A DNA stretch of 61,010 nt from Bryobacterales bacterium (GTDB lineage: Bacteria > Acidobacteriota > Terriglobia > Bryobacterales > Bryobacteraceae), in NCBI GenBank assembly GCA_019261985.1, contig JAFAQY010000066.1:1-61010 (forward strand), read 5' to 3'. Below, piece after piece: positions 1 to 61,010 of this stretch. Numbering within the stretch: the stretch's first letter is position 1; the number at the start of each line of letters is the position of its first letter. The translations under genes were made by a program, and so were the position numbers. The notes below the pieces were generated by a model. The model was not told where the DNA came from, made no database searches, and saw only the letters and a program-made list of their open reading frames with translations.

Positions 1-360
1 CGGGAGGCAGGACAGAGCCAGTAGCGAGCCATTCCGGAAGCGCCCTTTCCCTTGTCTGAGGGTGCGTTCCGGAACGGCCCGGAGCTGTCAAGGGCGCGCG
101 GTGTTGGCGCGGCGAAGCGAACCCTTGACAGCGAGGACCGTTCTGGAAGATGGAGCAGAAGGGAAAGGGCGCGGGGGTCCAGGGGGTGGAACCCACTGGC
201 GGGGTTCGGGGCAGCGCCCCGAGTACGTTATTCGCGCGCGCGCTTTTGGCGCACGCCATAAAGCCCCAGCGGTGCACTTTTCCAAGCGCTGTCATCCGCT
301 GCTCAGCCGGTAGCGAGAGCGGCTGGTCCCTGGGGTCTGGGGGCGGTTGCCGATGGGATC
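1..360. other. Non-coding flank of the IS, with nested inverted repeats
   Basis: No convincing gene is seen; the short frames here are GC-rich and resemble no protein I know. The stretch is highly structured. A 14-base arm at 40-53 pairs perfectly with 159-172, and an 11-base arm at 84-94 pairs perfectly with 122-132, giving a nested foldback of about 130 bases. A short palindrome (CGTTCCGGAACG) lies at 64-75. A GC-rich stretch around 195-225 (GGGGCAGCGCCCC) forms another hairpin. It may be the non-coding end of the insertion sequence at 361-1605 or an older repeat next to it. The left IS end could not be placed with confidence. Confidence 0.4.
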
Positions 361-1605
361 TCATGCGCTTTTGCGGTGCTGAAAACTGGCAAACAGTTTT
401 TGTTTCGCGGCTTGCATGTGCTGCGCCGCTTGAAGATCGCTGCGGGCTTGCGCTTGCTCGTTCAACTGCGCGACCGTAACTCCTGGCCTGAGGCTTTGGG
501 CCAAGTCGGGTATCTGACGAACGATCTCCCAGGGAGTGGCATACCAGGGGTAACGTCGTTTGGATTTCCCGCTCTTGGAAACCACCACCTGCGGAACTCC
601 GCAAGGCCGGTGGAAATTCAAGTACGGATTGAAGTGCTCGCGGTAGAAGTCCTGAAATGCTTGCGCATGCGCTGAGGCGATATGACCATAGCCAATGTGC
701 TTGCGAATCACCGCGCCATTTTTTGATTCCACCAAGCCGTTGTCGTTGCTGTGGCGCGGCCGCGATTTGGTCTGCTCGATCAGCAATTTGTTTAATAGCT
801 CCGCCACGGTGTGGTTGATGAACTCGCTGCCGTTATCGGAATGGAAGCCGCGGATGTGGAAGGGAAACTGTTCTAACATCGCCTGCAATACCGGCAGCAG
901 CCAGGCCTCGGAGATCTGCGCCGTCGCTCCCACGATCTGCCATTGCGTGACTTCATCTACAGCGTTGATGTGGTACAGTCCTTTGACCCCTTCCAGGTCG
1001 CCTTGATGCACCGTGTCCACACGCAAATATCCGGGACGGCCCTGCGGATCGGGACGACGGCGCTCGCCGATGGGCACAGCCGTCGGACGAGTGGATTGGA
1101 TCGGAACCCGTCGTTCACGATAGCTGCGGCTGGCCCGCAACCGGTACAGGTGCGCCACGGAGATACCCGCCAGATGCTGATACGCCGGATCTTCAAAATC
1201 ATATGCCGCGCGTTGCAGCAATTTCTGGGTCGCCGGGCCACTCAGGGTTTCGTGAGCCGCATCCACTTGCGCCAGTAGTTCGATATCCGCCCGCGTGTAG
1301 CGCGAACCAAAGCGATTCCGCCGGTACGATTTCACGCGCACCTCGCTGCCGCTGGAATACTGACGGATCAGCCGCATCACCTGCGCTCGACTGTACCCCG
1401 TCATCTTCATCAGGTAACGGCGCAACAGCCCCTTGCTGGCACGATGCAAACGCTCATAATCGTGCTGCCGCAGGATCGTGTTCACCCACTCGTACACCTC
1501 CTCTCGCTTTTGACCCTCGAAATGAACTACTTCTTCGCTGGCCTCCAAAAATACCCGGATTTGCTCCAGGCCTACCTTCTGCCTTGCTTGCATTCGGATG
1601 ATCAA
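361..1605 (-). CDS. Transposase with rve/DDE integrase core
   Basis: This 414-residue protein should cut and join the ends of its own insertion sequence. A basic N-terminal region (about 1-160) with helix-turn-helix character (the stretch MTGYSRAQVMRLIRQ) is followed by an rve-type catalytic core. The DDE triad is visible as YLRVDTVHQGD (first Asp), FHSDNGSEF (second Asp) and DNGLVESKNG (Glu). All three residues are present and the frame is open, so the enzyme could be active. A second in-frame ATG at 1593 is an equally good start. Short direct repeats lie just upstream of the gene at 1631-1688. The layout resembles IS481/IS3-like elements, but I do not assign a named IS family. Confidence 0.88.
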   Translation of the reverse strand: MIIRMQARQKVGLEQIRVFLEASEEVVHFEGQKREEVYEWVNTILRQHDYERLHRASKGLLRRYLMKMTGYSRAQVMRLIRQYSSGSEVRVKSYRRNRFGSRYTRADIELLAQVDAAHETLSGPATQKLLQRAAYDFEDPAYQHLAGISVAHLYRLRASRSYRERRVPIQSTRPTAVPIGERRRPDPQGRPGYLRVDTVHQGDLEGVKGLYHINAVDEVTQWQIVGATAQISEAWLLPVLQAMLEQFPFHIRGFHSDNGSEFINHTVAELLNKLLIEQTKSRPRHSNDNGLVESKNGAVIRKHIGYGHIASAHAQAFQDFYREHFNPYLNFHRPCGVPQVVVSKSGKSKRRYPWYATPWEIVRQIPDLAQSLRPGVTVAQLNEQAQARSDLQAAQHMQAAKQKLFASFQHRKSA

Positions 1606-1630
1606 TCCTCAGCATGCGGCGTGTGCGCTC

Positions 1631-1688
1631 CTTCAGGCTCATCTTGCGTGAGAAACAAACCCTTTCTTCAGGCTCATCTTGCATGAGA
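1631..1688. repeat. Direct repeat pair at the transposase end of the IS
   Basis: A 23-base motif beginning CTTCAGGCTCATCTTGC occurs at 1631-1653 and again at 1666-1688. One base differs (GCGTGAGA versus GCATGAGA) and the period is 35 bases. It sits immediately upstream of the transposase gene, where terminal transposase-binding repeats are expected. The sequence TCTCATGC at 359-366, over the transposase stop codon, is the inverse of the outermost eight bases, but this is too short to prove it is the other end. Confidence 0.6.
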
Positions 1689-1715
1689 TAAGACTTCCAC
1701 CTGCAGCACGTCCGC

Positions 1716-1721
1716 TATAAT
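1716..1721 (+). promoter_or_regulatory. Consensus -10 box just before the symporter gene
   Basis: A perfect TATAAT lies three bases before the ATG at 1725 and outside the IS end repeats. No convincing -35 hexamer was found at 17 bases. If used, transcription would begin at or just inside the start codon, suggesting a leaderless message or a start further downstream. Confidence 0.35.
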
Positions 1722-1724
1722 GCC

Positions 1725-3497
1725 ATGTTGCAGCTTACGGCACTTGACTGGAGCGTCGTCGCGCTCTACTTTTTGTTCAACCTGTGCGTCGGGCTGTACT
1801 ACCGGTCGCGCGCGAAGCTGAGCGTCGACGAATTCTTTCTTTCCGGCCGTAATGTGCCGTGGTGGCTCGCGGGGACATCCATGGTTGCCACCACCTTCGC
1901 CGCCGATACGCCGCTCGCCGTAACCGGCATGGTCGCGACTGGAGGCATCGCGGGTAACTGGCTGTGGTGGTGCTTCGTTGCCAGCGGCATGTTGACCGTG
2001 TTCTTTTACGCGCGCCTATGGAGAAGATCCGGGGTGATGACGGATATTGAGTTCTGCGAAATCCGGTATTCCGGCCGCCCCGCCGCCTTTTTGCGAGGCT
2101 TTCGCGCGCTCTATCTTGGCATTCCGATCAATTGCATCATCCTGGGATGGGTCAATAAAGCGATGGTGGACATCCTCACGCTGATTCTCGGCATCAGCGA
2201 GAGACAAGCCCTGGCGATTGTCCTGGGAATTATCGCGATTACTTCGTTCATCTCCGCGATCTCCGGCCTGTGGGGAGTGCTGGTCACCGATGTGTTTCAA
2301 TTCGCGATCAAAATGGGCATGGTGATCGTGCTCGCGGTGTTCGCGGTACGCGCCGTGGGCGGAATCGATGCGATGAAGCAGAAACTCCTGTTACTGGATG
2401 CCACCCGCGGCTCGCAGGGCTCGGTCTTGAATTTTGTTCCCGATCTCAACTCCGCGTGGATGCCGCTGATCGCATTCCTGGTCTACATTTCGCTCAACTG
2501 GTGGGCCACTTGGTACCCCGGCGCTGAACCGGGCGGCGGAGGCTACATCGCACAGCGCATGCTCAGCGCGCGCGACGAAAAGAATTCGCTGCTCGCGACG
2601 CTTTGGTTTAACGTGGCGCATTACGCTGTCCGGCCGTGGCCATGGATTCTGGTGGCGCTGGCATCGCTGATCCTGTTTCCCGGTTTGGCAAAGCCCGAAA
2701 CCGGATACATCCGCGTGATGATCCAGGTGCTGCCCGCGTCGCTGCGCGGCCTGATGATCGCGGCCTTCGCCGCGGCGTACATGTCCACCATCGCGACCCA
2801 GCTCAACTGGGGCGCGAGTTATCTGGTGAATGATTTCTATCGCCGCTTCTGGAACACCAACGCGACCCAAGACCACTACGTACAAGCTTCGCGGATCGCC
2901 ACGGTATTGCTGACGCTCGCCTCCGCTGTTGTGACTTATTATCTCGACTCTATCGCCGGCGCATGGAAGCTGCTGCTCGTGACGGGCGCGGGGACGGGCG
3001 GCGTTTTGCTTCTGCGCTGGTACTGGTGGCGGATCAATGCCTGGAGCGAGGTTTCCTCGATGATCGCGGCTTTCGCCGTTTCGGTCACGCTGCAACTCGG
3101 CTTCAAGCTCGACAGCGACAAGCCGGTCGATTTCGCCTGGCTGATGATCGTCACCGTGGCGATCACGACGGCGGTGTGGCTGGCAGTAACTTTTCTGACC
3201 GCGCCCGAACCGAAGCACGTACTCGTCGATTTCTATCGCCGCACGCGGCCATCGCTCGCCGGATGGAAACCGATTGCGCTTTTGGCGCCCGACGTGAAGC
3301 CCTCGCGCGATGGCCTCGCCAGTCTCGTGGACTGGGCCGCCGGCTGCATGTTGATCTATGGCGTTCTGTTTGGGACGGGCAAGCTCCTGCTGCACGAGAC
3401 TGCCGCCGGAGTAGGCCTTCTGGCTATGGCGGCAGTGGGAATTATTGTGATCTACTGGGATCTTTCAAGGAGAGGTTGGGGTGCGGCAGTGGAATAG
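1725..3497 (+). CDS. Sodium:solute symporter (SSS/SLC5 family)
   Basis: A 590-residue inner-membrane protein with about 13-14 hydrophobic segments, expected to import a solute using the sodium gradient. The N-terminus shows the SSS pattern: a first helix (LDWSVVALYFLFNLCVGLYY), then SVDEFFLSGRNVPWWLAGTS with the conserved sodium-site region, then a segment around the ISGLWGVLVTDVFQF motif, which is typical of the family. The substrate cannot be read from sequence. The gene overlaps the next by 17 bases, so the two are probably co-transcribed; that neighbour is a carbohydrate-enzyme-like fragment, which weakly suggests a sugar or sugar acid. The start follows a TATAAT box with no clear ribosome site. 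Confidence 0.9.
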   Translation: MLQLTALDWSVVALYFLFNLCVGLYYRSRAKLSVDEFFLSGRNVPWWLAGTSMVATTFAADTPLAVTGMVATGGIAGNWLWWCFVASGMLTVFFYARLWRRSGVMTDIEFCEIRYSGRPAAFLRGFRALYLGIPINCIILGWVNKAMVDILTLILGISERQALAIVLGIIAITSFISAISGLWGVLVTDVFQFAIKMGMVIVLAVFAVRAVGGIDAMKQKLLLLDATRGSQGSVLNFVPDLNSAWMPLIAFLVYISLNWWATWYPGAEPGGGGYIAQRMLSARDEKNSLLATLWFNVAHYAVRPWPWILVALASLILFPGLAKPETGYIRVMIQVLPASLRGLMIAAFAAAYMSTIATQLNWGASYLVNDFYRRFWNTNATQDHYVQASRIATVLLTLASAVVTYYLDSIAGAWKLLLVTGAGTGGVLLLRWYWWRINAWSEVSSMIAAFAVSVTLQLGFKLDSDKPVDFAWLMIVTVAITTAVWLAVTFLTAPEPKHVLVDFYRRTRPSLAGWKPIALLAPDVKPSRDGLASLVDWAAGCMLIYGVLFGTGKLLLHETAAGVGLLAMAAVGIIVIYWDLSRRGWGAAVE

Positions 3498-4326
3498 TTT
3501 CATCGCCGGAATTGCGCTGGCCGCGTCTGCGCACGCCAATCCGATCGATTTCGGCCTGATTGAACTAAACGCCGCCATCGACGCGCGCAATATCAAATAC
3601 AAACCGCGCATCGTTACCGAAATCAACCTCGACCCGCCGGAGACCTTTCGCATCGAGCCCTATAACGCCGGCGGGGGCCGCATCGCCGGGGGCGATCTTC
3701 GCGGCTTGATGTACGGCCTTTTGGAAGCCGCCGAGCAAATCCGGACCACAGGGCATCTGAAGCAGACCCACGGCGCGCCGTCGCTGACGCCTCGCGGAGT
3801 TAAGATCGCTGCCGATCCCGCCGCCGCATGGTTCAGCTCGGACGATTTTTGGACCCCCGCGATGCACTTTCTCGCCCTGAATCGCTTCAACCGAGTGCAA
3901 CTCGTCTTCGAGCGACTGCCCGGCAAAGACGTCTTCCCCGCCCTGCGGATGATTTCGCAAACCGGCCTGGAGTACGGCATCGATTTGTCGCTCGCGATCA
4001 AATCTGCGCCCGAGAATTTTGGTCCGCTGTTGCAGGACATCCTATCCCAATGCACCGCGATCCGTTCGGTTGCGCTTGCGGCCACGGACGGCGGTTTGAA
4101 AGCAACTGTCCTCCAGGTGCTCAGCAAAACGGGCCGCCCAGTGGTGCTGGACGACAATCATCTCTGGCAGATCGACCCCGCGCAAGTTGGCTCCGCGGAG
4201 GAAAGCGTCCGAATGACGATCGACTCGCTCACGACCGGATTCGAACTTAGCGTTCCCGAAAGCAATGACGCCAGGCCCGACCTTCAAGGCCTCGGACTTT
4301 GGGGGCGCCTAGCCTACAAACGGTAG
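3481..4326 (+). CDS. Secreted protein resembling a glycosidase accessory domain
   Basis: A 281-residue protein with a cleavable signal (WNSFIAGIALAASAHA). It starts at GTG 3481 behind a good AAGGAGAGG site at 3467-3475, inside the end of the symporter gene. The region around residues 60-85 (GGDLRGLMYGLLEAAEQIR) matches the pattern at the end of the alpha/beta domain that precedes the barrel in GH20/GH67/GH115-type enzymes. What follows looks like the first part of a TIM barrel, but the protein stops far short of a full catalytic domain and no catalytic Glu/Asp pair can be assigned. It may be a decayed glycosidase or a stand-alone sugar-binding protein linked to the symporter. Confidence 0.6.
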   Translation: MRQWNSFIAGIALAASAHANPIDFGLIELNAAIDARNIKYKPRIVTEINLDPPETFRIEPYNAGGGRIAGGDLRGLMYGLLEAAEQIRTTGHLKQTHGAPSLTPRGVKIAADPAAAWFSSDDFWTPAMHFLALNRFNRVQLVFERLPGKDVFPALRMISQTGLEYGIDLSLAIKSAPENFGPLLQDILSQCTAIRSVALAATDGGLKATVLQVLSKTGRPVVLDDNHLWQIDPAQVGSAEESVRMTIDSLTTGFELSVPESNDARPDLQGLGLWGRLAYKR

Positions 4327-4379
4327 TGGGGCAGGTTGCCAACCTGCGGCGGGTTGCCATGGCAACCCGCCTGGTCGGG
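4326..4379. repeat. Dispersed palindromic repeat, type A (GCAGGTTGCCAACCTGC)
   Basis: Starts TGGGGCAGGTTGCCAACCTG and contains a second palindrome (GGGTTGCCATGGCAACCC). It begins at the stop codon of the upstream gene. Related copies occur at 42208, 49385, 51449, 55842 and 58210. Confidence 0.8.
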
Positions 4380-4439
4380 CGTGTGCAAAGCCGCGCAGCG
4401 CGGTGAACAACCGCTTTTCGTCATGGGGTGGAGGTGGTT

Positions 4440-5012
4440 ATGTTGAAGTACCTATCGGCATTCATAGTTCTATTAGGCGGTCAAAGCGCGGTTTGGGCGA
4501 ATGTTCTAACTCCGGGAACCCAGATACAGGCGCGAACAGACGCACCAATTTACGTGAGCAACTGGGACCGGGGCAGAATTTACCGGGGACACGTGGCTAA
4601 GGACATATTTGCGGCGGACGGAGATTTGGCTGTGCCGCGCGGCGCGGACGTGGAACTTATCGTCCGGGAGACTGGGCCTGGGCAGATGGAGCTCGATCTG
4701 GATCCGTTACCGTCAACGGCGGCGTTACGTAATGGACACGACAGGTCCCCAATACAATATGCCGCAAAGCTCTTACAATAGCGGCGGCGGCGTGCCCGGA
4801 GCGATCGCGGGAGCTATTGCTGGTGCGACCGGAGACCGAGTTGAGCCGCAGGGGCACGAAATCCGCGTGCCCGCCGACTCGGTGATCACATTCCGGTTGC
4901 AAGAACCGATGCACATTGTTGGTTACGAAGACCCGGCTATACGCGCGGTGAGGACCACTACCATCGCGATCACGATCGTACAGGTAAGGCTCTGGCGGAG
5001 ACGAAACCCTGA
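4440..5012 (+). pseudogene. Frameshifted secreted protein gene (three 1-base losses)
   Basis: ATG 4440 follows a GTGGAGGTGG ribosome site. The frame encodes a signal peptide (LKYLSAFIVLLGG...WA), then GTQIQARTDAPIYV... up to MELDLD at about 4702. Coherent protein then continues in other frames: SVTVNG, then RRYVMDTTGPQYNMP through a Gly/Ala hairpin (AIAGAIAGATGD) and EIRVPADSVITFRLQEP, then after about 4934 GYTRGEDHYHRDHDRTGKA to TGA at 5010-5012. The three switches fit single-base losses at GATTCC (4701), GGCCGG (4718) and CCCGGGC (4932). The rebuilt product of about 190 residues resembles secreted acidobacterial proteins of unknown role. It could be a true pseudogene or an artefact of homopolymer errors in the assembly. 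Confidence 0.7.
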
Positions 5013-5071
5013 TAGTCTCCGCCCCTCGCGCAGCTCAACATTTCGTGGGAGAATTGTCTGCTAAGCAACCA

Positions 5072-6268
5072 ATGTTCTCTCGCCGATGGTTTTCGCTTTG
5101 CCTCCGTTTTTCGCTTTGTCCGGCCGCGATCCTTTTAGCAGGATGCGCGAACTCCAGCGTTTCCGTGCCAACTGTTTCCGCTCAATCCGATGCCCGACCG
5201 AGCGAGGTGCCTCGTCAGCGGCAGGCCGATGACGTGGCGCGATTTATCGCAGGTATCCCCGGCGGCGCGGGAAGCCCGTTCGTCGAATTGGAATCGAGCG
5301 ATGCTTGGAAGGAGCATCGCCGTATTCTGGACGAAGCCTGGGCAACGACGGAAGGAAAGTTGATTCGCGGTCTTCAAAACTTTCAGAAGACTGAGTTAAC
5401 CGATCCAACATTTAAACAAGCTCCTGTTTTTTATCCTTTCAGCGGGCCGGACACGCTAACGGTGACCAATTGTTTTCCGCAAGCACCCGTTTATGTGATG
5501 GTCGGCCTGGAGCCCGCTGGGACCTTGCCCAGTACGGCGCAAATCGAAAAAAAGGACTTGGATAAGTATCTCGAAGCGATCCGGGCCACGGTCGCCTCCG
5601 AGCTGGATCGCAGCTTCTTCATTACTCGCCAGATGGACCGGCAGTTCCGGGGCCAGGTAACGGATGGTCTGCTCCTGCCCATTCTTCACTTGCTCGTGCG
5701 GACTCATCACACCATCGTCGGATTCCGCTACGTACGCCTGGATGAAAAAGGCGATGTCGTCGAACGCGCCGCCAATTATCATGCGCCGGGAAAGATCGGG
5801 AACAAGGGAGTGGAGATCGAGTTCAAGGGCGATTCCGAGCCGTCATCGCACAAGCTCTATTATTTCTCGGTGAACCTTTCCGACCAGCGCCTGAAGCAGG
5901 ATCCACAATTCCTCAACTATCTCGGTCACCTGAAAGGAAGCACGACCTTGCTGAAGGCCACTTCCTACATGACCCACAGATCCGCGTTCTCCATCATCCG
6001 CGACCAGATCCTGGCGAACAGCGCTGCCGTCCTCCAGGACGATTCCGGAATTCCATTCCGCTATTTCGAGAAGCAGGAGTGGAAAGTGCAGCTTTATGGC
6101 GAATATCAGCGCCCTTACGGCAGTTTCCGCTGGCTGGAGCAGCCCGATCTTCGAAAGGCATTCGCAAGCGGCGGCGCTAAGGCGCTCGCTTTTCGTATCG
6201 GCTACGGGTACTCGCAAGTGCCATCCAATTTATTGCTCGCCCGGCGAGGACAGGCGCCCGCGATATAA
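5072..6268 (+). CDS. Lipoprotein of unknown function
   Basis: About 398 residues from ATG 5072; an alternative GTG at 5045 would add nine residues. Neither start has a strong ribosome site. The N-terminus is a lipoprotein signal with basic residues (FSRRW), a hydrophobic core and a lipobox ending ILLAGC, so the mature protein should be attached to a membrane outside the cytoplasm. The rest is soluble and shows no motif I recognise. Recurrent features are FYPFSGPDTLTVTNCFPQ and SYMTHRSAFSIIRDQIL. It lies between the frameshifted secreted gene and the hydrolase-like gene on the same strand. No function is assigned. Confidence 0.75.
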   Translation: MFSRRWFSLCLRFSLCPAAILLAGCANSSVSVPTVSAQSDARPSEVPRQRQADDVARFIAGIPGGAGSPFVELESSDAWKEHRRILDEAWATTEGKLIRGLQNFQKTELTDPTFKQAPVFYPFSGPDTLTVTNCFPQAPVYVMVGLEPAGTLPSTAQIEKKDLDKYLEAIRATVASELDRSFFITRQMDRQFRGQVTDGLLLPILHLLVRTHHTIVGFRYVRLDEKGDVVERAANYHAPGKIGNKGVEIEFKGDSEPSSHKLYYFSVNLSDQRLKQDPQFLNYLGHLKGSTTLLKATSYMTHRSAFSIIRDQILANSAAVLQDDSGIPFRYFEKQEWKVQLYGEYQRPYGSFRWLEQPDLRKAFASGGAKALAFRIGYGYSQVPSNLLLARRGQAPAI

Positions 6269-6282
6269 GATTTAAATCGGCC

Positions 6283-8166
6283 ATGGCATCGCATGATTCG
6301 CTCTCCCGCCGCGAGCTCGGCGCGGTTGTCGCCGGAGTGCTTTCGGCAACGCCCAAGGCGGGGCTCGCTCAAACGCGCGTTGCCATGCCGCCGGCAAATC
6401 CCGGGCCGGTGCTCGAAATCGCCGAATGGAGCTACAAATTTTATGGCGTGGAGCATGCGCTGCTGGCGCGGGGCACCGTGTGCAACGGAATGCAGATGTA
6501 CGTGGAGCACTGGGTTCCCTCACAAGTACGGCATCCCTATCCGGTGGTGCTGATCCACGGCGGCTACGGCCAGGGATCGGATTGGATTTCCTCGCTGGAT
6601 GCGCGGCGCGGCTGGGCGTCCCTGCTGCTTGAGCAAGGCTACAAGGTGTATGTGGTGGACCGGCCGGGGCAGGGCCGCAATCCCTACTATCCGTTCTTAC
6701 ACGGACTCTTCGACCGGCAAGCGCAAACCTTCGAGGATGCCGCGCGCGCAATGGGCATCGATCCCAAGGACGCTTCGGCGGTTCAGCTTGTAGCAAGCCG
6801 CGGACAGCCGATGCCGAACAATGCGTTTACGCAAAGCGTATGGCGCAGCCGCAGCGCGATTTTGCTCGACGATATCGGGCCTGCTGTTTTCATCACGCAT
6901 GGCGATGGCGCGGTGTTCGCTTCGCTAGCGGCGCAGGAACGGCCGCAGCTTGTGAAGGCCATTGTTGCGCTGGAGCCGAGCGCCCCGCCGCGCGACGTAA
7001 AGGCGCCGCTGATGCCGGTGTCCGCGGACCGGTATGGTCCCATGCAGATGCTCGGCAAAAATAATCGTGACGCGCTGCAGCCGGTGCTCGATTGGCTCGA
7101 CGCCAATGTGGACCCGGCGGGAACCGCAGGCGGTTTGGATCCGAACCGCAATATCGAATCGACTGCGCTCAAGCTCGCCGACCAAGGCTGCTTCTGGGTG
7201 GGAGTGCAGCGGAAGACCATGCCGTACGGCACAATTCCGCTCGGCCAGATGTTCGTACAGTATATGATTCCGGCGGCCCAGCGGCATCCGTATCCGGTGG
7301 TGCTCATGCACGGAGGTGGAGGACAGGGCACCCACATGATGGGCATCGGCGGACGCCCAGGATGGGTGCATTATTTCGTGCAAGCCGGATACGCCGTGTA
7401 CTGGCTGGACCGGCCGAGCTACGGACGATCGCCGTATCATCCCGATGCGCTAGGCCCGAGCCATTTGCCAAACGTGCCCCCATTAGAAGGATTGATCCAG
7501 AGCACCGCCGTTTTCAATACGGCGCAGTGGCCGGGGATCGGAGGCATGCACGATCCGCTTATCGACCAGTTCATGGCATGCGAATACGGCAATGTCGCCG
7601 ATGAAGCCTTTCACAGCGATCTTTGCTGGGCCGGAGGCGCGGAACTACTGGATCGCATCGGACCATGCATCATGGTGAACCATGCTTTTGGCGGCTTTTT
7701 CGGCTGGGGCGTCGCGGACCGCCGGCCCAATCTGGTTAAGGCGATTATGTGCATCGAAATTAACGGCAATCCGTTCGCGGCGCAGTTGCGCTGGGGGTTG
7801 ACCGCCGGGCCGATGACGTACGATCCGCCGTTGGCGGACCCGTCGCAATTTGTTCTGGTGGACCGCACCGAGCCGCCCGAGTCTCCGCGGCCCGTGGTTC
7901 CCTCCTACAAACTGCAAGCCGCGCCCGTAAGGAAATGGAAGAACCTGCAAAATATCCCCATCGGCTGGATGACCAGCGAATTCGGCGGCGGCGGCTCGCC
8001 CGTAGCGAACGTGGAGTTTCTGAAACAGGTTGGCTGCCGGGCGGAGATGATCCGTTTGCGGGATTATGGCATCTACGGCAACGGCAATTTAATGCTGATG
8101 GAGAAGAACAACCACGAGGTGTTCGAGGTCATGCGGCAGTGGATCGAGAAGCAAGTCCCTGCCTAA
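6283..8166 (+). CDS. Tandem alpha/beta-hydrolase-fold protein lacking both nucleophiles
   Basis: A 627-residue exported protein with a Tat-like leader (SRRELGAVVAGVLSA). Two alpha/beta-hydrolase domains are visible by repeated motifs: YPVVLIHGGYGQGSDW (about 87) and YPVVLMHGGGGQGTHM (about 340), each followed by VDRPGQGRNPYYPF or LDRPSYGRSPYHPD. At the nucleophile elbow, where this family normally has H-S-x-G-G, the first domain reads ITHGDGAVF and the second VNHAFGGFF. Serine is thus replaced by Gly and Ala. The protein is therefore probably not a classical serine esterase; it may bind ligand or use another mechanism. Its stop overlaps the stop of the convergent TonB receptor gene by four bases. 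Confidence 0.8.
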   Translation: MASHDSLSRRELGAVVAGVLSATPKAGLAQTRVAMPPANPGPVLEIAEWSYKFYGVEHALLARGTVCNGMQMYVEHWVPSQVRHPYPVVLIHGGYGQGSDWISSLDARRGWASLLLEQGYKVYVVDRPGQGRNPYYPFLHGLFDRQAQTFEDAARAMGIDPKDASAVQLVASRGQPMPNNAFTQSVWRSRSAILLDDIGPAVFITHGDGAVFASLAAQERPQLVKAIVALEPSAPPRDVKAPLMPVSADRYGPMQMLGKNNRDALQPVLDWLDANVDPAGTAGGLDPNRNIESTALKLADQGCFWVGVQRKTMPYGTIPLGQMFVQYMIPAAQRHPYPVVLMHGGGGQGTHMMGIGGRPGWVHYFVQAGYAVYWLDRPSYGRSPYHPDALGPSHLPNVPPLEGLIQSTAVFNTAQWPGIGGMHDPLIDQFMACEYGNVADEAFHSDLCWAGGAELLDRIGPCIMVNHAFGGFFGWGVADRRPNLVKAIMCIEINGNPFAAQLRWGLTAGPMTYDPPLADPSQFVLVDRTEPPESPRPVVPSYKLQAAPVRKWKNLQNIPIGWMTSEFGGGGSPVANVEFLKQVGCRAEMIRLRDYGIYGNGNLMLMEKNNHEVFEVMRQWIEKQVPA

Positions 8167-10364
8167 TAATGGAACCTGTACCGGACCTGCAAATAAACTA
8201 GCCTCGGATCCGCGTAGTGAGTCCCACCGAAGGTCTGGCTGTTATCCAGCAGAAAACGCCGATTCGTCAGATTCAGCGCCGTCGCAGAGATGGTGAGCCG
8301 CTCCATGATGCTCTTGCCGATGGTCAGATCGAAAGTTGTGTGCGGCTCGAGATGTGCGTGGGTTGGGCTGGCGCCATCCGTGAAGCCGGAGCCGTAGTAC
8401 AGATTCCCTCCCGTGAAAAATCCGCGCGGGAGATTGAAATTAAAGCCCACGTGCAGCGTGTCCCGCTGATCGTGGTCGAGCGGGAAATATCCGCTCGGCG
8501 GCGCAGAAAAATCCGTCAAGCCGCCGGTGACTGCGCCGGCCCCCTCGGCATGCGCGTAAGCATACGCCAGATACACATTACCGCGATGAAGAATCGATGG
8601 CGAACGGACGGTGACTTCCCATCCGTAGAGACGCGCCTGATCGATGGTGAGCGGATAGAAGATGTTCGAATTGCCGATCGCCTGATGATCGAAATAGTTG
8701 TGCGCGCGCAGGTGATAATTATTCACGTCTACCGACCAACCCCGCACCGGAATGGTTAGGCCAAACTGGTGTTCTTCGTCGCGCTCGCCGCGCAAAGGGA
8801 TAAAATCGAATCCCTGAGAAACGGCGAAGTCGGCTACAGGCCCGCTCACGGTAGATAACGGCGGGGCCTGATAATAGCGGCCCCAGAAGCCGCGAAAGAC
8901 CCAATTCAGATGCGGGATGAGAATCGATCCGCCGAGCCGCGGGTCCGCGCCGTTCTCGGAAACGATCCCGGCGAAGTGCGTCAGCCGGACTCCGGCGATA
9001 AGCGTAAGCCACGAAACGGGCCGGTATTGATCCTCGAAAAACGCGGCCACCAGTTGCCCCGTGTTTACCTGCCGCTGCGCGAACGAAAGCCCCGACCCGC
9101 CGTTGGCGATCAATCCGGCGAATGTATCGTCGTGCTGGCCGAAGCCGTAGAGACCAACTGTCGCGTTATGCTTCGCAGTCGAGGCGTTGAATGTGATTTG
9201 CGCTCCGCCGTACTGCGAATTGCGATGCTGCGTAGTTGCAAGCGGCGTATCGTTCGCGTTGCTATCGTAGTTCGCGATATTGCCGTGATAAAACGGCGAA
9301 GCGGTCAGGACCCACCCAGGCCGGAATACGTGGACCCAGGAAAAATTTGCGATGAAATCCTGCTCTCGCTCGACGTCGCGAATGCCCGCCGCTTGGGCGT
9401 CTGGATCGTTCGGAATCTGGTAGTTGTCGCCGCGTAAGGAAGTCACGAAGCGGAACTGATTCTGCGCGTCACGGTTGTATATCAGCGTTCCGCTGCCGCC
9501 CACGCCCCAAACGCGGTCGTGGAGCACGTCCGGGCCGGGCGTTTGTAAACCGTAATCGCTGCGGTTCCCGTTTACGCTTGCGAAATAGGCGAACTTTTGG
9601 GTGTGGCCGCCCAGATTGATTTGGTCGTTGGTCTGGAAGAAAGTGCCGAATGTGCTGTACACTTCGGCGTCGTTGTTACGCTCGAATCCGGTCCGGGGCA
9701 CGACGTTGAACACGCCGTAGGTGCGGTCTCCATACGCAGCCGAATATCCTCCACGCTGGGCTTCCAGATAATCGACGTCCTTGGGATCGACCTGTGGTCC
9801 CACATTGCTTGCGATGTTGGTGTTGGGAATGGGGACGCCATCGATAGCCCACGAAACTTGATGGCCGCCGCGAATATGAAGCTGGTCGTGAGTGACCCAG
9901 GCACCGGGGACGTAATCGGTGATCATGTTCAGGCTGTTGCTGAGGTCGGCGCCCGGCGTGGTCTGGATTTCCGCGCGGCTGATGACGGTAGTCGGAGTCA
10001 TCCGCTCCGGATCCAGTGCAGGAGAATTCTCCGACACTGTGACTGTTTGCTCTACCTGGCCAAGCGAGAGCTGGAAGTGGAGCACCGCCGTGCCGCCGGA
10101 AGAGGCAACCACGGTTTTCTGTTCTGCCGTCGCAAAGCCTTCGCGCTCGACCGTCAGCGTGTAGGCTCCTACGGGAACGGAGATTTCAAACGACCCGTCG
10201 GCCCCCGTCGTGACGCTCTGTGAAAAATCGGAATTTGCCGATTTCACCGTGACGCGCGCGTCTGGAATCGGGCGATGATCCGGATCGTGAACCACGCCTC
10301 GAACGGTGCCTAAAACCACTGCAAGCAGCGGAACACACAATAATGACAGTAAAACCGCCCTCAT
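8163..10364 (-). CDS. TonB-dependent receptor with carboxypeptidase-regulatory-like N-domain
   Basis: About 733 residues, outer membrane. A signal peptide (MRAVLLSLLCVPLLAVVLG) is followed by a CarboxypepD_reg-like beta-sandwich (about 20-105: VRGVVHDPDHRPIPDARVTV), a plug (ISRAEIQTTPGADLSNSLN, then HIRGGHQVSWAIDGVPIP) and a long barrel ending in aromatic YLQVRYRFHY, as expected for BAM insertion. ATG 10364 is chosen over GTG 10370 because AGGGAGGT at 10373-10380 is well spaced only for the ATG. The upstream Cys-rich gene is 28 bases away on the same strand, so they probably form an operon. The substrate is unknown; TonB energy coupling is expected from family knowledge. Confidence 0.9.
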   Translation of the reverse strand: MRAVLLSLLCVPLLAVVLGTVRGVVHDPDHRPIPDARVTVKSANSDFSQSVTTGADGSFEISVPVGAYTLTVEREGFATAEQKTVVASSGGTAVLHFQLSLGQVEQTVTVSENSPALDPERMTPTTVISRAEIQTTPGADLSNSLNMITDYVPGAWVTHDQLHIRGGHQVSWAIDGVPIPNTNIASNVGPQVDPKDVDYLEAQRGGYSAAYGDRTYGVFNVVPRTGFERNNDAEVYSTFGTFFQTNDQINLGGHTQKFAYFASVNGNRSDYGLQTPGPDVLHDRVWGVGGSGTLIYNRDAQNQFRFVTSLRGDNYQIPNDPDAQAAGIRDVEREQDFIANFSWVHVFRPGWVLTASPFYHGNIANYDSNANDTPLATTQHRNSQYGGAQITFNASTAKHNATVGLYGFGQHDDTFAGLIANGGSGLSFAQRQVNTGQLVAAFFEDQYRPVSWLTLIAGVRLTHFAGIVSENGADPRLGGSILIPHLNWVFRGFWGRYYQAPPLSTVSGPVADFAVSQGFDFIPLRGERDEEHQFGLTIPVRGWSVDVNNYHLRAHNYFDHQAIGNSNIFYPLTIDQARLYGWEVTVRSPSILHRGNVYLAYAYAHAEGAGAVTGGLTDFSAPPSGYFPLDHDQRDTLHVGFNFNLPRGFFTGGNLYYGSGFTDGASPTHAHLEPHTTFDLTIGKSIMERLTISATALNLTNRRFLLDNSQTFGGTHYADPRLVYLQVRYRFHY

Positions 10365-10398
10365 TTGCACACACCTCCCTGATTTTTTTAAACGCGCG

Positions 10399-10800
10399 TT
10401 AAACGGCGAGGCGTGGAGGAGGGCGCTGGTAAAGCGAGGAATCGTGGAGGGAGCCTATGGTGGACCGGGTTGAGGCTACGATTCGCTGGCGTGCGGGGTT
10501 ATTTGCGCGCCCGGCAGCGACGGCCGGAAGAACTGCGGTAGAGGCGCTTCCAAAACCCGCGGTTCCGTGGGAACAATCCGGAACGCATGCGTCCGACCCG
10601 CTGATCGAGGCGGATTCAGCCCCACCGCCGTGACGATCGCAGGAGTGCTTGCCACGGCTCCGTTTGCAGCACGCCATCTGGCACTCGGTCACGCCCGGCG
10701 CGGCAAAGACAGTTGCCACCGGCGCTGGACCGAATAACGCGATCAGCACCCAGCCGATCGCGTGCCGGACTATTTGTACGGTTGTGCCCATCGGAGGCAA
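10399..10800 (-). CDS. Small Cys-rich exported protein
   Basis: 133 residues from TTG 10800; ATG 10791 is a possible shorter start, and the nearest GGGAG fits the TTG better. A hydrophobic segment (IGWVLIALFGPAPVATVFA) precedes ECQMACCKRSRGKHSCDRH, a cluster of four Cys and two His, with two more Cys further on (DACVPDC). The cluster suggests metal binding or disulfides. It lies just upstream of the TonB receptor gene on the same strand and may supply it with ligand or sense the same metal; this is inference. I do not recognise a named family. Confidence 0.55.
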   Translation of the reverse strand: MPPMGTTVQIVRHAIGWVLIALFGPAPVATVFAAPGVTECQMACCKRSRGKHSCDRHGGGAESASISGSDACVPDCSHGTAGFGSASTAVLPAVAAGRANNPARQRIVASTRSTIGSLHDSSLYQRPPPRLAV

Positions 10801-10819
10801 ATACTAAGCATACTCCCGC

Positions 10820-10856
10820 TGTGGAGCAGGCTTCAGCGGGCTTCAGCCCGCCTTCT
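10820..10856. repeat. Dispersed palindromic repeat, type B (GGCTTCAGCC)
   Basis: Contains GTGGAGCAGGCTTCAGCGGG and GGGCTTCAGCCCGCC. It overlaps the last codons of the FAH-family gene and supplies its stop codon (10843-10845). Related copies occur at 30498, 30648, 43688, 46477, 51484 and 57428. Confidence 0.75.
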
Positions 10857-11631
10857 TCTCATCGTCCATCGTCACAGGATTCCTCAACACCCCAATCCCC
10901 TCAATCTCCACTTCCACCATATCGCCCGGCCTCATCGGACGGGTTTGGCCGGGAGTGCCGGTGTAGATGACATCTCCGGGCTCGAGCGTGATGTAGCGGC
11001 TGATGAAGCTCACCATCGTCGGGCAATCGAAGATCAGATCGGAGGTCCGCTGATCCTGCACGGTTTCGCCGTTCAAGCGCGTGGTAAGGCGCAGATTTCC
11101 GTAATCAAGTCCGGTGACGATGACCGGTCCGAAGGGGCTGAATGTGTCGGACCCTTTTGCCCGCCACCATTGGACATCTTTGTCCGGACCTCGCTGCCAG
11201 TTGCGTTCGCTCACATCGTTGCCACACGTTACTCCGAAGATCGCGGCGTCGGCTTCATCCTTACCCGCGTTCTTCAACCGGCTGCCAATGATCAGAACCA
11301 GTTCGCCCTCAAAATGAAGGTCGCTCGAATCCGGCGGCACGATAATCGGACCTTCAGGGTCCTGCAACGACGAAATCGGCTTGAAGAAAATTTCAGGGCG
11401 CGTAGGCTCCGGCAGCTTCACGGGGCCGGAGAGATGCGTCTTATAGTTACGTCCGACAGCCAGAATCTGGCGCGGCGCGCACGGGGCAAGCAGTCTTAAA
11501 TCGCTCAGATTGCGCTCGACCCCGGACGCGGTGTAGCTGAATAGGTCTCCTTGGAGCTCATGAATCCGCTCACCTTCTAAAATTCCGTAATGTATTTGAG
11601 AATTTGCGCTATATCGAACGAATTGAGTCAT
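10843..11631 (-). CDS. Fumarylacetoacetate hydrolase family protein
   Basis: 262 residues, cytoplasmic. FAH-family enzymes cleave or decarboxylate beta-keto acids and use a divalent metal. The family signatures are present: QILAVGRNYKTHL, then HFEGELVLIIG with the metal-binding Glu pair, then CGNDVSERNWQ and WWRAKGSDTFSPFGP, and the C-terminal LEPGDVIYTGTPGQT. The usual Arg-Asp after ...DVSAR is here Arg-Asn, a modest difference. The exact substrate cannot be inferred. The ATG overlaps the stop of a 37-codon reading frame upstream in an ATGA arrangement, suggesting coupled translation. The last codons lie in a dispersed repeat, so the C-terminus may be altered from the ancestral one. Confidence 0.88.
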   Translation of the reverse strand: MTQFVRYSANSQIHYGILEGERIHELQGDLFSYTASGVERNLSDLRLLAPCAPRQILAVGRNYKTHLSGPVKLPEPTRPEIFFKPISSLQDPEGPIIVPPDSSDLHFEGELVLIIGSRLKNAGKDEADAAIFGVTCGNDVSERNWQRGPDKDVQWWRAKGSDTFSPFGPVIVTGLDYGNLRLTTRLNGETVQDQRTSDLIFDCPTMVSFISRYITLEPGDVIYTGTPGQTRPMRPGDMVEVEIEGIGVLRNPVTMDDEKKAG

Positions 11632-11741
11632 CTTTTATCGTGCTTTGTCATTGTCTTGACCCATTTAGTTGGGGGGAAGATGAAGAACGCTATCAGCAGC
11701 ACTACGAATAAGAAAACCAGGAGCAAAACAATCAAGGCCAT
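11628..11741 (-). CDS. 37-residue single-span membrane peptide
   Basis: An ATG at 11741 follows GAGGTG eight bases upstream. It encodes ALIVLLLVFLFVVLLIAFF and a short basic tail (PPTKWVKTMTKHDKR), ending in TGA that overlaps the ATG of the FAH-family gene (ATGA at 11628-11631). A good ribosome site, an uninterrupted 20-residue hydrophobic helix with a positive tail, and exact coupling all support a real gene. The likely topology is N-out, C-in. Its role is unknown. Confidence 0.6.
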   Translation of the reverse strand: MALIVLLLVFLFVVLLIAFFIFPPTKWVKTMTKHDKR

Positions 11742-11803
11742 AAGTCTACACCTCGTCCGGATGGCCTGCCTGCGGCCCGGGTCTGCACGTTATCATGTTC
11801 TAT

Positions 11804-12457
11804 ATGATGACACGGCGCGACGTATTGTGGATCGCCGCGGGCATCCCGGTCTGGGCCGCCTCGAAAGAATTCTGGGACGAGAAAACGCCCGACCAGTGGA
11901 CCAAAGACGAGATCGAGCAGATGCTCACGAATTCGCCGTGGGCGAAACCGGCGAGCGTGTCTTTCAATAACAGCGTAGGGATTCTCGGGTCGCCGGGCTA
12001 TGGACGCCCTGGCCGGATCTATGGAGCGCCCGGCGTGGGCGACCAAAACAAGAAGGGCAGCGGTCCTCTCGCCTTTCAGGCGGTGATCCGGTGGGAGTCC
12101 GCGCGTCCCATCCGCATCGCGGAGAAGAATAACGCGTTTGAAGGCTCCGATTATTACGTAGTCGCGGCGATTGGCGATTTTCCGTCGGTCGGCGAGGCGA
12201 ATGAAGATCAGGAAGCGCGCGAACAGCGGCGGGAGATGCTGCAGGAATTCACCAAGCTGGACCGAAAAGGCGACAGCCCGATCTACCTCGACCGCATCGA
12301 GCCGGTTGCCGCCGGCATGCGCTTCTATTTTTCCAAACTCGAGCCCATAAAGCCCGCCAACAAAGAGATTACATTTACCACGAAAATCGGACCGCTCGAG
12401 ATGAAGGCCAAGTTTCCGCTGAAGGATATGGTTTATCGCGGGAAATTGGAGCTGTGA
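11804..12457 (+). CDS. Conserved exported protein of unknown function
   Basis: About 217 residues; starts at ATG 11795, 11804 or 11807 are possible. I choose 11804 because it places the twin-arginine-like MTRRDVLWIAAGIPVWA at the N-terminus. After the leader comes KEFWDEKTPDQWTKDEIEQML, a segment I associate with acidobacterial secreted proteins in which a short helical motif precedes a beta-rich domain. No catalytic motif is seen. It is divergent from the small peptide and FAH genes and convergent with the Mop gene (three bases between stops). Confidence 0.65.
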   Translation: MMTRRDVLWIAAGIPVWAASKEFWDEKTPDQWTKDEIEQMLTNSPWAKPASVSFNNSVGILGSPGYGRPGRIYGAPGVGDQNKKGSGPLAFQAVIRWESARPIRIAEKNNAFEGSDYYVVAAIGDFPSVGEANEDQEAREQRREMLQEFTKLDRKGDSPIYLDRIEPVAAGMRFYFSKLEPIKPANKEITFTTKIGPLEMKAKFPLKDMVYRGKLEL

Positions 12458-12460
12458 ACG

Positions 12461-12667
12461 CTAATCCTTCTGAATCATAACCTCGGTCGATTTCACGACC
12501 ACTTTGACGGTGTCTCCCACCTTCAACTTAAGTTCATCGGCGCTCGTGCGCGTAATTACGCTTTCGATGAGGTTTTCGCCCACCCGCACCACAACATGCG
12601 CCATGATATTGTCCGTCGTTAACTGCTCTATACTGCCTTTCAATTGATTGCGCGCCGAAAGCGCCAT
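12461..12667 (-). CDS. Molbindin (Mop/TOBE domain)
   Basis: 68 residues, a single TOBE/Mop domain that binds molybdate or tungstate in the cytoplasm, usually as an oligomer. Visible signatures are MALSARNQLKGSIEQLT at the N-terminus, HVVVRVGENLIESVITRTSA and LKVGDTVKVVVKSTEVMI. A strong GGAGGAA site precedes the ATG. It is the last gene of the same-strand run that includes modA and a molybdopterin-binding-like protein, which supports storage or buffering of molybdate. Confidence 0.9.
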   Translation of the reverse strand: MALSARNQLKGSIEQLTTDNIMAHVVVRVGENLIESVITRTSADELKLKVGDTVKVVVKSTEVMIQKD

Positions 12668-12688
12668 GATTGTTCCTCCGTTAACAGC

Positions 12689-13771
12689 TTACTTCGAGGG
12701 CCATGGGTTCGAGAAGCGTCTGTCGTTGAGCAACTCCTCATCGGTTAGAGATTGCAGGAATGCCGCCAAATCGGCTCGCTCTTCCTTAGATAAAGCGAAG
12801 CCGTGAACCAGAGGGTCCTTATTTGGATTATCGTGAGCACGGCCGCCTGCGGCGTAGTGATCGAGAACATCTTCCAATGTCCGCGCGCTGCCGTCGTGCA
12901 TGTAGGGAGCGGTCACGGCAACGTTGCGCAGAGTCGGCGTTTTGAATTTGCCGATGTCCGCGGGATCGTGAGTGAATTCATAAATTCCGAAGTTCGGGGC
13001 GGGATAGGGACTATAAAGGCCGGTGTTGTGAAATTCGATAGAGCGGCGCGTAGAGCGGTCCGAAACGCTCGCATCGCTGAAGTTAAAGCCTCCGTGACAG
13101 CGAAAGCAAGCGATATTCTGGCTGAAAAAGAGAATTTCTCCCCGCTTGGCCGCATACGGAACTGCGTGGTCTTCGCCGCCATAATGATATCGATCGTACG
13201 GCGAGCGGGCGGAGATAATGCTGCGTTCAAAACACGCGACCGCTTTCGTGACGTTCGCGGTCGTGAACGGCTCGGATTCACCGGGAAACGCCTTTCCAAA
13301 AAGCTCCCGGTATTTAGTCTCCGAGCGCAGGCGTGAAAGAAAGCCATCGCCCTCACGCCGCCCCAGCTCAACCGGGCGCTCGCCGAACATCGGAACCAGT
13401 GCTTGGTCCTCCAACTGCGTCATATTCGGATTGCTCCAAGTTAGCGCTCCGCTATATGCGATGTTTACCAGGCTCATGGCGCTACGGGAATGGCTTTCGC
13501 CCGTGGCGCCAATGGCGGCTGCTCTTCCATCGGTGAAGGCCAATTCCTGTTTGTGGCACGTCGCGCAGGATGCTTTCCCGTTTACCGACATCCGCGTGTC
13601 ATAAAAGAGATATCGCCCCAGTTCCACTTTCGCCGTTGTCATTGGATTATCGGCGGGAACGCGCGGCTTCGGGAAGCCCTTTGGCAGATTCCAGTCATAC
13701 GCGTCGGGTTCCCCGGCGCGAGCGTAAACCGAAATCCACGCCAGGGCGGCAAAGGCAATCAGCGGCCTCAT
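12689..13771 (-). CDS. Di-haem cytochrome c peroxidase / MauG family protein
   Basis: 360 residues with a signal peptide (LIAFAALAWISVYA). Two haem c sites are visible: CATCHKQELAF (about residue 70) and CFRCHGGFN (about 220), typical of bacterial di-haem peroxidases and MauG-like oxidases. It should act in the periplasm, reducing peroxide with electrons from a small c-type cytochrome, or oxidising a partner protein. The ATG overlaps the stop of the molybdopterin-binding-like gene (ATGA, 13768-13771), so the two are translationally coupled and may exchange electrons. Confidence 0.9.
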   Translation of the reverse strand: MRPLIAFAALAWISVYARAGEPDAYDWNLPKGFPKPRVPADNPMTTAKVELGRYLFYDTRMSVNGKASCATCHKQELAFTDGRAAAIGATGESHSRSAMSLVNIAYSGALTWSNPNMTQLEDQALVPMFGERPVELGRREGDGFLSRLRSETKYRELFGKAFPGESEPFTTANVTKAVACFERSIISARSPYDRYHYGGEDHAVPYAAKRGEILFFSQNIACFRCHGGFNFSDASVSDRSTRRSIEFHNTGLYSPYPAPNFGIYEFTHDPADIGKFKTPTLRNVAVTAPYMHDGSARTLEDVLDHYAAGGRAHDNPNKDPLVHGFALSKEERADLAAFLQSLTDEELLNDRRFSNPWPSK

Positions 13772-14283
13772 TTCTGCAACCGGATAAATTCGATCGATTC
13801 AAGCATCCGGACTGAGCGCGCTCCCGCATGATCCTTCTCTACCACCAGACGGAACGGGCCCTGATAACCGAATAGCGGTTTTCCATCCCGTTTGTCTGCG
13901 ACCAGAATGTTCTCGTTCGCAAATTCGGAATCCAGCTCGCCGAGAGTAAACACAACCTGATATCCGTCGTGCGCCTTCACCAGGATATAGCTCGCAAGCG
14001 CTTTGCCGCGTAGCTGGTTGCCCAAGGGAGCACCCGCCCGTTTCATGATCTCGCGCAACGGCACGCCCTCATATTCGATATTGGTCCCGTCCTGGTCCGG
14101 CACAAAGACCTTCTCGCGAGGCATCTTAGCCATATCGTCTGCGCTCAGCGTCAAAGGAGTCGAAACGTCGCCGCCTACGGTAAAGCTCGATGGACCCGAT
14201 TGCTGCTGGGGAGCCTGCGCAAGCGCGATGCCCGCCGCAAAGAATATCGCCGTTACCAGAGGTCTAAAGTTCATAACGTTCAC
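13768..14283 (-). CDS. Molybdopterin-binding (sulfite-oxidase-fold-like) secreted protein
   Basis: 171 residues with a signal peptide (LVTAIFFAAGIALAQA). The mature part resembles the oxidoreductase molybdopterin-binding domain: SFTVGGDVSTPLTLSADDMA, YEGVPLREIMKRAGAPLG and LVVEKDHAGARSVRMLESIE. No Cys ligand for Mo is present in this short form, and it is smaller than catalytic members, so a binding or partner role is likely. It starts five bases after the TonB receptor stop and overlaps the di-haem peroxidase gene. A second start at 14274 is possible. Confidence 0.75.
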   Translation of the reverse strand: MNVMNFRPLVTAIFFAAGIALAQAPQQQSGPSSFTVGGDVSTPLTLSADDMAKMPREKVFVPDQDGTNIEYEGVPLREIMKRAGAPLGNQLRGKALASYILVKAHDGYQVVFTLGELDSEFANENILVADKRDGKPLFGYQGPFRLVVEKDHAGARSVRMLESIEFIRLQK

Positions 14284-14288
14284 CGGAA

Positions 14289-16739
14289 TTAAAATCTATA
14301 CCTAAGATTTACGAACCAGTTGCGGCCCGGCTCGGGGAAACCCGCCGTGTAAAAGAAATTGCGATCGAAAAGGTTGTTTATCCCCACCTGCACTGACATT
14401 TTAGAACGGATGGGAACGATGGCTATGAGGTCCGTCGTCGCGTAAGCTTCGGAGCGCGGCAAGAATTGCGGCGAGTTCGCGGAATACGTCGTGTCTTGCA
14501 GCAGAATGCCGCTTTCGTATCGCTGGTTCAAGATGGCTAAAATCTGGCCGGGCAGCCTCAGATTGAAAGTGCCAATCACCTTGTTCTTCGGTAATGTAGG
14601 CAAAATGCTGATGCTGGTATTCACCGCGCTTACATTGGGAAAGCTTCCGAAATCGTAAGCGATGTTGCGGTTCAGATAGCTGTAACTGGCATTGACGGTC
14701 AAACGTGGCCAAGGCGTGCTGCGCACCTGGAACTCGACTCCTTCGTGGATTTCTTTGCCGATATTTGTCACGGTGCTGCAATAGCCCACGATCCTGCTAT
14801 TCGGGCACTCCGCGCTGGCCGGATTCGTGCCGCCGGGATCCGTCACATACACAGATTCGATCGCATCCCGCAGATCGGCCCGGAAGAGCACGATTTCCAA
14901 TACAGTTCGCGCTTTCAGTGTATGCGAGTAGCCAATGTTCCAGTAGCGCGCGTGTTCCGGTTGAAGATTCGGATTGGGAAGACCTGCGCCGAGGCTCGTC
15001 GAGTAAATGTCCTTGAGCATCGGGAATCGCCCGCGATCCGCGAACGTGAGGAACAAGCTGCCCGCGTCGCTCACGCTGTACGAGATGGAAGCCTGCGGAT
15101 TGAAGTTCCAGGCGTGCAGCGTGCAGCCGGAGAATGACGTGTTCGAGGGTGACGCGATGCACGTAAAGGGAAGCGTGCCGGTCATCGCAGCGTTATATTG
15201 CTGGCCTTGGAGACCGTTGAAATGGTCCGCGCTAAAGCCCACCGTCGCGGAAAGCCGCGGGAGGATTCTTACAGCATCCTGAACGCCGATTGACAGTTGC
15301 TGGTCGCGGTCCACCAGAACCGGTTCAACCAATGGAAACGGCGAGATTCCCGGATAAATACCATGCTCCTTATGTGTGTCGTCCTTGAAAAAGAACGACG
15401 CGCCAATCGTATTGCGCGAAAGAGCATGCGTGGTGAACTCCATTGATCCGCCATCGTTGTGTTCGTTATACATGCTGTGCGCGGCGTTTCTCGTGTTCAT
15501 CAGGCTGTAAGTGTCGGATGAGTACATGTCGATGGCGTTCTGAAACTGATCGTAGAACCCGCGAAACTTGATGGAACTGGAGTCGCCCAAGCGGGTGTTG
15601 GAGTGGAAATAATAGTTGGTCGTATTCCAGTAGGGCCAAGTCCAGAAATTACGGAATACCGCCGCGGTATTGGGGCCCTCGTATAGCGGAACGCCTTTTT
15701 GACCCTTCAGGTTAATGAAGCTGAAGACGTATTCGTCCCCCGCTCTTGGGGTCCATCCCGCCCGTCCGTTAAATCTCTCATCGCGCGACGAGGAATTATT
15801 CAGTTGGTCCGTCATCGCGATATGCGGAAGATTCACATATTGGTTAATGTGCAGATCGCCGGATAAGGGGAGGTAATCCAACTGACGCCAATCGATCCCG
15901 CCCTGCACGAAAAAATTGCGCCACCGCGTTCCTACGTGCAGCGCCGACAGCAGAGTATTCCCGGATCCGGTGCCGATAAGCGCGTCCACATCGACCGTCT
16001 TCACCGGCTGTTGGGTGACCATATTGATCGTTCCCCCAAGAGCATTGGGGCCAACCAGCGGAGAAGAATAGCCCTTGGCCACCTGGATCTCGGCGAGATC
16101 GCTGATTATAAAACGGTTGAAATCGACATAACCGTCGTAAGGCACGGAGATCGGAATGCCATCCAGATAGAGAGGAACCTGCCCGCGCGTGCTGAACCCG
16201 CGGACCATGATGCCGGCTTCGTTGCGGTTCGCAGAGAGGTGCTGAATCGAAACGCCGGGAAGATAATCGAGCGCTTTGGCTACGTTTACCAAATTCAGAC
16301 TCCGCATTTCGGGTTGATCCATGCCGGCGGCGACGGGCTCGGGCGGCGGCCCGGACGCAGAAACGGTCACTTCAACGCGCCCGAGATTGAATGGCGACCC
16401 TGGCGTTTTCTTGATGATCTCATCCACCGCGGCGGTTAGCTGATCCAGTTCCTGCGAAAGAGCCTGGCGCGCCGAGTGCTCCGGGAGAGCGCCGGGTATT
16501 TCCAGGCCGAGTTCAGGGTGCGCGGCGGCGAAAGTGGCGATGGAGAGCCTGAGGGCCTCCGCTTCCTCGCGCCAGCTCTCGCCGGCCGGGCCTGGGTCGG
16601 AGGCCAGGGCGGTCAATCGTTGATCCAGGCTTGCAAGCGACGCCTTCCATTCGACCGTCATGTCCTGCTGCGACTGGAGCAACATCGGAACGGTCAGCAG
16701 GCTGATCGCACATAGAAATACTTGAGCGGCTCGCCTCAT
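14289..16739 (-). CDS. TonB-dependent receptor with helical N-terminal domain
   Basis: 816 residues from ATG 16739, which directly precedes a clear signal peptide (RRAAQVFLCAISLLTVPMLL). Upstream in-frame ATGs are unlikely because they would read through a regulatory box. Between signal and plug is an unusual helical region of about 110 residues (KASLASLDQRLTALASDPG ... LDQLTAAVDEIIKK) instead of the common carboxypeptidase-like sandwich. The plug (LNLVNVAKALDYLPGVSIQ, RGFSTRGQVPLYLDGIPIS) and barrel end (RNWFVNLRYRF) are typical. Context with ModA and Mop suggests import of a molybdate complex or another metal chelate; the substrate is inferred, not proven. Confidence 0.9.
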   Translation of the reverse strand: MRRAAQVFLCAISLLTVPMLLQSQQDMTVEWKASLASLDQRLTALASDPGPAGESWREEAEALRLSIATFAAAHPELGLEIPGALPEHSARQALSQELDQLTAAVDEIIKKTPGSPFNLGRVEVTVSASGPPPEPVAAGMDQPEMRSLNLVNVAKALDYLPGVSIQHLSANRNEAGIMVRGFSTRGQVPLYLDGIPISVPYDGYVDFNRFIISDLAEIQVAKGYSSPLVGPNALGGTINMVTQQPVKTVDVDALIGTGSGNTLLSALHVGTRWRNFFVQGGIDWRQLDYLPLSGDLHINQYVNLPHIAMTDQLNNSSSRDERFNGRAGWTPRAGDEYVFSFINLKGQKGVPLYEGPNTAAVFRNFWTWPYWNTTNYYFHSNTRLGDSSSIKFRGFYDQFQNAIDMYSSDTYSLMNTRNAAHSMYNEHNDGGSMEFTTHALSRNTIGASFFFKDDTHKEHGIYPGISPFPLVEPVLVDRDQQLSIGVQDAVRILPRLSATVGFSADHFNGLQGQQYNAAMTGTLPFTCIASPSNTSFSGCTLHAWNFNPQASISYSVSDAGSLFLTFADRGRFPMLKDIYSTSLGAGLPNPNLQPEHARYWNIGYSHTLKARTVLEIVLFRADLRDAIESVYVTDPGGTNPASAECPNSRIVGYCSTVTNIGKEIHEGVEFQVRSTPWPRLTVNASYSYLNRNIAYDFGSFPNVSAVNTSISILPTLPKNKVIGTFNLRLPGQILAILNQRYESGILLQDTTYSANSPQFLPRSEAYATTDLIAIVPIRSKMSVQVGINNLFDRNFFYTAGFPEPGRNWFVNLRYRF

Positions 16740-16774
16740 AAAGCCGGAATCGATGCCGGTATCATGGTTCGCAT
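16736..16774 (-). CDS. Possible 12-codon leader peptide coupled to the TonB receptor
   Basis: An ATG at 16774, the last three bases of a conserved upstream box, opens MRTMIPASIPAL and ends in TGA that overlaps the receptor ATG (ATGA at 16736-16739). The same box upstream of modA places its ATG exactly at the modA start. This makes translation of the mini-frame plausible, but there is no protein-level evidence. Confidence 0.3.
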   Translation of the reverse strand: MRTMIPASIPAL

Positions 16775-16800
16775 ACAATACAGTGTCGTTTAAACGATAC
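16772..16800 (-). promoter_or_regulatory. 29-bp box upstream of TonB receptor (shared with modA)
   Basis: Read on the coding strand it holds a perfect palindrome (TCGTTTAAACGA), then CACTGT, and ends in an ATG. It matches the box at 17832-17860 at 23 of 29 positions, including a run of ten identical bases (ACGACACTGT). It could be a shared promoter or regulator site. Confidence 0.55.
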
Positions 16801-16839
16801 AGATTCGTCAAGACTCCGCGAGGCGCTGGTAAAGCGGCG

Positions 16840-17121
16840 CTATCGAATCGACGGCGGGTCCCGACGGCTTTGGGCGCTCTCAGAGCCGAGAAGTTCCGTG
16901 ATTTGTGCCGCAAGATGGCGCGCTTGATTGGGCGTCAGGCGGATGGCGGGGGCTTCTATCGTTCCATGTCCTTCGATCGAGACTTCCGCTACGGTCCGAT
17001 GCCCACGGATTTGAAGCACGTTCATTTGCCATCGTTCCGGAACTCCATCCAGTACGATTGCGATCTTCACACCGGATTCCGGGATGCGGGCAGGCTGCGG
17101 CTCCCTAGCGGCTGGGTTCAT
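16840..17121 (-). CDS. 93-residue protein coupled to modA
   Basis: ATG 17121 overlaps the modA stop (ATGA at 17118-17121), so it is almost certainly translated with modA. The protein is soluble and has no signal peptide. The N-terminus is Pro/Ala-rich, followed by SGVKIAIVLDGVPERWQMNV, RTVAEVSIEGHGTIE and a helical LTPNQARHLAAQITELLG. I do not recognise the family. Position between modA and the TonB receptor suggests a part in metal uptake or sensing. Its reading frame ends 40 bases before the TonB box. Confidence 0.7.
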   Translation of the reverse strand: MNPAAREPQPARIPESGVKIAIVLDGVPERWQMNVLQIRGHRTVAEVSIEGHGTIEAPAIRLTPNQARHLAAQITELLGSESAQSRRDPPSIR

Positions 17122-17834
17122 GGAGGGAATAGCCCGCCTTCCGCGAGAATTTTTTGGCCCTCGGGCGACGACAGGAACTTTAGGAACATCCGTGCTGCGC
17201 CCGGTTGCGCGCTCGATTTCAATACCGCGCCGGCCTGGCGAATCGGCGGATACAAATCCTCGGACAAAAGGACTCCGCGATGCTGCAAAAGCGTCCAGGA
17301 CGTGATGACCGCATCGGCATTGCCGGTTTCAGCGAATTGAAGCGCTTGCCGCACATTTTCTCCATAGACGATTTTGGACTCGATGCTTTTCCACAATCCG
17401 CTCTTCTCCAGCGCCGCGCGCGCGGCGATACCATACGGCGCGTGCTGGGGATCGGGTATCGCAACGTGAAGAACGCCGGGCTTGCGGAGATCGTCAAGGG
17501 AGCGAACCGATCCGCTTTTCGACCATAGCGCCAGCTTCCCCCTCGCGTAAACCTGTACGGTGGACCCATCCAGGTAGCCTTTTTTAACGCTATCGGTTAC
17601 GTAGCTTTCGTTCGCCGAAAGAAACACGTCGAAAGGAGCGCCGTTCGCGATCTGTTGGGCGAGGTCGCCGCTGGATGCCAGAGTAAAGCGGACCCGCATG
17701 CCCAGGGGCTTTGAAGCGGGCATTCCTAGTTTGTCGGACAAGGTGCCAAGATCGCTTGCGGCTCCAACCAGCAGTTCCGCGCCGGAGGCCGGCAAAAGCC
17801 CGATCAGGAACGCAAGCGCCGGCAGAACTCTCAT
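17118..17834 (-). CDS. modA: Molybdate-binding periplasmic protein
   Basis: 238 residues from ATG 17834. A signal peptide (RVLPALAFLIGLLPASGA) leads to a type II periplasmic binding protein with ModA signatures: LLVGAASDLGTL, FTLASSGDLAQQIANGAPFD, VFLSANESYVT, VAIPDPQHAPYG and GENVRQALQFAETGNADA. The two Ser and backbone contacts for the oxyanion are expected in LLVGAASD and ASSGD. No modB or modC is seen in the window, which is unusual. The start coincides with the end of the 29-bp box shared with the TonB gene and has no Shine-Dalgarno, so the message may be leaderless. Confidence 0.88.
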   Translation of the reverse strand: MRVLPALAFLIGLLPASGAELLVGAASDLGTLSDKLGMPASKPLGMRVRFTLASSGDLAQQIANGAPFDVFLSANESYVTDSVKKGYLDGSTVQVYARGKLALWSKSGSVRSLDDLRKPGVLHVAIPDPQHAPYGIAARAALEKSGLWKSIESKIVYGENVRQALQFAETGNADAVITSWTLLQHRGVLLSEDLYPPIRQAGAVLKSSAQPGAARMFLKFLSSPEGQKILAEGGLFPP

Positions 17835-17860
17835 ACAGAACAGTGTCGTGTAAAAGTGAC
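17832..17860 (-). promoter_or_regulatory. 29-bp box at the modA start
   Basis: The coding-strand box contains TTTTACACGACACTGT and ends with the modA ATG. It is the partner of the TonB box at 16772-16800, with the same placement relative to an ATG. It lies in the 63-base gap between the response-regulator gene and modA. Confidence 0.55.
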
Positions 17861-17897
17861 AAGACGTCAAGCCCTCACACGCCGGAACGGCCGCTTC

Positions 17898-18542
17898 CTA
17901 GGACTCTCGCGCGGTTTCGAGCGAGCGCTCAATCGCGATGCGGACCAGTTGCCCCCGCGTGCGTACACCCATTTTGTCGAACAGGTGCTGCAAGGTCGCT
18001 TTTACCGAGCTCTGCGACACTCCAAGCTGATATGCCATCTCCTTATTCGAAAGCCCTTCGAAAACGCAGCGGAGCACTTTCTGCTCGCGAGGAGTTAGCC
18101 GATCGGGAGATACGCTCGTTTCCGCGCCGCTCGAGTTGCCGGCGGGCGTGATCTTCGGATCCATCCAGGCTCCCCCTGCCGACACGGCGCGAATCGCTTC
18201 CAGAAGCCGCGATGGTGGATTGTGCTTCAAAAAAATCCCGGAGATCCCGAGCTTCTTCGCAACCGAGATATCGAGAGCGCTCATTCCCGCGGTAACCATC
18301 AGAATCTTGCCCTTGTACCCCGCTGCAATCGCGGAAGCGATGAAGCGCGTACCTGTATCGTCTTCGAGATCGAAATCGAGTAGAACTACGTCAACGGGCG
18401 AACGCGCAAGAGCATCCAGGGCTTCCGCGGGCGTGCCGCACTCGGCTACCGTTTCGAAATCCGGCTCGGAAACCAGCAAACGGCGCAATCCCTCGCGAAA
18501 GAGAATGTGATCGTCAAGCAGTAACAGTCGTATGCGCTGCAT
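17898..18542 (-). CDS. NarL/FixJ-type response regulator
   Basis: 214 residues from ATG 18542, which overlaps the end of the kinase gene by 29 bases. The receiver domain (1-120) shows the acidic pair (LLLLDDH), the phospho-acceptor Asp in VVLLDFDLEDD and a late Lys in GIFLKHNPP. A LuxR-type helix-turn-helix follows (LTPREQKVLRCVFEGLSNKEMAYQLGVSQSSVK). It should bind DNA once phosphorylated by the adjacent kinase. It lies 63 bases upstream of modA and its shared box, which are natural candidates for control. Confidence 0.9.
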   Translation of the reverse strand: MQRIRLLLLDDHILFREGLRRLLVSEPDFETVAECGTPAEALDALARSPVDVVLLDFDLEDDTGTRFIASAIAAGYKGKILMVTAGMSALDISVAKKLGISGIFLKHNPPSRLLEAIRAVSAGGAWMDPKITPAGNSSGAETSVSPDRLTPREQKVLRCVFEGLSNKEMAYQLGVSQSSVKATLQHLFDKMGVRTRGQLVRIAIERSLETARES

Positions 18543-20028
18543 CTTCCGAGGTTGCTTTCGCCGGGGCGTCCGCTTTGGCGCGATCCACTTGCTCCGCGAC
18601 AGCCGCCAATTCCAGCACAAAAGAGCACCCGGGATGCTGCGGATCGTGCTTCAGATCTCCGCGAAACGATCGCATAAAGGCGCGCGAGAGATATAAGCCA
18701 AGGCCTGTGGCATCGGCGCCCTTCTGCAGCGGTTGAAAGATCTTTTGACCGGGGGGAATGCCGGGGCCGCTATCCGTAAACCGAATGAAGACTCGGTCGG
18801 GCCCCGGCGAAACCGCGATATCGATCGCCTTATGTTTCCCCCCTTCGAGCGCGCGTTGGCTGTTCTTCATCAAATTCAGCAGAACTTGAAATAAGCTGTG
18901 GCGGTCCGCCTGCACCAGAGGGAGCTCGGCCGGAACGTTCCAATTGAGGCGGATATCCGATTCTTCGCAAATCGGCTGCAACACAATGCGCAGATCCGTC
19001 AGGATTTCGTGCAGATCCACGCCGCCCGGATCGAAAACGCCGGCGCTCTGCTTCAATTCAAGCGAAGCGATTTTGCTGAGCGTCTCCACCAGCGAACCCA
19101 GCGCTTCAAAATCCTGGTCTCCTTTCAACGATCCCTTACGCGCAAGGTTTTCGTGCATCATCCCGATCGCGCCACAGACATTTCTCACTTCGTGCGATAC
19201 GGCGGCAACTAACACGCGGGAACCCGCCAGCAGTTGTTGCAGACTGGTTTCCTCCCGCTCGCGCAGGTGTTCAGAGGCATCCACCACTAAAGCCGCCAGC
19301 CGCGGACCCGCGGGCGTAGCGTAGGTGGAAAAGAAAACGTCGGCCAGGAACGCTTCTCCGTTTTCCCTCTGGCCGCGGGCCTGCATCTCCGTACGGAAGA
19401 TTTTTGCCGTTTCATCCACCGATGGAATTGAGGCCAACGCTGGCACGTACTGCGCGATGCTTTTGCCGCGCAGCGAGCCCTTCGCCGCACCCAAAAGCCG
19501 GTGAGCGGCCGGGTTGGCTAATAGAATGTCGCCCTGCGAGGTCATGGTGAGAACGGCCGCGGGGCTGCTTTCGATAAGAAACTCAAGCTGCTGCTCGGCA
19601 GAACGTTGCGCGGCGAGGCTTTCGCGTTCCCTCCGGTAGCTCCGAGTCAGATTAAGAGACAACAGGCCCGTCATCGCGAGCGTGAGAAAAATAAGCACAT
19701 CGCGCGCCGATTCCATGTCCATGGGAAACGGGTCAAGGCGGTCCGACAAGAAGGTGCAAAACACCGCCACCAAAATTACCTGCCACCAACCCAGGGCAGT
19801 GCCGAGCAGAACCATCGGAAAGATGTAAAGGAACCCGAGGGTGGCGTTGAATTCCACTTGCCAGTCGGCGAGTGCAATGACGGCGATCAGCACGGCGGCG
19901 TACGCCAGGGCCGCGTGTGGACTCCATTGCAAGACCCTGCGGATCACGGGTTTACCTCGCCTTGATTCTACAGTATGTGCTGAAGCCCGCATTAGGGCTG
20001 AAGGCGCGACACTACTTCGCGTCTTCAA
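18514..20028 (-). CDS. Membrane sensor histidine kinase with PAS domain
   Basis: 504 residues. Four or more hydrophobic segments (about 30-125) form a membrane sensor without a large periplasmic loop. A PAS domain follows (QLEFLIESSPAAVLTMTSQG...LLANPAAHRLLG), then the phospho-acceptor helix (VAAVSHEVRNVCGAIGMMHE) and an ATPase domain with N box (LLNLMKNSQRAL), G1 (FTDSGPGIPPG) and G2 (GLGLYLSRAFMRS). The start at 20028 overlaps the preceding gene by 17 bases; ATG 19992 is an alternative. It pairs with the response regulator downstream. Confidence 0.88.
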   Translation of the reverse strand: MKTRSSVAPSALMRASAHTVESRRGKPVIRRVLQWSPHAALAYAAVLIAVIALADWQVEFNATLGFLYIFPMVLLGTALGWWQVILVAVFCTFLSDRLDPFPMDMESARDVLIFLTLAMTGLLSLNLTRSYRRERESLAAQRSAEQQLEFLIESSPAAVLTMTSQGDILLANPAAHRLLGAAKGSLRGKSIAQYVPALASIPSVDETAKIFRTEMQARGQRENGEAFLADVFFSTYATPAGPRLAALVVDASEHLREREETSLQQLLAGSRVLVAAVSHEVRNVCGAIGMMHENLARKGSLKGDQDFEALGSLVETLSKIASLELKQSAGVFDPGGVDLHEILTDLRIVLQPICEESDIRLNWNVPAELPLVQADRHSLFQVLLNLMKNSQRALEGGKHKAIDIAVSPGPDRVFIRFTDSGPGIPPGQKIFQPLQKGADATGLGLYLSRAFMRSFRGDLKHDPQHPGCSFVLELAAVAEQVDRAKADAPAKATSEDAAHTTVTA

Positions 20029-20635
20029 CCGGAACGTCTTCCCCTGGGCCGCCCGAGAACATCTTCGCGGAATCGAAGAAGCCCGCCACCGTTAAATGGA
20101 ATTTGACTTCTTTATCGCCCTTGTTCTGCCAAAACCAACCGTGAATACCGGTCGACGGCGCGGTGAATGAACCGTACGATTCGCCTTTGCCGGCTTTGTC
20201 GTCGAGCTCATAGCTCTCGAAATAATCCTTGTTCGGCTTTTGATCCGGCTCGCCGTGGAATTCGTACACAAGTTTGCCCTCCGCTTTCCAGCCGTAAACG
20301 ATTTCCGCGCCCTTGGCCATGTGATACTTCATCTCCACGCCTTCGCCGGGGCGGAGCGAAAAGTCTTCGGAGTCCACTTTGTAGATTTTCGGCTGCGGAG
20401 TATAGACGCCATTCTGCCCGGCGACCGGGGTTGGCGCGGCGCGACCTTTCACCTCACCGGCCTGCGAAATACCCGTCAGGCCGAGCGCCTTGCCCGTCTT
20501 GAGCGGGTCGAAGCCGTACTCGGCGGGGAGCACTGCAGTAAAGAGTAGCAGCACGGCAATCAGCAAAGCGATGCCAGTGGCTTTCGCCAGCGCGCTCTTT
20601 GACGGCGTCTCGATTTTGGATTGATATTGCACCAT
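20012..20635 (-). CDS. Transmembrane anchor protein linked to HupE
   Basis: 207 residues: a short cytoplasmic N-terminus, one membrane helix (GIALLIAVLLLFTAVLPAEY) and an external beta-rich domain with SLRPGEGVEMKYHMAKGAEIVYGW and HGWFWQNKGDKEVKFHLTVAG. The pattern matches proteins annotated as transmembrane anchor protein beside HupE-family transporters. The gene starts six bases after the HupE gene and overlaps the kinase gene. It could present a metal-binding or sensing domain to the periplasm; this is inferred. Confidence 0.78.
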   Translation of the reverse strand: MVQYQSKIETPSKSALAKATGIALLIAVLLLFTAVLPAEYGFDPLKTGKALGLTGISQAGEVKGRAAPTPVAGQNGVYTPQPKIYKVDSEDFSLRPGEGVEMKYHMAKGAEIVYGWKAEGKLVYEFHGEPDQKPNKDYFESYELDDKAGKGESYGSFTAPSTGIHGWFWQNKGDKEVKFHLTVAGFFDSAKMFSGGPGEDVPVEDAK

Positions 20636-20641
20636 ACGTTA

Positions 20642-21334
20642 TTAGGAAGCCAGGTAGTATCCAGCGATTTGGTAACCGGTAAGAATAAACCCCACCGCCA
20701 TCAGCGCCGTGTTCGTCGCAAAGGCATGGCGTAGAAAGCCGCTGCGTGTCCGCCAGAAACTAAGCAGGATCAAAACAGCCGTCAACGCCAGCACCTGCCC
20801 GATTTCCACGCCCACGTTGAAGCTGACGATGTTGGTAACCAGGCCGGTCTTCGTCAGGCTGAGCTCCTGAAGTTTCGTCGCCAAGCCAAAGCCGTGGAAG
20901 AGGCCGAAGATCAGCACAGCCAGCTTCGTATTCGGCTGGAAACCCAGGACCCGTTTGAATCCTCCCATGTTGTCAAATGCTTTGTACACCACGGAAAAAC
21001 CGATGATCGCGTCAACCACGTAGGAATTGGCATGAACGCCTCCGAGAACGCCCGCGAGCAGTGTAATGCTATGGCCGATCGTAAACAGGCTCACATAGGC
21101 GACGACATCCTTGAGGCGGTAAAGAAAAAAAATCACGCCCACCAGGAACGCCAGGTGGTCGTACCCGGTGACCATATGCTTAGCGCCAAGATAAAGGAAG
21201 GGAAAAATTGCAGCGCCGTGAGTTGATTGAACAAATGAAGCGTCCCGCCTGGAGACATCGTGCGCGAACGCAATGCCGGGAACCGCGGCCGCGGCGATTA
21301 AAACTCCGATGCGGTTGCTGAAACCGATGTTCAT
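20642..21334 (-). CDS. HupE/UreJ family membrane transporter
   Basis: 230 residues with a signal-like first segment ending AFAHD and about six membrane helices. Family motifs are GAKHMVTGYDHLAFLVGVIF, TIGHSITLLAG and GLFHGFGLATKL, with His and Asp residues inside helices as in nickel/cobalt carriers. HupE/UreJ proteins move Ni or Co, but the metal here is not proven. It is the first gene of the same-strand run leading to the kinase, modA and the TonB receptor. Confidence 0.85.
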   Translation of the reverse strand: MNIGFSNRIGVLIAAAAVPGIAFAHDVSRRDASFVQSTHGAAIFPFLYLGAKHMVTGYDHLAFLVGVIFFLYRLKDVVAYVSLFTIGHSITLLAGVLGGVHANSYVVDAIIGFSVVYKAFDNMGGFKRVLGFQPNTKLAVLIFGLFHGFGLATKLQELSLTKTGLVTNIVSFNVGVEIGQVLALTAVLILLSFWRTRSGFLRHAFATNTALMAVGFILTGYQIAGYYLAS

Positions 21335-21450
21335 CGTAAAAAGAAAACTGTAGCGCGAGTTGCGCCTGCCCTGCAGGCGTGCTTTCCAATCTAACGCTGG
21401 GCGGGTGTTTCAGCCAGTTATCTTTTGGCCATTTTGGAGACGATTTCCGG

Positions 21451-22524
21451 TCAGTCCCTGCCGATCGTGATCGCGCGAAAGGCAGTAACCAATTGAACCG
21501 CAAACGTGTTGGCGAGCGTCCCCCGGGCCGGCGGTCCTTGCTCAACTTCGTAGCCCACCTTAATCAGTTGTATCGCATTTGAGCGAAAACCGATTACACT
21601 TTCATACACCTGCCTGCCAGGGTAATGCTGAGGACTGAGATAACCGGCCCGCTCCGCGACGTACCAGCGCGGATGCAGCACCCAGCGGAGTTCACCATAT
21701 CCGGTTTGATATCGATAGCTGGGAATCGCGCGGTAATCCATCTGGAAGCGCTGCCATTCGCCATAAAAATTCAATGGGCCACGTCCCCACGCGGCATCGA
21801 CCCCGACTGCGGTTGCCGGCAGCTTTTTCGGCTCAGCTTCTCCAGGCGAGAAAAACGCGTAATCGCGACTCAAATACGGCCCGCGATACGCCGACGCGCC
21901 AATGCGCAGCCCTTGCTGGGTCGTGTAGCCGAATCCGCCCGCCCAGTTTCCGTATTGATCGGAATCGAGGACGCCGCGCCGGTTCGCGGGTGATGAATTT
22001 GTGAACTGCGCCCGCAAGTCAAAACGGCCGAGGGTTGCGTCCGCTTCCACCCCGGCCAAACCGAGATTCGAAACGCCCTTGTAGTAGTAGCCGTACGACT
22101 GAGGCATATCGATGAGTGGATTCACAGAATCGTCGTAGCGCAGGAGAAACGACCCGAACGCCGAAGATAACATTCCCGCGCGCACTACTAGCGACCCTCT
22201 TTTCCAGAACCTTGAATAATCGACATGCATCTGCGGCACGTCCGTCTTCACGCTGCGTTCGTCGTAATCGGTGAACTCCTCGAAAAAGTACGGCTGTGAA
22301 TGGATCTGCACCGCGCCCTGGACGGTCCAGTTTCCGTTTAATTTCCAAACCGGATAGAGCATGGCCCGAAAGCCGCCCGAGACGGGGCCGCCGCCATCGC
22401 CTGAGAGCTGGTGCGAATACTCCGCCTCTCCGCTTAACGTGGTACGAAGCTCGAACCCGGAGCTCGCCTCCTGCGCCCGCGCTTTCAAAACACAGATGGC
22501 CGTCAAAAGTAACCAGCGCGTCAA
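21451..22524 (-). CDS. Outer-membrane beta-barrel protein
   Basis: 357 residues with a signal peptide ending ARA and repeated amphipathic strands rich in Tyr/Trp/Gly (MHVDYSRFWKRGSLVVRAG, GYGELRWVLHPRWYVAERA), as in a small porin-like barrel. The last residues (AFRAITIGRD) are not a classical C-terminal Phe. Its start overlaps the HD-GYP gene stop (ATGA at 22521-22524), so they are translationally coupled. Possible roles are a channel or copper-related barrel, given the cupredoxin gene in the same operon. Confidence 0.7.
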   Translation of the reverse strand: MTRWLLLTAICVLKARAQEASSGFELRTTLSGEAEYSHQLSGDGGGPVSGGFRAMLYPVWKLNGNWTVQGAVQIHSQPYFFEEFTDYDERSVKTDVPQMHVDYSRFWKRGSLVVRAGMLSSAFGSFLLRYDDSVNPLIDMPQSYGYYYKGVSNLGLAGVEADATLGRFDLRAQFTNSSPANRRGVLDSDQYGNWAGGFGYTTQQGLRIGASAYRGPYLSRDYAFFSPGEAEPKKLPATAVGVDAAWGRGPLNFYGEWQRFQMDYRAIPSYRYQTGYGELRWVLHPRWYVAERAGYLSPQHYPGRQVYESVIGFRSNAIQLIKVGYEVEQGPPARGTLANTFAVQLVTAFRAITIGRD

Positions 22525-24215
22525 GCGACCTCCTTTTCGATGAGCCTCCCGGGTTTAACGGCGGTTCCGACCGCTTCCGCCAGTCGCGCCAGCGAATCCG
22601 CCGGGTTCAGAACGGCCATAAACTCCGGTTCGCTCTGGCTAAGCCGGAGGAATACATCCACCACGCCCGGATCCATCTGCGTGCCGGAGAAGCGCGCGAT
22701 CACGGCGAGAGCTTCTTCGTGACGCATACCGCGCCGGTACGGCCGGTCCGAGGTCATCGCGTCATAAGCATCGGCGATTTTCACGATGCGCGCCGCCAGC
22801 GGCGTGTCTTCGTGACGCAAGCCGCGCGGGTAACCCGTGCCGTCCCAGTTCTCATGATGCAGCTCCACTATCGGCAGATACGGCTGGAAACCTTGAACGC
22901 TCTCCAGAATCTTTCGGCCGATTGTGGGATGCTCCTGAATTGCCCTGTTTTCTTCCTCCGACAACTTGCCCGGCTTTTGCAGAATATTGTCGGCAATGCC
23001 GATCTTGCCAATATCGTGTAATAAGGCTCCCACGCGGATCTCTTCGATCTGCTTGGGCGGAAGCTGCATCGACCGGGCTATGGCACAAGCATACTGGCTG
23101 ACGCGCCGGCTGTGGCCGGCTGTATATGGATCGCGCGCGTCCAATGCGTTGGCGAGCGATTCGATAAATTCCACCACCGCTTCGCTCAACCGTTCCTGCC
23201 CTTCCCGAATCGCGGCCCCGGCGCGATTGAATGCCTCGGTGAGCTCGCGTATCTCCTGGATATTGGTCGCTCCAAGATCCGATCCGCGGAAATCCAGCGC
23301 TTGACCCGTCTTCTCGCTGTTGCGCAACCGGGCGACAACCCGAGCGATCGGGTGCACGATTGAGCGCGTGGAAACACTGCTCAAGCAGAATGCCCCCGTA
23401 AGCGCAAGAATTCCGGACACCAGAAAGAACATCTGAAGCCTGGCTTGCACCGGGCGCGCGGCGTTATCCAGGTTCTGTATGCTTCGAAGCTCGTAACCAC
23501 CGGTTCGCTCCGCCTCTCCAATCCGAAACGATGAATAGGTTGTTTTGTGGAGGCGAAGCTCGCATTCAGCGGCGCCGCCGCAGTTTTGAATCCCGGACTC
23601 GATTTCGGCCACCGATAGGCCCGCCGCGCTCGATTCGACGACCTTGCCGTGTTCCAGTAGGATGGCGGGCGTGGGCAGGCTCGCCAGGTTGAACGGCTCG
23701 CCGACCGTGAGGGTTCCCAAAACCTCATTGCCCTGCTCGATGGGCAACACGCTGGCTTCGTAGTTTTTGCCGCCAACCGTGAAAAAGCCCCGCCTGGCAG
23801 GCTCGACGATTTTCGGATCCAGCGCCGTAGGTATGCCCGAGCCGCAAATCATCCCCGCCAGTGGCTGTCCTTTCGTATCCGAAACCACGAGATAGTCGAA
23901 GCCGAGCTCCGCGCCCATCTCTTCGAGTTGGTCCTCAACGGTCCGCCTCGCCTCGTCATCCCCGCGTCGCGACAGCAAAAGTTGTAAACCGTTTTTCAGG
24001 GCCGGATTCTCGACGACGATACGTAACACGCGGGTATTCCTTTGCTCGGCGCTCCTGCGCATTTTCGCCATCGAAACCTGCGTTTCCCGCGCCGAAGCTC
24101 GAAACTGGTCGCGAACGGACGAAACGACCACCCGCTGCACGAACCAGAAGCTTCCCGTCAGCAGAATCGCGAACGGCAGGAACGACCACAATAATGTTCG
24201 TGTGCGCAGGCACAT
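22521..24215 (-). CDS. Membrane sensor HD-GYP phosphodiesterase
   Basis: 564 residues. An N-terminal helix, an external sensing domain (about 30-250) with three Cys, a second helix (FFLVSGILALTGAFCLSSVS), a HAMP-like linker and an HD-GYP domain. The catalytic signatures are complete: GHSRRVSQYA, LLHDIGKIGI, and HHENWDGTGYPRGL. HD-GYP enzymes hydrolyse cyclic di-GMP in the cytoplasm, so this should lower c-di-GMP on an external cue. It lies five bases after the cupredoxin gene, pointing to a redox or copper-linked signal. Confidence 0.9.
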   Translation of the reverse strand: MCLRTRTLLWSFLPFAILLTGSFWFVQRVVVSSVRDQFRASARETQVSMAKMRRSAEQRNTRVLRIVVENPALKNGLQLLLSRRGDDEARRTVEDQLEEMGAELGFDYLVVSDTKGQPLAGMICGSGIPTALDPKIVEPARRGFFTVGGKNYEASVLPIEQGNEVLGTLTVGEPFNLASLPTPAILLEHGKVVESSAAGLSVAEIESGIQNCGGAAECELRLHKTTYSSFRIGEAERTGGYELRSIQNLDNAARPVQARLQMFFLVSGILALTGAFCLSSVSTRSIVHPIARVVARLRNSEKTGQALDFRGSDLGATNIQEIRELTEAFNRAGAAIREGQERLSEAVVEFIESLANALDARDPYTAGHSRRVSQYACAIARSMQLPPKQIEEIRVGALLHDIGKIGIADNILQKPGKLSEEENRAIQEHPTIGRKILESVQGFQPYLPIVELHHENWDGTGYPRGLRHEDTPLAARIVKIADAYDAMTSDRPYRRGMRHEEALAVIARFSGTQMDPGVVDVFLRLSQSEPEFMAVLNPADSLARLAEAVGTAVKPGRLIEKEVA

Positions 24216-24219
24216 TCGA

Positions 24220-24933
24220 TCACCGCTGAGCGATCGTACGTAAATCCTTTTCAGTAATAGGAATCACGAACTTGACCTCAGCGCCCGTATCTCCCACCAC
24301 TACCGTTTTCCGGAAAAAACCCGCCGATTTATGCCAGGCGACCAGCGTATACTTCCCGGTTGGAACGTCCTTTATTTCGAACACTCCGTCCGCGCCCACT
24401 CGAGTAAACCACGGCGTGGGGCTTACAACCACCGAGGCCGCCATATTGGGATGTAGGTGGCAATTGACGAAGACAATGCCCGGACGCGGGAAGGTTACCG
24501 TGCGAGTCTGCCCGGCTGAGTAGTTCCCAAGATCGAAAGATTTCGCCTTCGATAAAGAAAAGACATTATGAAAAATTGGGTCGAAATTAGGGAATGAAAC
24601 CGCGGACCCCGCCGGCGCCACGACGAAGTCGGGTTCAAAATGGCGGTGGTTTTGTTGAATGATCTCCGCGACTTCGCCCGTTGTGGGCATCCGCGCTGCG
24701 CCATCGATGTAGACCGCGACATGCGACCTCTCAAACGCAAGCGGATCCGGTTCAGCGCCGGGCGCCAAATCCACCGCAACTCCCCGCTGATACGATCCCG
24801 CTGCGGGCGTCACATTCCTCGCTGTCAGCTTTTTGTCGATCACAACAATCCCGCGGATGTCCGCACCCTGGGCAAAGGCCCCGATTAAAAGCCCGAGTAG
24901 AAGAAAGGCGACGCTCGTCCTGGCGGCTGGCAT
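24220..24933 (-). CDS. Exported cupredoxin with carboxypeptidase-regulatory-like tail
   Basis: 237 residues with a signal peptide. The middle is a plastocyanin-like domain. Likely type 1 copper ligands are His in PIFHNVFSL, then Cys, His and Met in VFVNCHLHPNMAAS. A C-terminal beta-sandwich follows (DGVFEIKDVPTGKYTLVAWHK). It resembles methylamine-utilisation-type blue copper proteins that carry electrons in the periplasm. First gene of the three-gene operon with the HD-GYP sensor and the outer-membrane barrel. Confidence 0.82.
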   Translation of the reverse strand: MPAARTSVAFLLLGLLIGAFAQGADIRGIVVIDKKLTARNVTPAAGSYQRGVAVDLAPGAEPDPLAFERSHVAVYIDGAARMPTTGEVAEIIQQNHRHFEPDFVVAPAGSAVSFPNFDPIFHNVFSLSKAKSFDLGNYSAGQTRTVTFPRPGIVFVNCHLHPNMAASVVVSPTPWFTRVGADGVFEIKDVPTGKYTLVAWHKSAGFFRKTVVVGDTGAEVKFVIPITEKDLRTIAQR

Positions 24934-24941
24934 ATGTCTGT

Positions 24942-25029
24942 AATCGGCGGATACGCGAAGAATATGAAGGCGTTCGGGAATCTTTGGACGGAAACTCGGG
25001 GATTTGCGCAGAGTGTATGTGTCCGCCGA
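24942..25029. promoter_or_regulatory. Inverted 9-base arms in the divergent promoter region
   Basis: ATCGGCGGA (24942-24950) and its exact inverse TCCGCCGAT (25021-25029) flank the intergenic region between the divergent cupredoxin and yjbQ genes. Symmetric placement near both starts suggests a shared operator, possibly with DNA looping. It could also be chance in GC-rich DNA. Confidence 0.3.
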
Positions 25030-25044
25030 TAACCTGAGGTCTAT

Positions 25045-25464
25045 ATGAAAAGTTTCCGCAAGGAGTTATGGTTCGAAATTCCCACGCGACGCGCTTTCGT
25101 CAATATCACGCCTCAAGTGCAGGCCTGCCTTCGCGACAGCGGAGTCAATGAAGGTCTGGTCCTGGTGAACGCCATGCACATTACCGCCTCGGTGTTCATC
25201 AACGATGACGAAAGCGGGCTGCACCAGGATTACGAAAAATGGTTGGAACGCCTGGCGCCGCATGAGCCCGTTTCCCAATACCAGCACAACCGCACCGGCG
25301 AAGATAACGCCGATGCGCACATGAAGCGCCAAGTGATGGGGCGCGAAGTGGTGGTTGCAATCACCAAAGGCAAGCTCGACTTCGGACCCTGGGAGCAGAT
25401 CTTTTACGGTGAATTCGACGGCCGGCGCAGGAAGCGCGTGCTGGTAAAGATTATCGGCGAATAG
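25045..25464 (+). CDS. yjbQ: YjbQ family (UPF0047) protein
   Basis: 139 residues, the usual family length. Signatures include [34 protein letters not shown], the His-rich [13 protein letters not shown] and [24 protein letters not shown]. Members have weak thiamine-phosphate-synthase-like activity in some studies, but the physiological role is unclear. A GAGG site precedes the ATG. It ends at the start of an alternative frame of the next gene, suggesting co-transcription. Confidence 0.9.
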
Positions 25465-25511
25465 TGCCTGGGGGCCTCGCGCGTGGCCGCCAACTGATAT
25501 ATATTGAGGGC

Positions 25512-26360
25512 ATGGTGCGCTTTATAGCGTGTGCCGGCCTGTTATTTCTGCTGTTCGGTCTCCTCTGGGGCCAGGAAACGGTGTGGGTATGTCCCATGGA
25601 CCCGGATGTGCGCTCCAACCAAGCCGGCGTATGTCCGCGATGCGGAATGAAGCTCACTTCCGGCATTCCCGACCGCGTGGAGTACCACATGGATTTGGTA
25701 ACCACTCCGCGCGCCATCAAGCCCAATCAGCCCGTTCGCCTCGAGTTTTTCGTTCACGACCCGTGGAAGGACCGGCCGGTTTTGAACTTCCAGATCGTGC
25801 ATGAAAAGCTGTTCCACATGTTCATCGTGAGCCAGGATTTGCAGTACTTTGTTCACGATCATCCCATCTTTGAGCCCGACGGCAGCTTCCGCTATGACAC
25901 CGAATTTCCGAAGCCGGGGATGTACCGCATACTCGGCGATTTTTATCCCGACGGCTCCACGCCGCAGCTAATCGCGAAAACGGTGTTCTTATCCGGCGGC
26001 AACCCGGCGGTGCCGGTGATGCCGCGCGATTATGGCGCGAAAAGCGCGGAAAACCTCCAAGTGGAGTTCCGCACGGAGCCGCCGCAGGCCATCGTCGGCA
26101 TGAAAACGCAGTTGCATTTTCATCTGTCGCCTGACGATGGTATTGAGAAGCTGTTGGGCGCTTGGGGCCATATGCTGGTTGCCAGCGACGATCTGATCGA
26201 CATGATCCATACCCATCCCTTCATCGCGGATGGCGGACCCGACATTCAGTTCAACGTCACCTTCCCACGCGTGCGCACTTATCGCGTTTGGGTACAGTTC
26301 CAGCGCAAGGGCGTCGTCAATACCGCGCATTTCGATGTGCCCGTCAGTGAATTGAAGTAA
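25512..26360 (+). CDS. Exported protein with heavy-metal-binding domain
   Basis: 282 residues from ATG 25512 (GAGGG just upstream), which opens a signal peptide (VRFIACAGLLFLLFGLLWG). Next is a heavy-metal-binding domain (VCPMDPDVRSN...GVCPRCGMKL), the type found at the front of CusB-like and copper ATPase proteins. The remainder is beta-rich with many His (HEKLFHMFIVSQDLQYFVHD and MIHTHPFIADGG). It probably binds copper or a similar ion outside the cytoplasm. It fits the copper theme of the divergent cupredoxin operon. Confidence 0.8.
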   Translation: MVRFIACAGLLFLLFGLLWGQETVWVCPMDPDVRSNQAGVCPRCGMKLTSGIPDRVEYHMDLVTTPRAIKPNQPVRLEFFVHDPWKDRPVLNFQIVHEKLFHMFIVSQDLQYFVHDHPIFEPDGSFRYDTEFPKPGMYRILGDFYPDGSTPQLIAKTVFLSGGNPAVPVMPRDYGAKSAENLQVEFRTEPPQAIVGMKTQLHFHLSPDDGIEKLLGAWGHMLVASDDLIDMIHTHPFIADGGPDIQFNVTFPRVRTYRVWVQFQRKGVVNTAHFDVPVSELK

Positions 26361-26439
26361 GCACCGCGCGGAACGGTTTCACACCCGCCGCGGCCCGTGA
26401 ACCCCGCATATGTTACGCTGAAGGCGCGTAGCAGTCCCC

Positions 26440-27276
26440 ATGCGTCCTCGCACAATGGCCGCCGTGGCCTTCCTTGCCCTCCTCACCTGCTGGGGAGTCT
26501 TACGCGCGCAGAAACCTTTTCGCGAATATCCCGGCATCGAGTATGAGAATTTCGAGCTGCCCCGCGATTACCTGGATAAGACCGAATGGACGCGCGCCCG
26601 GCTAAAATACCCGGATATCACTCACGGAATGTATGGGCGCGATGTCTACTGGACCATGGATTATCCGCGCTCGGACCGCCATCTCCTTGAGGGTGTGCGC
26701 CGGCTGACGCGCATCAATACGCGTTCCGTTGAACAGGTCGTCGAGCTCGACGGCACCGACGACATCTATAACTGGCCGACCCTTTACGGCGTCGAAGTCG
26801 GTCACTGGGACCTGCCCGAAAATCAAGCCGCTCAGCTTCGCGAGTTTTTATTGCGCGGCGGCTTCCTGATGGTCGACGATTTCCACGGCTCGGACGCGCG
26901 CGATCACGATCAGGGCATCAACGAATGGCAAAACTTCACGGAAGGGATGAGCAAGGTTTTTCCCGACCGCCGCATTGAGGATCTTCCCGATAACGACCAG
27001 ATCTTCCACACGGTCTACGATCTGGATGACAAATTTCAGGTGCCCGGAGCCCAGTGGTTCGACACCGGCCTGCAGTATGAGAAAGGTCCAACCGGCAAAG
27101 TCCCGCATTGGCGCGGCATCCGCGACGATAAGGGCCGCGTAATGGTCGCCATCTGCCACAATATGGACCTCGGCGACGCCTGGGAGTGGTCCGACGATCC
27201 GAGATACCCCGAAAAATGGGCTTCGTTAGCCTACCGCGTCGCGATGAATTATTTCATCTACGATCTGACGCACTAA
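26440..27276 (+). CDS. DUF4159 domain exported protein
   Basis: 278 residues. Signal peptide (MAAVAFLALLTCWGVLRA), then a DUF4159-like domain: WTRARLKYPDI near the start, then NWPTLYGVEVGHWDLPENQA, LREFLLRGGFLMVDDFHG and MVAICHNMDLGDAWEW. These domains resemble glutamine-amidotransferase-like folds with no known activity. It is on the same strand as the metal-binding gene, 79 bases downstream. No function is assigned. Confidence 0.82.
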   Translation: MRPRTMAAVAFLALLTCWGVLRAQKPFREYPGIEYENFELPRDYLDKTEWTRARLKYPDITHGMYGRDVYWTMDYPRSDRHLLEGVRRLTRINTRSVEQVVELDGTDDIYNWPTLYGVEVGHWDLPENQAAQLREFLLRGGFLMVDDFHGSDARDHDQGINEWQNFTEGMSKVFPDRRIEDLPDNDQIFHTVYDLDDKFQVPGAQWFDTGLQYEKGPTGKVPHWRGIRDDKGRVMVAICHNMDLGDAWEWSDDPRYPEKWASLAYRVAMNYFIYDLTH

Positions 27277-27290
27277 AACAGCGGCGCGGG

Positions 27291-27755
27291 CTACCGCGCT
27301 ATATCCACCTGCAGTTTGACGTCGACCGTCTTCGGAGGCAGGCACATGTTGTCATTGCATGCCTGATAACGCAGCTTGCCTGTTACCGCCGTCGGCCCGG
27401 GAGTCGCATTGGCTGGCACCTTAAATTTGGTATCGACGTCGAAATTGCCTGAGAACACGGAAAGCGGCTTATCGGAAAAACTGTACTTTTCCATCTGCGG
27501 CTTGGGATAGACCACCCCCGCCGATTCGAGCGGCCCGGCATTCCACGTGAGCTTTAGCGCGATCAAATACGGGTCCGATGGAGTATTGCTCTGCACGTGA
27601 TAGCCGGAGCGCACCTGAAGCTGCAGTTTCGCCTCGACAGTCGTGCCCACTTTCGCGCGCAGCGGAGCGGCGGGCGCAACCGTCAGGGCATTAATGCTCT
27701 GGCCAAAGGAAACCGATGCAATGCCGATCGAGAGAACCGCAAGAATACGAATCAT
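27291..27755 (-). CDS. DsbD alpha-domain-like exported protein
   Basis: 154 residues with a signal peptide. The mature part matches the N-terminal immunoglobulin-like domain of DsbD/ScsB: SGYHVQSNTPSDPYLIALKL, then the C-terminal RYQACNDNMCLPPKTVDV with two Cys five residues apart, the redox pair of that domain. No membrane (DsbD beta) domain follows, so it is a stand-alone periplasmic thiol protein. The ATG overlaps the stop of the TlpA-like gene (ATGA), forming a thiol-redox operon. Confidence 0.82.
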   Translation of the reverse strand: MIRILAVLSIGIASVSFGQSINALTVAPAAPLRAKVGTTVEAKLQLQVRSGYHVQSNTPSDPYLIALKLTWNAGPLESAGVVYPKPQMEKYSFSDKPLSVFSGNFDVDTKFKVPANATPGPTAVTGKLRYQACNDNMCLPPKTVDVKLQVDIAR

Positions 27756-28285
27756 TCTGTTGACTCCGGCGCCAGTAAATCCTGAATCTCTTGTTTATAA
27801 GTATGCCTTCCCGCAACCCCTACATGTGTTCTGGCGATCCGCCCTTCGCGGTCGATCATGAACGTAGTGGGCAGGGCCCCCGTTCCGCCGTAAATCGTGC
27901 TCACTTCTGAGTCGCCAACCGTGACGGGATAATTCAATTCATGACGTTTGATATATGGCTGCACCACATCCCACCCGCGATCGTCCATCGCCACCCCAAG
28001 CACGGTGAAGCCCCGGTCCTTGAACTCGCGCTCGAAATCGACGAACCACGGTATTTCCTCGCGGCAAGGCGCGCACCAGGTCGCCCACATATTGAGCAAA
28101 ACGACCTTTCCGCGAAAATCGGAGAGCTTCACAATCTTCCCCGAGGAGTCTTTCAGAGCGAAATCTGGCGCGACTTTCCGCTGGCTGACCGGATTTAACG
28201 ACGGCCGGTCGGCATCCTCAAACGTAGACAAGGCCAAGTACACGGCCACCAATCCGGCGAGCAGCCAAATGTGGGGATTCTTCAC
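27752..28285 (-). CDS. TlpA/ResA-like membrane-anchored thioredoxin
   Basis: 177 residues. An N-terminal helix (IWLLAGLVAVYLALSTF) anchors a thioredoxin-fold domain with active site WATWCAPCREE, the central insertion DDRGWDVVQPYIKRHELNY and the cis-Pro loop GALPTTFMID. It should reduce disulfides outside the cytoplasm, for example in cytochrome c maturation. It begins 35 bases after another TlpA-like gene of closely similar sequence, indicating a duplication. Confidence 0.88.
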   Translation of the reverse strand: MKNPHIWLLAGLVAVYLALSTFEDADRPSLNPVSQRKVAPDFALKDSSGKIVKLSDFRGKVVLLNMWATWCAPCREEIPWFVDFEREFKDRGFTVLGVAMDDRGWDVVQPYIKRHELNYPVTVGDSEVSTIYGGTGALPTTFMIDREGRIARTHVGVAGRHTYKQEIQDLLAPESTE

Positions 28286-28320
28286 CTAAGCTCCACTGCG
28301 GACAAGCTTGAGCTTTCCTG

Positions 28321-28929
28321 CTAACGCGCCGGTTCCCTGAACAGCGCGATCTTCGATCTCTCCACCGGCGCGGGGTCTTTGAGCAGCCGCGTGATCTCTT
28401 CCTGATATGTCGCCTTGCTCACCAGCCCCTTGTGCTGGCTGGCGATGCGGCCGTCGCGTCCGATCACGAAAGTCGTCGGGAGCGATTCGATTCCGCCATA
28501 GGCTTTGTCCAGATCGTCGTTGCCGAGCACGACCCGATAGTTAATCTTGTGCTCGGCGATGTACGGCTTCACCATTTGCCAGCCATCATCGTCAAAAGCC
28601 ACGCCCACGACCTCGAAATTCTGGTCTTTATACTGCTGTTGGAAACTCATGAACCAGGGGATCTCGACCTTGCACGGCCCACACCACGTGGCCCAGAAAT
28701 TCAGCAGGACAACCTTGCCCTTCTGTTCTGATAGTTTGACCTGCGCTCCGGTGGAATCGGTCAAAGTGAAATCCGGCGCCGGTTTGGAAACCATGCTTTT
28801 CGCCTCGCCCGAATCCGCATTCTGCGGTTCTACCGCCGCCGACTGGTGCCCGCGCGAACAGGAGGCGATTACCAGACATGCGCCTAGACCGGCGATCGCC
28901 GTCCAACGCGGGATTGATGAAAGTATCAT
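28321..28929 (-). CDS. TlpA/ResA-like thioredoxin lipoprotein
   Basis: 202 residues. Signal with lipobox (GLGACLVIASC), then a thioredoxin domain: LLNFWATWCGPCKVEIPWF as active site, AFDDDGWQMVKPYIAEHKINY and ESLPTTFVIGRDGRIAS. It is the first of three coupled genes (two TlpA, one DsbD-alpha-like). A GGAGGT site precedes the ATG and a TATAAT box lies at 28946-28951, so this is the likely operon start. Confidence 0.9.
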   Translation of the reverse strand: MILSSIPRWTAIAGLGACLVIASCSRGHQSAAVEPQNADSGEAKSMVSKPAPDFTLTDSTGAQVKLSEQKGKVVLLNFWATWCGPCKVEIPWFMSFQQQYKDQNFEVVGVAFDDDGWQMVKPYIAEHKINYRVVLGNDDLDKAYGGIESLPTTFVIGRDGRIASQHKGLVSKATYQEEITRLLKDPAPVERSKIALFREPAR

Positions 28930-28945
28930 CGATACCTCCGTGTCG

Positions 28946-28951
28946 ATTATA
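28946..28951 (-). promoter_or_regulatory. -10 box of the thiol-redox operon
   Basis: TATAAT on the coding strand, 17-22 bases before the TlpA lipoprotein ATG and just after the stop of the upstream gene. No clear -35 hexamer is seen. Confidence 0.4.
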
Positions 28952-28956
28952 ACGAC

Positions 28957-29433
28957 CTATATCTTCAGGTTACCAGTCTCCAAACAGTGCTCGAACCAGC
29001 GCCTTCGAGCGCGGCGATACTTCACCGCCAGTGTGAACTCTTCGTGGCCTTTCAGGCCTGCAAAGCGCCACGCGGCAGTATCGCAAAAGCTCTCGCAGAT
29101 ATAGCGCCTCCACTTTGGCGACCGGCGATCCGCATCGCGGCGCGCCAATTTATTCTTCCGCCATTCGGCGCTCCACCCGAGCTCGCCTTCCGCGCCCCCG
29201 GAAAATTCGCCCTCCAATAGGCGTTCCCATTCGCGGCGGCCCGCATTGGAGAGCCGCACCCAGACGAAATGAAAAATCTCATGCACCAGAATCCGCTCGA
29301 AGTCGCCGCGTGAAGACAGAACCTGGCGATCCAGCGCGATCGCACGCTTTGAAATGGAAGTCGCGGCGAGGTGCGGACCTAAGGACGCGCGAACCCTTAC
29401 GCGGATGGGGCGTCCTTCGATCGGAGGGAGCAT
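28957..29433 (-). CDS. Small HExxH putative metallopeptidase
   Basis: 158 residues, no signal peptide. A zincin-type HEIFH motif (LVHEIFHFVWVRLS, about residue 50) is followed by ICESFCDTAAW, whose Glu could be the third zinc ligand. It might be a cytoplasmic peptidase or a metal-binding relic. The start at ATG 29433 shares a base with the stop of the parvulin gene; GTG 29436 is possible. Function is not certain. Confidence 0.6.
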   Translation of the reverse strand: MLPPIEGRPIRVRVRASLGPHLAATSISKRAIALDRQVLSSRGDFERILVHEIFHFVWVRLSNAGRREWERLLEGEFSGGAEGELGWSAEWRKNKLARRDADRRSPKWRRYICESFCDTAAWRFAGLKGHEEFTLAVKYRRARRRWFEHCLETGNLKI

Positions 29434-30404
29434 CACTGCTTAGGGGCGGACATCTGCGGAATGTAAAGCTGGGGATGCAGGAAAAACTCGGAATTCTGAG
29501 CCGTCGGAGTAAATTTCCGGTTGAGATCGTTGATCCATTGGTCGCGGTGATTCTGCCGCAACTCCCGAGTGATCACGTCCCGGACATCGTCCACGGGCTG
29601 TACCGTTTTTTCGTCCATGCGAATGATGTAGTAGCCGGAAGGCTGCCGGATCGGCTCGCTGATCTCGCCGTTACCGAGGGCGAAGATGGCTTTCTTCAGG
29701 TCTTCGGGATAGGGGCTGGTCGCTTTGATGGGCGGAAATTCGCCGCCTGAGGCTTTCGATACCGAGTCATCGGAATATCGCTCCACCAGCTTGCCGAAAT
29801 CCGCGCCGCCGCGGAGTTGCTTCACGATGTCCGCGGCCAACTTTTTCGCCTCTTCCTCGGACCGCTCGTTGGCGGGATGGGCGGCTTGAAATGCGTCCTT
29901 AGCAGCCTGCTCGAGGTTCTTGGGATCGGCCGCTGTGACCGCGCCGGGCTTAAATCCGATGAAAAGCGCTTTGATTTTCGCCTGCTGCCAGCGCGACTGG
30001 TTTTTGGCGTAGAACTCCTGGAGTTGCTGCTCGCTCACCTGGTAGGAATCCTCCTCATGGCCCACCATCGCGTTTGCAATTACCCAGGCCCGCTGCGCTT
30101 CCAGCTGTTCTTTCAAAGGGCTCTGTTCGCCGAGCTTGAGCTTGTCCCCCTGCTCGGTTAAATAACGGAACAGAAACATCTGCCGGATGAAGCCCTGCGG
30201 ATCTTGCTGCAAATACCGGAGGACCTGGACGGGCGCGTCGTCCGCCATCTTGCGGACATCGTCAATGGTGACATTAGTCCCCTGTATAGTCGCTACCACC
30301 GTATTACCAGGCAGTTTTTCGGGCGCCACAGGCGGAGTTCCCGCAGTCGGTATTTGGGCCAGCGACAGAGTCGCAAAAACAGCAACTAACGCACACACTT
30401 TCAT
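29433..30404 (-). CDS. Exported parvulin-type peptidyl-prolyl isomerase
   Basis: 323 residues from ATG 30404, which follows GGAGGG at a good distance and opens a signal peptide (KVCALVAVFATLSLAQ). A SurA/PrsA-like chaperone region is followed by a rotamase domain (EEAKKLAADIVKQLRGGADF, YSDDSVSKASGGEFPPI, FALGNGEISEPIRQPSGYYI). It should aid folding of exported or outer-membrane proteins. It is translationally coupled to the HExxH gene. Confidence 0.88.
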   Translation of the reverse strand: MKVCALVAVFATLSLAQIPTAGTPPVAPEKLPGNTVVATIQGTNVTIDDVRKMADDAPVQVLRYLQQDPQGFIRQMFLFRYLTEQGDKLKLGEQSPLKEQLEAQRAWVIANAMVGHEEDSYQVSEQQLQEFYAKNQSRWQQAKIKALFIGFKPGAVTAADPKNLEQAAKDAFQAAHPANERSEEEAKKLAADIVKQLRGGADFGKLVERYSDDSVSKASGGEFPPIKATSPYPEDLKKAIFALGNGEISEPIRQPSGYYIIRMDEKTVQPVDDVRDVITRELRQNHRDQWINDLNRKFTPTAQNSEFFLHPQLYIPQMSAPKQ

Positions 30405-30497
30405 GTAGTTGTCGGTCCCTCCAGGCAAGTTTCAGCTATCAATTTAACATGACGAACCAACCCCTGATCGGTGAGCCGGGGGAGAGGATGGGTGAGG

Positions 30498-30560
30498 CGG
30501 TGGAGCACGCTTTAGCGTGCAACCGGGGCTTCAGCCCCGGCACCCGGCGCGTGCTGAAGC
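30498..30560. repeat. Type B palindromic repeat
   Basis: Two adjoining palindromes, CACGCTTTAGCGTG and CCGGGGCTTCAGCCCCGG, after GCGGTGGAG. With the copy at 30648 it occupies most of the 30405-30719 intergenic stretch, in which no gene is seen. Confidence 0.75.
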
Positions 30561-30647
30561 CGCCGTCGCGCCTCGTTTGGGGGGTTCAATTACGCCTACG
30601 GATGCCGTGGCCGAGTACCTAATTACAAAAATTGCCGTACAGCCCGC

Positions 30648-30708
30648 TGTGGGGGCAGGCTTGAGTCTGCGGCGGGCTTCAGCCGGCTTCAGCCCGCCTC
30701 AAGCTATC
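30648..30708. repeat. Type B palindromic repeat
   Basis: Begins CTGTGGGGGCAGGCTTGAGT and ends GGCTTCAGCCCGCC, with a partly duplicated core (GGGCTTCAGCCGGCTTCAGC). Immediately upstream of the second symporter gene. Confidence 0.75.
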
Positions 30709-30719
30709 ATGTTTACTCC

Positions 30720-32192
30720 ATGCGCTGGGCCGATCTCGCACTAATCGCCGTCTACCTCGCCGCGATCACCTGGTTCGGCGCGCGATTTCGATCCTCGCAG
30801 CGTTCTCTCAAGGACTATTTCCTCGGCGGCAAAACCGTGCCATGGTGGGCCATCGCATTGTCGATCGTTTCGGCCGAAACCAGCACGCTCACCGTAATCG
30901 GCACGCCTGCGCTCTCCTTCCAGGGCAACTTCGGATTTCTGCAATTGGTGCTGGGATATTTATTGGCGCGAATCGCCATTGCGGCGCTGTTGCTGCCCGC
31001 TTATTTCCGGGGGGAATTATTCACCGCGTATCAACTTATTCTCGCCCGTTTTGGCGAGCGGGCGCGGCGCTTCACGGCTGCCACATTTCTCGTTCTGCGC
31101 ACCTTGGCGGAAGGCGTGCGCGTTTTTGCCGTTTCCATCGTGATTTCGATCGTTCTGGGCACCGGCCAGACCGCTTCTATCGCGGTAATTGTCTGCCTGA
31201 CGTTGTTTTATACGTTTGAAGGTGGAATGACGGCGGTGATCTGGACCGACGTGGTGCAGATGATTTTATACGCCGGCGGCGCAATCGTCAGTCTGATTGC
31301 GATCTTGCACCAGATCCAAGGCGGTTGGCCCCATGTGGTAGCGGTCGCCGCGCCTCTTGGAAAATTTCAGGTATTCGACTTTCGCCTCGGGCCCGCGGCT
31401 GAGTTTTTCTCCCGTCCTTACAGCTTCTGGGCGGGTGTAATCGGCGGCTGCTTTCTAACTACAGCCAGCCACGGCACCGAACAATTGATGGTTCAACGGC
31501 TGCTCGCCGCGCGCGGCGAACATGAAAGCCGCCTTGCCCTCATGGCAAGCTGGGCGGTCATTGCCGCGCAATTCACATTATTTCTTGTGATCGGCGTATG
31601 TCTCTTCGTGCTGTACTCGGACCGCCGTCAGCCCACGCCCGCCGTGCCGGATTCTATCTACCCGCAATTCGTTTGGAGCTATCTGCCCACGGGTATCGCG
31701 GGTTTGGTAACTGCCGCCATTTTAGCCGCGGCCATGTCGAATCTCTCGGCCGCGCTGAATTCCTTGGCATCCACGACGGTCATGGATTTCCTGCGGCCTT
31801 TAGCAAAGAAGGAAGCGCCGGAACCGGTTTGGCTGCGAAGAGCGAGAATCTCCACCCTGATTTGGGGCGCAATTCTCTTCGGCGTTGCCATGCTTGCGCG
31901 CAATTGGGGCAGCGTATTGCAAGCGGGATTATCCATTGCGTCGGTTCTTTACGGATCGCTCCTCGGCATCTTTCTGCTGGGCGTGCTGACCCGGCGAGTG
32001 GGGGAAATCAGCGCGATTTGCGGTATGGTTGCGGGGCTTGCGGTGATGATTTACGTGCGTTTTGGCACTCATATCGCGTTTACCTGGTACGTTCTTATCG
32101 GCACTGTTGTGACTTTCGCGGCCGGCGTCGCGCTGTCCTTCTTCTTACCCGAAAAAAAACGCACTCCTTCAGTACTCCCGCGGAAGTACTAA
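30720..32192 (+). CDS. Sodium:solute symporter (SSS/SLC5 family)
   Basis: 490 residues with about 13 membrane helices. SSS features are LKDYFLGGKTVPWWAIALSI near the N-terminus, SAETSTLTVIGTPALSF, YTFEGGMTAVIWTDVVQMIL and the late TAAILAAAMSNLSAALNSLA sodium-site helix. It is a different paralogue from the gene at 1725. The substrate is unknown. It stands alone between repeats and the AT-hook gene, with no visible ribosome site. Confidence 0.9.
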   Translation: MRWADLALIAVYLAAITWFGARFRSSQRSLKDYFLGGKTVPWWAIALSIVSAETSTLTVIGTPALSFQGNFGFLQLVLGYLLARIAIAALLLPAYFRGELFTAYQLILARFGERARRFTAATFLVLRTLAEGVRVFAVSIVISIVLGTGQTASIAVIVCLTLFYTFEGGMTAVIWTDVVQMILYAGGAIVSLIAILHQIQGGWPHVVAVAAPLGKFQVFDFRLGPAAEFFSRPYSFWAGVIGGCFLTTASHGTEQLMVQRLLAARGEHESRLALMASWAVIAAQFTLFLVIGVCLFVLYSDRRQPTPAVPDSIYPQFVWSYLPTGIAGLVTAAILAAAMSNLSAALNSLASTTVMDFLRPLAKKEAPEPVWLRRARISTLIWGAILFGVAMLARNWGSVLQAGLSIASVLYGSLLGIFLLGVLTRRVGEISAICGMVAGLAVMIYVRFGTHIAFTWYVLIGTVVTFAAGVALSFFLPEKKRTPSVLPRKY

Positions 32193-32534
32193 CGCGTCCG
32201 GCGCCGATATCACGCGACGATATCTTCACAACGGTTGCATCGCAGACGCCGCATTTTCGGCAGACTTATTGAATTTACAAGACATTTCGCGATAGCCCCG
32301 CCGGATTTCGCCGCCGCGCTACCCCTCCCCGCCCCCCGGGCGACTGCGCGGGTCGCCTGCGGAACATGGGGCTGGTCGGAAAATTCTGTTCTGATTTCGG
32401 AACAAATCTCTTGAAATCCCTTTAGAATCGTTATAAACTCGATCAGTTGACTTCGGAACGTATTTTGCCGCTTCGTTCTGAATTCAGAACCAGCGGCCCC
32501 GAACAGCGATCGGAAGGCCGGGAGACATAAACCT
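32193..32534 (+). promoter_or_regulatory. Intergenic region with two GTTCTGA palindromes
   Basis: No gene was found. Two operator-like palindromes are present: GTTCTGATTTCGGAAC at 32388-32403 and the perfect GTTCTGAATTCAGAAC at 32475-32490, 87 bases apart centre to centre. Both precede the AT-hook gene; a GGGAG ribosome site lies just before its ATG. The GTTC-N8-GAAC form suggests a dimeric repressor, perhaps of the LexA or TetR type; this is inference. Confidence 0.5.
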
Positions 32535-32729
32535 ATGGATGTGCTGAAAATGCTGGCGGATTTACGCCAGGAACGTGAACAGATCGAAGAAGCAATCATG
32601 ACGCTGGAACGGTTGGCGCGAGGCCAAGGCAAGCGCCGGGGCCGTCCTCCGGCTTGGATGACAGCTCTTAAACGGCGCGGCCGTCCTCCGGGGAGCAAGA
32701 ATCGCCCAAAAGAGGCAGCCGCGGCATAG
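32535..32729 (+). CDS. AT-hook mini-protein
   Basis: 64 residues: an N-terminal helix or short coiled coil (VLKMLADLRQEREQIEEAIM), then two AT-hook-like motifs, KRRGRPPAW and KRRGRPPGSK. Such proteins bind the minor groove of AT-rich DNA and could act as a small nucleoid-associated protein or regulator. The helical half probably dimerises. Two palindromic operators lie upstream, so it may be regulated, possibly by itself. Similar short proteins are common in acidobacteria as far as I recall. Confidence 0.8.
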   Translation: MDVLKMLADLRQEREQIEEAIMTLERLARGQGKRRGRPPAWMTALKRRGRPPGSKNRPKEAAAA

Positions 32730-32793
32730 CATCGGAGGAGCACGGTGGTGTTGGACCCGGTGGCAGTAAATAGCCGGCGGAAATCTCACGAGG

Positions 32794-32817
32794 CAGGCCA
32801 TCCGGCATGATGGCCTG
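32794..32817 (+). terminator. Hairpin after the AT-hook gene
   Basis: A 9-bp perfect stem, CAGGCCATC and GATGGCCTG, with a six-base loop. No T-run follows, so intrinsic termination is uncertain. Confidence 0.35.
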
Positions 32818-32850
32818 TCCCACTGTGCGGCGGCTGTAAACTTGTAGGCG

Positions 32851-33861
32851 GTGCCCGCCAAAAAACTGACTGCCCACGTGAAGGCGGCCGGTTGAGCTTC
32901 TAAGTTAAGTCCAAAGGTTTTGGACCAAGTGCTCGCCCGCCTTCCGCGCGTAACCCACCCCGACCTTCTTGTCGGCTATGATACTGCCGACGACGCGGGC
33001 GTGTATCGTCTCACCCCCGATCTCGCCATCGTTCAAACCGTCGACTTCTTTACTCCCATCGTCGACGATCCCTTGACTTTCGGCGCTATCGCCGCGGCAA
33101 ATGCCCTCAGCGATGTGTACGCGATGGGCGCCACACCCATCACGGCCTTATCTGTCCTCGCCTGGCCCGGCTCCCACGATTTAGACGACCTCGAACAAGT
33201 AGTCCAAGGCGGCGCTTCCAAAATTCACGAAGCCGGATGTCTGATTATCGGCGGCCACAGCATCGCAGATCCCGAAATTAAATTCGGATATGCGATAACA
33301 GGCACGGTGCACCCGGATCGCGTTCGCACCAACGCCGGCGCGCGCCCGGGTGACGTGCTGGTGTTGACCAAACCGCTCGGCACGGGCCTGATCGCCACCG
33401 CGCTCAAGAAAGGAATTGCCCGCCCGGAGCACGTCCAAGCCTCCATAGACGGCATGCTGACGCTGAACCGCCTCTCCGCCGAATCGATTCGGGATCTGGA
33501 CGTTCACGCTGTCACCGATGTAACCGGCTTCGGATTGCTCGGCCACGCCCGCGAAGTCGCCGTGGCGAGCGCTGTCACGCTGGAGATTTGCTCCTCGAAG
33601 GTTCCCTTCCTGCCGGGTGCGGTCGAGTACGCCCGCGCGGGGGCGCTGGCCGGAGGATTGACAAATAATCGCGAATTCACGGGCCCTTGCGTCGAGGGTT
33701 CCTCCGAATTCGACGATTTGCTCTACGATCCTCAGACCTCGGGAGGATTGCTGATCTCCATCGCCGCAAAGGACGCCCCCGTGCTTGCCAGCCGCCTGCC
33801 CAATGCCGTTGAAATTGGTTCCGTCCATGAAAAAAGCGGTAAACCCCTCCGCATACTATGA
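32851..33861 (+). CDS. selD: Selenide, water dikinase (selenophosphate synthase), probable selenoprotein
   Basis: SelD makes selenophosphate from selenide and ATP, the selenium donor for selenocysteine and selenouridine. From TTG 32920 the protein would lack the catalytic N-terminus. Reading upstream in the same frame gives KLTAHVKAAG-UGA-ASKLSPKVL, aligning UGA (32893-32895) with the catalytic Cys of the conserved GCxxK motif (Cys17 of E. coli SelD). GTG 32851 is the only common start between the upstream stop (32845) and this motif apart from GTG 32878, giving 336 residues, close to the usual 345. A hairpin fitting a bacterial SECIS follows the UGA. The rest is typical: TADDAGVYRL, VDFFTPIVDDPLTFG, ANALSDVYAMGA, LYDPQTSGGLL. 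It overlaps pyrF by four bases. No selA, selB or tRNA-Sec is visible in the window. Confidence 0.85.
32896..32924 (+). promoter_or_regulatory. SECIS-like hairpin downstream of the selD UGA
   Basis: After the UGA comes a 14-base lead, then a 6-bp stem TCCAAA (32910-32915) / TTTGGA (32919-32924) around a GGT loop. Twenty bases separate the UGA from the loop G, within the 16-37 base window known for bacterial SECIS elements, and the loop begins with G as required. Fits recoding by SelB. Confidence 0.7.
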
Positions 33862-34538
33862 CCCATTCGCCGATAATTGTTGCTCTCGATTTCGAGACCG
33901 CCGAGGAGGCGCGTTCGCTTGTTCGCGCGCTCGGAGTGACCGCCGGCTTTTATAAGGTCGGCCTGGAACTTTACGCCGCCACCGGAATGGACTTTGTCCA
34001 CGAGCTGAAGCAGCAGGGCCATCGAGTGTTCCTGGATTTGAAGCTTTACGATATCGGCGAGACGGTTCGCCGCGCCGTCGCGCAGATCGCGCGCGCCGGA
34101 GCCGATTTCCTGACGATTCACGCCATGCGGCCAATCATGGCCGCCGCCGTCGAAGGCAAGGGCGACAGCGATCTAAAGCTGCTGGGCGTGACCGTCCTCA
34201 CCAGCTTCGATGAACAGGATGTGAGGGCCATGGGGTACGCGCTCGGCGTCTCGAAATTGGTGGAGTTGCGGGTGCGCCATGCCATGGAAAAAGGGCTGGA
34301 TGGAATTGTGTGCTCGGCGCTGGAGGCCGCGCGGGTGCGCAAGATCACGGGGCCCGAGGCAATTCTGGTGACGCCGGGAGTTCGCAGCACGGGCGCGAAT
34401 GCGGGCGATCAGAAGCGAATCGCCACCCCGGCGCAGGCGATTAAGAACGGCGCCAATTACTTCGTCATCGGCCGGCAGGTAACGCGCTCGGCCGAACCGC
34501 GCGACGAATTACTGAAAATCCTGTCCGAGATCGCATGA
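33858..34538 (+). CDS. pyrF: Orotidine 5'-phosphate decarboxylase
   Basis: 226 residues, a TIM barrel that makes UMP from OMP in pyrimidine synthesis. The first motif is IIVALDFETAEEA, then FYKVGLELY and the catalytic DLKLYDIGETV (Asp-x-Lys-x-x-Asp). The phosphate-binding end is ILVTPGVRSTG, GDQKRIATPAQAI and YFVIGRQVTRS. It overlaps selD upstream and thrC downstream (ATGA at 34535), so the three form one translated unit. Confidence 0.95.
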   Translation: MTHSPIIVALDFETAEEARSLVRALGVTAGFYKVGLELYAATGMDFVHELKQQGHRVFLDLKLYDIGETVRRAVAQIARAGADFLTIHAMRPIMAAAVEGKGDSDLKLLGVTVLTSFDEQDVRAMGYALGVSKLVELRVRHAMEKGLDGIVCSALEAARVRKITGPEAILVTPGVRSTGANAGDQKRIATPAQAIKNGANYFVIGRQVTRSAEPRDELLKILSEIA

Positions 34539-35701
34539 CGGCCCTCGACTATCTGGAATGCAGCCGGTGTAGCCGGCGCTACGAACGGGGGAAGCTGCAC
34601 GGATTGTGCGAATGCGGCGGACCCCTGCTGGTGCGTTACGATCTGGAGCGCCTGCGCCGGGAGTGGCAGCGAGATTCCATTTCACAGGGACCGTCGTCCA
34701 TGTGGCGCTACTGCCGCGCGCTACCCGTGACCCAGGAATCGTCGATCGTTTCTTTGGGCGAAGGCCTGACGCCATTAATTCGAGTGAAACGCCTGAGCCA
34801 GCGATTCGGCTCGTCCGATCTCTGGGTGAAAGACGACGGGATCAACCCCACCGGCACATTTAAAGCTCGCGGGATGTCCTGTGCAATATCCATGTGCCGG
34901 GAGCTCGGCGTGAATAAAGTCGCCGTGCCATCGGCCGGCAACGCCGCCGGGGCCGCGGCCGCTTACGCCGCGGCAGCGGGTATAGAAGCGCACATCTTCA
35001 TGCCGCGCGACGTTCCGCGCGCCAACTATGTTGAGTGCGTGATGGCCGGCGCGAAAGTGACGCTCGTCGACGGCCTGATTAGCGATTGCGCCCGCATCGT
35101 TTCTCAGCGCAAAGAGGCCGAAGGCTGGTTCGATCTCTCCACGCTCAAGGAGCCGTATCGCATCGAGGGCAAAAAGACCATGGGCTACGAGATAGCCGAG
35201 CAGTTCGATTGGCGTTTGCCCGATGCAATTCTCTATCCGTGCGGCGGCGGAGTCGGCATCATCGGAATGTGGAAAGCGTTCGAGGAGATGGAAGCGCTGG
35301 GATGGATTTCGTCCCAGCGGCCGAAGATGGTCGCGGTACAGGCGGCCGGATGTCCACCCATTGTGCGCGCGTTTGAACAGGGCGCGCCGGCGAGCGAATT
35401 CTACGAGAACGCGCAAACACTGGCCAGTGGCCTGCGGGTGCCCAAGGCGCTCGGCGATTTCCTGGCGCTCGAGGCGGTCCGCAAGAGCGGCGGCACGGCC
35501 ATAGCCGTGAGCGATGACGAAATCATGGAAGGCGTCGGCGATCCGGCGTCGTCCGAGGGCATCTTCGCGGCGCCCGAAGGCGGGGCCTGCGTAGCCGCCT
35601 GCAAGAAGCTGCTCGCAAATGGCTTCTTTCGGCCTTCCGAGCGGGTCGTGATCTATAACACCGGCTCGGGCCTCAAATATATTGAAACTTACGATCGATA
35701 G
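34535..35701 (+). CDS. thrC: Threonine synthase
   Basis: 388 residues. Makes threonine from O-phosphohomoserine with PLP. A zinc-ribbon-like N-terminus (LECSRCSRRYERGKLHGLCE) precedes the fold-type II core; the PLP lysine is in NPTGTFKARG and the phosphate-binding loop is SAGNAAGAAAAY. Later motifs are CGGGVGIIGMWKAFEEM and IYNTGSGLKY. The start overlaps pyrF. Related PLP enzymes (cysteate synthase) share this layout, but threonine synthase is the best call. Confidence 0.88.
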   Translation: MTALDYLECSRCSRRYERGKLHGLCECGGPLLVRYDLERLRREWQRDSISQGPSSMWRYCRALPVTQESSIVSLGEGLTPLIRVKRLSQRFGSSDLWVKDDGINPTGTFKARGMSCAISMCRELGVNKVAVPSAGNAAGAAAAYAAAAGIEAHIFMPRDVPRANYVECVMAGAKVTLVDGLISDCARIVSQRKEAEGWFDLSTLKEPYRIEGKKTMGYEIAEQFDWRLPDAILYPCGGGVGIIGMWKAFEEMEALGWISSQRPKMVAVQAAGCPPIVRAFEQGAPASEFYENAQTLASGLRVPKALGDFLALEAVRKSGGTAIAVSDDEIMEGVGDPASSEGIFAAPEGGACVAACKKLLANGFFRPSERVVIYNTGSGLKYIETYDR

Positions 35702-35718
35702 GCGCAGCCTTCAAACAA

Positions 35719-36453
35719 CTATTTACTGCACCCGCTTTTAGTTGCCGCAAATCCATCGAACAAACGGACGGCATGATCGCCTGCCAGCGTATCCAGCCGG
35801 TGCGGCTGTCCCTTCTCCACCGTATAGCGCGCGACTGTTCCCTTCGAGTGCAGCCATTCGGCTTCCCTCTGCATCTCCGGATGCCACATGTACTCGTCGT
35901 TCTCGCCGACGTACATAAAAACGCACATCTTCGAAATTGCCTGGAGCTTGGATTGGCTGGGCTGCCACATATATCCGGGAAAGGCCGTGATCGATAGGAA
36001 GTAATCGGGATTCTGGGCGGCCACATGGAATGCGGCGATTCCACCATTTGACGGTCCGGCGATATGGAATTTGTTGTCCTGAATTTTGTAATCCGCCAGC
36101 ATCAGTTTTAGAAACTCCGGGAAGATACGCGCGCCATCCTCGAAGAACAGCTCACCGTCCGGCGCGGCGGGCGCGATCACGATGTAGCCGCGTTTTTCGG
36201 CCTCGGCGCGGAAATTGCGGTTCAGAGTGCCGTCCACAGTGTTCATCGTTTGCGGACCTCCGCCGAAAACGAGAATGCCCGGGTAGGCCTTGCCGGTCTC
36301 GTAGCCATTCGGTAGAACGACCTTATATTGCACGGTCGTCTTTCCCACCTTCTTGGTCTTCTCCAGCAACTCCGCCTGCGTTGGCTGCGAAGCCAACATC
36401 GCGGCGAGTGCCGCCGGAACCAACGCGATCCACTTCGATTTGAGTTGTGTCAT
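35719..36453 (-). CDS. Exported alpha/beta-hydrolase
   Basis: 244 residues from ATG 36453. Signal peptide (KWIALVPAALAAMLASQPTQA), then an alpha/beta-hydrolase with an intact triad: nucleophile Ser in IAGPSNGGIAAF, acid in YVGENDEYMW and His in EKGQPHRLDT. The oxyanion region is GILVFGGGPQT. It resembles polyhydroxybutyrate-depolymerase or carboxylesterase-like enzymes; the substrate is unknown. Convergent with thrC and divergent from zwf. Confidence 0.78.
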   Translation of the reverse strand: MTQLKSKWIALVPAALAAMLASQPTQAELLEKTKKVGKTTVQYKVVLPNGYETGKAYPGILVFGGGPQTMNTVDGTLNRNFRAEAEKRGYIVIAPAAPDGELFFEDGARIFPEFLKLMLADYKIQDNKFHIAGPSNGGIAAFHVAAQNPDYFLSITAFPGYMWQPSQSKLQAISKMCVFMYVGENDEYMWHPEMQREAEWLHSKGTVARYTVEKGQPHRLDTLAGDHAVRLFDGFAATKSGCSK

Positions 36454-36550
36454 GTTAAGCCTCCGGAACGGCAACACCGATTTTACCCGTTTTTTGTCGC
36501 GCGCGCCGCGTATTCACTGATCTGTATGATGACTGCGCTAACTTTGAAGA

Positions 36551-38041
36551 ATGCCCGACGACCACAATCCGTTTGCCGACCCACTTCGCTTCGAGCGCCG
36601 AGTGCCGGAATGCGCGATGGTCATATTCGGCGCGAACGGCGACCTCACCAAGCGGAAGCTGCTGCCGGCCTTGTACCGCCTCGCGTACGACCGCCGCCTT
36701 CCGGCCTCGTTTGCGATCATCGGAAACTCGCGCACCGACCTCGGCGACGATGAGTTTCGCAACAATATGCGGGATGCAGTCCAGAAATTCTCGGAGGACA
36801 CCGCTTTCGATCCAGACCTCTGGAGCCGCTTCGCCAAAAACATCTATTACATAGCGGGCGATATGAACGACCCCTCCATGTACCAGGCCATCGGCAAGAG
36901 AATCGGTGAGATCGAGCGGCACAATGTGTTGTTTTATCTTTCGACGCAGCCGAGCTACTACGGCGCTGTCGCCGAGCAAATCGGCGCGGCGGGACTCAAT
37001 GAAGCGGGCCCGGGCGCCTGGCGGCGCATCGTGGTGGAAAAGCCGTTCGGCCATGATCTCGAGAGTGCCCGTGCTCTCAACCAGCGGCTGCAGGCAGTTT
37101 TTCCTGAAAACGAGATCTATCGCATCGATCACTACCTCGGCAAGGAAACGGTGCAAAATATTCTCGCATTCCGCTTCGGCAATGGAATTTTCGAGCCATT
37201 GTGGAACCGGCGCTACATAAATCAGGTGCAGATCACGGCGGCGGAGTCCATCGGCGTCGAGGGCCGCGGCGGCTATTATCAGGAAGCCGGAGCGCTGCGC
37301 GACATGATCCAAAATCATCTGCTCCAGGTGCTTGCCACAGTCGCGATGGAGCCGGCCGCGGTTTTTGAGCCCGACGCGGTTCGCGACGAAAGGGCCAAGC
37401 TGCTTCGCTCCATCAAGATCATGCAGCCGGAACAAGTGCCGCTCTACGCCGTGCCCGGCCAGTACGACGGCTTTCGCGAGGAAAAGGGCGTGGATCCCGG
37501 CTCGAACACCGACACGTTCGCGGCCGCCACTTTCTTCATCGAGAATTGGCGTTGGGCCGGCGTGCCTTTCTTTGTTCGTACGGGAAAGAAACTCCCGAAG
37601 CGCTCGACGGAAATAGCCATTCAATATAACTCCGCGCCGCTTTCCCTCTTCGCCTCGGGCGATGGCGATCTCCCCAAGCGGCCCAATCTTTTGATTCTCC
37701 GCATTCAGCCGGAAGAAGGCATTTCGCTTCGATTCGTGTCCAAGCAGCCTGGCGCCGGGATGCACGTGCGCCCGGTCTCGATGGACTTCAAATATGGCGC
37801 GAGCTTCGGCGGCCGCTCTCCGTCGGCCTACGAAACGCTGCTAATCGACGCCATGATTGGCGACGCCACGCTTTATACACGGCAGGATATGGTGGAAGCG
37901 AGCTGGCGCGTGGTGGAGCCGATTCTGCATGCGTGGCAATCGCCGAATTTCCGTGTGCCGCTATACGAGCCCGGCACCTGGGGACCGCCCGAAGCCGAGA
38001 AGATGTTGGAGCGCCAGGGCAGGCATTGGAGGAACGCATGA
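36551..38041 (+). CDS. zwf: Glucose-6-phosphate 1-dehydrogenase
   Basis: 496 residues. Oxidises glucose 6-phosphate with NADP to start the oxidative pentose phosphate pathway. Signatures are the Rossmann start (VIFGANGDLTKRKLLPALY), VVEKPFGHDLESA, and the active-site RIDHYLGKETVQNI with the catalytic His pair nearby. The C-terminal IGDATLYTRQDMVEASW is typical. The ATG has no strong ribosome site. It overlaps opcA by four bases. Confidence 0.96.
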   Translation: MPDDHNPFADPLRFERRVPECAMVIFGANGDLTKRKLLPALYRLAYDRRLPASFAIIGNSRTDLGDDEFRNNMRDAVQKFSEDTAFDPDLWSRFAKNIYYIAGDMNDPSMYQAIGKRIGEIERHNVLFYLSTQPSYYGAVAEQIGAAGLNEAGPGAWRRIVVEKPFGHDLESARALNQRLQAVFPENEIYRIDHYLGKETVQNILAFRFGNGIFEPLWNRRYINQVQITAAESIGVEGRGGYYQEAGALRDMIQNHLLQVLATVAMEPAAVFEPDAVRDERAKLLRSIKIMQPEQVPLYAVPGQYDGFREEKGVDPGSNTDTFAAATFFIENWRWAGVPFFVRTGKKLPKRSTEIAIQYNSAPLSLFASGDGDLPKRPNLLILRIQPEEGISLRFVSKQPGAGMHVRPVSMDFKYGASFGGRSPSAYETLLIDAMIGDATLYTRQDMVEASWRVVEPILHAWQSPNFRVPLYEPGTWGPPEAEKMLERQGRHWRNA

Positions 38042-38979
38042 CAGCCACGATTGAACCCGAAAGAATCCTTCGCGAAATGAACCAGCTTTGGGATCAGACC
38101 GGGGCGGACACTGGCGGCGCGGGTGTGCTCCGCGCGTGCACGATGACGCTTATTGTGGTCGCCGAAAACGACGAAGATGCCGCCCTGGCGCGACGGACCA
38201 TCGGTTCCATCATGCACGATCACCCCAGCCGCGCGCTGGTGGTCAAAACACAGGACGGAGAGGACATGTCCGCGCGCGTTTTCTCCGAATGCTGGATGCC
38301 GTTTGGAGGCCAGCAGCAGATCTGTTCCGAAGGCGTCGAGCTCACGTCGGGCCCGCGGCATTTCGCTGAAGTTGCGCGCGCGTTAGTGCCGCTGCGCGCG
38401 CCCGACCTCCCCACGGTAGTATGGTGCCGCGGCCCCGGAGCATTCACGCTGCGCGCATTCGACGAGCTGTTTCCTCTGGCCGACAAAATCATCCTCGATT
38501 CCTCGACTATTTCTGGAGCAAGCGCGGCTCTCGCTTTCATCAGGAGCCTGCGCCTGCGCGGTTATCGCATCGCCGATTTGGAATGGACCCGGCTGACCGG
38601 CTGGCGCGAGGTCCTGTCGCAAGTCTTCGACGACCAGTCCATGCAAGCTCCCAATTCCATTACTTCGATCCGCATCGCCCATGGCGGCCAGACTCCGCCG
38701 ATCTGCGCGATCTATTTCGGATCCTGGTTGGGGCGCGCCCTGCCTTCGGCTCACGTTCGCTTTGACACTGCTGAAGGCGACCCCGGCCTGCGCTCCGTGA
38801 CGCTATCGAGTCGTGAAGGCGATCTGTCGCTCTCGGTCAGCTCCGGCGGTTGCCTCGCGGTGACCGGTCTCGGCCGGCAATATCGGACCGCCTTGCCGCC
38901 CCGCGATGAAGCCGCGCTGATGCGCGAGGAATTAAAGATTCTCGGCTCCGATAGTGTTTACGAAAGGGTTCTGGGGTGA
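38038..38979 (+). CDS. opcA: OpcA-type glucose-6-phosphate dehydrogenase assembly protein
   Basis: 313 residues from ATG 38038, in ATGA overlap with zwf. Family pattern: RILREMNQLWDQTGADTG, LRACTMTLIVVAEND, TIGSIMHDHPSRALVVKTQ, then WCRGPGAFTLRAFDELFPLA and DKIILDSSTISG. OpcA activates or helps assemble Zwf and is known mainly from cyanobacteria and actinobacteria. The zwf-opcA-pgl order makes the call strong. Confidence 0.9.
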   Translation: MTATIEPERILREMNQLWDQTGADTGGAGVLRACTMTLIVVAENDEDAALARRTIGSIMHDHPSRALVVKTQDGEDMSARVFSECWMPFGGQQQICSEGVELTSGPRHFAEVARALVPLRAPDLPTVVWCRGPGAFTLRAFDELFPLADKIILDSSTISGASAALAFIRSLRLRGYRIADLEWTRLTGWREVLSQVFDDQSMQAPNSITSIRIAHGGQTPPICAIYFGSWLGRALPSAHVRFDTAEGDPGLRSVTLSSREGDLSLSVSSGGCLAVTGLGRQYRTALPPRDEAALMREELKILGSDSVYERVLG

Positions 38980-39698
38980 AGCTCCACCTCTATGCCAATG
39001 CACCGGCTGCCGCGGAAGCTTGCGCCGCGCATATCGTGGAGGTGCTTGGGCGAGCTATCGCCGGCGGACGGCCGGCGACGCTCGCAATTTCGGGAGGCTC
39101 CTCGCCGCGCCTGATGTTCGAGATCTTCGCGCGTACGCCATTCGCATGGGACCGGGTTCATCTTTTCTGGGTAGACGAGCGCGTCGTGCCCCCGACGGAT
39201 TCACAAAGCAATTACAAACTGGCATTCGATACTTGGCTTGGCCCGGCGGCTTTTCCTCGGGCGAATATTCATCGTGTGGAAACGGAGCTTGGCCATGAAG
39301 AAGCCGCCCGCCGTTACCGCGAAGAAATTCGGCGTCATTTTGGGTTAGACAACAATGGGCTGCCGGCGTTTGATCTAATACATCGCGGGATGGGGCCGGA
39401 TGGCCACACCGCCAGCCTTTTTCCCGGCGAGCCGCTCATCCAGGACACCACCGGCATTGCGGCCGCGGTTTGGGTGGAGAAGATGAAGCAATGGCGAGTG
39501 ACCTTGCTTCCCGGCGCGCTCGAAGCAGCGCGCAACACTGCCATGTTAGTAACGGGTGATGACAAGGCTGCGGCGCTGCACGAAGTTCTTGAGGGCGTAT
39601 ACCGGCCGGCCGAGTTTCCTTGCCAGATAGCGGCCAACGCGGAAACGGCTGATTGGTTCGTGGACCAACCCGCCGCTTCAAATCTCGCGAACCGCTGA
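38976..39698 (+). CDS. pgl: 6-phosphogluconolactonase
   Basis: 240 residues from GTG 38976 in GTGA overlap with opcA. Hydrolyses the lactone made by Zwf. Signatures are LAISGGSSPRLMFEIFA, WDRVHLFWVDERVVPP with the substrate-binding Asp/Glu/Arg, and DLIHRGMGPDGHTASLFPG with the active-site His. Completes the oxidative branch operon. Confidence 0.93.
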   Translation: MKLHLYANAPAAAEACAAHIVEVLGRAIAGGRPATLAISGGSSPRLMFEIFARTPFAWDRVHLFWVDERVVPPTDSQSNYKLAFDTWLGPAAFPRANIHRVETELGHEEAARRYREEIRRHFGLDNNGLPAFDLIHRGMGPDGHTASLFPGEPLIQDTTGIAAAVWVEKMKQWRVTLLPGALEAARNTAMLVTGDDKAAALHEVLEGVYRPAEFPCQIAANAETADWFVDQPAASNLANR

Positions 39699-39717
39699 CG
39701 CGGTCGTGAGTGCTCGC

Positions 39718-40230
39718 TCAGCGATTCTTCAAACCCGGCACCCCGCTTACCGGCCCGAGATAAGCCAGCAAGCGACCGGCGGTGATTGCGCCCACCCAGC
39801 ATATTAAGGAAAGCCACGCCAGTCCCTTGACGTTCGCGGGCAGCGGCTTCAAATCGAGCTCGGGATTGCGGAACACTTTCCGCCGCATCACGATCAGCAG
39901 CACCACTCCCAAAAACACGAAAACCATCTTCACGTAGAAATCGAGATTCGTGAGCTTGGTGGTCGCATCCGCCATCAGCAGAATCGTGCCGGTGACGGCG
40001 TTGATCCAAAATCCGAACCATGCCAGTGGAAAAAGCTTTTCAAGCGGCCTCACCGGAGTGGTCGACCCGATGCCGAGCAACCGAAGATCGATAATCCCCG
40101 CAATACCCGCCACGATCATCATGCCGATCGTGTGCGAGGTCAGGATCGTCGCATACGCCCAGATCGAGGGCGATTGGAGCACCCATTCGCTGAACGGCAA
40201 ATGCTCGATCTTCGAAAGAAATTCCATCAT
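39718..40230 (-). CDS. DUF6644-type membrane protein
   Basis: 170 residues with about four helices. It resembles the second half of the 322-residue protein encoded at 40354-41322: SIWAYATILTSHTIGMMIV, GIIDLRLLGIG, LFPLAWFGFWINAVTGTILL. No catalytic motif. The ATG overlaps the stop of a 41-residue membrane gene (ATGA). Last gene of a seven-gene same-strand operon. Function unknown; a role in membrane electron transport is possible. Confidence 0.75.
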   Translation of the reverse strand: MMEFLSKIEHLPFSEWVLQSPSIWAYATILTSHTIGMMIVAGIAGIIDLRLLGIGSTTPVRPLEKLFPLAWFGFWINAVTGTILLMADATTKLTNLDFYVKMVFVFLGVVLLIVMRRKVFRNPELDLKPLPANVKGLAWLSLICWVGAITAGRLLAYLGPVSGVPGLKNR

Positions 40231-40352
40231 TTGTTTTTGGTCTCGAGATGCACGTCATAGGAGGCTTCGCTCTTGTCGATGAGATAGCCAACGATTCCCG
40301 TGGCCACCACGGCTCCCAGCACTAGCAAACTAACGATTAAACCCAGGGGCAT
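40227..40352 (-). CDS. 41-residue membrane peptide in operon
   Basis: ATG 40352 lies one base after the stop of the gene before it, and its TGA overlaps the ATG of the gene after it (ATGA at 40227-40230). It encodes one hydrophobic helix (LGLIVSLLVLGAVVATGIVG) with a short charged tail (YLIDKSEASYDVHLETKNK). Such tight packing argues strongly for translation. It may be a small subunit of a complex with its two membrane neighbours. Confidence 0.65.
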   Translation of the reverse strand: MPLGLIVSLLVLGAVVATGIVGYLIDKSEASYDVHLETKNK

Positions 40353-40353
40353 T

Positions 40354-41322
40354 TTAGAAAGCGTTTCCGAGGAACGGCAGCATGCGGCCGCAATACAGGA
40401 CCCCGACGACCAGTATCAAGGCTGTTGCGGCAACCATCTTCGCCCTGAAGGGCGCGTCGTCGTCCTTGCCCACCACCCAAGGCTCGTCGAAAATCGTGAA
40501 GTACAGAGTATTGATGCCCGCCAACATCATCAGCGCCATCTTCCAGTGAAAGACCGGGTTCCCGGTGTATTGCTGCGGCGCGCCGACGAAGAACAACATT
40601 CCGGTAATCGTATTCAAGCCGAATCCCAGAATTCCCCACGGCAAAATGCGGTGCAAAGCTGCGAAGGGAATGCTCCGCATCATTCCAAGCATGCGCAAAT
40701 CGACCAGCGCCGCCACGCCGAACAGAAGCGAAAGCCCGACAAAATGCAGCGTCTCGCAAGTCGGCCAGACCCAGGTCCGTTTCACGACGAACGTTCCCAC
40801 CTCGCGCGCAAACGGATGCGGATCGGGCGCAGTCGCGCTCGCGATATCTCGAATCTCCTGATGATGAATTTCTCCACCCAGAGTCGAAGCTCGGGACATA
40901 ATCGTGAACGTGCACAAAGTCAGGAGCAGGATGATAACGAGGTTCCAAGCGGGAAAGTGCTGCAACCGGCGGTATTGCCACAGCCCCAGCCAAGCGAACG
41001 CGCCCGTGGCCAGCATGAAGATCAAACCATACAGCGCGACGCTTTCATGTTCTTGAATTGCGGCAAGAGTTACTCCCGGCTCCGGGTTGGGGCAGGCGTT
41101 CGCGGGCGTCTCCGCCGGAGCCTGGCACACCACCGCTTGCGCCGCGTTGCCCGAAACGTAAATCGGAACAGTCAGCAGCGCGATGCCAAGAAATACCACC
41201 AGGCTCGCTTCTTTGAGCTCGTTGCTTTTCCCGAATAAGCCAAACAGGAACAGACCGATGCCGACCATGAAGCCAACCGTCGGAAAGTGATTGATCAGAA
41301 GATGTATGTGCGCGAGATTCAT
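40354..41322 (-). CDS. DUF2231/DUF6644-like membrane protein
   Basis: 322 residues, about eight to nine helices. The first half (NLAHIHLLINHFPTVGFMVG) resembles DUF2231, with conserved His residues that could bind haem. The second half (TLHFVGLSLLFGVAALVDLR) resembles the DUF6644-type neighbour at 39718, so this is a natural fusion. An external loop holds two Cys (VVCQAPAETPANACP). A quinone or cytochrome-b-like role is plausible; not proven. Confidence 0.7.
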   Translation of the reverse strand: MNLAHIHLLINHFPTVGFMVGIGLFLFGLFGKSNELKEASLVVFLGIALLTVPIYVSGNAAQAVVCQAPAETPANACPNPEPGVTLAAIQEHESVALYGLIFMLATGAFAWLGLWQYRRLQHFPAWNLVIILLLTLCTFTIMSRASTLGGEIHHQEIRDIASATAPDPHPFAREVGTFVVKRTWVWPTCETLHFVGLSLLFGVAALVDLRMLGMMRSIPFAALHRILPWGILGFGLNTITGMLFFVGAPQQYTGNPVFHWKMALMMLAGINTLYFTIFDEPWVVGKDDDAPFRAKMVAATALILVVGVLYCGRMLPFLGNAF

Positions 41323-41393
41323 GCGACCGAAGGATGACTTCTCAGATTACCCTACTCTTTCGATAAGCGCGCAACGCCACGACCGGCTGTGCG

Positions 41394-42323
41394 CTATTTT
41401 GCGCTGCATGGCGAGGGGTTCCACTTGGAACCATCCGGCTCTTTCTTGAAATGCGTGCTGGTGATGAACTGCCCCGTCGGATTCTGCGGTCCCCCTAAAT
41501 ACTGCGGATCTTCGACGATGGTGGTGACGATCAGGTAGGAGGCGCCGTCCGTCTCATTGGTGCGGTCGTAATACTCGGTGAGCACGGTGTTCCCGCTGTA
41601 CGGGACGCCATTCTTCCGCAGATAGCCGGGGCTCAGATGCGTGGTCACAACCTTCAACGAGCCGCCGCGCGGACCTGCCGGAGCGCCGCCTGGAGGACCA
41701 CCGCGTCCAGCACGTCCGCCTCCAGCCATTTCCCAAATCGCGACCGAGTAGCCTTGCAATTCAGGTTGCGCGGGAATGGGAGCGGGCGATGTGAGTAATC
41801 CCCCGGGCTGAGCCGTTCCGAAATGGAAGACCCGCGTTTGTGTTCCAGCATCGGTCTGCACCTTCAGCGTGTTATCGTCCTGCCATTCGATATGCACACG
41901 CCCGGGCACGCGCATCAGCGCGGCCGCTCCGTACGCTTTGCACTGGTTGCCGCCGGCGACGTCTTTGTCCGGATCCCAGGCATCGGCAACCTTCCGGCCC
42001 TCCGCGTTTAAGGGAACACTCGCGTAATCTCCCTTCGCGGGCGTCACCATGCGGAAACGCCAGTCTTCCGTGACCAGCGAAACCCAATAGCCGGTGAGGT
42101 CGACCGGCGCGGCTGCTTTAGGATTCGCCGGAGCGGCAGGTCCGCGGCCCGCGCCCCCGCGTCCTCCTTGACCGAAGGCAGCGATCGCCATAATCAAAAG
42201 GACAGCCAGTGGGGCAGGTTGCCAACCTGCGGCGGATTGCCAATCCGCCTGGCCGGCTTTCCTAAACGCATCAGGCAGGCAAGCAACCCACCGCATGCCC
42301 ACAGATCGGTTCGTAGTTTTCAT
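41394..42323 (-). CDS. Exported Gly-rich protein, signal peptide extended by a repeat
   Basis: 309 residues. The N-terminus MKTTNRSVGMRW...LAVLLIMAIAAFGQ is a signal peptide, but 20-odd residues between them (FRKAGQADWQSAAGWQPAP) are encoded by a type A dispersed repeat, in frame. The mature part starts with a Gly/Arg-rich stretch, followed by APVDLTGYWVSLVTEDWRFR and TTHLSPGYLRKNGVPYSGNT. It is homologous in pattern to the product at 43781-44680 (DLSGTW..., YTTHIKQGWHRRNGIPSS), so the operon holds two paralogues. Enzymatic function unknown. Confidence 0.75.
   Translation of the reverse strand: MKTTNRSVGMRWVACLPDAFRKAGQADWQSAAGWQPAPLAVLLIMAIAAFGQGGRGGAGRGPAAPANPKAAAPVDLTGYWVSLVTEDWRFRMVTPAKGDYASVPLNAEGRKVADAWDPDKDVAGGNQCKAYGAAALMRVPGRVHIEWQDDNTLKVQTDAGTQTRVFHFGTAQPGGLLTSPAPIPAQPELQGYSVAIWEMAGGGRAGRGGPPGGAPAGPRGGSLKVVTTHLSPGYLRKNGVPYSGNTVLTEYYDRTNETDGASYLIVTTIVEDPQYLGGPQNPTGQFITSTHFKKEPDGSKWNPSPCSAK
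42208..42280. repeat. Type A repeat inside a signal-peptide coding region
   Basis: GTGGGGCAGGTTGCCAACCT opens the element on the plus strand; GGATTGCCAATCC follows. It lies wholly within the 41394-42323 gene without breaking its frame. Confidence 0.8.
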
Positions 42324-42344
42324 CGAAGTCTAATGAATCGAAGT

Positions 42345-42755
42345 CTAATTAAATGTCTGTCCCTGCGTGCATCCATAGCACCAGCCATCCGAAGGCCGCT
42401 TGATGGACCGCATCCGAAGCCGGTGATCTTCAGCATTCCGTCCCGGACTGCCGACGACGACGACGTGATCGCCGACCTTCAGCGACTCACGGCCCACGCC
42501 CTGCTGCGCGAGCTGTCCCGCGGCGCCCCACTCGATCGACCAGCGCACCGGGTTGCCCTTGTCATCCTTGAGCTTTGGATCTTCAACCTGAACGAACGAA
42601 TGTGGGTTCCGCAGCAAAAATTCCTTCAACGTCCCTTCAACCGTAACCGGAGGCGCATCCTCCAGGTAGGTTCCCGCAAAAGAATGATGAGCATACGCTC
42701 CAACTCCGGAAACCAATAAGCCGCCGGCTACCACCCCCAACATTTTCAGCTTCAT
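42345..42755 (-). CDS. DUF6152 family exported protein
   Basis: 136 residues. Signal peptide (LKMLGVVAGGLLVSGVGAYA) then the family start AHHSFAGTYLEDAPPVTVEG, RNPHSFVQVEDP and VGDHVVVVGSPGRN. OB-fold-like, possibly metal binding through the initial His pair. It lies between the MBL-fold and Gly-rich genes of the operon. A 15-base tandem duplication (ATTAGACTTCGATTC) separates it from the next gene and covers that gene's start. Confidence 0.85.
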   Translation of the reverse strand: MKLKMLGVVAGGLLVSGVGAYAHHSFAGTYLEDAPPVTVEGTLKEFLLRNPHSFVQVEDPKLKDDKGNPVRWSIEWGAAGQLAQQGVGRESLKVGDHVVVVGSPGRNAEDHRLRMRSIKRPSDGWCYGCTQGQTFN

Positions 42756-42767
42756 GAATTGACCTCT

Positions 42768-43784
42768 TTATTTTTTCAGGCTCTTGTAAACAGCCTCGAT
42801 AAACATATCTGTCGTCCAGGAGCCCGTTTTCGACCCCCAGCGCGGATCGTACTCTTTCGTGTACCCAGCCGCTTTGATCTGATCCAGCGTCATCCCGCGC
42901 TTAATCGCCGTCTGAACCCGGTCGCGGATGATGGTAACCATATCGCGATATTCCACCAAGTCGTGCTCGTCGCATAGCCGGCCGTGACCCGGAATGATAT
43001 ACGTCCCGCCTTCCTGCTCATGCTCGGGGATGGCCAGGTCGAGCACATGGTTCAAACCATCGATTACGCCATTGATGTTGCCGCCCGCTTCCAGATTGAT
43101 CACCGGATAGCTAACGGTATTGAAAATTTCGCCGGTGCTGATTACATCCGAGCGGCGGAAGAACACGATCGTGTCTCCATCGGTATGCGCGTTCGGAGTG
43201 AGCATGGTGATCACGGGTTCGTGGTTGAAGAAGATCTCCTTGTCGCCTTCGAAGAATGTGACGCCGGGCCATGCGCCTTCCGGAGTCGGAGCCTTCTGCC
43301 CCGCGGGAGCGCTCATCCGGGTGAGCACGTTCTCCGCTGCCACGATTGCGGCGCCGTGATTGCTATTGCCCAGATTCCCTCCCACAACCGGAGCGCCCAG
43401 CCGCGCGATTCCTTCATTCCCGCCGGTCAGCTCAGGATCGAAGCTGGTGTCGATGATGTAGTGGATTGGTTTATCGGTCACGGTCCTCAGCGCGGCGAGC
43501 ACCTTCTCGTTCATCTTGCCGTTGCCGGAATTGACCAGCAGCACTCCGCTATTGCCGATTTGAGCGGTAATGTTGCCTCCGGCCCCCACCAGCATGTAGA
43601 CGTTCCCCTGAACTTTCAGGATGTGGATATCGCCATCGGTCGACCTCTGCCCAAACATCAGCGCGCCCCACGCAAACGCCAGCGCTAGGGTGGAGCAGGC
43701 TTTAGCCTGCAACGGAGGCTTCAGCCTCCGTTCGCGCGCGCAACCTGAAGCGCCCGTAGCAGCCTGAACCCACGCCGCCGTCAT
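42768..43784 (-). CDS. Exported metallo-beta-lactamase-fold protein with lost HxHxDH motif
   Basis: 338 residues. The start at 43784 overlaps the stop of the gene before it (ATGA), so it is reliable even though the next 25 or so codons are made of a type B repeat; the signal core is STLALAFAWGALMFGQ. The MBL fold is clear: GNVYMLVGAGGNITAQIG, then TPNAHTDGDTIVFFRRSD and YIIPGHGRLCDEHD. Where the zinc motif HxHxDH should be, the protein reads IDTSFDPELTGGNEG. First-site zinc binding is therefore doubtful and activity may be lost or changed. Similar degenerate proteins exist in acidobacteria as I recall. Confidence 0.8.
   Translation of the reverse strand: MTAAWVQAATGASGCARERRLKPPLQAKACSTLALAFAWGALMFGQRSTDGDIHILKVQGNVYMLVGAGGNITAQIGNSGVLLVNSGNGKMNEKVLAALRTVTDKPIHYIIDTSFDPELTGGNEGIARLGAPVVGGNLGNSNHGAAIVAAENVLTRMSAPAGQKAPTPEGAWPGVTFFEGDKEIFFNHEPVITMLTPNAHTDGDTIVFFRRSDVISTGEIFNTVSYPVINLEAGGNINGVIDGLNHVLDLAIPEHEQEGGTYIIPGHGRLCDEHDLVEYRDMVTIIRDRVQTAIKRGMTLDQIKAAGYTKEYDPRWGSKTGSWTTDMFIEAVYKSLKK
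43688..43768. repeat. Type B repeat inside the MBL-fold signal-peptide region
   Basis: Palindromes GCAGGCTTTAGCCTGC and GGAGGCTTCAGCCTCC, with the end reading CAACCTGAAGCGCCC. In frame within the 42768-43784 gene. Confidence 0.75.
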
Positions 43785-44680
43785 CGGTTCCCTCCAGCCT
43801 GCGCGGCCTTCGACCGAGGCGGCGGCTTCAGGTCCTTCAGCTTCTGCTGGAACTCCGGATACATCGTTTCCGGCCCGCCGAGAGTCGCCTCAACGGGAAT
43901 CTGATATTTTGCCGCGAATTCCGTGACGAACGGATTCTGTCCTGGCATATAGCTCGGCACCGAGCTGTGTGGGCGGCCCGGCACTTCATCCACGTACTCA
44001 CAGGGCCATAGCCAGTTCCCGCCCGAATTCCCAGCCAGCACGTAATCCTGGCTCTTGATCAGCGGCTCCGCGAGGTAGATCGGATCGGTGACGATGCTCA
44101 CGTGCGTCAGATGGTTATCGTGACGAATAAAGTGCTCCGTCAGGGTGATCAAATCGCTCGACGGAATGCCGTTACGCCGGTGCCAGCCCTGCTTGATGTG
44201 GGTGGTGTAGACCGTCAAAATGTTCCCCTCCCATTTCCCCGTAGAAAAACCCATCCACGTGTGCGCGGCGTAATCGGAAGGGTGAGGGCGGCCATCCATC
44301 CAGATGGTCCGGTTCTGCTCGTAAGTGCTGATGTAGTTGCGTATCGCCACAACATCCTGAGTCTGCGGATCGCGCTCCTCCCAGATGCGAAGCTGCAGCG
44401 GGCCGCGATAGATGTATGCAGCCGTATGCACCTGGCATTGGTGCTCTTGCAGCCCCAGCCGGTCCGGATCCCAGCTCAAGGCCCACTGCCGCGCCGCATC
44501 GTTGATCGGAATCCCAAGATAATCCACCAGATCCGGTCCAGGAATACGCTCGGGTTGATCCTCGGTGAACTGCGGCAGCCAGGTCCCCGACAGATCGGCT
44601 TGGCCGAAAGCAGGGCCGCTTAATGCCGCTACGGCCAACAACAACAGAGGACTCCAAGCCAGAGTCCGAACTACCTTCAT
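43781..44680 (-). CDS. Exported protein of unknown function, operon leader
   Basis: 299 residues. Signal peptide (LLLLAVAALSGPAFG), then QADLSGTWLPQFTEDQPERI, WDPDRLGLQEHQCQVHTAAY and VYTTHIKQGWHRRNGIPSSD. It is a paralogue of the product at 41394-42323. A GGGAGG site precedes the ATG. No motif for catalysis is recognised; the lipocalin-like layout suggests ligand binding. First gene of the operon that ends at 39718. Confidence 0.72.
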   Translation of the reverse strand: MKVVRTLAWSPLLLLAVAALSGPAFGQADLSGTWLPQFTEDQPERIPGPDLVDYLGIPINDAARQWALSWDPDRLGLQEHQCQVHTAAYIYRGPLQLRIWEERDPQTQDVVAIRNYISTYEQNRTIWMDGRPHPSDYAAHTWMGFSTGKWEGNILTVYTTHIKQGWHRRNGIPSSDLITLTEHFIRHDNHLTHVSIVTDPIYLAEPLIKSQDYVLAGNSGGNWLWPCEYVDEVPGRPHSSVPSYMPGQNPFVTEFAAKYQIPVEATLGGPETMYPEFQQKLKDLKPPPRSKAAQAGGNR

Positions 44681-44708
44681 CGAAGCCTCCCAGGGGAACC
44701 GGTCTTTA

Positions 44709-44738
44709 GCAATATCACACGGTTACAAACGCAGTCAA
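44709..44738 (-). promoter_or_regulatory. Possible promoter of the 44680-39718 operon
   Basis: TTGACT (44733-44738) and TATTGC (44709-44714) with an 18-base spacer on the coding strand, about 30 bases before the ATG. Fair match to a housekeeping promoter. Confidence 0.35.
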
Positions 44739-44893
44739 TAGACAATGGCGATCCGCGGAAGCCGTGTGTTACCGGGCGGTTCAAAACAGGTAGTATAACG
44801 CCTGCATGCAGGAAAGATGCTCCCGTTGAACGTCTCCTCGACGATTTCTCGCCAAGCGTCGTCCCATGCCCCGGCGGTCGCGCCGCGGCGGGG

Positions 44894-46447
44894 TTATTTC
44901 TCCAGCAGAAAATTCCCAACCAGCAAAGCGTCTATACCCGACGAATAGAAGCTTCGGACCGCATCCCGCGGAGTCGATACCAGCGGATCGCCAAACAGGT
45001 TGAAGCTGGTGTTGTAAAGCACCGGAAGACCGGTCTTGGCCCCCGCGGCGTGCAAAAGACGATGGTAAATCGGATTTTCCGACTCTTCCACCGTATGCAC
45101 GCGAACCCAGTCGCGCCCGCGCTCAAGTCCTAAAACCGCCGGCTCGAAGGTCTTCCGGTAAGCGGGACGGACCCGGCCGATGGTCGCCAGGTTCCGGGCA
45201 TTCGCTCCCACGTCGAAGTATTCCCCGGCAAGTTCTGCCGGAACCGAGGCCGCGAACTTGCGGAACGGCTCGCGGTGCTTGATATAGATATTCAGGTTTT
45301 CCGTTGAATAGGGAGCGAGCGGCGACGCAAGCAGGCTTCGATTGCCCAGCGCGCGCGGCCCAAATTCCATCCGCCCCTGCATCCACGCCAGGATCTTGTG
45401 CTCTCCCAAAAGCCGCACCGCGCACGCTAGAAGCTCCTCCGTCGATGGAATATAGCGAAAGCGCAGCTTGCAATTCTCGAGCACCTTCTTAATCTCCGCC
45501 GCGTCGTAACTGGAACCGAGCAACAACGAACCGCCCGCGGCGCGCTTGGTTTGTTTGCGCATCTGATGCCACACATAAAACACCGCTCCCAGAGCCGTTC
45601 CCGCGTTGCCCGCCGCTGCCTGCACAAAAATCTTTTTCCATTTACCGCTGCGTTCCAGGTGCTCCACCAGAAGCACATTGAAGAACAGGCCCCCGGCCAG
45701 GCACAAGTTCTCGCCTTCTCCGGCCATCGCCGCTACACGCTCCTGCACGGCTACTTGAACACCCCGGGCAATGGAAGCGGCGCTCATGCCCGCGACGCGC
45801 TCCGTAAACTTGGGGCCGAAGCCACCGGCGGTCTGCTTGCCGCCCGCGAAAAATGCGGGATCCAATCGCGCCGACGGCTGAAGGATCTCCCGGAAAACAT
45901 CCACGCATAGGTCGTCGCCCGACGCAGAAAGCCATTGCACTTTATGTTCGTCCGCGCGCGCGTGGAACCCTAGAAATTCGGTCACCGCGCCGTACAGCCG
46001 CCCCAGCGAATCCGGGTAATACCATTCCTTTACCGCTTCGATTTGATTTTGCGCGCCCCGCCATAGCGCGCCGCACCGGAAATCGCCCGAATGATCGAGC
46101 GTCAATATTGTGGCCTGTTCAAAAGGCGAGGCGAAAAACGCCGACGCTGCATGCGCCTGGTGGTGCTCCACAATCGCGATCTCGGCATTCGGAAAGTATT
46201 CGCGCAGCGTAAGGTGGAATTGCGACTCGGGACCGAGGGCAAATGGCCGCGCTACCGCCACGCACTCGACGGCGGCGCGTGTCGACCCCGCCAGCCGCAG
46301 ACACTCGTCTATCGAAGCCTCCGGAATCTGTCCTGGGCGGAATGCCCGGTTCAGCTTGTTTTCTTCCACCGCGGCTTTCAGCTCGCCGTCTTTAAAGACT
46401 GCGCACGCGGCGTCATTGAGCAGTCCGCCGATTCCCAGGATGGCCAT
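44894..46447 (-). CDS. NodU/CmcH-type carbamoyltransferase
   Basis: 517 residues. Transfers a carbamoyl group to a hydroxyl of a sugar, nodulation factor or antibiotic, using carbamoyl phosphate and ATP. N-terminal ASKHA-type domain: MAILGIGGLLNDAACAVF, VEENKLNRAFRPGQIPE, EHHQAHAASAFFASPF (His metal ligands) and TLDHSGD. C-terminal domain: GRMEFGPRALGNRSLLASP, and GLPVLYNTSFNLFGDP. Flanked by polysaccharide genes upstream, it may carbamoylate a surface glycan. Confidence 0.92.
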   Translation of the reverse strand: MAILGIGGLLNDAACAVFKDGELKAAVEENKLNRAFRPGQIPEASIDECLRLAGSTRAAVECVAVARPFALGPESQFHLTLREYFPNAEIAIVEHHQAHAASAFFASPFEQATILTLDHSGDFRCGALWRGAQNQIEAVKEWYYPDSLGRLYGAVTEFLGFHARADEHKVQWLSASGDDLCVDVFREILQPSARLDPAFFAGGKQTAGGFGPKFTERVAGMSAASIARGVQVAVQERVAAMAGEGENLCLAGGLFFNVLLVEHLERSGKWKKIFVQAAAGNAGTALGAVFYVWHQMRKQTKRAAGGSLLLGSSYDAAEIKKVLENCKLRFRYIPSTEELLACAVRLLGEHKILAWMQGRMEFGPRALGNRSLLASPLAPYSTENLNIYIKHREPFRKFAASVPAELAGEYFDVGANARNLATIGRVRPAYRKTFEPAVLGLERGRDWVRVHTVEESENPIYHRLLHAAGAKTGLPVLYNTSFNLFGDPLVSTPRDAVRSFYSSGIDALLVGNFLLEK

Positions 46448-46476
46448 ATTTCGAAACTCAATCGTACCAGTTGGCT

Positions 46477-46527
46477 GTGGGGCAGGCTTCAGGCGGGCTT
46501 CAGGCTGCGGCGGGCTTCAGCCCGCCT
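46477..46527. repeat. Type B palindromic repeat
   Basis: Starts GTGGGGCAGGCTTCAGGCGG and ends GGCGGGCTTCAGCCCGCC; lies between the carbamoyltransferase start and the membrane protein stop. Confidence 0.75.
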
Positions 46528-46529
46528 TA

Positions 46530-47258
46530 CTAAACTGGCTTCGGCGCAAGCGCCCCCCGGCGCAGCACCAGTTTACTGGCCACAGTCAAGATCCCCACGC
46601 AAGCGGCGAGACATCCGAGCATCCCCACCCACAACAGCAGCAACGCATACGTCACCGCTCGGATCGAGGATTCCGTGAACGGAGCAGCCGGATCGCCCGT
46701 GCTATTCACCATCTGGGAAATACGCTCATCCCGGATCTGGTCCTCCGTCTTGAATGGAGCGATTTTATCCGCGTCGCGCGCCTGATCCTTGCCTTCCCCC
46801 GGCGGAGGAGAATTGAAGCTGGTGGCGTTTTGAAGCGGGTCGCGCTCCCGCTCGTGTTCCGCAATGGCTGCGTCCGCCTCTGTCTTGATTTGGTTGTTCA
46901 GCGCGGATTTGAGGTCATAGCCGAGCACGACTCGCTCCGTGCGGCCTTCGGAATTGGTTTTATCGCTCACATATTCGGCGTCTGCGGCAATGTAGCCGAT
47001 CGCGAAAAGGCAAAACGCAACTACGAATAGTGCTAAAAGGCGGCTGAGAGTTTTTGGTTTTAAGTGAAGCGAAAAACGGAATATTAGGAACAAAACTCCC
47101 AGCATTGCCGCGGATGTGATCAAGGGCGCCACTACCGGACGCGGGGGACCGATTTTCAGAGCAAAATCGATCAGGGGAAGCAAGACCGCCACGATCGGAA
47201 TCGCGCCCCAATTCCTAACTGGCTTTCCGTCAGCCCCCTTCGCGACGCTGACTATCAT
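46530..47258 (-). CDS. Membrane protein of unknown function
   Basis: 242 residues, five hydrophobic segments: IPIVAVLLPLIDFAL, LITSAAMLGVLFLIF, LLALFVVAFCLFAIGYI, then a polar, charged segment of about 100 residues (KSALNNQIKTEADAAIAEHE...), and two C-terminal helices (AVTYALLLLWVGML, LAACVGILTVASKLVL). No family was recognised. On the strand of the polysaccharide genes, 60 bases after the BrkB-like gene. Confidence 0.65.
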   Translation of the reverse strand: MIVSVAKGADGKPVRNWGAIPIVAVLLPLIDFALKIGPPRPVVAPLITSAAMLGVLFLIFRFSLHLKPKTLSRLLALFVVAFCLFAIGYIAADAEYVSDKTNSEGRTERVVLGYDLKSALNNQIKTEADAAIAEHERERDPLQNATSFNSPPPGEGKDQARDADKIAPFKTEDQIRDERISQMVNSTGDPAAPFTESSIRAVTYALLLLWVGMLGCLAACVGILTVASKLVLRRGALAPKPV

Positions 47259-47317
47259 GAGTTGCTTCCATATAGTACTTCCGGTCTAGTCGAACTGCAA
47301 GCGTATTCGCAACCCGT

Positions 47318-48172
47318 TCATCCGCTTTTGAATCGCTCTCGCTCCAGCGCAGCGTTGAACTCGCAGCCGAATAGCACTACGACGCCTAACACGTACATCC
47401 AAACCAGCAGCGCCAGACCCGCTCCCACACTGCCATAAAGGACGTTGTAATTCGTCACGTGCCGCAAATACCAGCCGACGGCCAAGGTTGCCACTAGCGA
47501 GATAATGGTCGCGAGCACGGCGCCCGGCAATACCAGCCGGAAGGACTGCTTTCGATTCGGCCCCAGGTAATAAACGATGGCCGTGGAAAAAACCAGAGCC
47601 GCCAGGGCGATCCCATAACGCACCGCCTGCCCGCCTATGGCTGCCCAGCCGCTTACTTCCTTGCTGAATATCGTGAGATCGGAAAAGACAAAGCGCTCCG
47701 CCGCCGCGCCGAACACGATCAATACGGATGCGATCCACAGCGGCACAATCGAAACAAAAACCAGCAAAATAGCCATGCCGCGTTCCTTGAAGAATGACCG
47801 TCCGGACGGAATATGATACGCGGTCTGAAAGCCGCTCATCAGCGTGATGATTGCTCCCGAGGCCGCCCACGCCGCCAGCAACACCGCCGTCACCAGCAAA
47901 TACACGGGACGCGAGCCGTTGACGACGAATAATCGCACAATCAGGCGTTCGGTTCCGGGCGGCGCCACTTCCGACAAGAACGACGTAATCGTTTGCGCCG
48001 TCTGCTCGGCATGCGTTTGCACCAGCAGAGCCGCAATCGTGGTCATCACTGGAAAGAAGGACAACAGGCCCGAATATGCGACGCCCTTGGCGATTCCGAA
48101 AGCGTCGTTGCGATAAGAAGCCACCGCCGCCATCCGAAGCAGCCGCCAAAAGTCCCTTAAGAATTTGTTCAC
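47318..48172 (-). CDS. YihY/BrkB family membrane protein
   Basis: 284 residues from GTG 48172 (NKFLRDFWRLLRMAAVASYR); the longer frame to 48301 would overlap the permease gene and has a composition unlike the family. Motifs: AKGVAYSGLLSFFPVMTTIA, SRPVYLLVTAVLLAAWAASG, IVYYLGPNRKQSFRLVLPGA and LYGSVGAGLALLVWMYVLGV. About six helices. Historically called ribonuclease BN, but the family is a membrane protein of unclear role. Confidence 0.87.
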   Translation of the reverse strand: MNKFLRDFWRLLRMAAVASYRNDAFGIAKGVAYSGLLSFFPVMTTIAALLVQTHAEQTAQTITSFLSEVAPPGTERLIVRLFVVNGSRPVYLLVTAVLLAAWAASGAIITLMSGFQTAYHIPSGRSFFKERGMAILLVFVSIVPLWIASVLIVFGAAAERFVFSDLTIFSKEVSGWAAIGGQAVRYGIALAALVFSTAIVYYLGPNRKQSFRLVLPGAVLATIISLVATLAVGWYLRHVTNYNVLYGSVGAGLALLVWMYVLGVVVLFGCEFNAALERERFKSG

Positions 48173-48219
48173 GGCAGTGGAGCAGCGGGAAACCGCGCCA
48201 TTTCTATTATGCAGAGGAT

Positions 48220-49371
48220 TCAGATTACGTCGGCGAAGCTGCGCCGCAGGCGGTGAAACCACGCATGCCCCAGCACCGCGATAACGCACGAACCGATCCA
48301 TAATGCCATCAGCGGGGGCAGCGCCGGCGCGTGTCCTTCGAGGAAAATCGCTCTATATCCGCGCACTAAAACCAGAATCGGATTCAGTTCGAGAATTCTG
48401 GCGGCTGCGCGAGGAATCGCATTACTCTCCTGATAACAGATCGGAGTGAGGAAGAACCACAGCGTTAGCACAAACCCTGTGATCTGTCCCAGGTCGCGAA
48501 AAAAAATCCCCAGCGCCGCCAAGAACCAGCACAGTCCCGCCGTTAGCAACAGTTGCGGAAGCAGTAATGCCGGCAACCAGGCGACGGCCATGGGGATGGC
48601 ACCGCGAGCCGCCAGCAAAAAGACCACGAAGATGAGCAGAGCGAATGCCTCCGTAACAGCGCCCGAGATTACGAGATTCACGGGCAGCGTTTCCAGTGGA
48701 AACACTAGCTTCTTGACGAAATTTCGATGCTCCAAAATCACGTACGGCGACCTGCCCACGGCCTCCGAGAAAGCCAGCCACGGGAGCATCCCGGCCAGGA
48801 AGTACAACACGAATCCGCTGCGGCTGGAATCGCCCGCGAAGCGCTGCTTCAAAACGATCCCGAAGACGAAGAAGTAAGTCGCCATCAGCAGCAGCGGGTT
48901 CAACACAGTCCAGAGCGCGCCGCCGGCGCTGCCCCGATACCGGGACAGAATGTCGCGGCGAACCATGGAGCGCATAAGTCTGTGGTTCTCGCGCACGCTG
49001 CGCACCGGATACGTGAACGCCTTCGGCAGCGCGCGCAAGAGGCGCTGCCACCGCAGAGCGGATGCGGATACAACGACCGGCGCCCCGTCGATTTGAAGAT
49101 TGCCGTCCTCAACTCGCGCCTGGATCAAAATGAAGCGCCGGCGGTCCTCGACAGGCGCTACTTGAACCCGGTACGGACCATCGCCGGCCGGCAGATCCAG
49201 CCGCAAATTCACATCCGTGCCGCGAACATCCAACCACTCGCCTTCAAAAAGAAAAACGCCTGATGCGGGATCGAATGCCTGCCATCCCAGAGTAGCGGGC
49301 ACATCCAGAGAAAAGCGCAGCCGGATAGCCGAGCCCTCCGAAATTGCCTCAATTGACCGAAATTCCGCCAT
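48220..49371 (-). CDS. Wzm-type ABC permease with N-terminal beta-sandwich domain
   Basis: 383 residues. The C-terminal 260 residues are an ABC-2 permease for polysaccharide export: MVRRDILSRYRGSAGGALWT, LNPLLLMATYFFVFGIVL and six helices ending with RGYRAIFLEG. The first 115 residues (EAISEGSAIRLRFSLDVPAT, FEGEWLDVRGTDVNLRLDLP) look like a beta-sandwich similar to the sugar-binding C-domain of Wzt, an unusual place for it. No ABC ATPase partner is visible in the window. Located downstream of two glycosyltransferases. Confidence 0.82.
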   Translation of the reverse strand: MAEFRSIEAISEGSAIRLRFSLDVPATLGWQAFDPASGVFLFEGEWLDVRGTDVNLRLDLPAGDGPYRVQVAPVEDRRRFILIQARVEDGNLQIDGAPVVVSASALRWQRLLRALPKAFTYPVRSVRENHRLMRSMVRRDILSRYRGSAGGALWTVLNPLLLMATYFFVFGIVLKQRFAGDSSRSGFVLYFLAGMLPWLAFSEAVGRSPYVILEHRNFVKKLVFPLETLPVNLVISGAVTEAFALLIFVVFLLAARGAIPMAVAWLPALLLPQLLLTAGLCWFLAALGIFFRDLGQITGFVLTLWFFLTPICYQESNAIPRAAARILELNPILVLVRGYRAIFLEGHAPALPPLMALWIGSCVIAVLGHAWFHRLRRSFADVI

Positions 49372-49384
49372 GTCTCCAGATCCA

Positions 49385-49430
49385 TGTGGGGCGGGTTGCC
49401 AACCCGCGGCCGATTGCCAATCGGCCTGTT
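49385..49430. repeat. Type A palindromic repeat
   Basis: GTGGGGCGGGTTGCCAACCC followed by CCGATTGCCAATCGG; in the gap between the permease and glycosyltransferase-methyltransferase genes. Confidence 0.8.
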
Positions 49431-49487
49431 CGCGTATATTGAAAAGGCGGCTTGGCGAGCCACCGAAGGTTCACAACCTGTAACATT

Positions 49488-51446
49488 TCAGCTATACAAC
49501 CACCCCGGATACCGCGCCCGCACCGCCCCCTTCTTTCGGCCGACAGCGTAAATCCCATCGCCGCGATGCTCTTTGGTCAATATGTACCGGTCCAGCAGAT
49601 GCTCAACCCATGCGAATTCGGGCTTCGGTTCCTCGCGGAAAGGTCCCGTTTCAAGCAGCGTCACTTCGAACCCGGAGACCTCCAGCAACCGGCGGATCTC
49701 AGCCGGAGTGTATTCGCGAGCGTGCCGCGCATCCGCGACGCCGTTCTTGGGTTGGATATAGGCGCTGAACAGTTGCGGATGAAAGCCCTGAAGAGCCGCG
49801 GCCAGCGCGCGCAGTGAAACCACATTCGGTGTGGTCAGCACTAAGTGGCCTCCGGATTTCACTACCCGGTTAATTTCGGACATCATGTGCATCGGATCGA
49901 TGGCGAGGTGTTCGAGCAGTTCGCAGCAAAGCACCGTCGCGAACCAACCGTCTTTATACGGGAAGCAATCTTTTTCGGCGTCGAACAGATCGATCTCGCA
50001 TTCGAATTCTTCTCCGGACTCGCTGGTGACGCGGCGATGATCGGTCCTCCCGGCGGTCCCGTAGTAGCAGCCGCGCACCTCCGAATAGCCCAATTGACTC
50101 TTCAGCGCGGGCGTAATTTGCAAGTACGCTCCCATTTCCAGGATGCGGTCGCCCGGCCATGCGGCCGGTGTGATCGCCAGTGTTTTTTGAAGCCGCGTAA
50201 GGTGGGTTTCAACGTAATTCCGCGAGGCATCTTCGGCCGGGCTCCAAGCCGTTATCTCCTCGGACGGCAGTTCTGTAGACGAGCTTGCGGCCGCCGCTGC
50301 CGCGGCTATCTTTGTTTCGAACTTCGCCGGTTCCACATTCCCGCCCTCCAGGAAATCCAGATATTTGCGGGCCACCGCATCCCAATTGCACTCCCGCTCA
50401 ACCCACGCCTTCGCCCGGGCGCCCATTTCCGACGCGAATTCCGGCCGCGAGGCGAGCAGGTTCAGGTATTCGAAAATGTGTTCCTCTTCGCTCGCGTCGA
50501 CAGGCGCTTTGAGGCAGATTTCATCGGGATATTCCCGGAAGGAGCCGACATCCGAAACGATCGCTGCTTTACCCATGCCCAGCGCGCGCAGCAGCGTGCC
50601 CGAGCTCTCGCCCACCGTCGGATAGCGCAGGTTTAAAACCACATCGCACGCCGCGACATAGCCGTTGAAATCGACGATGGGCGTAAAGTCGAAATGCCGC
50701 GCATGCGCGTCCAAATTCATGGATGTGACTATCGACGCAAGCGGCAGCTCCGGATGAACCTCGCCCACCAGAATCATGCGCGCTTGCGGCATCAGCCGGA
50801 CCAACCTCCGGAACGCCCGCAACGATTCGGCGACTCGCTTGTACGGTTTGAGAAAGCCGAAGATGCCGATGAGTGGCGTCCGTTCATCCAAGCCGAGGCG
50901 TTCGCGATAGGCCATCCGGTCCGCGGAAACGATCCAAGCGCCGTGGTGGATTTTGCCCACTGGACCGCGGAAGCCGTGCTCACGAACGACATCCCCGACC
51001 GCATCGCTGTGAACGATCACTCCGCGGGAACGCTGCAAAATGGTCCGCAGCATCGGGATTTCGTACTGTGGACCGCGCTCCAGTGTTGCCACGTATTTTC
51101 GGGCGTAAGCCAGGGCATCCTGGCCGCCGTTTAGTTCCACTTCGCGCAGGTACCCGGCCCAGTCGCCCCGGCGAATCGTCAGTTCAGCAATCAGGTGGTG
51201 CAGGTTGGCTTCGTGCAGAACGATCACGCCCGGATATTCGAGCGCCGCTTCATACGCGAAAACGTGATGCGGATTATTGCCAAGTTGATACAGACATGCG
51301 TCGTACTTCGAGGCATCGAAAACACCGGGCTTAGTCGAAAATGTTTCGATTTCCGCCATCCGCGACAGCGGCTCCAGAAGCGCCGCCGAATAATCCGCGA
51401 TGCCGCTGCGCGCCGGCGGCAAAGGCGAGAAAAAAGCCACTCTCAT
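49488..51446 (-). CDS. Glycosyltransferase (GT4-like) fused to SAM methyltransferase
   Basis: 652 residues. Residues 1-370 form a GT-B glycosyltransferase: FSPLPPARSGIADYSAAL, IGIFGFLKPYKRVAESLRAF, and the donor-site region around NLRYPTVGESSGTLLRALGM. A low-complexity Ala/Ser linker (about 378-392) leads to a class I methyltransferase: DRILEMGAYLQITP, FATVLCCELLEHLAIDP, SGGHLVLTTPNVVSLRA. Such fusions build and cap or modify surface glycans. Start ATG opens directly in the GT domain. Downstream is the Wzm-type permease. Confidence 0.85.
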   Translation of the reverse strand: MRVAFFSPLPPARSGIADYSAALLEPLSRMAEIETFSTKPGVFDASKYDACLYQLGNNPHHVFAYEAALEYPGVIVLHEANLHHLIAELTIRRGDWAGYLREVELNGGQDALAYARKYVATLERGPQYEIPMLRTILQRSRGVIVHSDAVGDVVREHGFRGPVGKIHHGAWIVSADRMAYRERLGLDERTPLIGIFGFLKPYKRVAESLRAFRRLVRLMPQARMILVGEVHPELPLASIVTSMNLDAHARHFDFTPIVDFNGYVAACDVVLNLRYPTVGESSGTLLRALGMGKAAIVSDVGSFREYPDEICLKAPVDASEEEHIFEYLNLLASRPEFASEMGARAKAWVERECNWDAVARKYLDFLEGGNVEPAKFETKIAAAAAAASSSTELPSEEITAWSPAEDASRNYVETHLTRLQKTLAITPAAWPGDRILEMGAYLQITPALKSQLGYSEVRGCYYGTAGRTDHRRVTSESGEEFECEIDLFDAEKDCFPYKDGWFATVLCCELLEHLAIDPMHMMSEINRVVKSGGHLVLTTPNVVSLRALAAALQGFHPQLFSAYIQPKNGVADARHAREYTPAEIRRLLEVSGFEVTLLETGPFREEPKPEFAWVEHLLDRYILTKEHRGDGIYAVGRKKGAVRARYPGWLYS

Positions 51447-51448
51447 AC

Positions 51449-51570
51449 GTGGGGCAGGATGCCATTGGCAATCCGCTGCATATGTGGGGCAGCCTTTAGG
51501 CTGCGGCGGGCTTCAGCCCGCCCGGCCGCTTGGCGGACTAAAGTCCGCGACAGCGCAAAGGCTGCCCCAC
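51449..51570. repeat. Composite type A/B element with terminal inverted repeats
   Basis: A short type A copy (51449-51480) precedes an element whose ends are exact inverses: GTGGGGCAGCCTTT at 51484-51497 and AAAGGCTGCCCCAC at 51557-51570. Inside are GGGCTTCAGCCC and GGACTAAAGTCC palindromes. This copy best shows the full form of the family. Confidence 0.82.
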
Positions 51571-51597
51571 TCGGGTTCTCATGAATTTGGCTGCGCC

Positions 51598-52257
51598 TCA
51601 GTGCGTCAACTCCACTGTGAACGTTCCCAGCGACAGCGGAATGCGAGCCAGCACCGGAGTCCTCGCCGCGTCGCGGGCAAACAGAATCTGCACCGTGATT
51701 TCGCTCGCGGGACCTTTAATCGTTGTCTGAACCCGGTCCGCTTGCACGGGCTTGCCGTTGCTTTTGACGGTTTCCGTGCCGGACAACTCCAAACGCACGT
51801 CGTAAGCGCCTCCCAGCACAATCTGCTGCTGCTGAGCCAATCGTCCTGCAGCTAGCTCATTTCTCGCGAATTGAAGAAACGCCAGAGCGTCCCTGGCGCA
51901 GCCGGAAATCGAATAATCGCTCTTGCCGCCCGGGGCTTTGGTTTGCCGCGTCAACAAATGTGCTTTTTGGTCGAAGCTATCCGTCTCCTCGCTTTTTCGC
52001 GAGCCGCGTTGCATCGTCTTAACCAGCTCGGAGGAGCAGATTCCCGGTCCCAAAGCTTTGGATTGATACTTGTCGCGAATCGCAAACCCGGGAACGCTCG
52101 CGTCGAGGTCGAACCCAAAATGCCACTCGCCGCTGTCGGATTTAGTCGCATCCAGCGTCGCCTCGCCAAGGCTCAAGCCGCTCGGCCAGCTGATCGCGTA
52201 ATGCAGTGTCTCGCCCGAAGCCGGCAGAAGGAGAAACAAAAGCAACCCGTGCTTCAT
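51598..52257 (-). CDS. DUF3108-like exported protein
   Basis: 219 residues from ATG 52257, which overlaps the stop of the glycosyltransferase gene (ATGA); the longer frame upstream is the shadow of that gene. Signal peptide (HGLLLFLLLPASG), then ETLHYAISWPSGLSLGEATL, the DUF3108 pattern of beta strands, and GAYDVRLELSGTETV. Two Cys are seen (GICSS and SGCAR). Secreted or periplasmic; function unknown. Confidence 0.78.
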   Translation of the reverse strand: MKHGLLLFLLLPASGETLHYAISWPSGLSLGEATLDATKSDSGEWHFGFDLDASVPGFAIRDKYQSKALGPGICSSELVKTMQRGSRKSEETDSFDQKAHLLTRQTKAPGGKSDYSISGCARDALAFLQFARNELAAGRLAQQQQIVLGGAYDVRLELSGTETVKSNGKPVQADRVQTTIKGPASEITVQILFARDAARTPVLARIPLSLGTFTVELTH

Positions 52258-53399
52258 ATCGCCCGCGCGCCAGCCACCTCCGTCACCGGCTGCTTGCTCC
52301 CCGCCACGCGTTGATAGACCTGCAGCGTGCGGCTGGCTGCCCTTTCCCAACTGAACAACGAAGCACGCTGTGCGCCCAGGCGTTCCAAGCGGACGCGCAG
52401 CTGCGGATCGAGCAGCACATCGCGCATCGCCCGCGCCATTTCCGGAACCGAATAGGGGTTGAACAGGATTCCCGCCGAATCCGCCACCTCCGGCATCGCG
52501 GTGGTGCCGGAGCAAGCTACTGCGCGGCCGCACGCCATCGCTTCCAAAATAGGCAGACCGAAGCCTTCGTAAAAAGAAGGGTACACGAACAGATCGCACG
52601 CGCCGTAAAACTGCACCAGATCGCGATCGTCCACGAATCCGGCGAAGTGTACCCGCCCTCGCATACTGGAGGCATCCACGGCCCGGTGCAGGTCCTTCGA
52701 GTACCAGGTTTCTTTGCCGACGAAAACCAGCCGGTGCTGAAGTTGCGGATGTTCTCGCATCACCGATTCGAACGCTCGAAGCAGACCGGCGTGGTTTTTC
52801 CGAGGCTGAAGATCGCCTACGGTGAGCACGAAAGGTCCGCGGGCCTTGAGTTTTCTTTCCACCGCCGCCAGCGCCAAACTCCGGTCAATCTGCCGGAAAT
52901 GAGCAGACACCCCATTTGGCGTCACGATTACTTTGCTGCCATCGATTTTGTAATGCCGCAGAATGGAATCGCGCGAGAATTCGCTAGGCGTTAGCACCGC
53001 GGCCGCTTTTCGCACCGTGCGCGCTACGGTCATCCGCAGTTGCATCGCGCGATATTGAGTAAACCACTGCGGGTATTCGAGGAAACTCACGTCATGCACG
53101 CTGACCACCAGCGGAACGCGGCAAAAAACCGGCCCGGTGTATTGCACGTGCAGCAAATCGGGCTGATCCCGGCGCACGCGGGCGGGCAGGTCCCAACCCA
53201 ATCGTTTGTAAGGGTTTTCGGAAACCAGACGCGTGCGGATCCGGTTCGGCACAACCGCCGGCGCTTCCGATTTCGAAACATACGCGATAAATTCGCCGGC
53301 AGCATCTAATCGCGCGAATTGATGCAAAAGGTTGCGGATGTAAACCTCGTTCCCGGTCAGGTGACATCCGATTGTGTGCGCGTCGACGGAGAATCGCAT
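52254..53399 (-). CDS. Glycosyltransferase family 4 protein
   Basis: 381 residues, GT-B fold. N-terminal HTIGCHLTGNEVYIRNLLHQ, then LVVSVHDVSFLEYPQW, ILTPSEFS-like AAVLTPSEFSRDSILRHY, the C-domain start FVLTVGDLQPRKNHAGLLRA and the donor-binding YPSFYEGFGLPILEAMACGR (E-x7-E). Transfers a sugar, probably in surface polysaccharide synthesis. Translationally coupled to the DUF3108-like gene. Confidence 0.92.
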   Translation of the reverse strand: MRFSVDAHTIGCHLTGNEVYIRNLLHQFARLDAAGEFIAYVSKSEAPAVVPNRIRTRLVSENPYKRLGWDLPARVRRDQPDLLHVQYTGPVFCRVPLVVSVHDVSFLEYPQWFTQYRAMQLRMTVARTVRKAAAVLTPSEFSRDSILRHYKIDGSKVIVTPNGVSAHFRQIDRSLALAAVERKLKARGPFVLTVGDLQPRKNHAGLLRAFESVMREHPQLQHRLVFVGKETWYSKDLHRAVDASSMRGRVHFAGFVDDRDLVQFYGACDLFVYPSFYEGFGLPILEAMACGRAVACSGTTAMPEVADSAGILFNPYSVPEMARAMRDVLLDPQLRVRLERLGAQRASLFSWERAASRTLQVYQRVAGSKQPVTEVAGARAI

Positions 53400-53424
53400 C
53401 CGTTTCTTGTCCCAGTATAGCGGG

Positions 53425-53540
53425 CAGTTGTCAGTTGTCAGTTCTCATTTGTCAGTTGTCAGTCATCAGTTACCGGCCGACCGCCCGCCCAGCCGCAACC
53501 CCGAAAACTGATAACCGAAAACTGATAACTGATAACTCAC
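53425..53540. repeat. TCAGTT-rich inverted repeat
   Basis: Left arm: repeats of GTTGTCAGT/CATCAGT at 53425-53471. Right arm: AACTGATAA/CTGATAACT units at 53505-53537, which is roughly the inverse. A CG-rich centre separates them. A different family from types A and B; its right arm reaches into the TPR gene stop. Confidence 0.65.
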
Positions 53541-55033
53541 TGCTTTTTTAATTCCAAAAACGCGGGATATATCAACGATTCCAAAGGAGAATTGCCAAGC
53601 TGCGGCAGAGGCCACAATGTAACGAGCTTACGCGCTTCATCCTTTTCCCCCGCTTCGGACAGCGCCGACGCATAAAACGTCCTTTCTAAGCCGTCCGCGA
53701 CCGGGTTGGCGCGCTCATAAAGCTGTTTCCATTTTTGAAGGCTCTGCGAATGAAGGGGCGCGGCCGGATCTTTCCAAATCGCAAGCTGCTGGTTCAGGAG
53801 AGCCGCTACGGGCGCCGGCGCGGACGTGGAAGCTTGCATCGCCAATGTCATCGCTTGCGCCTGCCGGCCGGTTTCATACAGCCAGTTCGCGCGCCGCCAA
53901 ATCACCAGAGGATCGCCCGCGCGCGTGCGTGCTTCGAAGTATCGGCCCGCCAACTGCTCTGCGCGGGAAAGATCGCCTCCGAGCCAGCGCGCATGCGCCG
54001 CTTTCCATAGATCGGCGCCCTCCAGGAAAGTTGGACATTTTTGATAACCTTGCAGGAACGCTTTCTCCGCTTCGGCGAATTTGCCGTTGAGGAACATGGC
54101 TTCGCCGAGCGAATCGAGAGCATTAATCGCTTGTCCGGGTCGTTTTCCGTACTCTTCGAACGAGAGCCGCGCGTGATCGGGCTGCCCGGAAAGCGCTTGC
54201 ACGTACCCAAGCGTATTAATAGGAGCTGGGTCGGCCGGGTCGAGCCGGATAAGATCCTGATAGGCACGCTCGGCTTCCCCAAATCGCCGCCCCACGAGTT
54301 CAGCGTCGGCGAGTCCGCGCAAAACGGCTGCATCAAACGGAATCGCACGCGAAAGCTCTTGTAATGCCGCCGCCCGCCCATTCTCATCGTGCTTTAGGCC
54401 CGCGATAAGCAATTTGATCCGCTCGCGATCCGTCGGGGATCGCAAACCGCTCTGGTTCAGCGCGCGCGCCCCGACTTCGATCGCCTTTTCGGAATTGCCG
54501 GACGCGGCCAATGTCTCCACCCAGGTAAGCCAGGCGGCGCTGAAATCCGGATCCAGAGTCACCGCACGCTCGAAGTTGGCGTGCCCCCAGGCATCTACAG
54601 CTTCAAGATTGTTCGTCGAAAACGCGTTTGCGCCGGGTTCAATCTGCCGCGCGATCGTGTTCATGGCGCCTAGGGGATCGCCGGTGGCCATCTGTTCGGC
54701 CGTGTTCTTGTGCCGGGTTGTGTCCTCAATCAGAACGCGGAATTCAAGCTTGCCTCCGCGCTTTTCGAAGTATCCGTGCGCGAAACGAGTTGCGCCTTTC
54801 AAATAGCCGTCGCGTAAATCGCCGGCCGCTAAAGCCAGCGTGCGCGCAACTCCGTTCCACTCCGCGCTCAGAATTGCGGGCGCGACGTTCGCAATCCAGT
54901 CCAGCGACGCATCTCCGCTAAGATTGTCGAACCGCAGCACTGCAATGCGATCGATTGCGGGGGTTGCCGGTTTCGAGCACGACCCGGCTAAGGCCGCGCT
55001 TAAAGCAATGACAGCGGGACGAACCGGCTTCAG
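53537..55033 (-). CDS. TPR lipoprotein with TolB-like N-domain, CTG start
   Basis: About 498 residues. The usual starts give only GTG 54940, which begins inside a domain (VLRFDNLSGD). In the same frame upstream lies a complete lipoprotein signal, KPVRPAVIALSAALAGSC, preceded by CTG 55033 whose CTGA overlaps the stop of the gene upstream, with GGAG at a suitable distance. No ATG, GTG or TTG exists between that signal and the previous stop, so CTG is the best start. Domains: a TolB/FlgO-like region (RIAVLRFDNLSGDASLDWI), then about ten TPR-like helical repeats (200-470). Probably an envelope scaffold. Confidence 0.72.
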   Translation of the reverse strand: MKPVRPAVIALSAALAGSCSKPATPAIDRIAVLRFDNLSGDASLDWIANVAPAILSAEWNGVARTLALAAGDLRDGYLKGATRFAHGYFEKRGGKLEFRVLIEDTTRHKNTAEQMATGDPLGAMNTIARQIEPGANAFSTNNLEAVDAWGHANFERAVTLDPDFSAAWLTWVETLAASGNSEKAIEVGARALNQSGLRSPTDRERIKLLIAGLKHDENGRAAALQELSRAIPFDAAVLRGLADAELVGRRFGEAERAYQDLIRLDPADPAPINTLGYVQALSGQPDHARLSFEEYGKRPGQAINALDSLGEAMFLNGKFAEAEKAFLQGYQKCPTFLEGADLWKAAHARWLGGDLSRAEQLAGRYFEARTRAGDPLVIWRRANWLYETGRQAQAMTLAMQASTSAPAPVAALLNQQLAIWKDPAAPLHSQSLQKWKQLYERANPVADGLERTFYASALSEAGEKDEARKLVTLWPLPQLGNSPLESLIYPAFLELKKQ

Positions 55034-55797
55034 AGGACTCGCTGCTCCGTCGCTAACAATTCAATAAACTCAGGATCGTCCTGGAGTGCCGCGAATTCTT
55101 TGTCTTTAATAAATTTTTCGCGGTCCTTGAATCCTTCTTCAAGCGCCTTGCGGATGTACAGCAGCGCCCGGTCCTTCGTGCCCGCCTGCGCGTAGGTCTT
55201 CGCCAAATAGTAGTGGAACTTCGCCCGTTCCTCTACGCTCTGATCCTGCAGCAGCGTCCCTTGCGTGCTGCGGCGCTCGAAGACTTCGGGATCGAGCGCC
55301 ACCGCCTGCTGGTAGGCCTTGCTTGCGTTCTCGTAGTCCTTGCGCGCGAAATAGGCGGTCCCGAGATTACTCAAGATGGACGCGGATTCCGGGGTCATGC
55401 GCAGAGCTTTTTTATATTGCTCGACCGCGCGCCGGTAGGACTTGCGGGCGTAATAAATGGTGCCGAGATTGTTGATTGCTTCGGCGTACCTGGGATTCAG
55501 TTTCACCGCCTTTTCGTAATACTTCTTGGCGTTGTTGAAGTCCAATAACTGGTGGTAGGCGATACCGGTCTTATTGGCCAGCACCGCATTTTTCTCCGCG
55601 CCGGGTTTGTAGTAATCCAGCGCGTCGCGGTACATTTTGCGCGCCATCATAATGTCGCCGCGCATTTCCGGAGTAAGGTCCGCCGCCAGCCCCGGCGCCG
55701 AAGAAACCGAATTGGCAGGCGTAAGAGAGTTACCGGCAGGCGCGCCGGCCTGGAAGGCAAAGCCCGTTAGTAGAACCAGTGAGAAGATAGACAACAT
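55030..55797 (-). CDS. Exported TPR protein
   Basis: 255 residues. Signal peptide (SIFSLVLLTGFAFQAGA), then five TPRs; typical units are AEAINNLGTIYYARKSYRRA and ASILSNLGTAYFARKDYENA. The last 60 residues are basic (REKFIKDKEFAALQDDPEF). It should be a periplasmic protein-protein interaction platform. Co-translated with the downstream TPR lipoprotein. Heads the same-strand run that continues to the glycosyltransferases. Confidence 0.88.
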   Translation of the reverse strand: MLSIFSLVLLTGFAFQAGAPAGNSLTPANSVSSAPGLAADLTPEMRGDIMMARKMYRDALDYYKPGAEKNAVLANKTGIAYHQLLDFNNAKKYYEKAVKLNPRYAEAINNLGTIYYARKSYRRAVEQYKKALRMTPESASILSNLGTAYFARKDYENASKAYQQAVALDPEVFERRSTQGTLLQDQSVEERAKFHYYLAKTYAQAGTKDRALLYIRKALEEGFKDREKFIKDKEFAALQDDPEFIELLATEQRVL

Positions 55798-55841
55798 ACC
55801 ACGGTCCTCAACTTGTACTTAATTTACCACCGGACTGCCGA

Positions 55842-55950
55842 GTGGGGCAGGTTGCCAACCTGCGGCAGGTTGCCAATGCCAACCCGCCTCGCCGGCCTTT
55901 CTACAACACTCGAAGCGCGGTTAGCGATCGCGCGCAGGGTAGCACTGGGC
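55842..55950. repeat. Type A palindromic repeat
   Basis: GTGGGGCAGGTTGCCAACCT at the left, then GGCAGGTTGCCAATGCC; the right part is degenerate (GCGATCGCGCGCAGGGTAGC) but matches the end of the copy at 58210. Confidence 0.75.
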
Positions 55951-56004
55951 ATCGAGAAAAGACGCACCACAAGGAGAATGGCGGCGCTTAACCCTCTATT
56001 CCAG

Positions 56005-56703
56005 CTATTCCAAAAGCGTCACCCCACCAAGCGCAATGTCATAGTACGCCGCCGTAACCTTAATCAAGTTCTTCTTCACCAGGTCGGCGACCACCGTTGA
56101 CCCCTTTCGCAACAGCTCACTCTGTATCTTCGCATTAGACTTGATGGCCAGCTCCAGATTTGACCCGGCTTGGTCCAACGCCGGCTGGAAATATCTGTAC
56201 AGCGTGCTTATCTGTCCGGGCGCGGCCTTACCTTGCATGGCGGCTTTCACAGCCCCACAATTGGCATGGCCCAGCACCACGATCGCTTTTGTGCCGAGTA
56301 CCGCCGCACCATACTCCAGGCTCGCGATGATCTCCGAAGTGATGACGTTCCCCGCAACCCTGCACACGAAGATTTGACCAATGCTCTGGTCGAAGATGAA
56401 CTCGACGGGCACCCGCGAGTCGGCACAAGAGAGCACGGCGGCAAACGGCTTCTGCTGATCGGCCGTCTTTCGTTTCAAGATCTTCAAATCTACGTCCAAC
56501 GCAGTCATCCGGCCGCGCATGAACCGCTGGTTGCCGGCTAGGAGTTCTTTCAAGGCGGCGTCCGGTGTTAACTCTGTCTGGGCGCCGGCTCGCGCGGGGG
56601 TGGCAAATTCCGCGCCCGCGGCAGCCGCGAACGCGGCGACTAGTCCGGCCGCTGGGGCTCTAAGCAAATCTCTCCGCGTTTCTGGTGAAGTGATTCGTTT
56701 CAT
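56005..56703 (-). CDS. Beta-class carbonic anhydrase, exported
   Basis: 232 residues. A Tat-like leader (SPETRRDLLRAPAAGLVAAF) suggests export. Zinc ligands are visible: Cys and Asp-Arg dyad in VLSCADSRVPVEF, and His/Cys in VLGHANCGAVKAA. It interconverts CO2 and bicarbonate. Extra-cytoplasmic beta-carbonic anhydrases are less common than cytoplasmic ones. No operon partner; the neighbour downstream is a dispersed repeat. Confidence 0.93.
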   Translation of the reverse strand: MKRITSPETRRDLLRAPAAGLVAAFAAAAGAEFATPARAGAQTELTPDAALKELLAGNQRFMRGRMTALDVDLKILKRKTADQQKPFAAVLSCADSRVPVEFIFDQSIGQIFVCRVAGNVITSEIIASLEYGAAVLGTKAIVVLGHANCGAVKAAMQGKAAPGQISTLYRYFQPALDQAGSNLELAIKSNAKIQSELLRKGSTVVADLVKKNLIKVTAAYYDIALGGVTLLE

Positions 56704-56887
56704 CAGCCAACCGGAATTTCTCGTGCGCGCACCGCAACTGGCGCTTCGCGGTGTATCGCGACCGGCGTATCAGAATCGTCGCAAAACGAAGCGAAAAGCG
56801 AACTCTTCTTTAAGATATATGCCCAAAAACCATCGCGAGGTCAACTGCAGCTACAGTCGAGATGCGTAAGGTAAACGAGGAGTTTCC

Positions 56888-57331
56888 ATGGAGCAATTCT
56901 TCCGGCAGTATTGGGAAATGCTCTTGGGCCGGTTACACGGCCCGCTTGCCTTCCGATTTGTTCTTCGACCGCTTGTAGTGATAATTATGGCGTGCCGTGC
57001 CGGCGTGAAAGATGCCCGGCAGGGAAGCCCGGCGTACGGTTGGGCGGTTCTGACCAATGCGGCCGACCGGCGCAATCTACTTCGGCACGGCTGGAGCGAG
57101 ATAGCGAAAGTATTCACGGTAGCAGTCGCGATTGACATGCTCTACGAAATAATCGTGTTTGGCAGAATCTATCCGGGCCAGTCATTGATTGTGGCAACTC
57201 TGCTCGCAGTGCTGCCCTATCCATTTGTCCGGGGATTGGTGAACCGAGGCGTTCATCGGTGGCGTCGCAGATCCCAAAAGGCACGTGGACTACTGCGGCC
57301 CGGCAGTTCCTCACGACCAACGCAGTTCTGA
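56888..57331 (+). CDS. Small membrane protein of unknown function
   Basis: 147 residues, ATG with a GAGGAG site. Two or three helices: FRFVLRPLVVIIMACRAGVK, IAKVFTVAVAIDMLYEIIVF and SLIVATLLAVLPYPFVRGLV, and a basic C-terminus (HRWRRRSQKARGLLRPGSSS). Similar short proteins occur widely in environmental bacteria as I recall. Function unknown. Confidence 0.75.
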   Translation: MEQFFRQYWEMLLGRLHGPLAFRFVLRPLVVIIMACRAGVKDARQGSPAYGWAVLTNAADRRNLLRHGWSEIAKVFTVAVAIDMLYEIIVFGRIYPGQSLIVATLLAVLPYPFVRGLVNRGVHRWRRRSQKARGLLRPGSSSRPTQF

Positions 57332-57427
57332 GAATGCCTCCCTGATGGCAGACTCAACGAAACAGTCGATTGGAAAAGCCAATGCGATGACCCGGCTGGC
57401 GGCCGGCCGTTGCAGAGGTTGACGTGC

Positions 57428-57472
57428 CTGCGGTGCGGCAGGCTTCAGCCTGCGGCCTTCAGCCCGCCTGAG
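57428..57472. repeat. Type B palindromic repeat
   Basis: GCAGGCTTCAGCCTGC and CTTCAGCCCGCC. It lies in a 322-base stretch (57332-57653) without a supported gene. Confidence 0.7.
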
Positions 57473-57653
57473 TGGTTAGGTAAAGTTCTGCAATTAACAC
57501 TAGCCTGTGAGCACACTTTGATGTCGTGGATCAGGAGAGGATGGGTGAGTGTCAGGTCTACGAGGGTCGAGTGAGCATTGAGGTGGCCGAGGTAGGTGGC
57601 ATCCTCACAAACGACTTTCAAGCCCGCTTGTGCGCCGCAGGGATGCTTCGACG

Positions 57654-57890
57654 TTACAGCAATTCCGCCGCACTAAAGAAGAACGGGATCTCCACCGCCG
57701 CCTGCTCCGGCGCATCCGAACCATGCACGCAATTCCGCTCGATGCTCGCTGCAAAGCGTTTGCGAATAGTTCCTTCCGCCGCATTGGCGGGATTCGTCGC
57801 GCCCATGGTATCGCGTCACTTCTTGATCGCCTCCGCCGCTTCAAGGACCATCACCACCGCCGGCCCTTCCGTCATAAACTTCACGCGGGC
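57654..57890 (-). pseudogene. ndk: Remnant of nucleoside-diphosphate kinase (3' half)
   Basis: The frame reads ARVKFMTEGPAVVMVLEAAE...AIKK, then an in-frame TGA (57816-57818), then [40 protein letters not shown] and [10 protein letters not shown] to TAA. This is the C-terminal half of Ndk, including the active-site His (NCVHGSDA). The N-terminal half is missing: sequence upstream of ARVKF is unrelated. The TGA probably replaced a TGG or a similar codon. No SECIS-like hairpin is evident after it and Ndk is not a known selenoprotein, so decay is the best reading. Confidence 0.82.
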
Positions 57891-57951
57891 CGCAGAGATC
57901 GATCCGCTGGAATCCAGCAACAATGGCATCTGAGTTGCATTTCCGACAGCG

Positions 57952-58116
57952 ATGCTGATACTGGACGAGGTAAAAGAATCGCAGCCCAAAGCGAGCAACT
58001 CAAACTCCGATATGCTGTTTTTGGCTCTTAACAACTTCGACGAGTTCGAGCGCGAGATTTTAGAGCGCGAGCAAGATCCGTCGCAGCGTGCAATACGGCG
58101 CGTAAAATCTTCCTAA
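57952..58116 (+). CDS. Small hypothetical ORF
   Basis: 54 codons from ATG 57952 to TAA 58114-58116: MLILDEVKESQPKASNSNSD, then LNNFDEFEREILEREQDPSQ and a basic end (RAIRRVKSS). It has no ribosome site and no known family. The charged, helical content is protein-like but may be a fragment, since decayed DNA flanks it. Confidence 0.25.
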   Translation: MLILDEVKESQPKASNSNSDMLFLALNNFDEFEREILEREQDPSQRAIRRVKSS

Positions 58117-58209
58117 CCCAAGGCCTCGCGCGGCAGCCTCGGAGCCGCAGCAATTAATCGACTCGGCTGAAGCCGGTAGAATCCACGACTGAGAGCCGCG
58201 TGAAGCGCT

Positions 58210-58330
58210 GTGAGGCAGGCTGCCAGCCCGGCTGCCAGCCTGCGGCGGGTTGCCGACTCGCCTGTTCGGGGTTTAACAAAAGCGGACCAGCGCGATTGGC
58301 AATCGCGCGCAGGATTGCATCCTGCCCCAC
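58210..58330. repeat. Type A element with both ends
   Basis: Left end GTGAGGCAGGCTGCCAGCC; right end GCATCCTGCCCCAC at 58317-58330, inverse of the GTGGGGCAG end. Adjoins the kaiC stop. Confidence 0.78.
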
Positions 58331-58344
58331 AGCTCCGCCTCCGT

Positions 58345-59856
58345 TCAATTGTCTTCGGCGTCAGTACGCTCAAAGAGGTGCTGCAACGTCTGCAGTTCAG
58401 AGTTGGCCGCGTGAGTGAACGTGCCGGAGAGGATGCCTGAGATACCCCGGAAGGGCTCTCCTACATGCATCCCCCTCGAGTCGATCGTGTACTCGCGAAT
58501 ATTTCGATCATGTTGTGAGCCGCGCATTTTCAAGACCGTAATGCCCCGCCGCATTTCTCCGAACGCTTCGACGTAGCGAAGCAGAATGATGGAGTCTGTC
58601 ACGCTCGAAATGTGTGCCTCCGTCACGGTGGAGCCGCCGAGCAGAGAGGGCGTTGTCGACGTAAACAGGCCTGCGATTTGTTTATCTTTGAGATACGACG
58701 TCAGAGCCAGGACGAATTCGCGGAAAGTCCGCAGCGTGGAAATCCGTTCCAGAGCTGACAGGCTGTCGACCGCGACTCGGGTTGGCCGGAACTCTTCAAT
58801 ATGTTTCTTGATGCGCAAGAGATGGTCCTCCGGAGCGGCGACTTCCGGATATTCACACACGATGCGCAGCCGTCCGGCGCTTTCGAGCGCCGGGAAATCC
58901 ACTCCCCAGCCCAAGGCGTTACGGTAGAGCTGATCACGGCTCTCTTCGAAGGCAAACATGAGGCCGCGTTCGTTTTCGCCCAGGGCCGCGAGAAACTCCG
59001 TCGCGGTGAGCGTCTTGCCGGTACCCGTCGCGCCCGAAATCAGGACCACCGAATCGCGATAGAATCCTCCGCCACACATGGCATCCAGTTCCACGATGCC
59101 GGAGGTAATGCGCGTTTCGGTGGACTTCTGGCGGAGTTCGATGGAGGAGAGTGGGAGCAAGATGATGCCGCTGTCTTCCGCAATCGTGAACGGAAATTCT
59201 CCCTTTGAATGCGAGGCCCCGCGGAACTTCAGGATTTCCAGCGTGCGGCGCCGCTTCTCGTCTTCCAGCGTATTGCGAAGAATGATGACGTTGTCCGTCA
59301 CGTACTCCTCCACCGGCGGATCGCTGTTGCCGGTGTGCTCGGCCGTAATAATGGATGTGACTCCCATATCGCGGAGCTGCCAGGCGACGCGGTATAACTC
59401 GCGCCGAATAACGGCAGGCATGCCGAACTGAACCAGCATGGCTCCGATCGAATCCAGCGAGACCCTTTGCGCGCCGATTTTCTTAACTGCGTTGTCGATT
59501 CGGGCCATCAGGCCGCCGAGATCATAGTCGCCGATCGTGACCGGCTCATCGCGAGGGTGCAGCGAGCCATCCACGAAGATCCACTTGCCTTCGCTCTCCC
59601 ATTTCGCGATCTCCCAGCCGAGCGAGGACAAGTTCCGGCGGATGTCGTCGGGTTTTTCCTCGAATGTCACGAAACAGCCAGCCTCCCCGGCGTGTTCGAT
59701 TCCGGCGGCCAGGAACTGACCGGCGAGAATCGTTTTCGCGCTGCCGGGCCCCCCGCTGACGAGAGTGGTGCGGCCCGCCGGGAGTCCGCCGTTGCTGATC
59801 AGGTCGAACCCTGGAATGTAAGTCTTTAGCCTCTTCAGTTCTCGTGGATTGTTCAT
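58345..59856 (-). CDS. kaiC: KaiC-family double RecA-like ATPase
   Basis: 503 residues, close to cyanobacterial KaiC (519). CI domain: Walker A GGPGSAKT (35-42), catalytic Glu pair in TFEE (about 66-67). CII domain: Walker A GATGTGKT (275-282), AFEE (304-305). The autophosphorylation region reads VTEAHISSVTD (411-421): T412, S417 and S418 stand where T426, S431 and T432 are in cyanobacterial KaiC, so Thr432 is Ser here. The motif MRGSQHDRNIREYTI before the tail is preserved. The tail is NSELQTLQHLFERTDAEDN. ATG 59856 follows the kaiB stop directly. It should bind and hydrolyse ATP as a hexamer and autophosphorylate. Confidence 0.93.
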   Translation of the reverse strand: MNNPRELKRLKTYIPGFDLISNGGLPAGRTTLVSGGPGSAKTILAGQFLAAGIEHAGEAGCFVTFEEKPDDIRRNLSSLGWEIAKWESEGKWIFVDGSLHPRDEPVTIGDYDLGGLMARIDNAVKKIGAQRVSLDSIGAMLVQFGMPAVIRRELYRVAWQLRDMGVTSIITAEHTGNSDPPVEEYVTDNVIILRNTLEDEKRRRTLEILKFRGASHSKGEFPFTIAEDSGIILLPLSSIELRQKSTETRITSGIVELDAMCGGGFYRDSVVLISGATGTGKTLTATEFLAALGENERGLMFAFEESRDQLYRNALGWGVDFPALESAGRLRIVCEYPEVAAPEDHLLRIKKHIEEFRPTRVAVDSLSALERISTLRTFREFVLALTSYLKDKQIAGLFTSTTPSLLGGSTVTEAHISSVTDSIILLRYVEAFGEMRRGITVLKMRGSQHDRNIREYTIDSRGMHVGEPFRGISGILSGTFTHAANSELQTLQHLFERTDAEDN

Positions 59857-60174
59857 TTACGGATTCCTTGGGCGAATATATTCCTTAAGGCCCAATAATT
59901 GAATGAGTCTATGAGGATCTCCCATATCGCCGACCAACCGCCGCGTAGGCTCGGGTAGCTGGCGAATCAGCGTAGGGGTTGCGAGTATCTTTTCTCGCTC
60001 GGCCTCATCCGGATTTTCGGTTACGTCAATCACCTCCAGACGAACGCAGTTTCCAAGGAACTCCGTACACATCCCTTGTACTCCCTCGACTGCTCGAAGA
60101 GACCGTTGGGAATGACCCGCTACATACAAGCGCAGCAAAACGTCCGTCGCAGAACCCGGCTTGGCTGACTCCAT
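59857..60174 (-). CDS. kaiB: KaiB family protein
   Basis: 105 residues, usual KaiB length. Pattern: LLRLYVAGHSQRSLRAVEGV, CVRLEVIDVTENPDEAERE, ILATPTLIRQLPEPTRRLVG and DPHRLIQLLGL. These match KaiB, whose C-terminal half switches between two folds to bind KaiC CI. The start ATG shares its last base with the stop of the KaiA/RsbU-like gene (TAATG), and the stop is directly followed by the kaiC ATG. Confidence 0.93.
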   Translation of the reverse strand: MESAKPGSATDVLLRLYVAGHSQRSLRAVEGVQGMCTEFLGNCVRLEVIDVTENPDEAEREKILATPTLIRQLPEPTRRLVGDMGDPHRLIQLLGLKEYIRPRNP

Positions 60175-60539
60175 TACCGGACGCCCGCTCGTGCCTGCTC
60201 TCGATAAAACAACGCAAGCTCACCGACCATCTTCACGAGAAGTAACCGCGAATGCCGCACGCACGCTTTTGCCATACCGTGCGGCTTGTTTCTAACAAGC
60301 ATCGCGAGCGCCGACAGATGGATTGCGATAACATCTTGCGGAAGCGAATCCGCATCGCCTAACCTCCTCGCCAATGATCGAACTTTAGCAAGCGTGTGGC
60401 GATCCGTACCAGCGACCGATTCTTCGACTGCAAGCTGAACCACAGCGCAGTATTCTCCAACCGCGGCTGTAAATAACTGAGGACGCTCGCGGGCCAGTTC
60501 GCAATTGCCGAAGGTTGAAATGGCGTCAGGGTGGGACAT
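60174..60539 (-). CDS. KaiA C-domain / RsbU N-domain-like helical protein
   Basis: About 121 residues from ATG 60539; a frame to TTG 60677 would give 167. Residues 25-115 are helical: LFTAAVGEYCAVVQLAVEES, HTLAKVRSLARRLGDADSLP, QDVIAIHLSALAMLVRNK and ACVRHSRLLLVKMVGELALF YREQ. The pattern P-x-x-V/I-I-x-I-H-x-x-x-L in helix 3 and the final L-x-Y/A-x-Y-R/Q-E match what I remember of RsbU_N (IPPEEIISIHRKVLKEL) and KaiA (VPVTKVVEIHMELMDEF), two homologous domains. RsbU_N recruits the RsbT kinase; KaiA activates KaiC. Overlap with kaiB suggests it is the clock's third component. The fold call is moderate, the KaiA-like role is inference. Confidence 0.65.
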   Translation of the reverse strand: MSHPDAISTFGNCELARERPQLFTAAVGEYCAVVQLAVEESVAGTDRHTLAKVRSLARRLGDADSLPQDVIAIHLSALAMLVRNKPHGMAKACVRHSRLLLVKMVGELALFYREQARAGVR

Positions 60540-60691
60540 CTTTTCTGTTATGCCGTCATCTGCATAGGGCTTCGATTCTTCTCGCTGAAATGCGATCACG
60601 TAAGAAAGCCATTCTACCCGTTTGGGATCCGCCTCCTTGAGCGCCGGCTGCGTGCATAAGTTCCTGTTGGACCACAATGCGTCGACTAGCG

Positions 60692-60797
60692 AAGTTCGTC
60701 ACAACCGCTCCCTTGCGGTCGGGGCTCGGAATAGGCGCTTGCATTTACCGCCACTTACAGAGCCGCGACCGTCGGGACGCGGTCGAGTGACGAACTT
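60692..60797. repeat. MITE-like inverted repeat upstream of the Kai genes
   Basis: AAGTTCGTCAC at 60692-60702 is the exact inverse of GTGACGAACTT at 60787-60797. Inner arms CCGCTCCCTTGCGGTC and GAGCCGCGACCGTCGG are imperfect inverses. A different family from A and B. It separates the kinase fragment from the Kai genes and may carry or break a promoter. Confidence 0.6.
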
Positions 60798-60812
60798 GGG
60801 CGAGCCGCCGCG

Positions 60813-61010
60813 CTATTGAGCCATTGATCCTGTCAAGGGCACTTTATCCAGAGTGCCGGAATACTGTTCTCCTCGGATTGGTTCACCGCTTGGCAGCGTG
60901 AAGTAGAAGGTTGATCCGGCTCCGGGCGTAGACTCGATCCAGATTCGCCCGCCGTACCTTTGGACAATCCGGCGGCAGATGGCCAGACCCATACCATTGC
61001 CTGGGATTTT
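60813..61010 (-). CDS. Sensor histidine kinase, C-terminal end (cut by window edge)
   Basis: The partial frame runs off the right end and ends in TAG at 60813-60815. It holds the end of an HATPase domain: [20 protein letters not shown] (G2 box), [20 protein letters not shown], then a tail [20 protein letters not shown]. Histidine kinases often accompany kaiBC in bacteria and archaea as presumed output or input partners. The bulk of the gene is outside the window, so its sensor type is unknown. Confidence 0.85.

Follow-up and report, generated by a model that had tools for sequence, protein, structure and literature searches.

Organisation of the locus

The stretch of DNA analysed (the window; 61,010 nucleotides) carries, by open reading frame calls, the end of a histidine kinase gene (60813..61010), a small gene (60174..60539), kaiB (59857..60174) and kaiC (58345..59856), all on the minus strand. 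The small gene encodes 121 amino acids from its ATG, or 167 from an alternative TTG start farther upstream; KaiB has 105 residues, and KaiC, of the clock type and with two ATPase domains, has 503. Reading of the junctions confirmed the tight three-gene packing described in an earlier, sequence-only reading of this DNA, with a 1-nt overlap between the small gene and kaiB (GGTAATGGAG) and 0-nt spacing between kaiB and kaiC (CCGTAAATGAAC). Its naming of a clear KaiB and a clear KaiC was upheld by Pfam: KaiB contains the thioredoxin-like KaiB domain above the cut-off (PF07689, 1e-22) and lies below the NCBIfam circ_KaiB cut-off (67 vs 145.3 bits), and KaiC matches the Pfam KaiC ATPase family at 2.3e-110 and NCBIfam circ_KaiC with 547.4 bits (cut-off 546.25). 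The upstream kinase end on the same strand was also found as described, as an ATPase domain (HATPase_c, 9.9e-12) whose 5′ remainder lies outside the sequence because the contig is exactly 61010 bases long; its membership of the operon is uncertain. The small gene is not a chance reading frame, since protein searches with its product gave 31, then 80 relatives of 94-151 amino acids.

Predicted fold of the small protein

The AlphaFold2 model of the small protein (pLDDT 89.8, pTM 0.82) has four helices (residues 20-43, 47-62, 67-84 and 87-120) that pack into a predicted bundle of the kind found at the C-terminus of KaiA, and the last helix is its best-conserved region. A Foldseek search with this model returned KaiA C-domains at ranks 1, 2, 4, 6, 7 and 8, so that the KaiA/RsbU-like bundle anticipated from the sequence was recovered by structure prediction, with KaiA C-domains leading. 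The KaiA C-domain and the RsbU N-terminal domain are described as having a related fold (PMC11372060), and weak RsbU_N matches are therefore expected whichever of the two the protein descends from. Such matches were indeed seen: the sole Pfam match of the small protein is a sub-threshold RsbU_N (16.8 vs a cut-off of 25.5 bits), and RsbU_N matches, all below the cut-off, occur in 55 of the 80 family members searched as single sequences. No protein in the window's genome reached the Pfam KaiA (PF07688) cut-off, nor was RsbU_N matched anywhere in that genome at E 0.001; the respective controls, from Synechococcus and Bacillus subtilis, did match.

Longer relatives link the small protein to KaiA

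Profile A1 matched 3 of 61 genomes sampled from genus to class, and a search of genome contigs with the narrow profile A2 gave three loci; relatives carrying the domain include the Terriglobia MAGs Centralia_187 and Centralia_36 and Bryobacteraceae JOPF118. Among 237 genomes of the window's family, A2 identified 10 carriers, six of which have longer proteins ending in the same C-domain (E 2.4e-20 to 7.0e-11), and the mixed profile A3 identified 13, adding G511, G565 and G499. In a partial sample of the phylum, with 11 candidates per genome scored among the matches listed, A2 and A3 each matched 2 of 396 genomes, namely the window's own and G451, and thus added no carriers; the G451 match is short, is interrupted by stop codons and was taken as chance.

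The longer proteins differ in what precedes the KaiA-type C-domain. In G580 it is a receiver (Response_reg, 67.2 bits, above the cut-off) which on direct reading retains its phospho-acceptor Asp as well as the acidic pair and the Ser and Lys sites. G594 and G595 have a PAS domain (PAS_4, above the cut-off), G647 a PAS domain plus a sub-threshold receiver, G510 a stretch that resembles a receiver but is not matched by Pfam, and G499 two PAS domains; the G596 protein resembles that of G594, in a shorter open frame without a PAS match. The model of the receiver-type protein has a mean pLDDT of 73.2, with 85-98 in the C-domain blocks, and Foldseek placed KaiA C-domains at ranks 1-5, with E above 0.2. 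As single sequences in Pfam, the nine long types matched RsbU_N in two cases (best 0.00042) and KaiA in one (0.0045 for the single domain), all below the cut-off.

Searches of PDB sequences located the family relative to known proteins. The small protein as a single query matched only two designed proteins (E 0.3) and no KaiA, and A2 likewise matched no KaiA. With A3, KaiA proteins were the 7 best of 16 matches (9.3e-4 to 0.086). The receiver-type C-domain as a query had retrieved itself and one PAS-type homologue, P0082; profile A5, which still contained the PAS part of P0082, returned PAS-type proteins only among the best 60 of 154 matches, and P0082 was left out of its successor A6, a profile of nine longer-type C-domains. 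With A6, KaiA proteins were the 8 best of 14 matches (1.9e-4 to 0.094), and neither A3 nor A6 matched a protein named RsbU at E <= 10. Sequence homology to KaiA C-domains was thus obtained solely via the longer relatives, and the profile comparison proposed earlier against both families came out for KaiA by this route, with RsbU_N remaining below threshold. Given the predicted model, the longer relatives, the profile matches and the gene position described below, the most fitting interpretation of the small protein is a KaiA C-domain that stands by itself; in known KaiA, this domain is the activator of KaiC.

These searches also bear on a rival proposal, in which the small protein works as a partner-switch adaptor of the RsbU_N type that binds another regulator, such as an RsbT-like kinase or STAS protein, with KaiBC as no more than its switch and no activation of KaiC. 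The RsbU_N matches in the family and a STAS-domain gene downstream of kaiC in G009 could be taken that way; the former are expected in either case given the common fold, the profiles find KaiA and not RsbU, the genome is devoid of RsbU_N at the threshold used, and the small protein has no PP2C phosphatase domain and so does not have the RsbU architecture (RsbU_N plus PP2C). We consider this role improbable, and the strict pairing of the small protein with one KaiC clade, described below, argues further against it.

The KaiA-like gene is paired with one KaiC clade

The idea of a three-gene timer would have been undermined by absence of the small gene from kaiBC in relatives; instead, 12 of the 13 domain-carrying genomes have the KaiA-like gene next to kaiC and kaiB. 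In 10 of the 13, the window included, it directly precedes kaiB and kaiC in the order A-B-C (in G596 with a kaiC broken by stops); in G510 and G511 the KaiA-like gene is followed by kaiC (A-C), and kaiB lies about 1 kb farther on, and in G499 the domain stands alone within the 16 kb examined. An A-like domain was found at none of 22 other kaiB loci whose surroundings were examined, these KaiA-less loci being a part of the kaiB complement of the family (45 of 237 genomes). The window's KaiC as a query (E 1e-60) matched 36 of the 237 genomes at 41 places; 12 matches have 59-100% identity, each in a genome with a KaiA-like gene, and the remaining 29 have 34-43%. Each of the 12 genomes whose KaiC reaches 59% identity or more to that of the window therefore has a KaiA-like gene (table 12, 1, 0, 224; Fisher 2.6e-19, for genomes that are related), and they are spread over 7 genera. 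G565, G595 and G511 each hold both kinds of KaiC.

Four genomes from two genera share the same single-domain operon, with KaiCs 86-91% identical to that of the window. This recurrence, the synteny in 12 of 13 genomes and the evidence from profiles A3 and A6, which is independent of gene position, speak against an unrelated helical protein that resembles KaiA by chance; a wrongly binned contig is opposed by the quality of the assembly (98.83% complete, 0.65% contamination) and by G+C that is even along the contig, which also led to rejection of a foreign G+C island. An artefact of either kind is very hard to credit.

In an unrooted tree of 26 KaiCs, a branch (100/100) sets the 10 KaiA-coupled sequences apart from the others, and within this clade the sequences of the four single-domain genomes group together (100/100); G596 and G511 were omitted from the alignment and tree because they have no single frame of more than 400 amino acids, kaiC being broken by stops in the former and split across two frames in the latter. 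In the alignment, the A-loop region of the window's KaiC (residues 462-478; 58423..58473) is followed by a short tail of 25 amino acids without a coiled-coil extension (residues 479-503; 58348..58422), the putative binding site of the small protein. The tails of all 10 aligned KaiA-coupled KaiCs extend 21-28 amino acids beyond the A-loop region; those of KaiA-less KaiCs measure 93-105 amino acids in 13 of 16 cases, and 15, 16 and 4 in the other three. A short tail thus accompanies the KaiA-like gene across the 26 aligned KaiCs, with the three odd short-tailed KaiA-less sequences as exceptions. The CI Walker A motif of the window's KaiC, GGPGSAKT (residues 35-42; 59731..59754), has Ala in place of the usual Gly before Lys; GSAKT occurs in 10/10 KaiA-coupled KaiCs vs 0/16 others, and GTGKT in the five PDB KaiCs compared.

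Among PDB sequences, the window's KaiC matches 8zn5 (4.1e-185) and cyanobacterial clock KaiCs (about 1e-156 to 1e-148) more strongly than 8dba, which we take to be the Rhodobacter KaiC (9.1e-97). L023, a KaiA-less KaiC from the window's own genus, matches 8dba through the tail at 4.4e-197. Computation has thus established the gene order, the predicted fold, the links within the family and the pairing with a single KaiC clade. The locus is best explained as the kaiABC operon of a Bryobacteraceae-type lineage of Acidobacteriota, with the cyanobacterial gene order far from cyanobacteria.

The phosphosites of the window's KaiC, S417 and S418 (58603..58608), lie at the position of Synechococcus KaiC S431/T432 in the motif TEAHISS, with Ser-Ser rather than Ser-Thr and with the preceding Thr (T426 in Synechococcus) kept. 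Ser-Ser is found in the four single-domain genomes and TEAHIST in the six sequences from genomes with a longer KaiA; Ser-Thr is described as dominant in KaiC1 and KaiC3, and Ser-Ser in KaiC2 (PMC5520375). Together with the altered Walker motif and the loss of a sensor domain, the Ser-Ser pair could mean drift from a clock, and the small protein would then be a KaiA descendant that has lost the activator role and acts as a scaffold, or as a decoy for KaiB, within a KaiBC switch of the stress type that has no part in timing; KaiBC of Legionella and Pseudomonas has been linked to stress (PMC11372060). This seems unlikely, given that TEAHIS[S/T], both catalytic Glu pairs and the A-loop region are kept in all 10 aligned KaiA-coupled KaiCs, and given the conservation of the last helix of the small protein.

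Inputs, outputs and genome context

The sequence-only reading had coupled the KaiBC switch to a phosphorelay through the neighbouring kinase. As a general feature this was not supported, a kinase directly upstream of the KaiA-like gene being identified in the window and G463 only. The G463 kinase has 306 amino acids, with HisKA and HATPase_c domains and no match to a sensor domain, and its gene shares 4 nt with the small gene; the upstream gene in G012 encodes an Nramp transporter (Nramp-Usp). In the window, 273 nt separate the kinase end from the small gene, a gap in which a strong imperfect hairpin is possible (z -3.42), and the kinase fragment is as near to kinases of KaiA-less loci (65-70% over 40-49 amino acids) as to that of G463 (67.5% over 40 amino acids), which makes co-operation between kinase and operon uncertain. 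Judged from the G580 sequence, a phosphorelay link there would be the receiver inside KaiA itself and not a neighbouring kinase.

A SasA-type output was rejected, kaiB itself being the only KaiB-family match in the genome. Reaction-centre phototrophy was also rejected, with no PF00124 match in the window's genome and a positive control, as was a defence system, for which KaiC gave only a partial match to mad8 and the small protein none.

Proposed mechanism

The small protein probably acts as a KaiA-type activator of KaiC. By analogy with cyanobacterial KaiA and KaiA3, it would dimerise, bind the KaiC tail and expose the A-loop, thereby driving KaiC autophosphorylation; KaiB would then bind phosphorylated KaiC and capture the small protein, opposing its stimulation and allowing KaiC to dephosphorylate. 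As it has no N-terminal sensor, the KaiA of the window would activate KaiC constantly, and input would come via ATP/ADP at KaiC, or from an adjacent kinase where present; in the relatives, signals would enter through the receiver or PAS domain on KaiA. More tentatively, and with the balance of our judgement against it, this Acidobacteriota lineage may run a true timer of three proteins, KaiABC, with a KaiA C-domain that can be plugged in as a module, either bare or behind a receiver, PAS sensors or both.

Relation to known systems

The view that KaiA belongs mainly to cyanobacteria, taken as established in the sequence-only reading, is partly out of date: KaiA3 homologues are described in five non-cyanobacterial genera (PMC11372060), and kaiABC in one Propionibacteriaceae and one Planctomycetaceae assembly (PMC8113500). 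A further paper found circadian homologues in a cyanobacterial bin only (PMC12879404). The main text of PMC11372060 names no Acidobacteriota ("acidobacteri" occurs 0 times), and searches of open-licence PMC papers revealed neither a KaiA from Acidobacteriota nor a PAS-KaiA fusion. What is new is an acidobacterial kaiABC lineage whose input domains are interchangeable; non-cyanobacterial KaiA as such is already published.

The operon shares the A-B-C order, the KaiA C-domain and a short-tailed KaiC with KaiA3-KaiB3-KaiC3 of Synechocystis, where KaiA3, which joins a receiver to a KaiA C-domain, makes the phosphorylation of KaiC3 cycle in vitro (PMC11372060). Compared by description rather than by sequence, G580 is like KaiA3 in having a receiver with a phospho-acceptor Asp before the C-domain, whereas the window's protein has no receiver and other relatives have PAS domains. 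Single-domain KaiA, mostly of about 90-200 amino acids, is known from Nostocales and Chroococcidiopsidales (PMC8113500) and resembles the window's protein in its reduction to the C-domain; the latter, however, stands outside cyanobacteria and is too divergent for Pfam KaiA. Its reduction was probably independent, as relatives with a longer KaiA belong to the same KaiC clade of the unrooted tree. The Propionibacteriaceae and Planctomycetaceae assemblies likewise have a whole kaiABC operon outside cyanobacteria, which was recognised by its homology with the KaiA of cyanobacteria and attributed to lateral transfer (PMC8113500), but the acidobacterial KaiA is far more divergent and occurs in several architectures within one family. 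The Rhodobacter sphaeroides KaiBC hourglass (PDB 8dba; PMC11372060) shares KaiB and KaiC with the window; it differs in that KaiA is absent and KaiC ends in a long coiled tail, a design resembled by the KaiA-less loci of the family (one compared, L023) and not by the window. The RsbU N-terminal domain of Bacillus subtilis has the related fold and the sub-threshold sequence match, but is distinguished by its phosphatase domain and another gene neighbourhood.

Implications

Homologues as divergent as these are likely to be under-counted in surveys of KaiABC systems that rely on BLAST or Pfam cut-offs. One bacterial family holds both designs, KaiABC with a short KaiC tail and a KaiA-less KaiBC resembling that of Rhodobacter, and the idea of KaiA versus a coiled tail thereby becomes testable by swapping parts. 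It is regarded as the acquisition of KaiA that made a self-sustained clock out of a timer consisting of KaiBC (PMC11372060). If the proposed reading is true, the PAS- and receiver-fused KaiAs would show direct entry of signals at the clock activator, and the family would provide a natural experiment on the change from hourglass to oscillator when KaiA is added, and on the swapping of clock inputs.

Gene content of kai loci with and without a KaiA-like domain

An imperfect, strong hairpin (window 60692-60797) lies in the gap between the histidine kinase gene and the small KaiA-like gene, for which a folding z of -3.42 was computed on the whole gap rather than on the hairpin itself. One segment of the hairpin is present as a single copy in the window; a search of 134 loci found it only in those from the same contig.

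Three loci from the window's own genus (L023, L024 and L025, from genomes G019, G015 and G018, respectively) are KaiA-less, with the gene order kaiC-kaiB-kaiB and a KaiC tail of 97-98 aa. In L023 these genes are followed by a PAS histidine kinase gene (Pfam), and similar long genes occupy this position in L024 and L025.

Divergent extra kaiB genes are located near KaiA-type loci (L040 10861-11148, L044 3581-3874, L087 4190-4480 and L086 9536-9826). In G510 (L044) and G511 (L086) the divergent kaiB sits beyond kaiC, and no other kaiB was found at either locus. In G499, a single protein combines two PAS domains with a KaiA-like C-domain (L088 7525-8619, contig C71), and neither kaiB nor kaiC was found around its gene within the 16 kb read. 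In G009, kaiC has a STAS-domain gene downstream of it in the same orientation (L028 5741-6241), a possible partner-switch link. In G596, stops or frame changes interrupt kaiC (L043 6566-8083), and the start of the KaiA-like frame is short, reflecting either a pseudogene or assembly errors.

KaiC CI Walker A motif

The CI Walker A motif of the window KaiC reads GSAKT (residues 35-42; 59731-59754, minus strand). Alignment of KaiC sequences showed that Ala replaces the usual Gly in all 10 KaiA-coupled KaiCs and in none of the 16 others. The GSAKT Ala might alter the CI ATPase rate.
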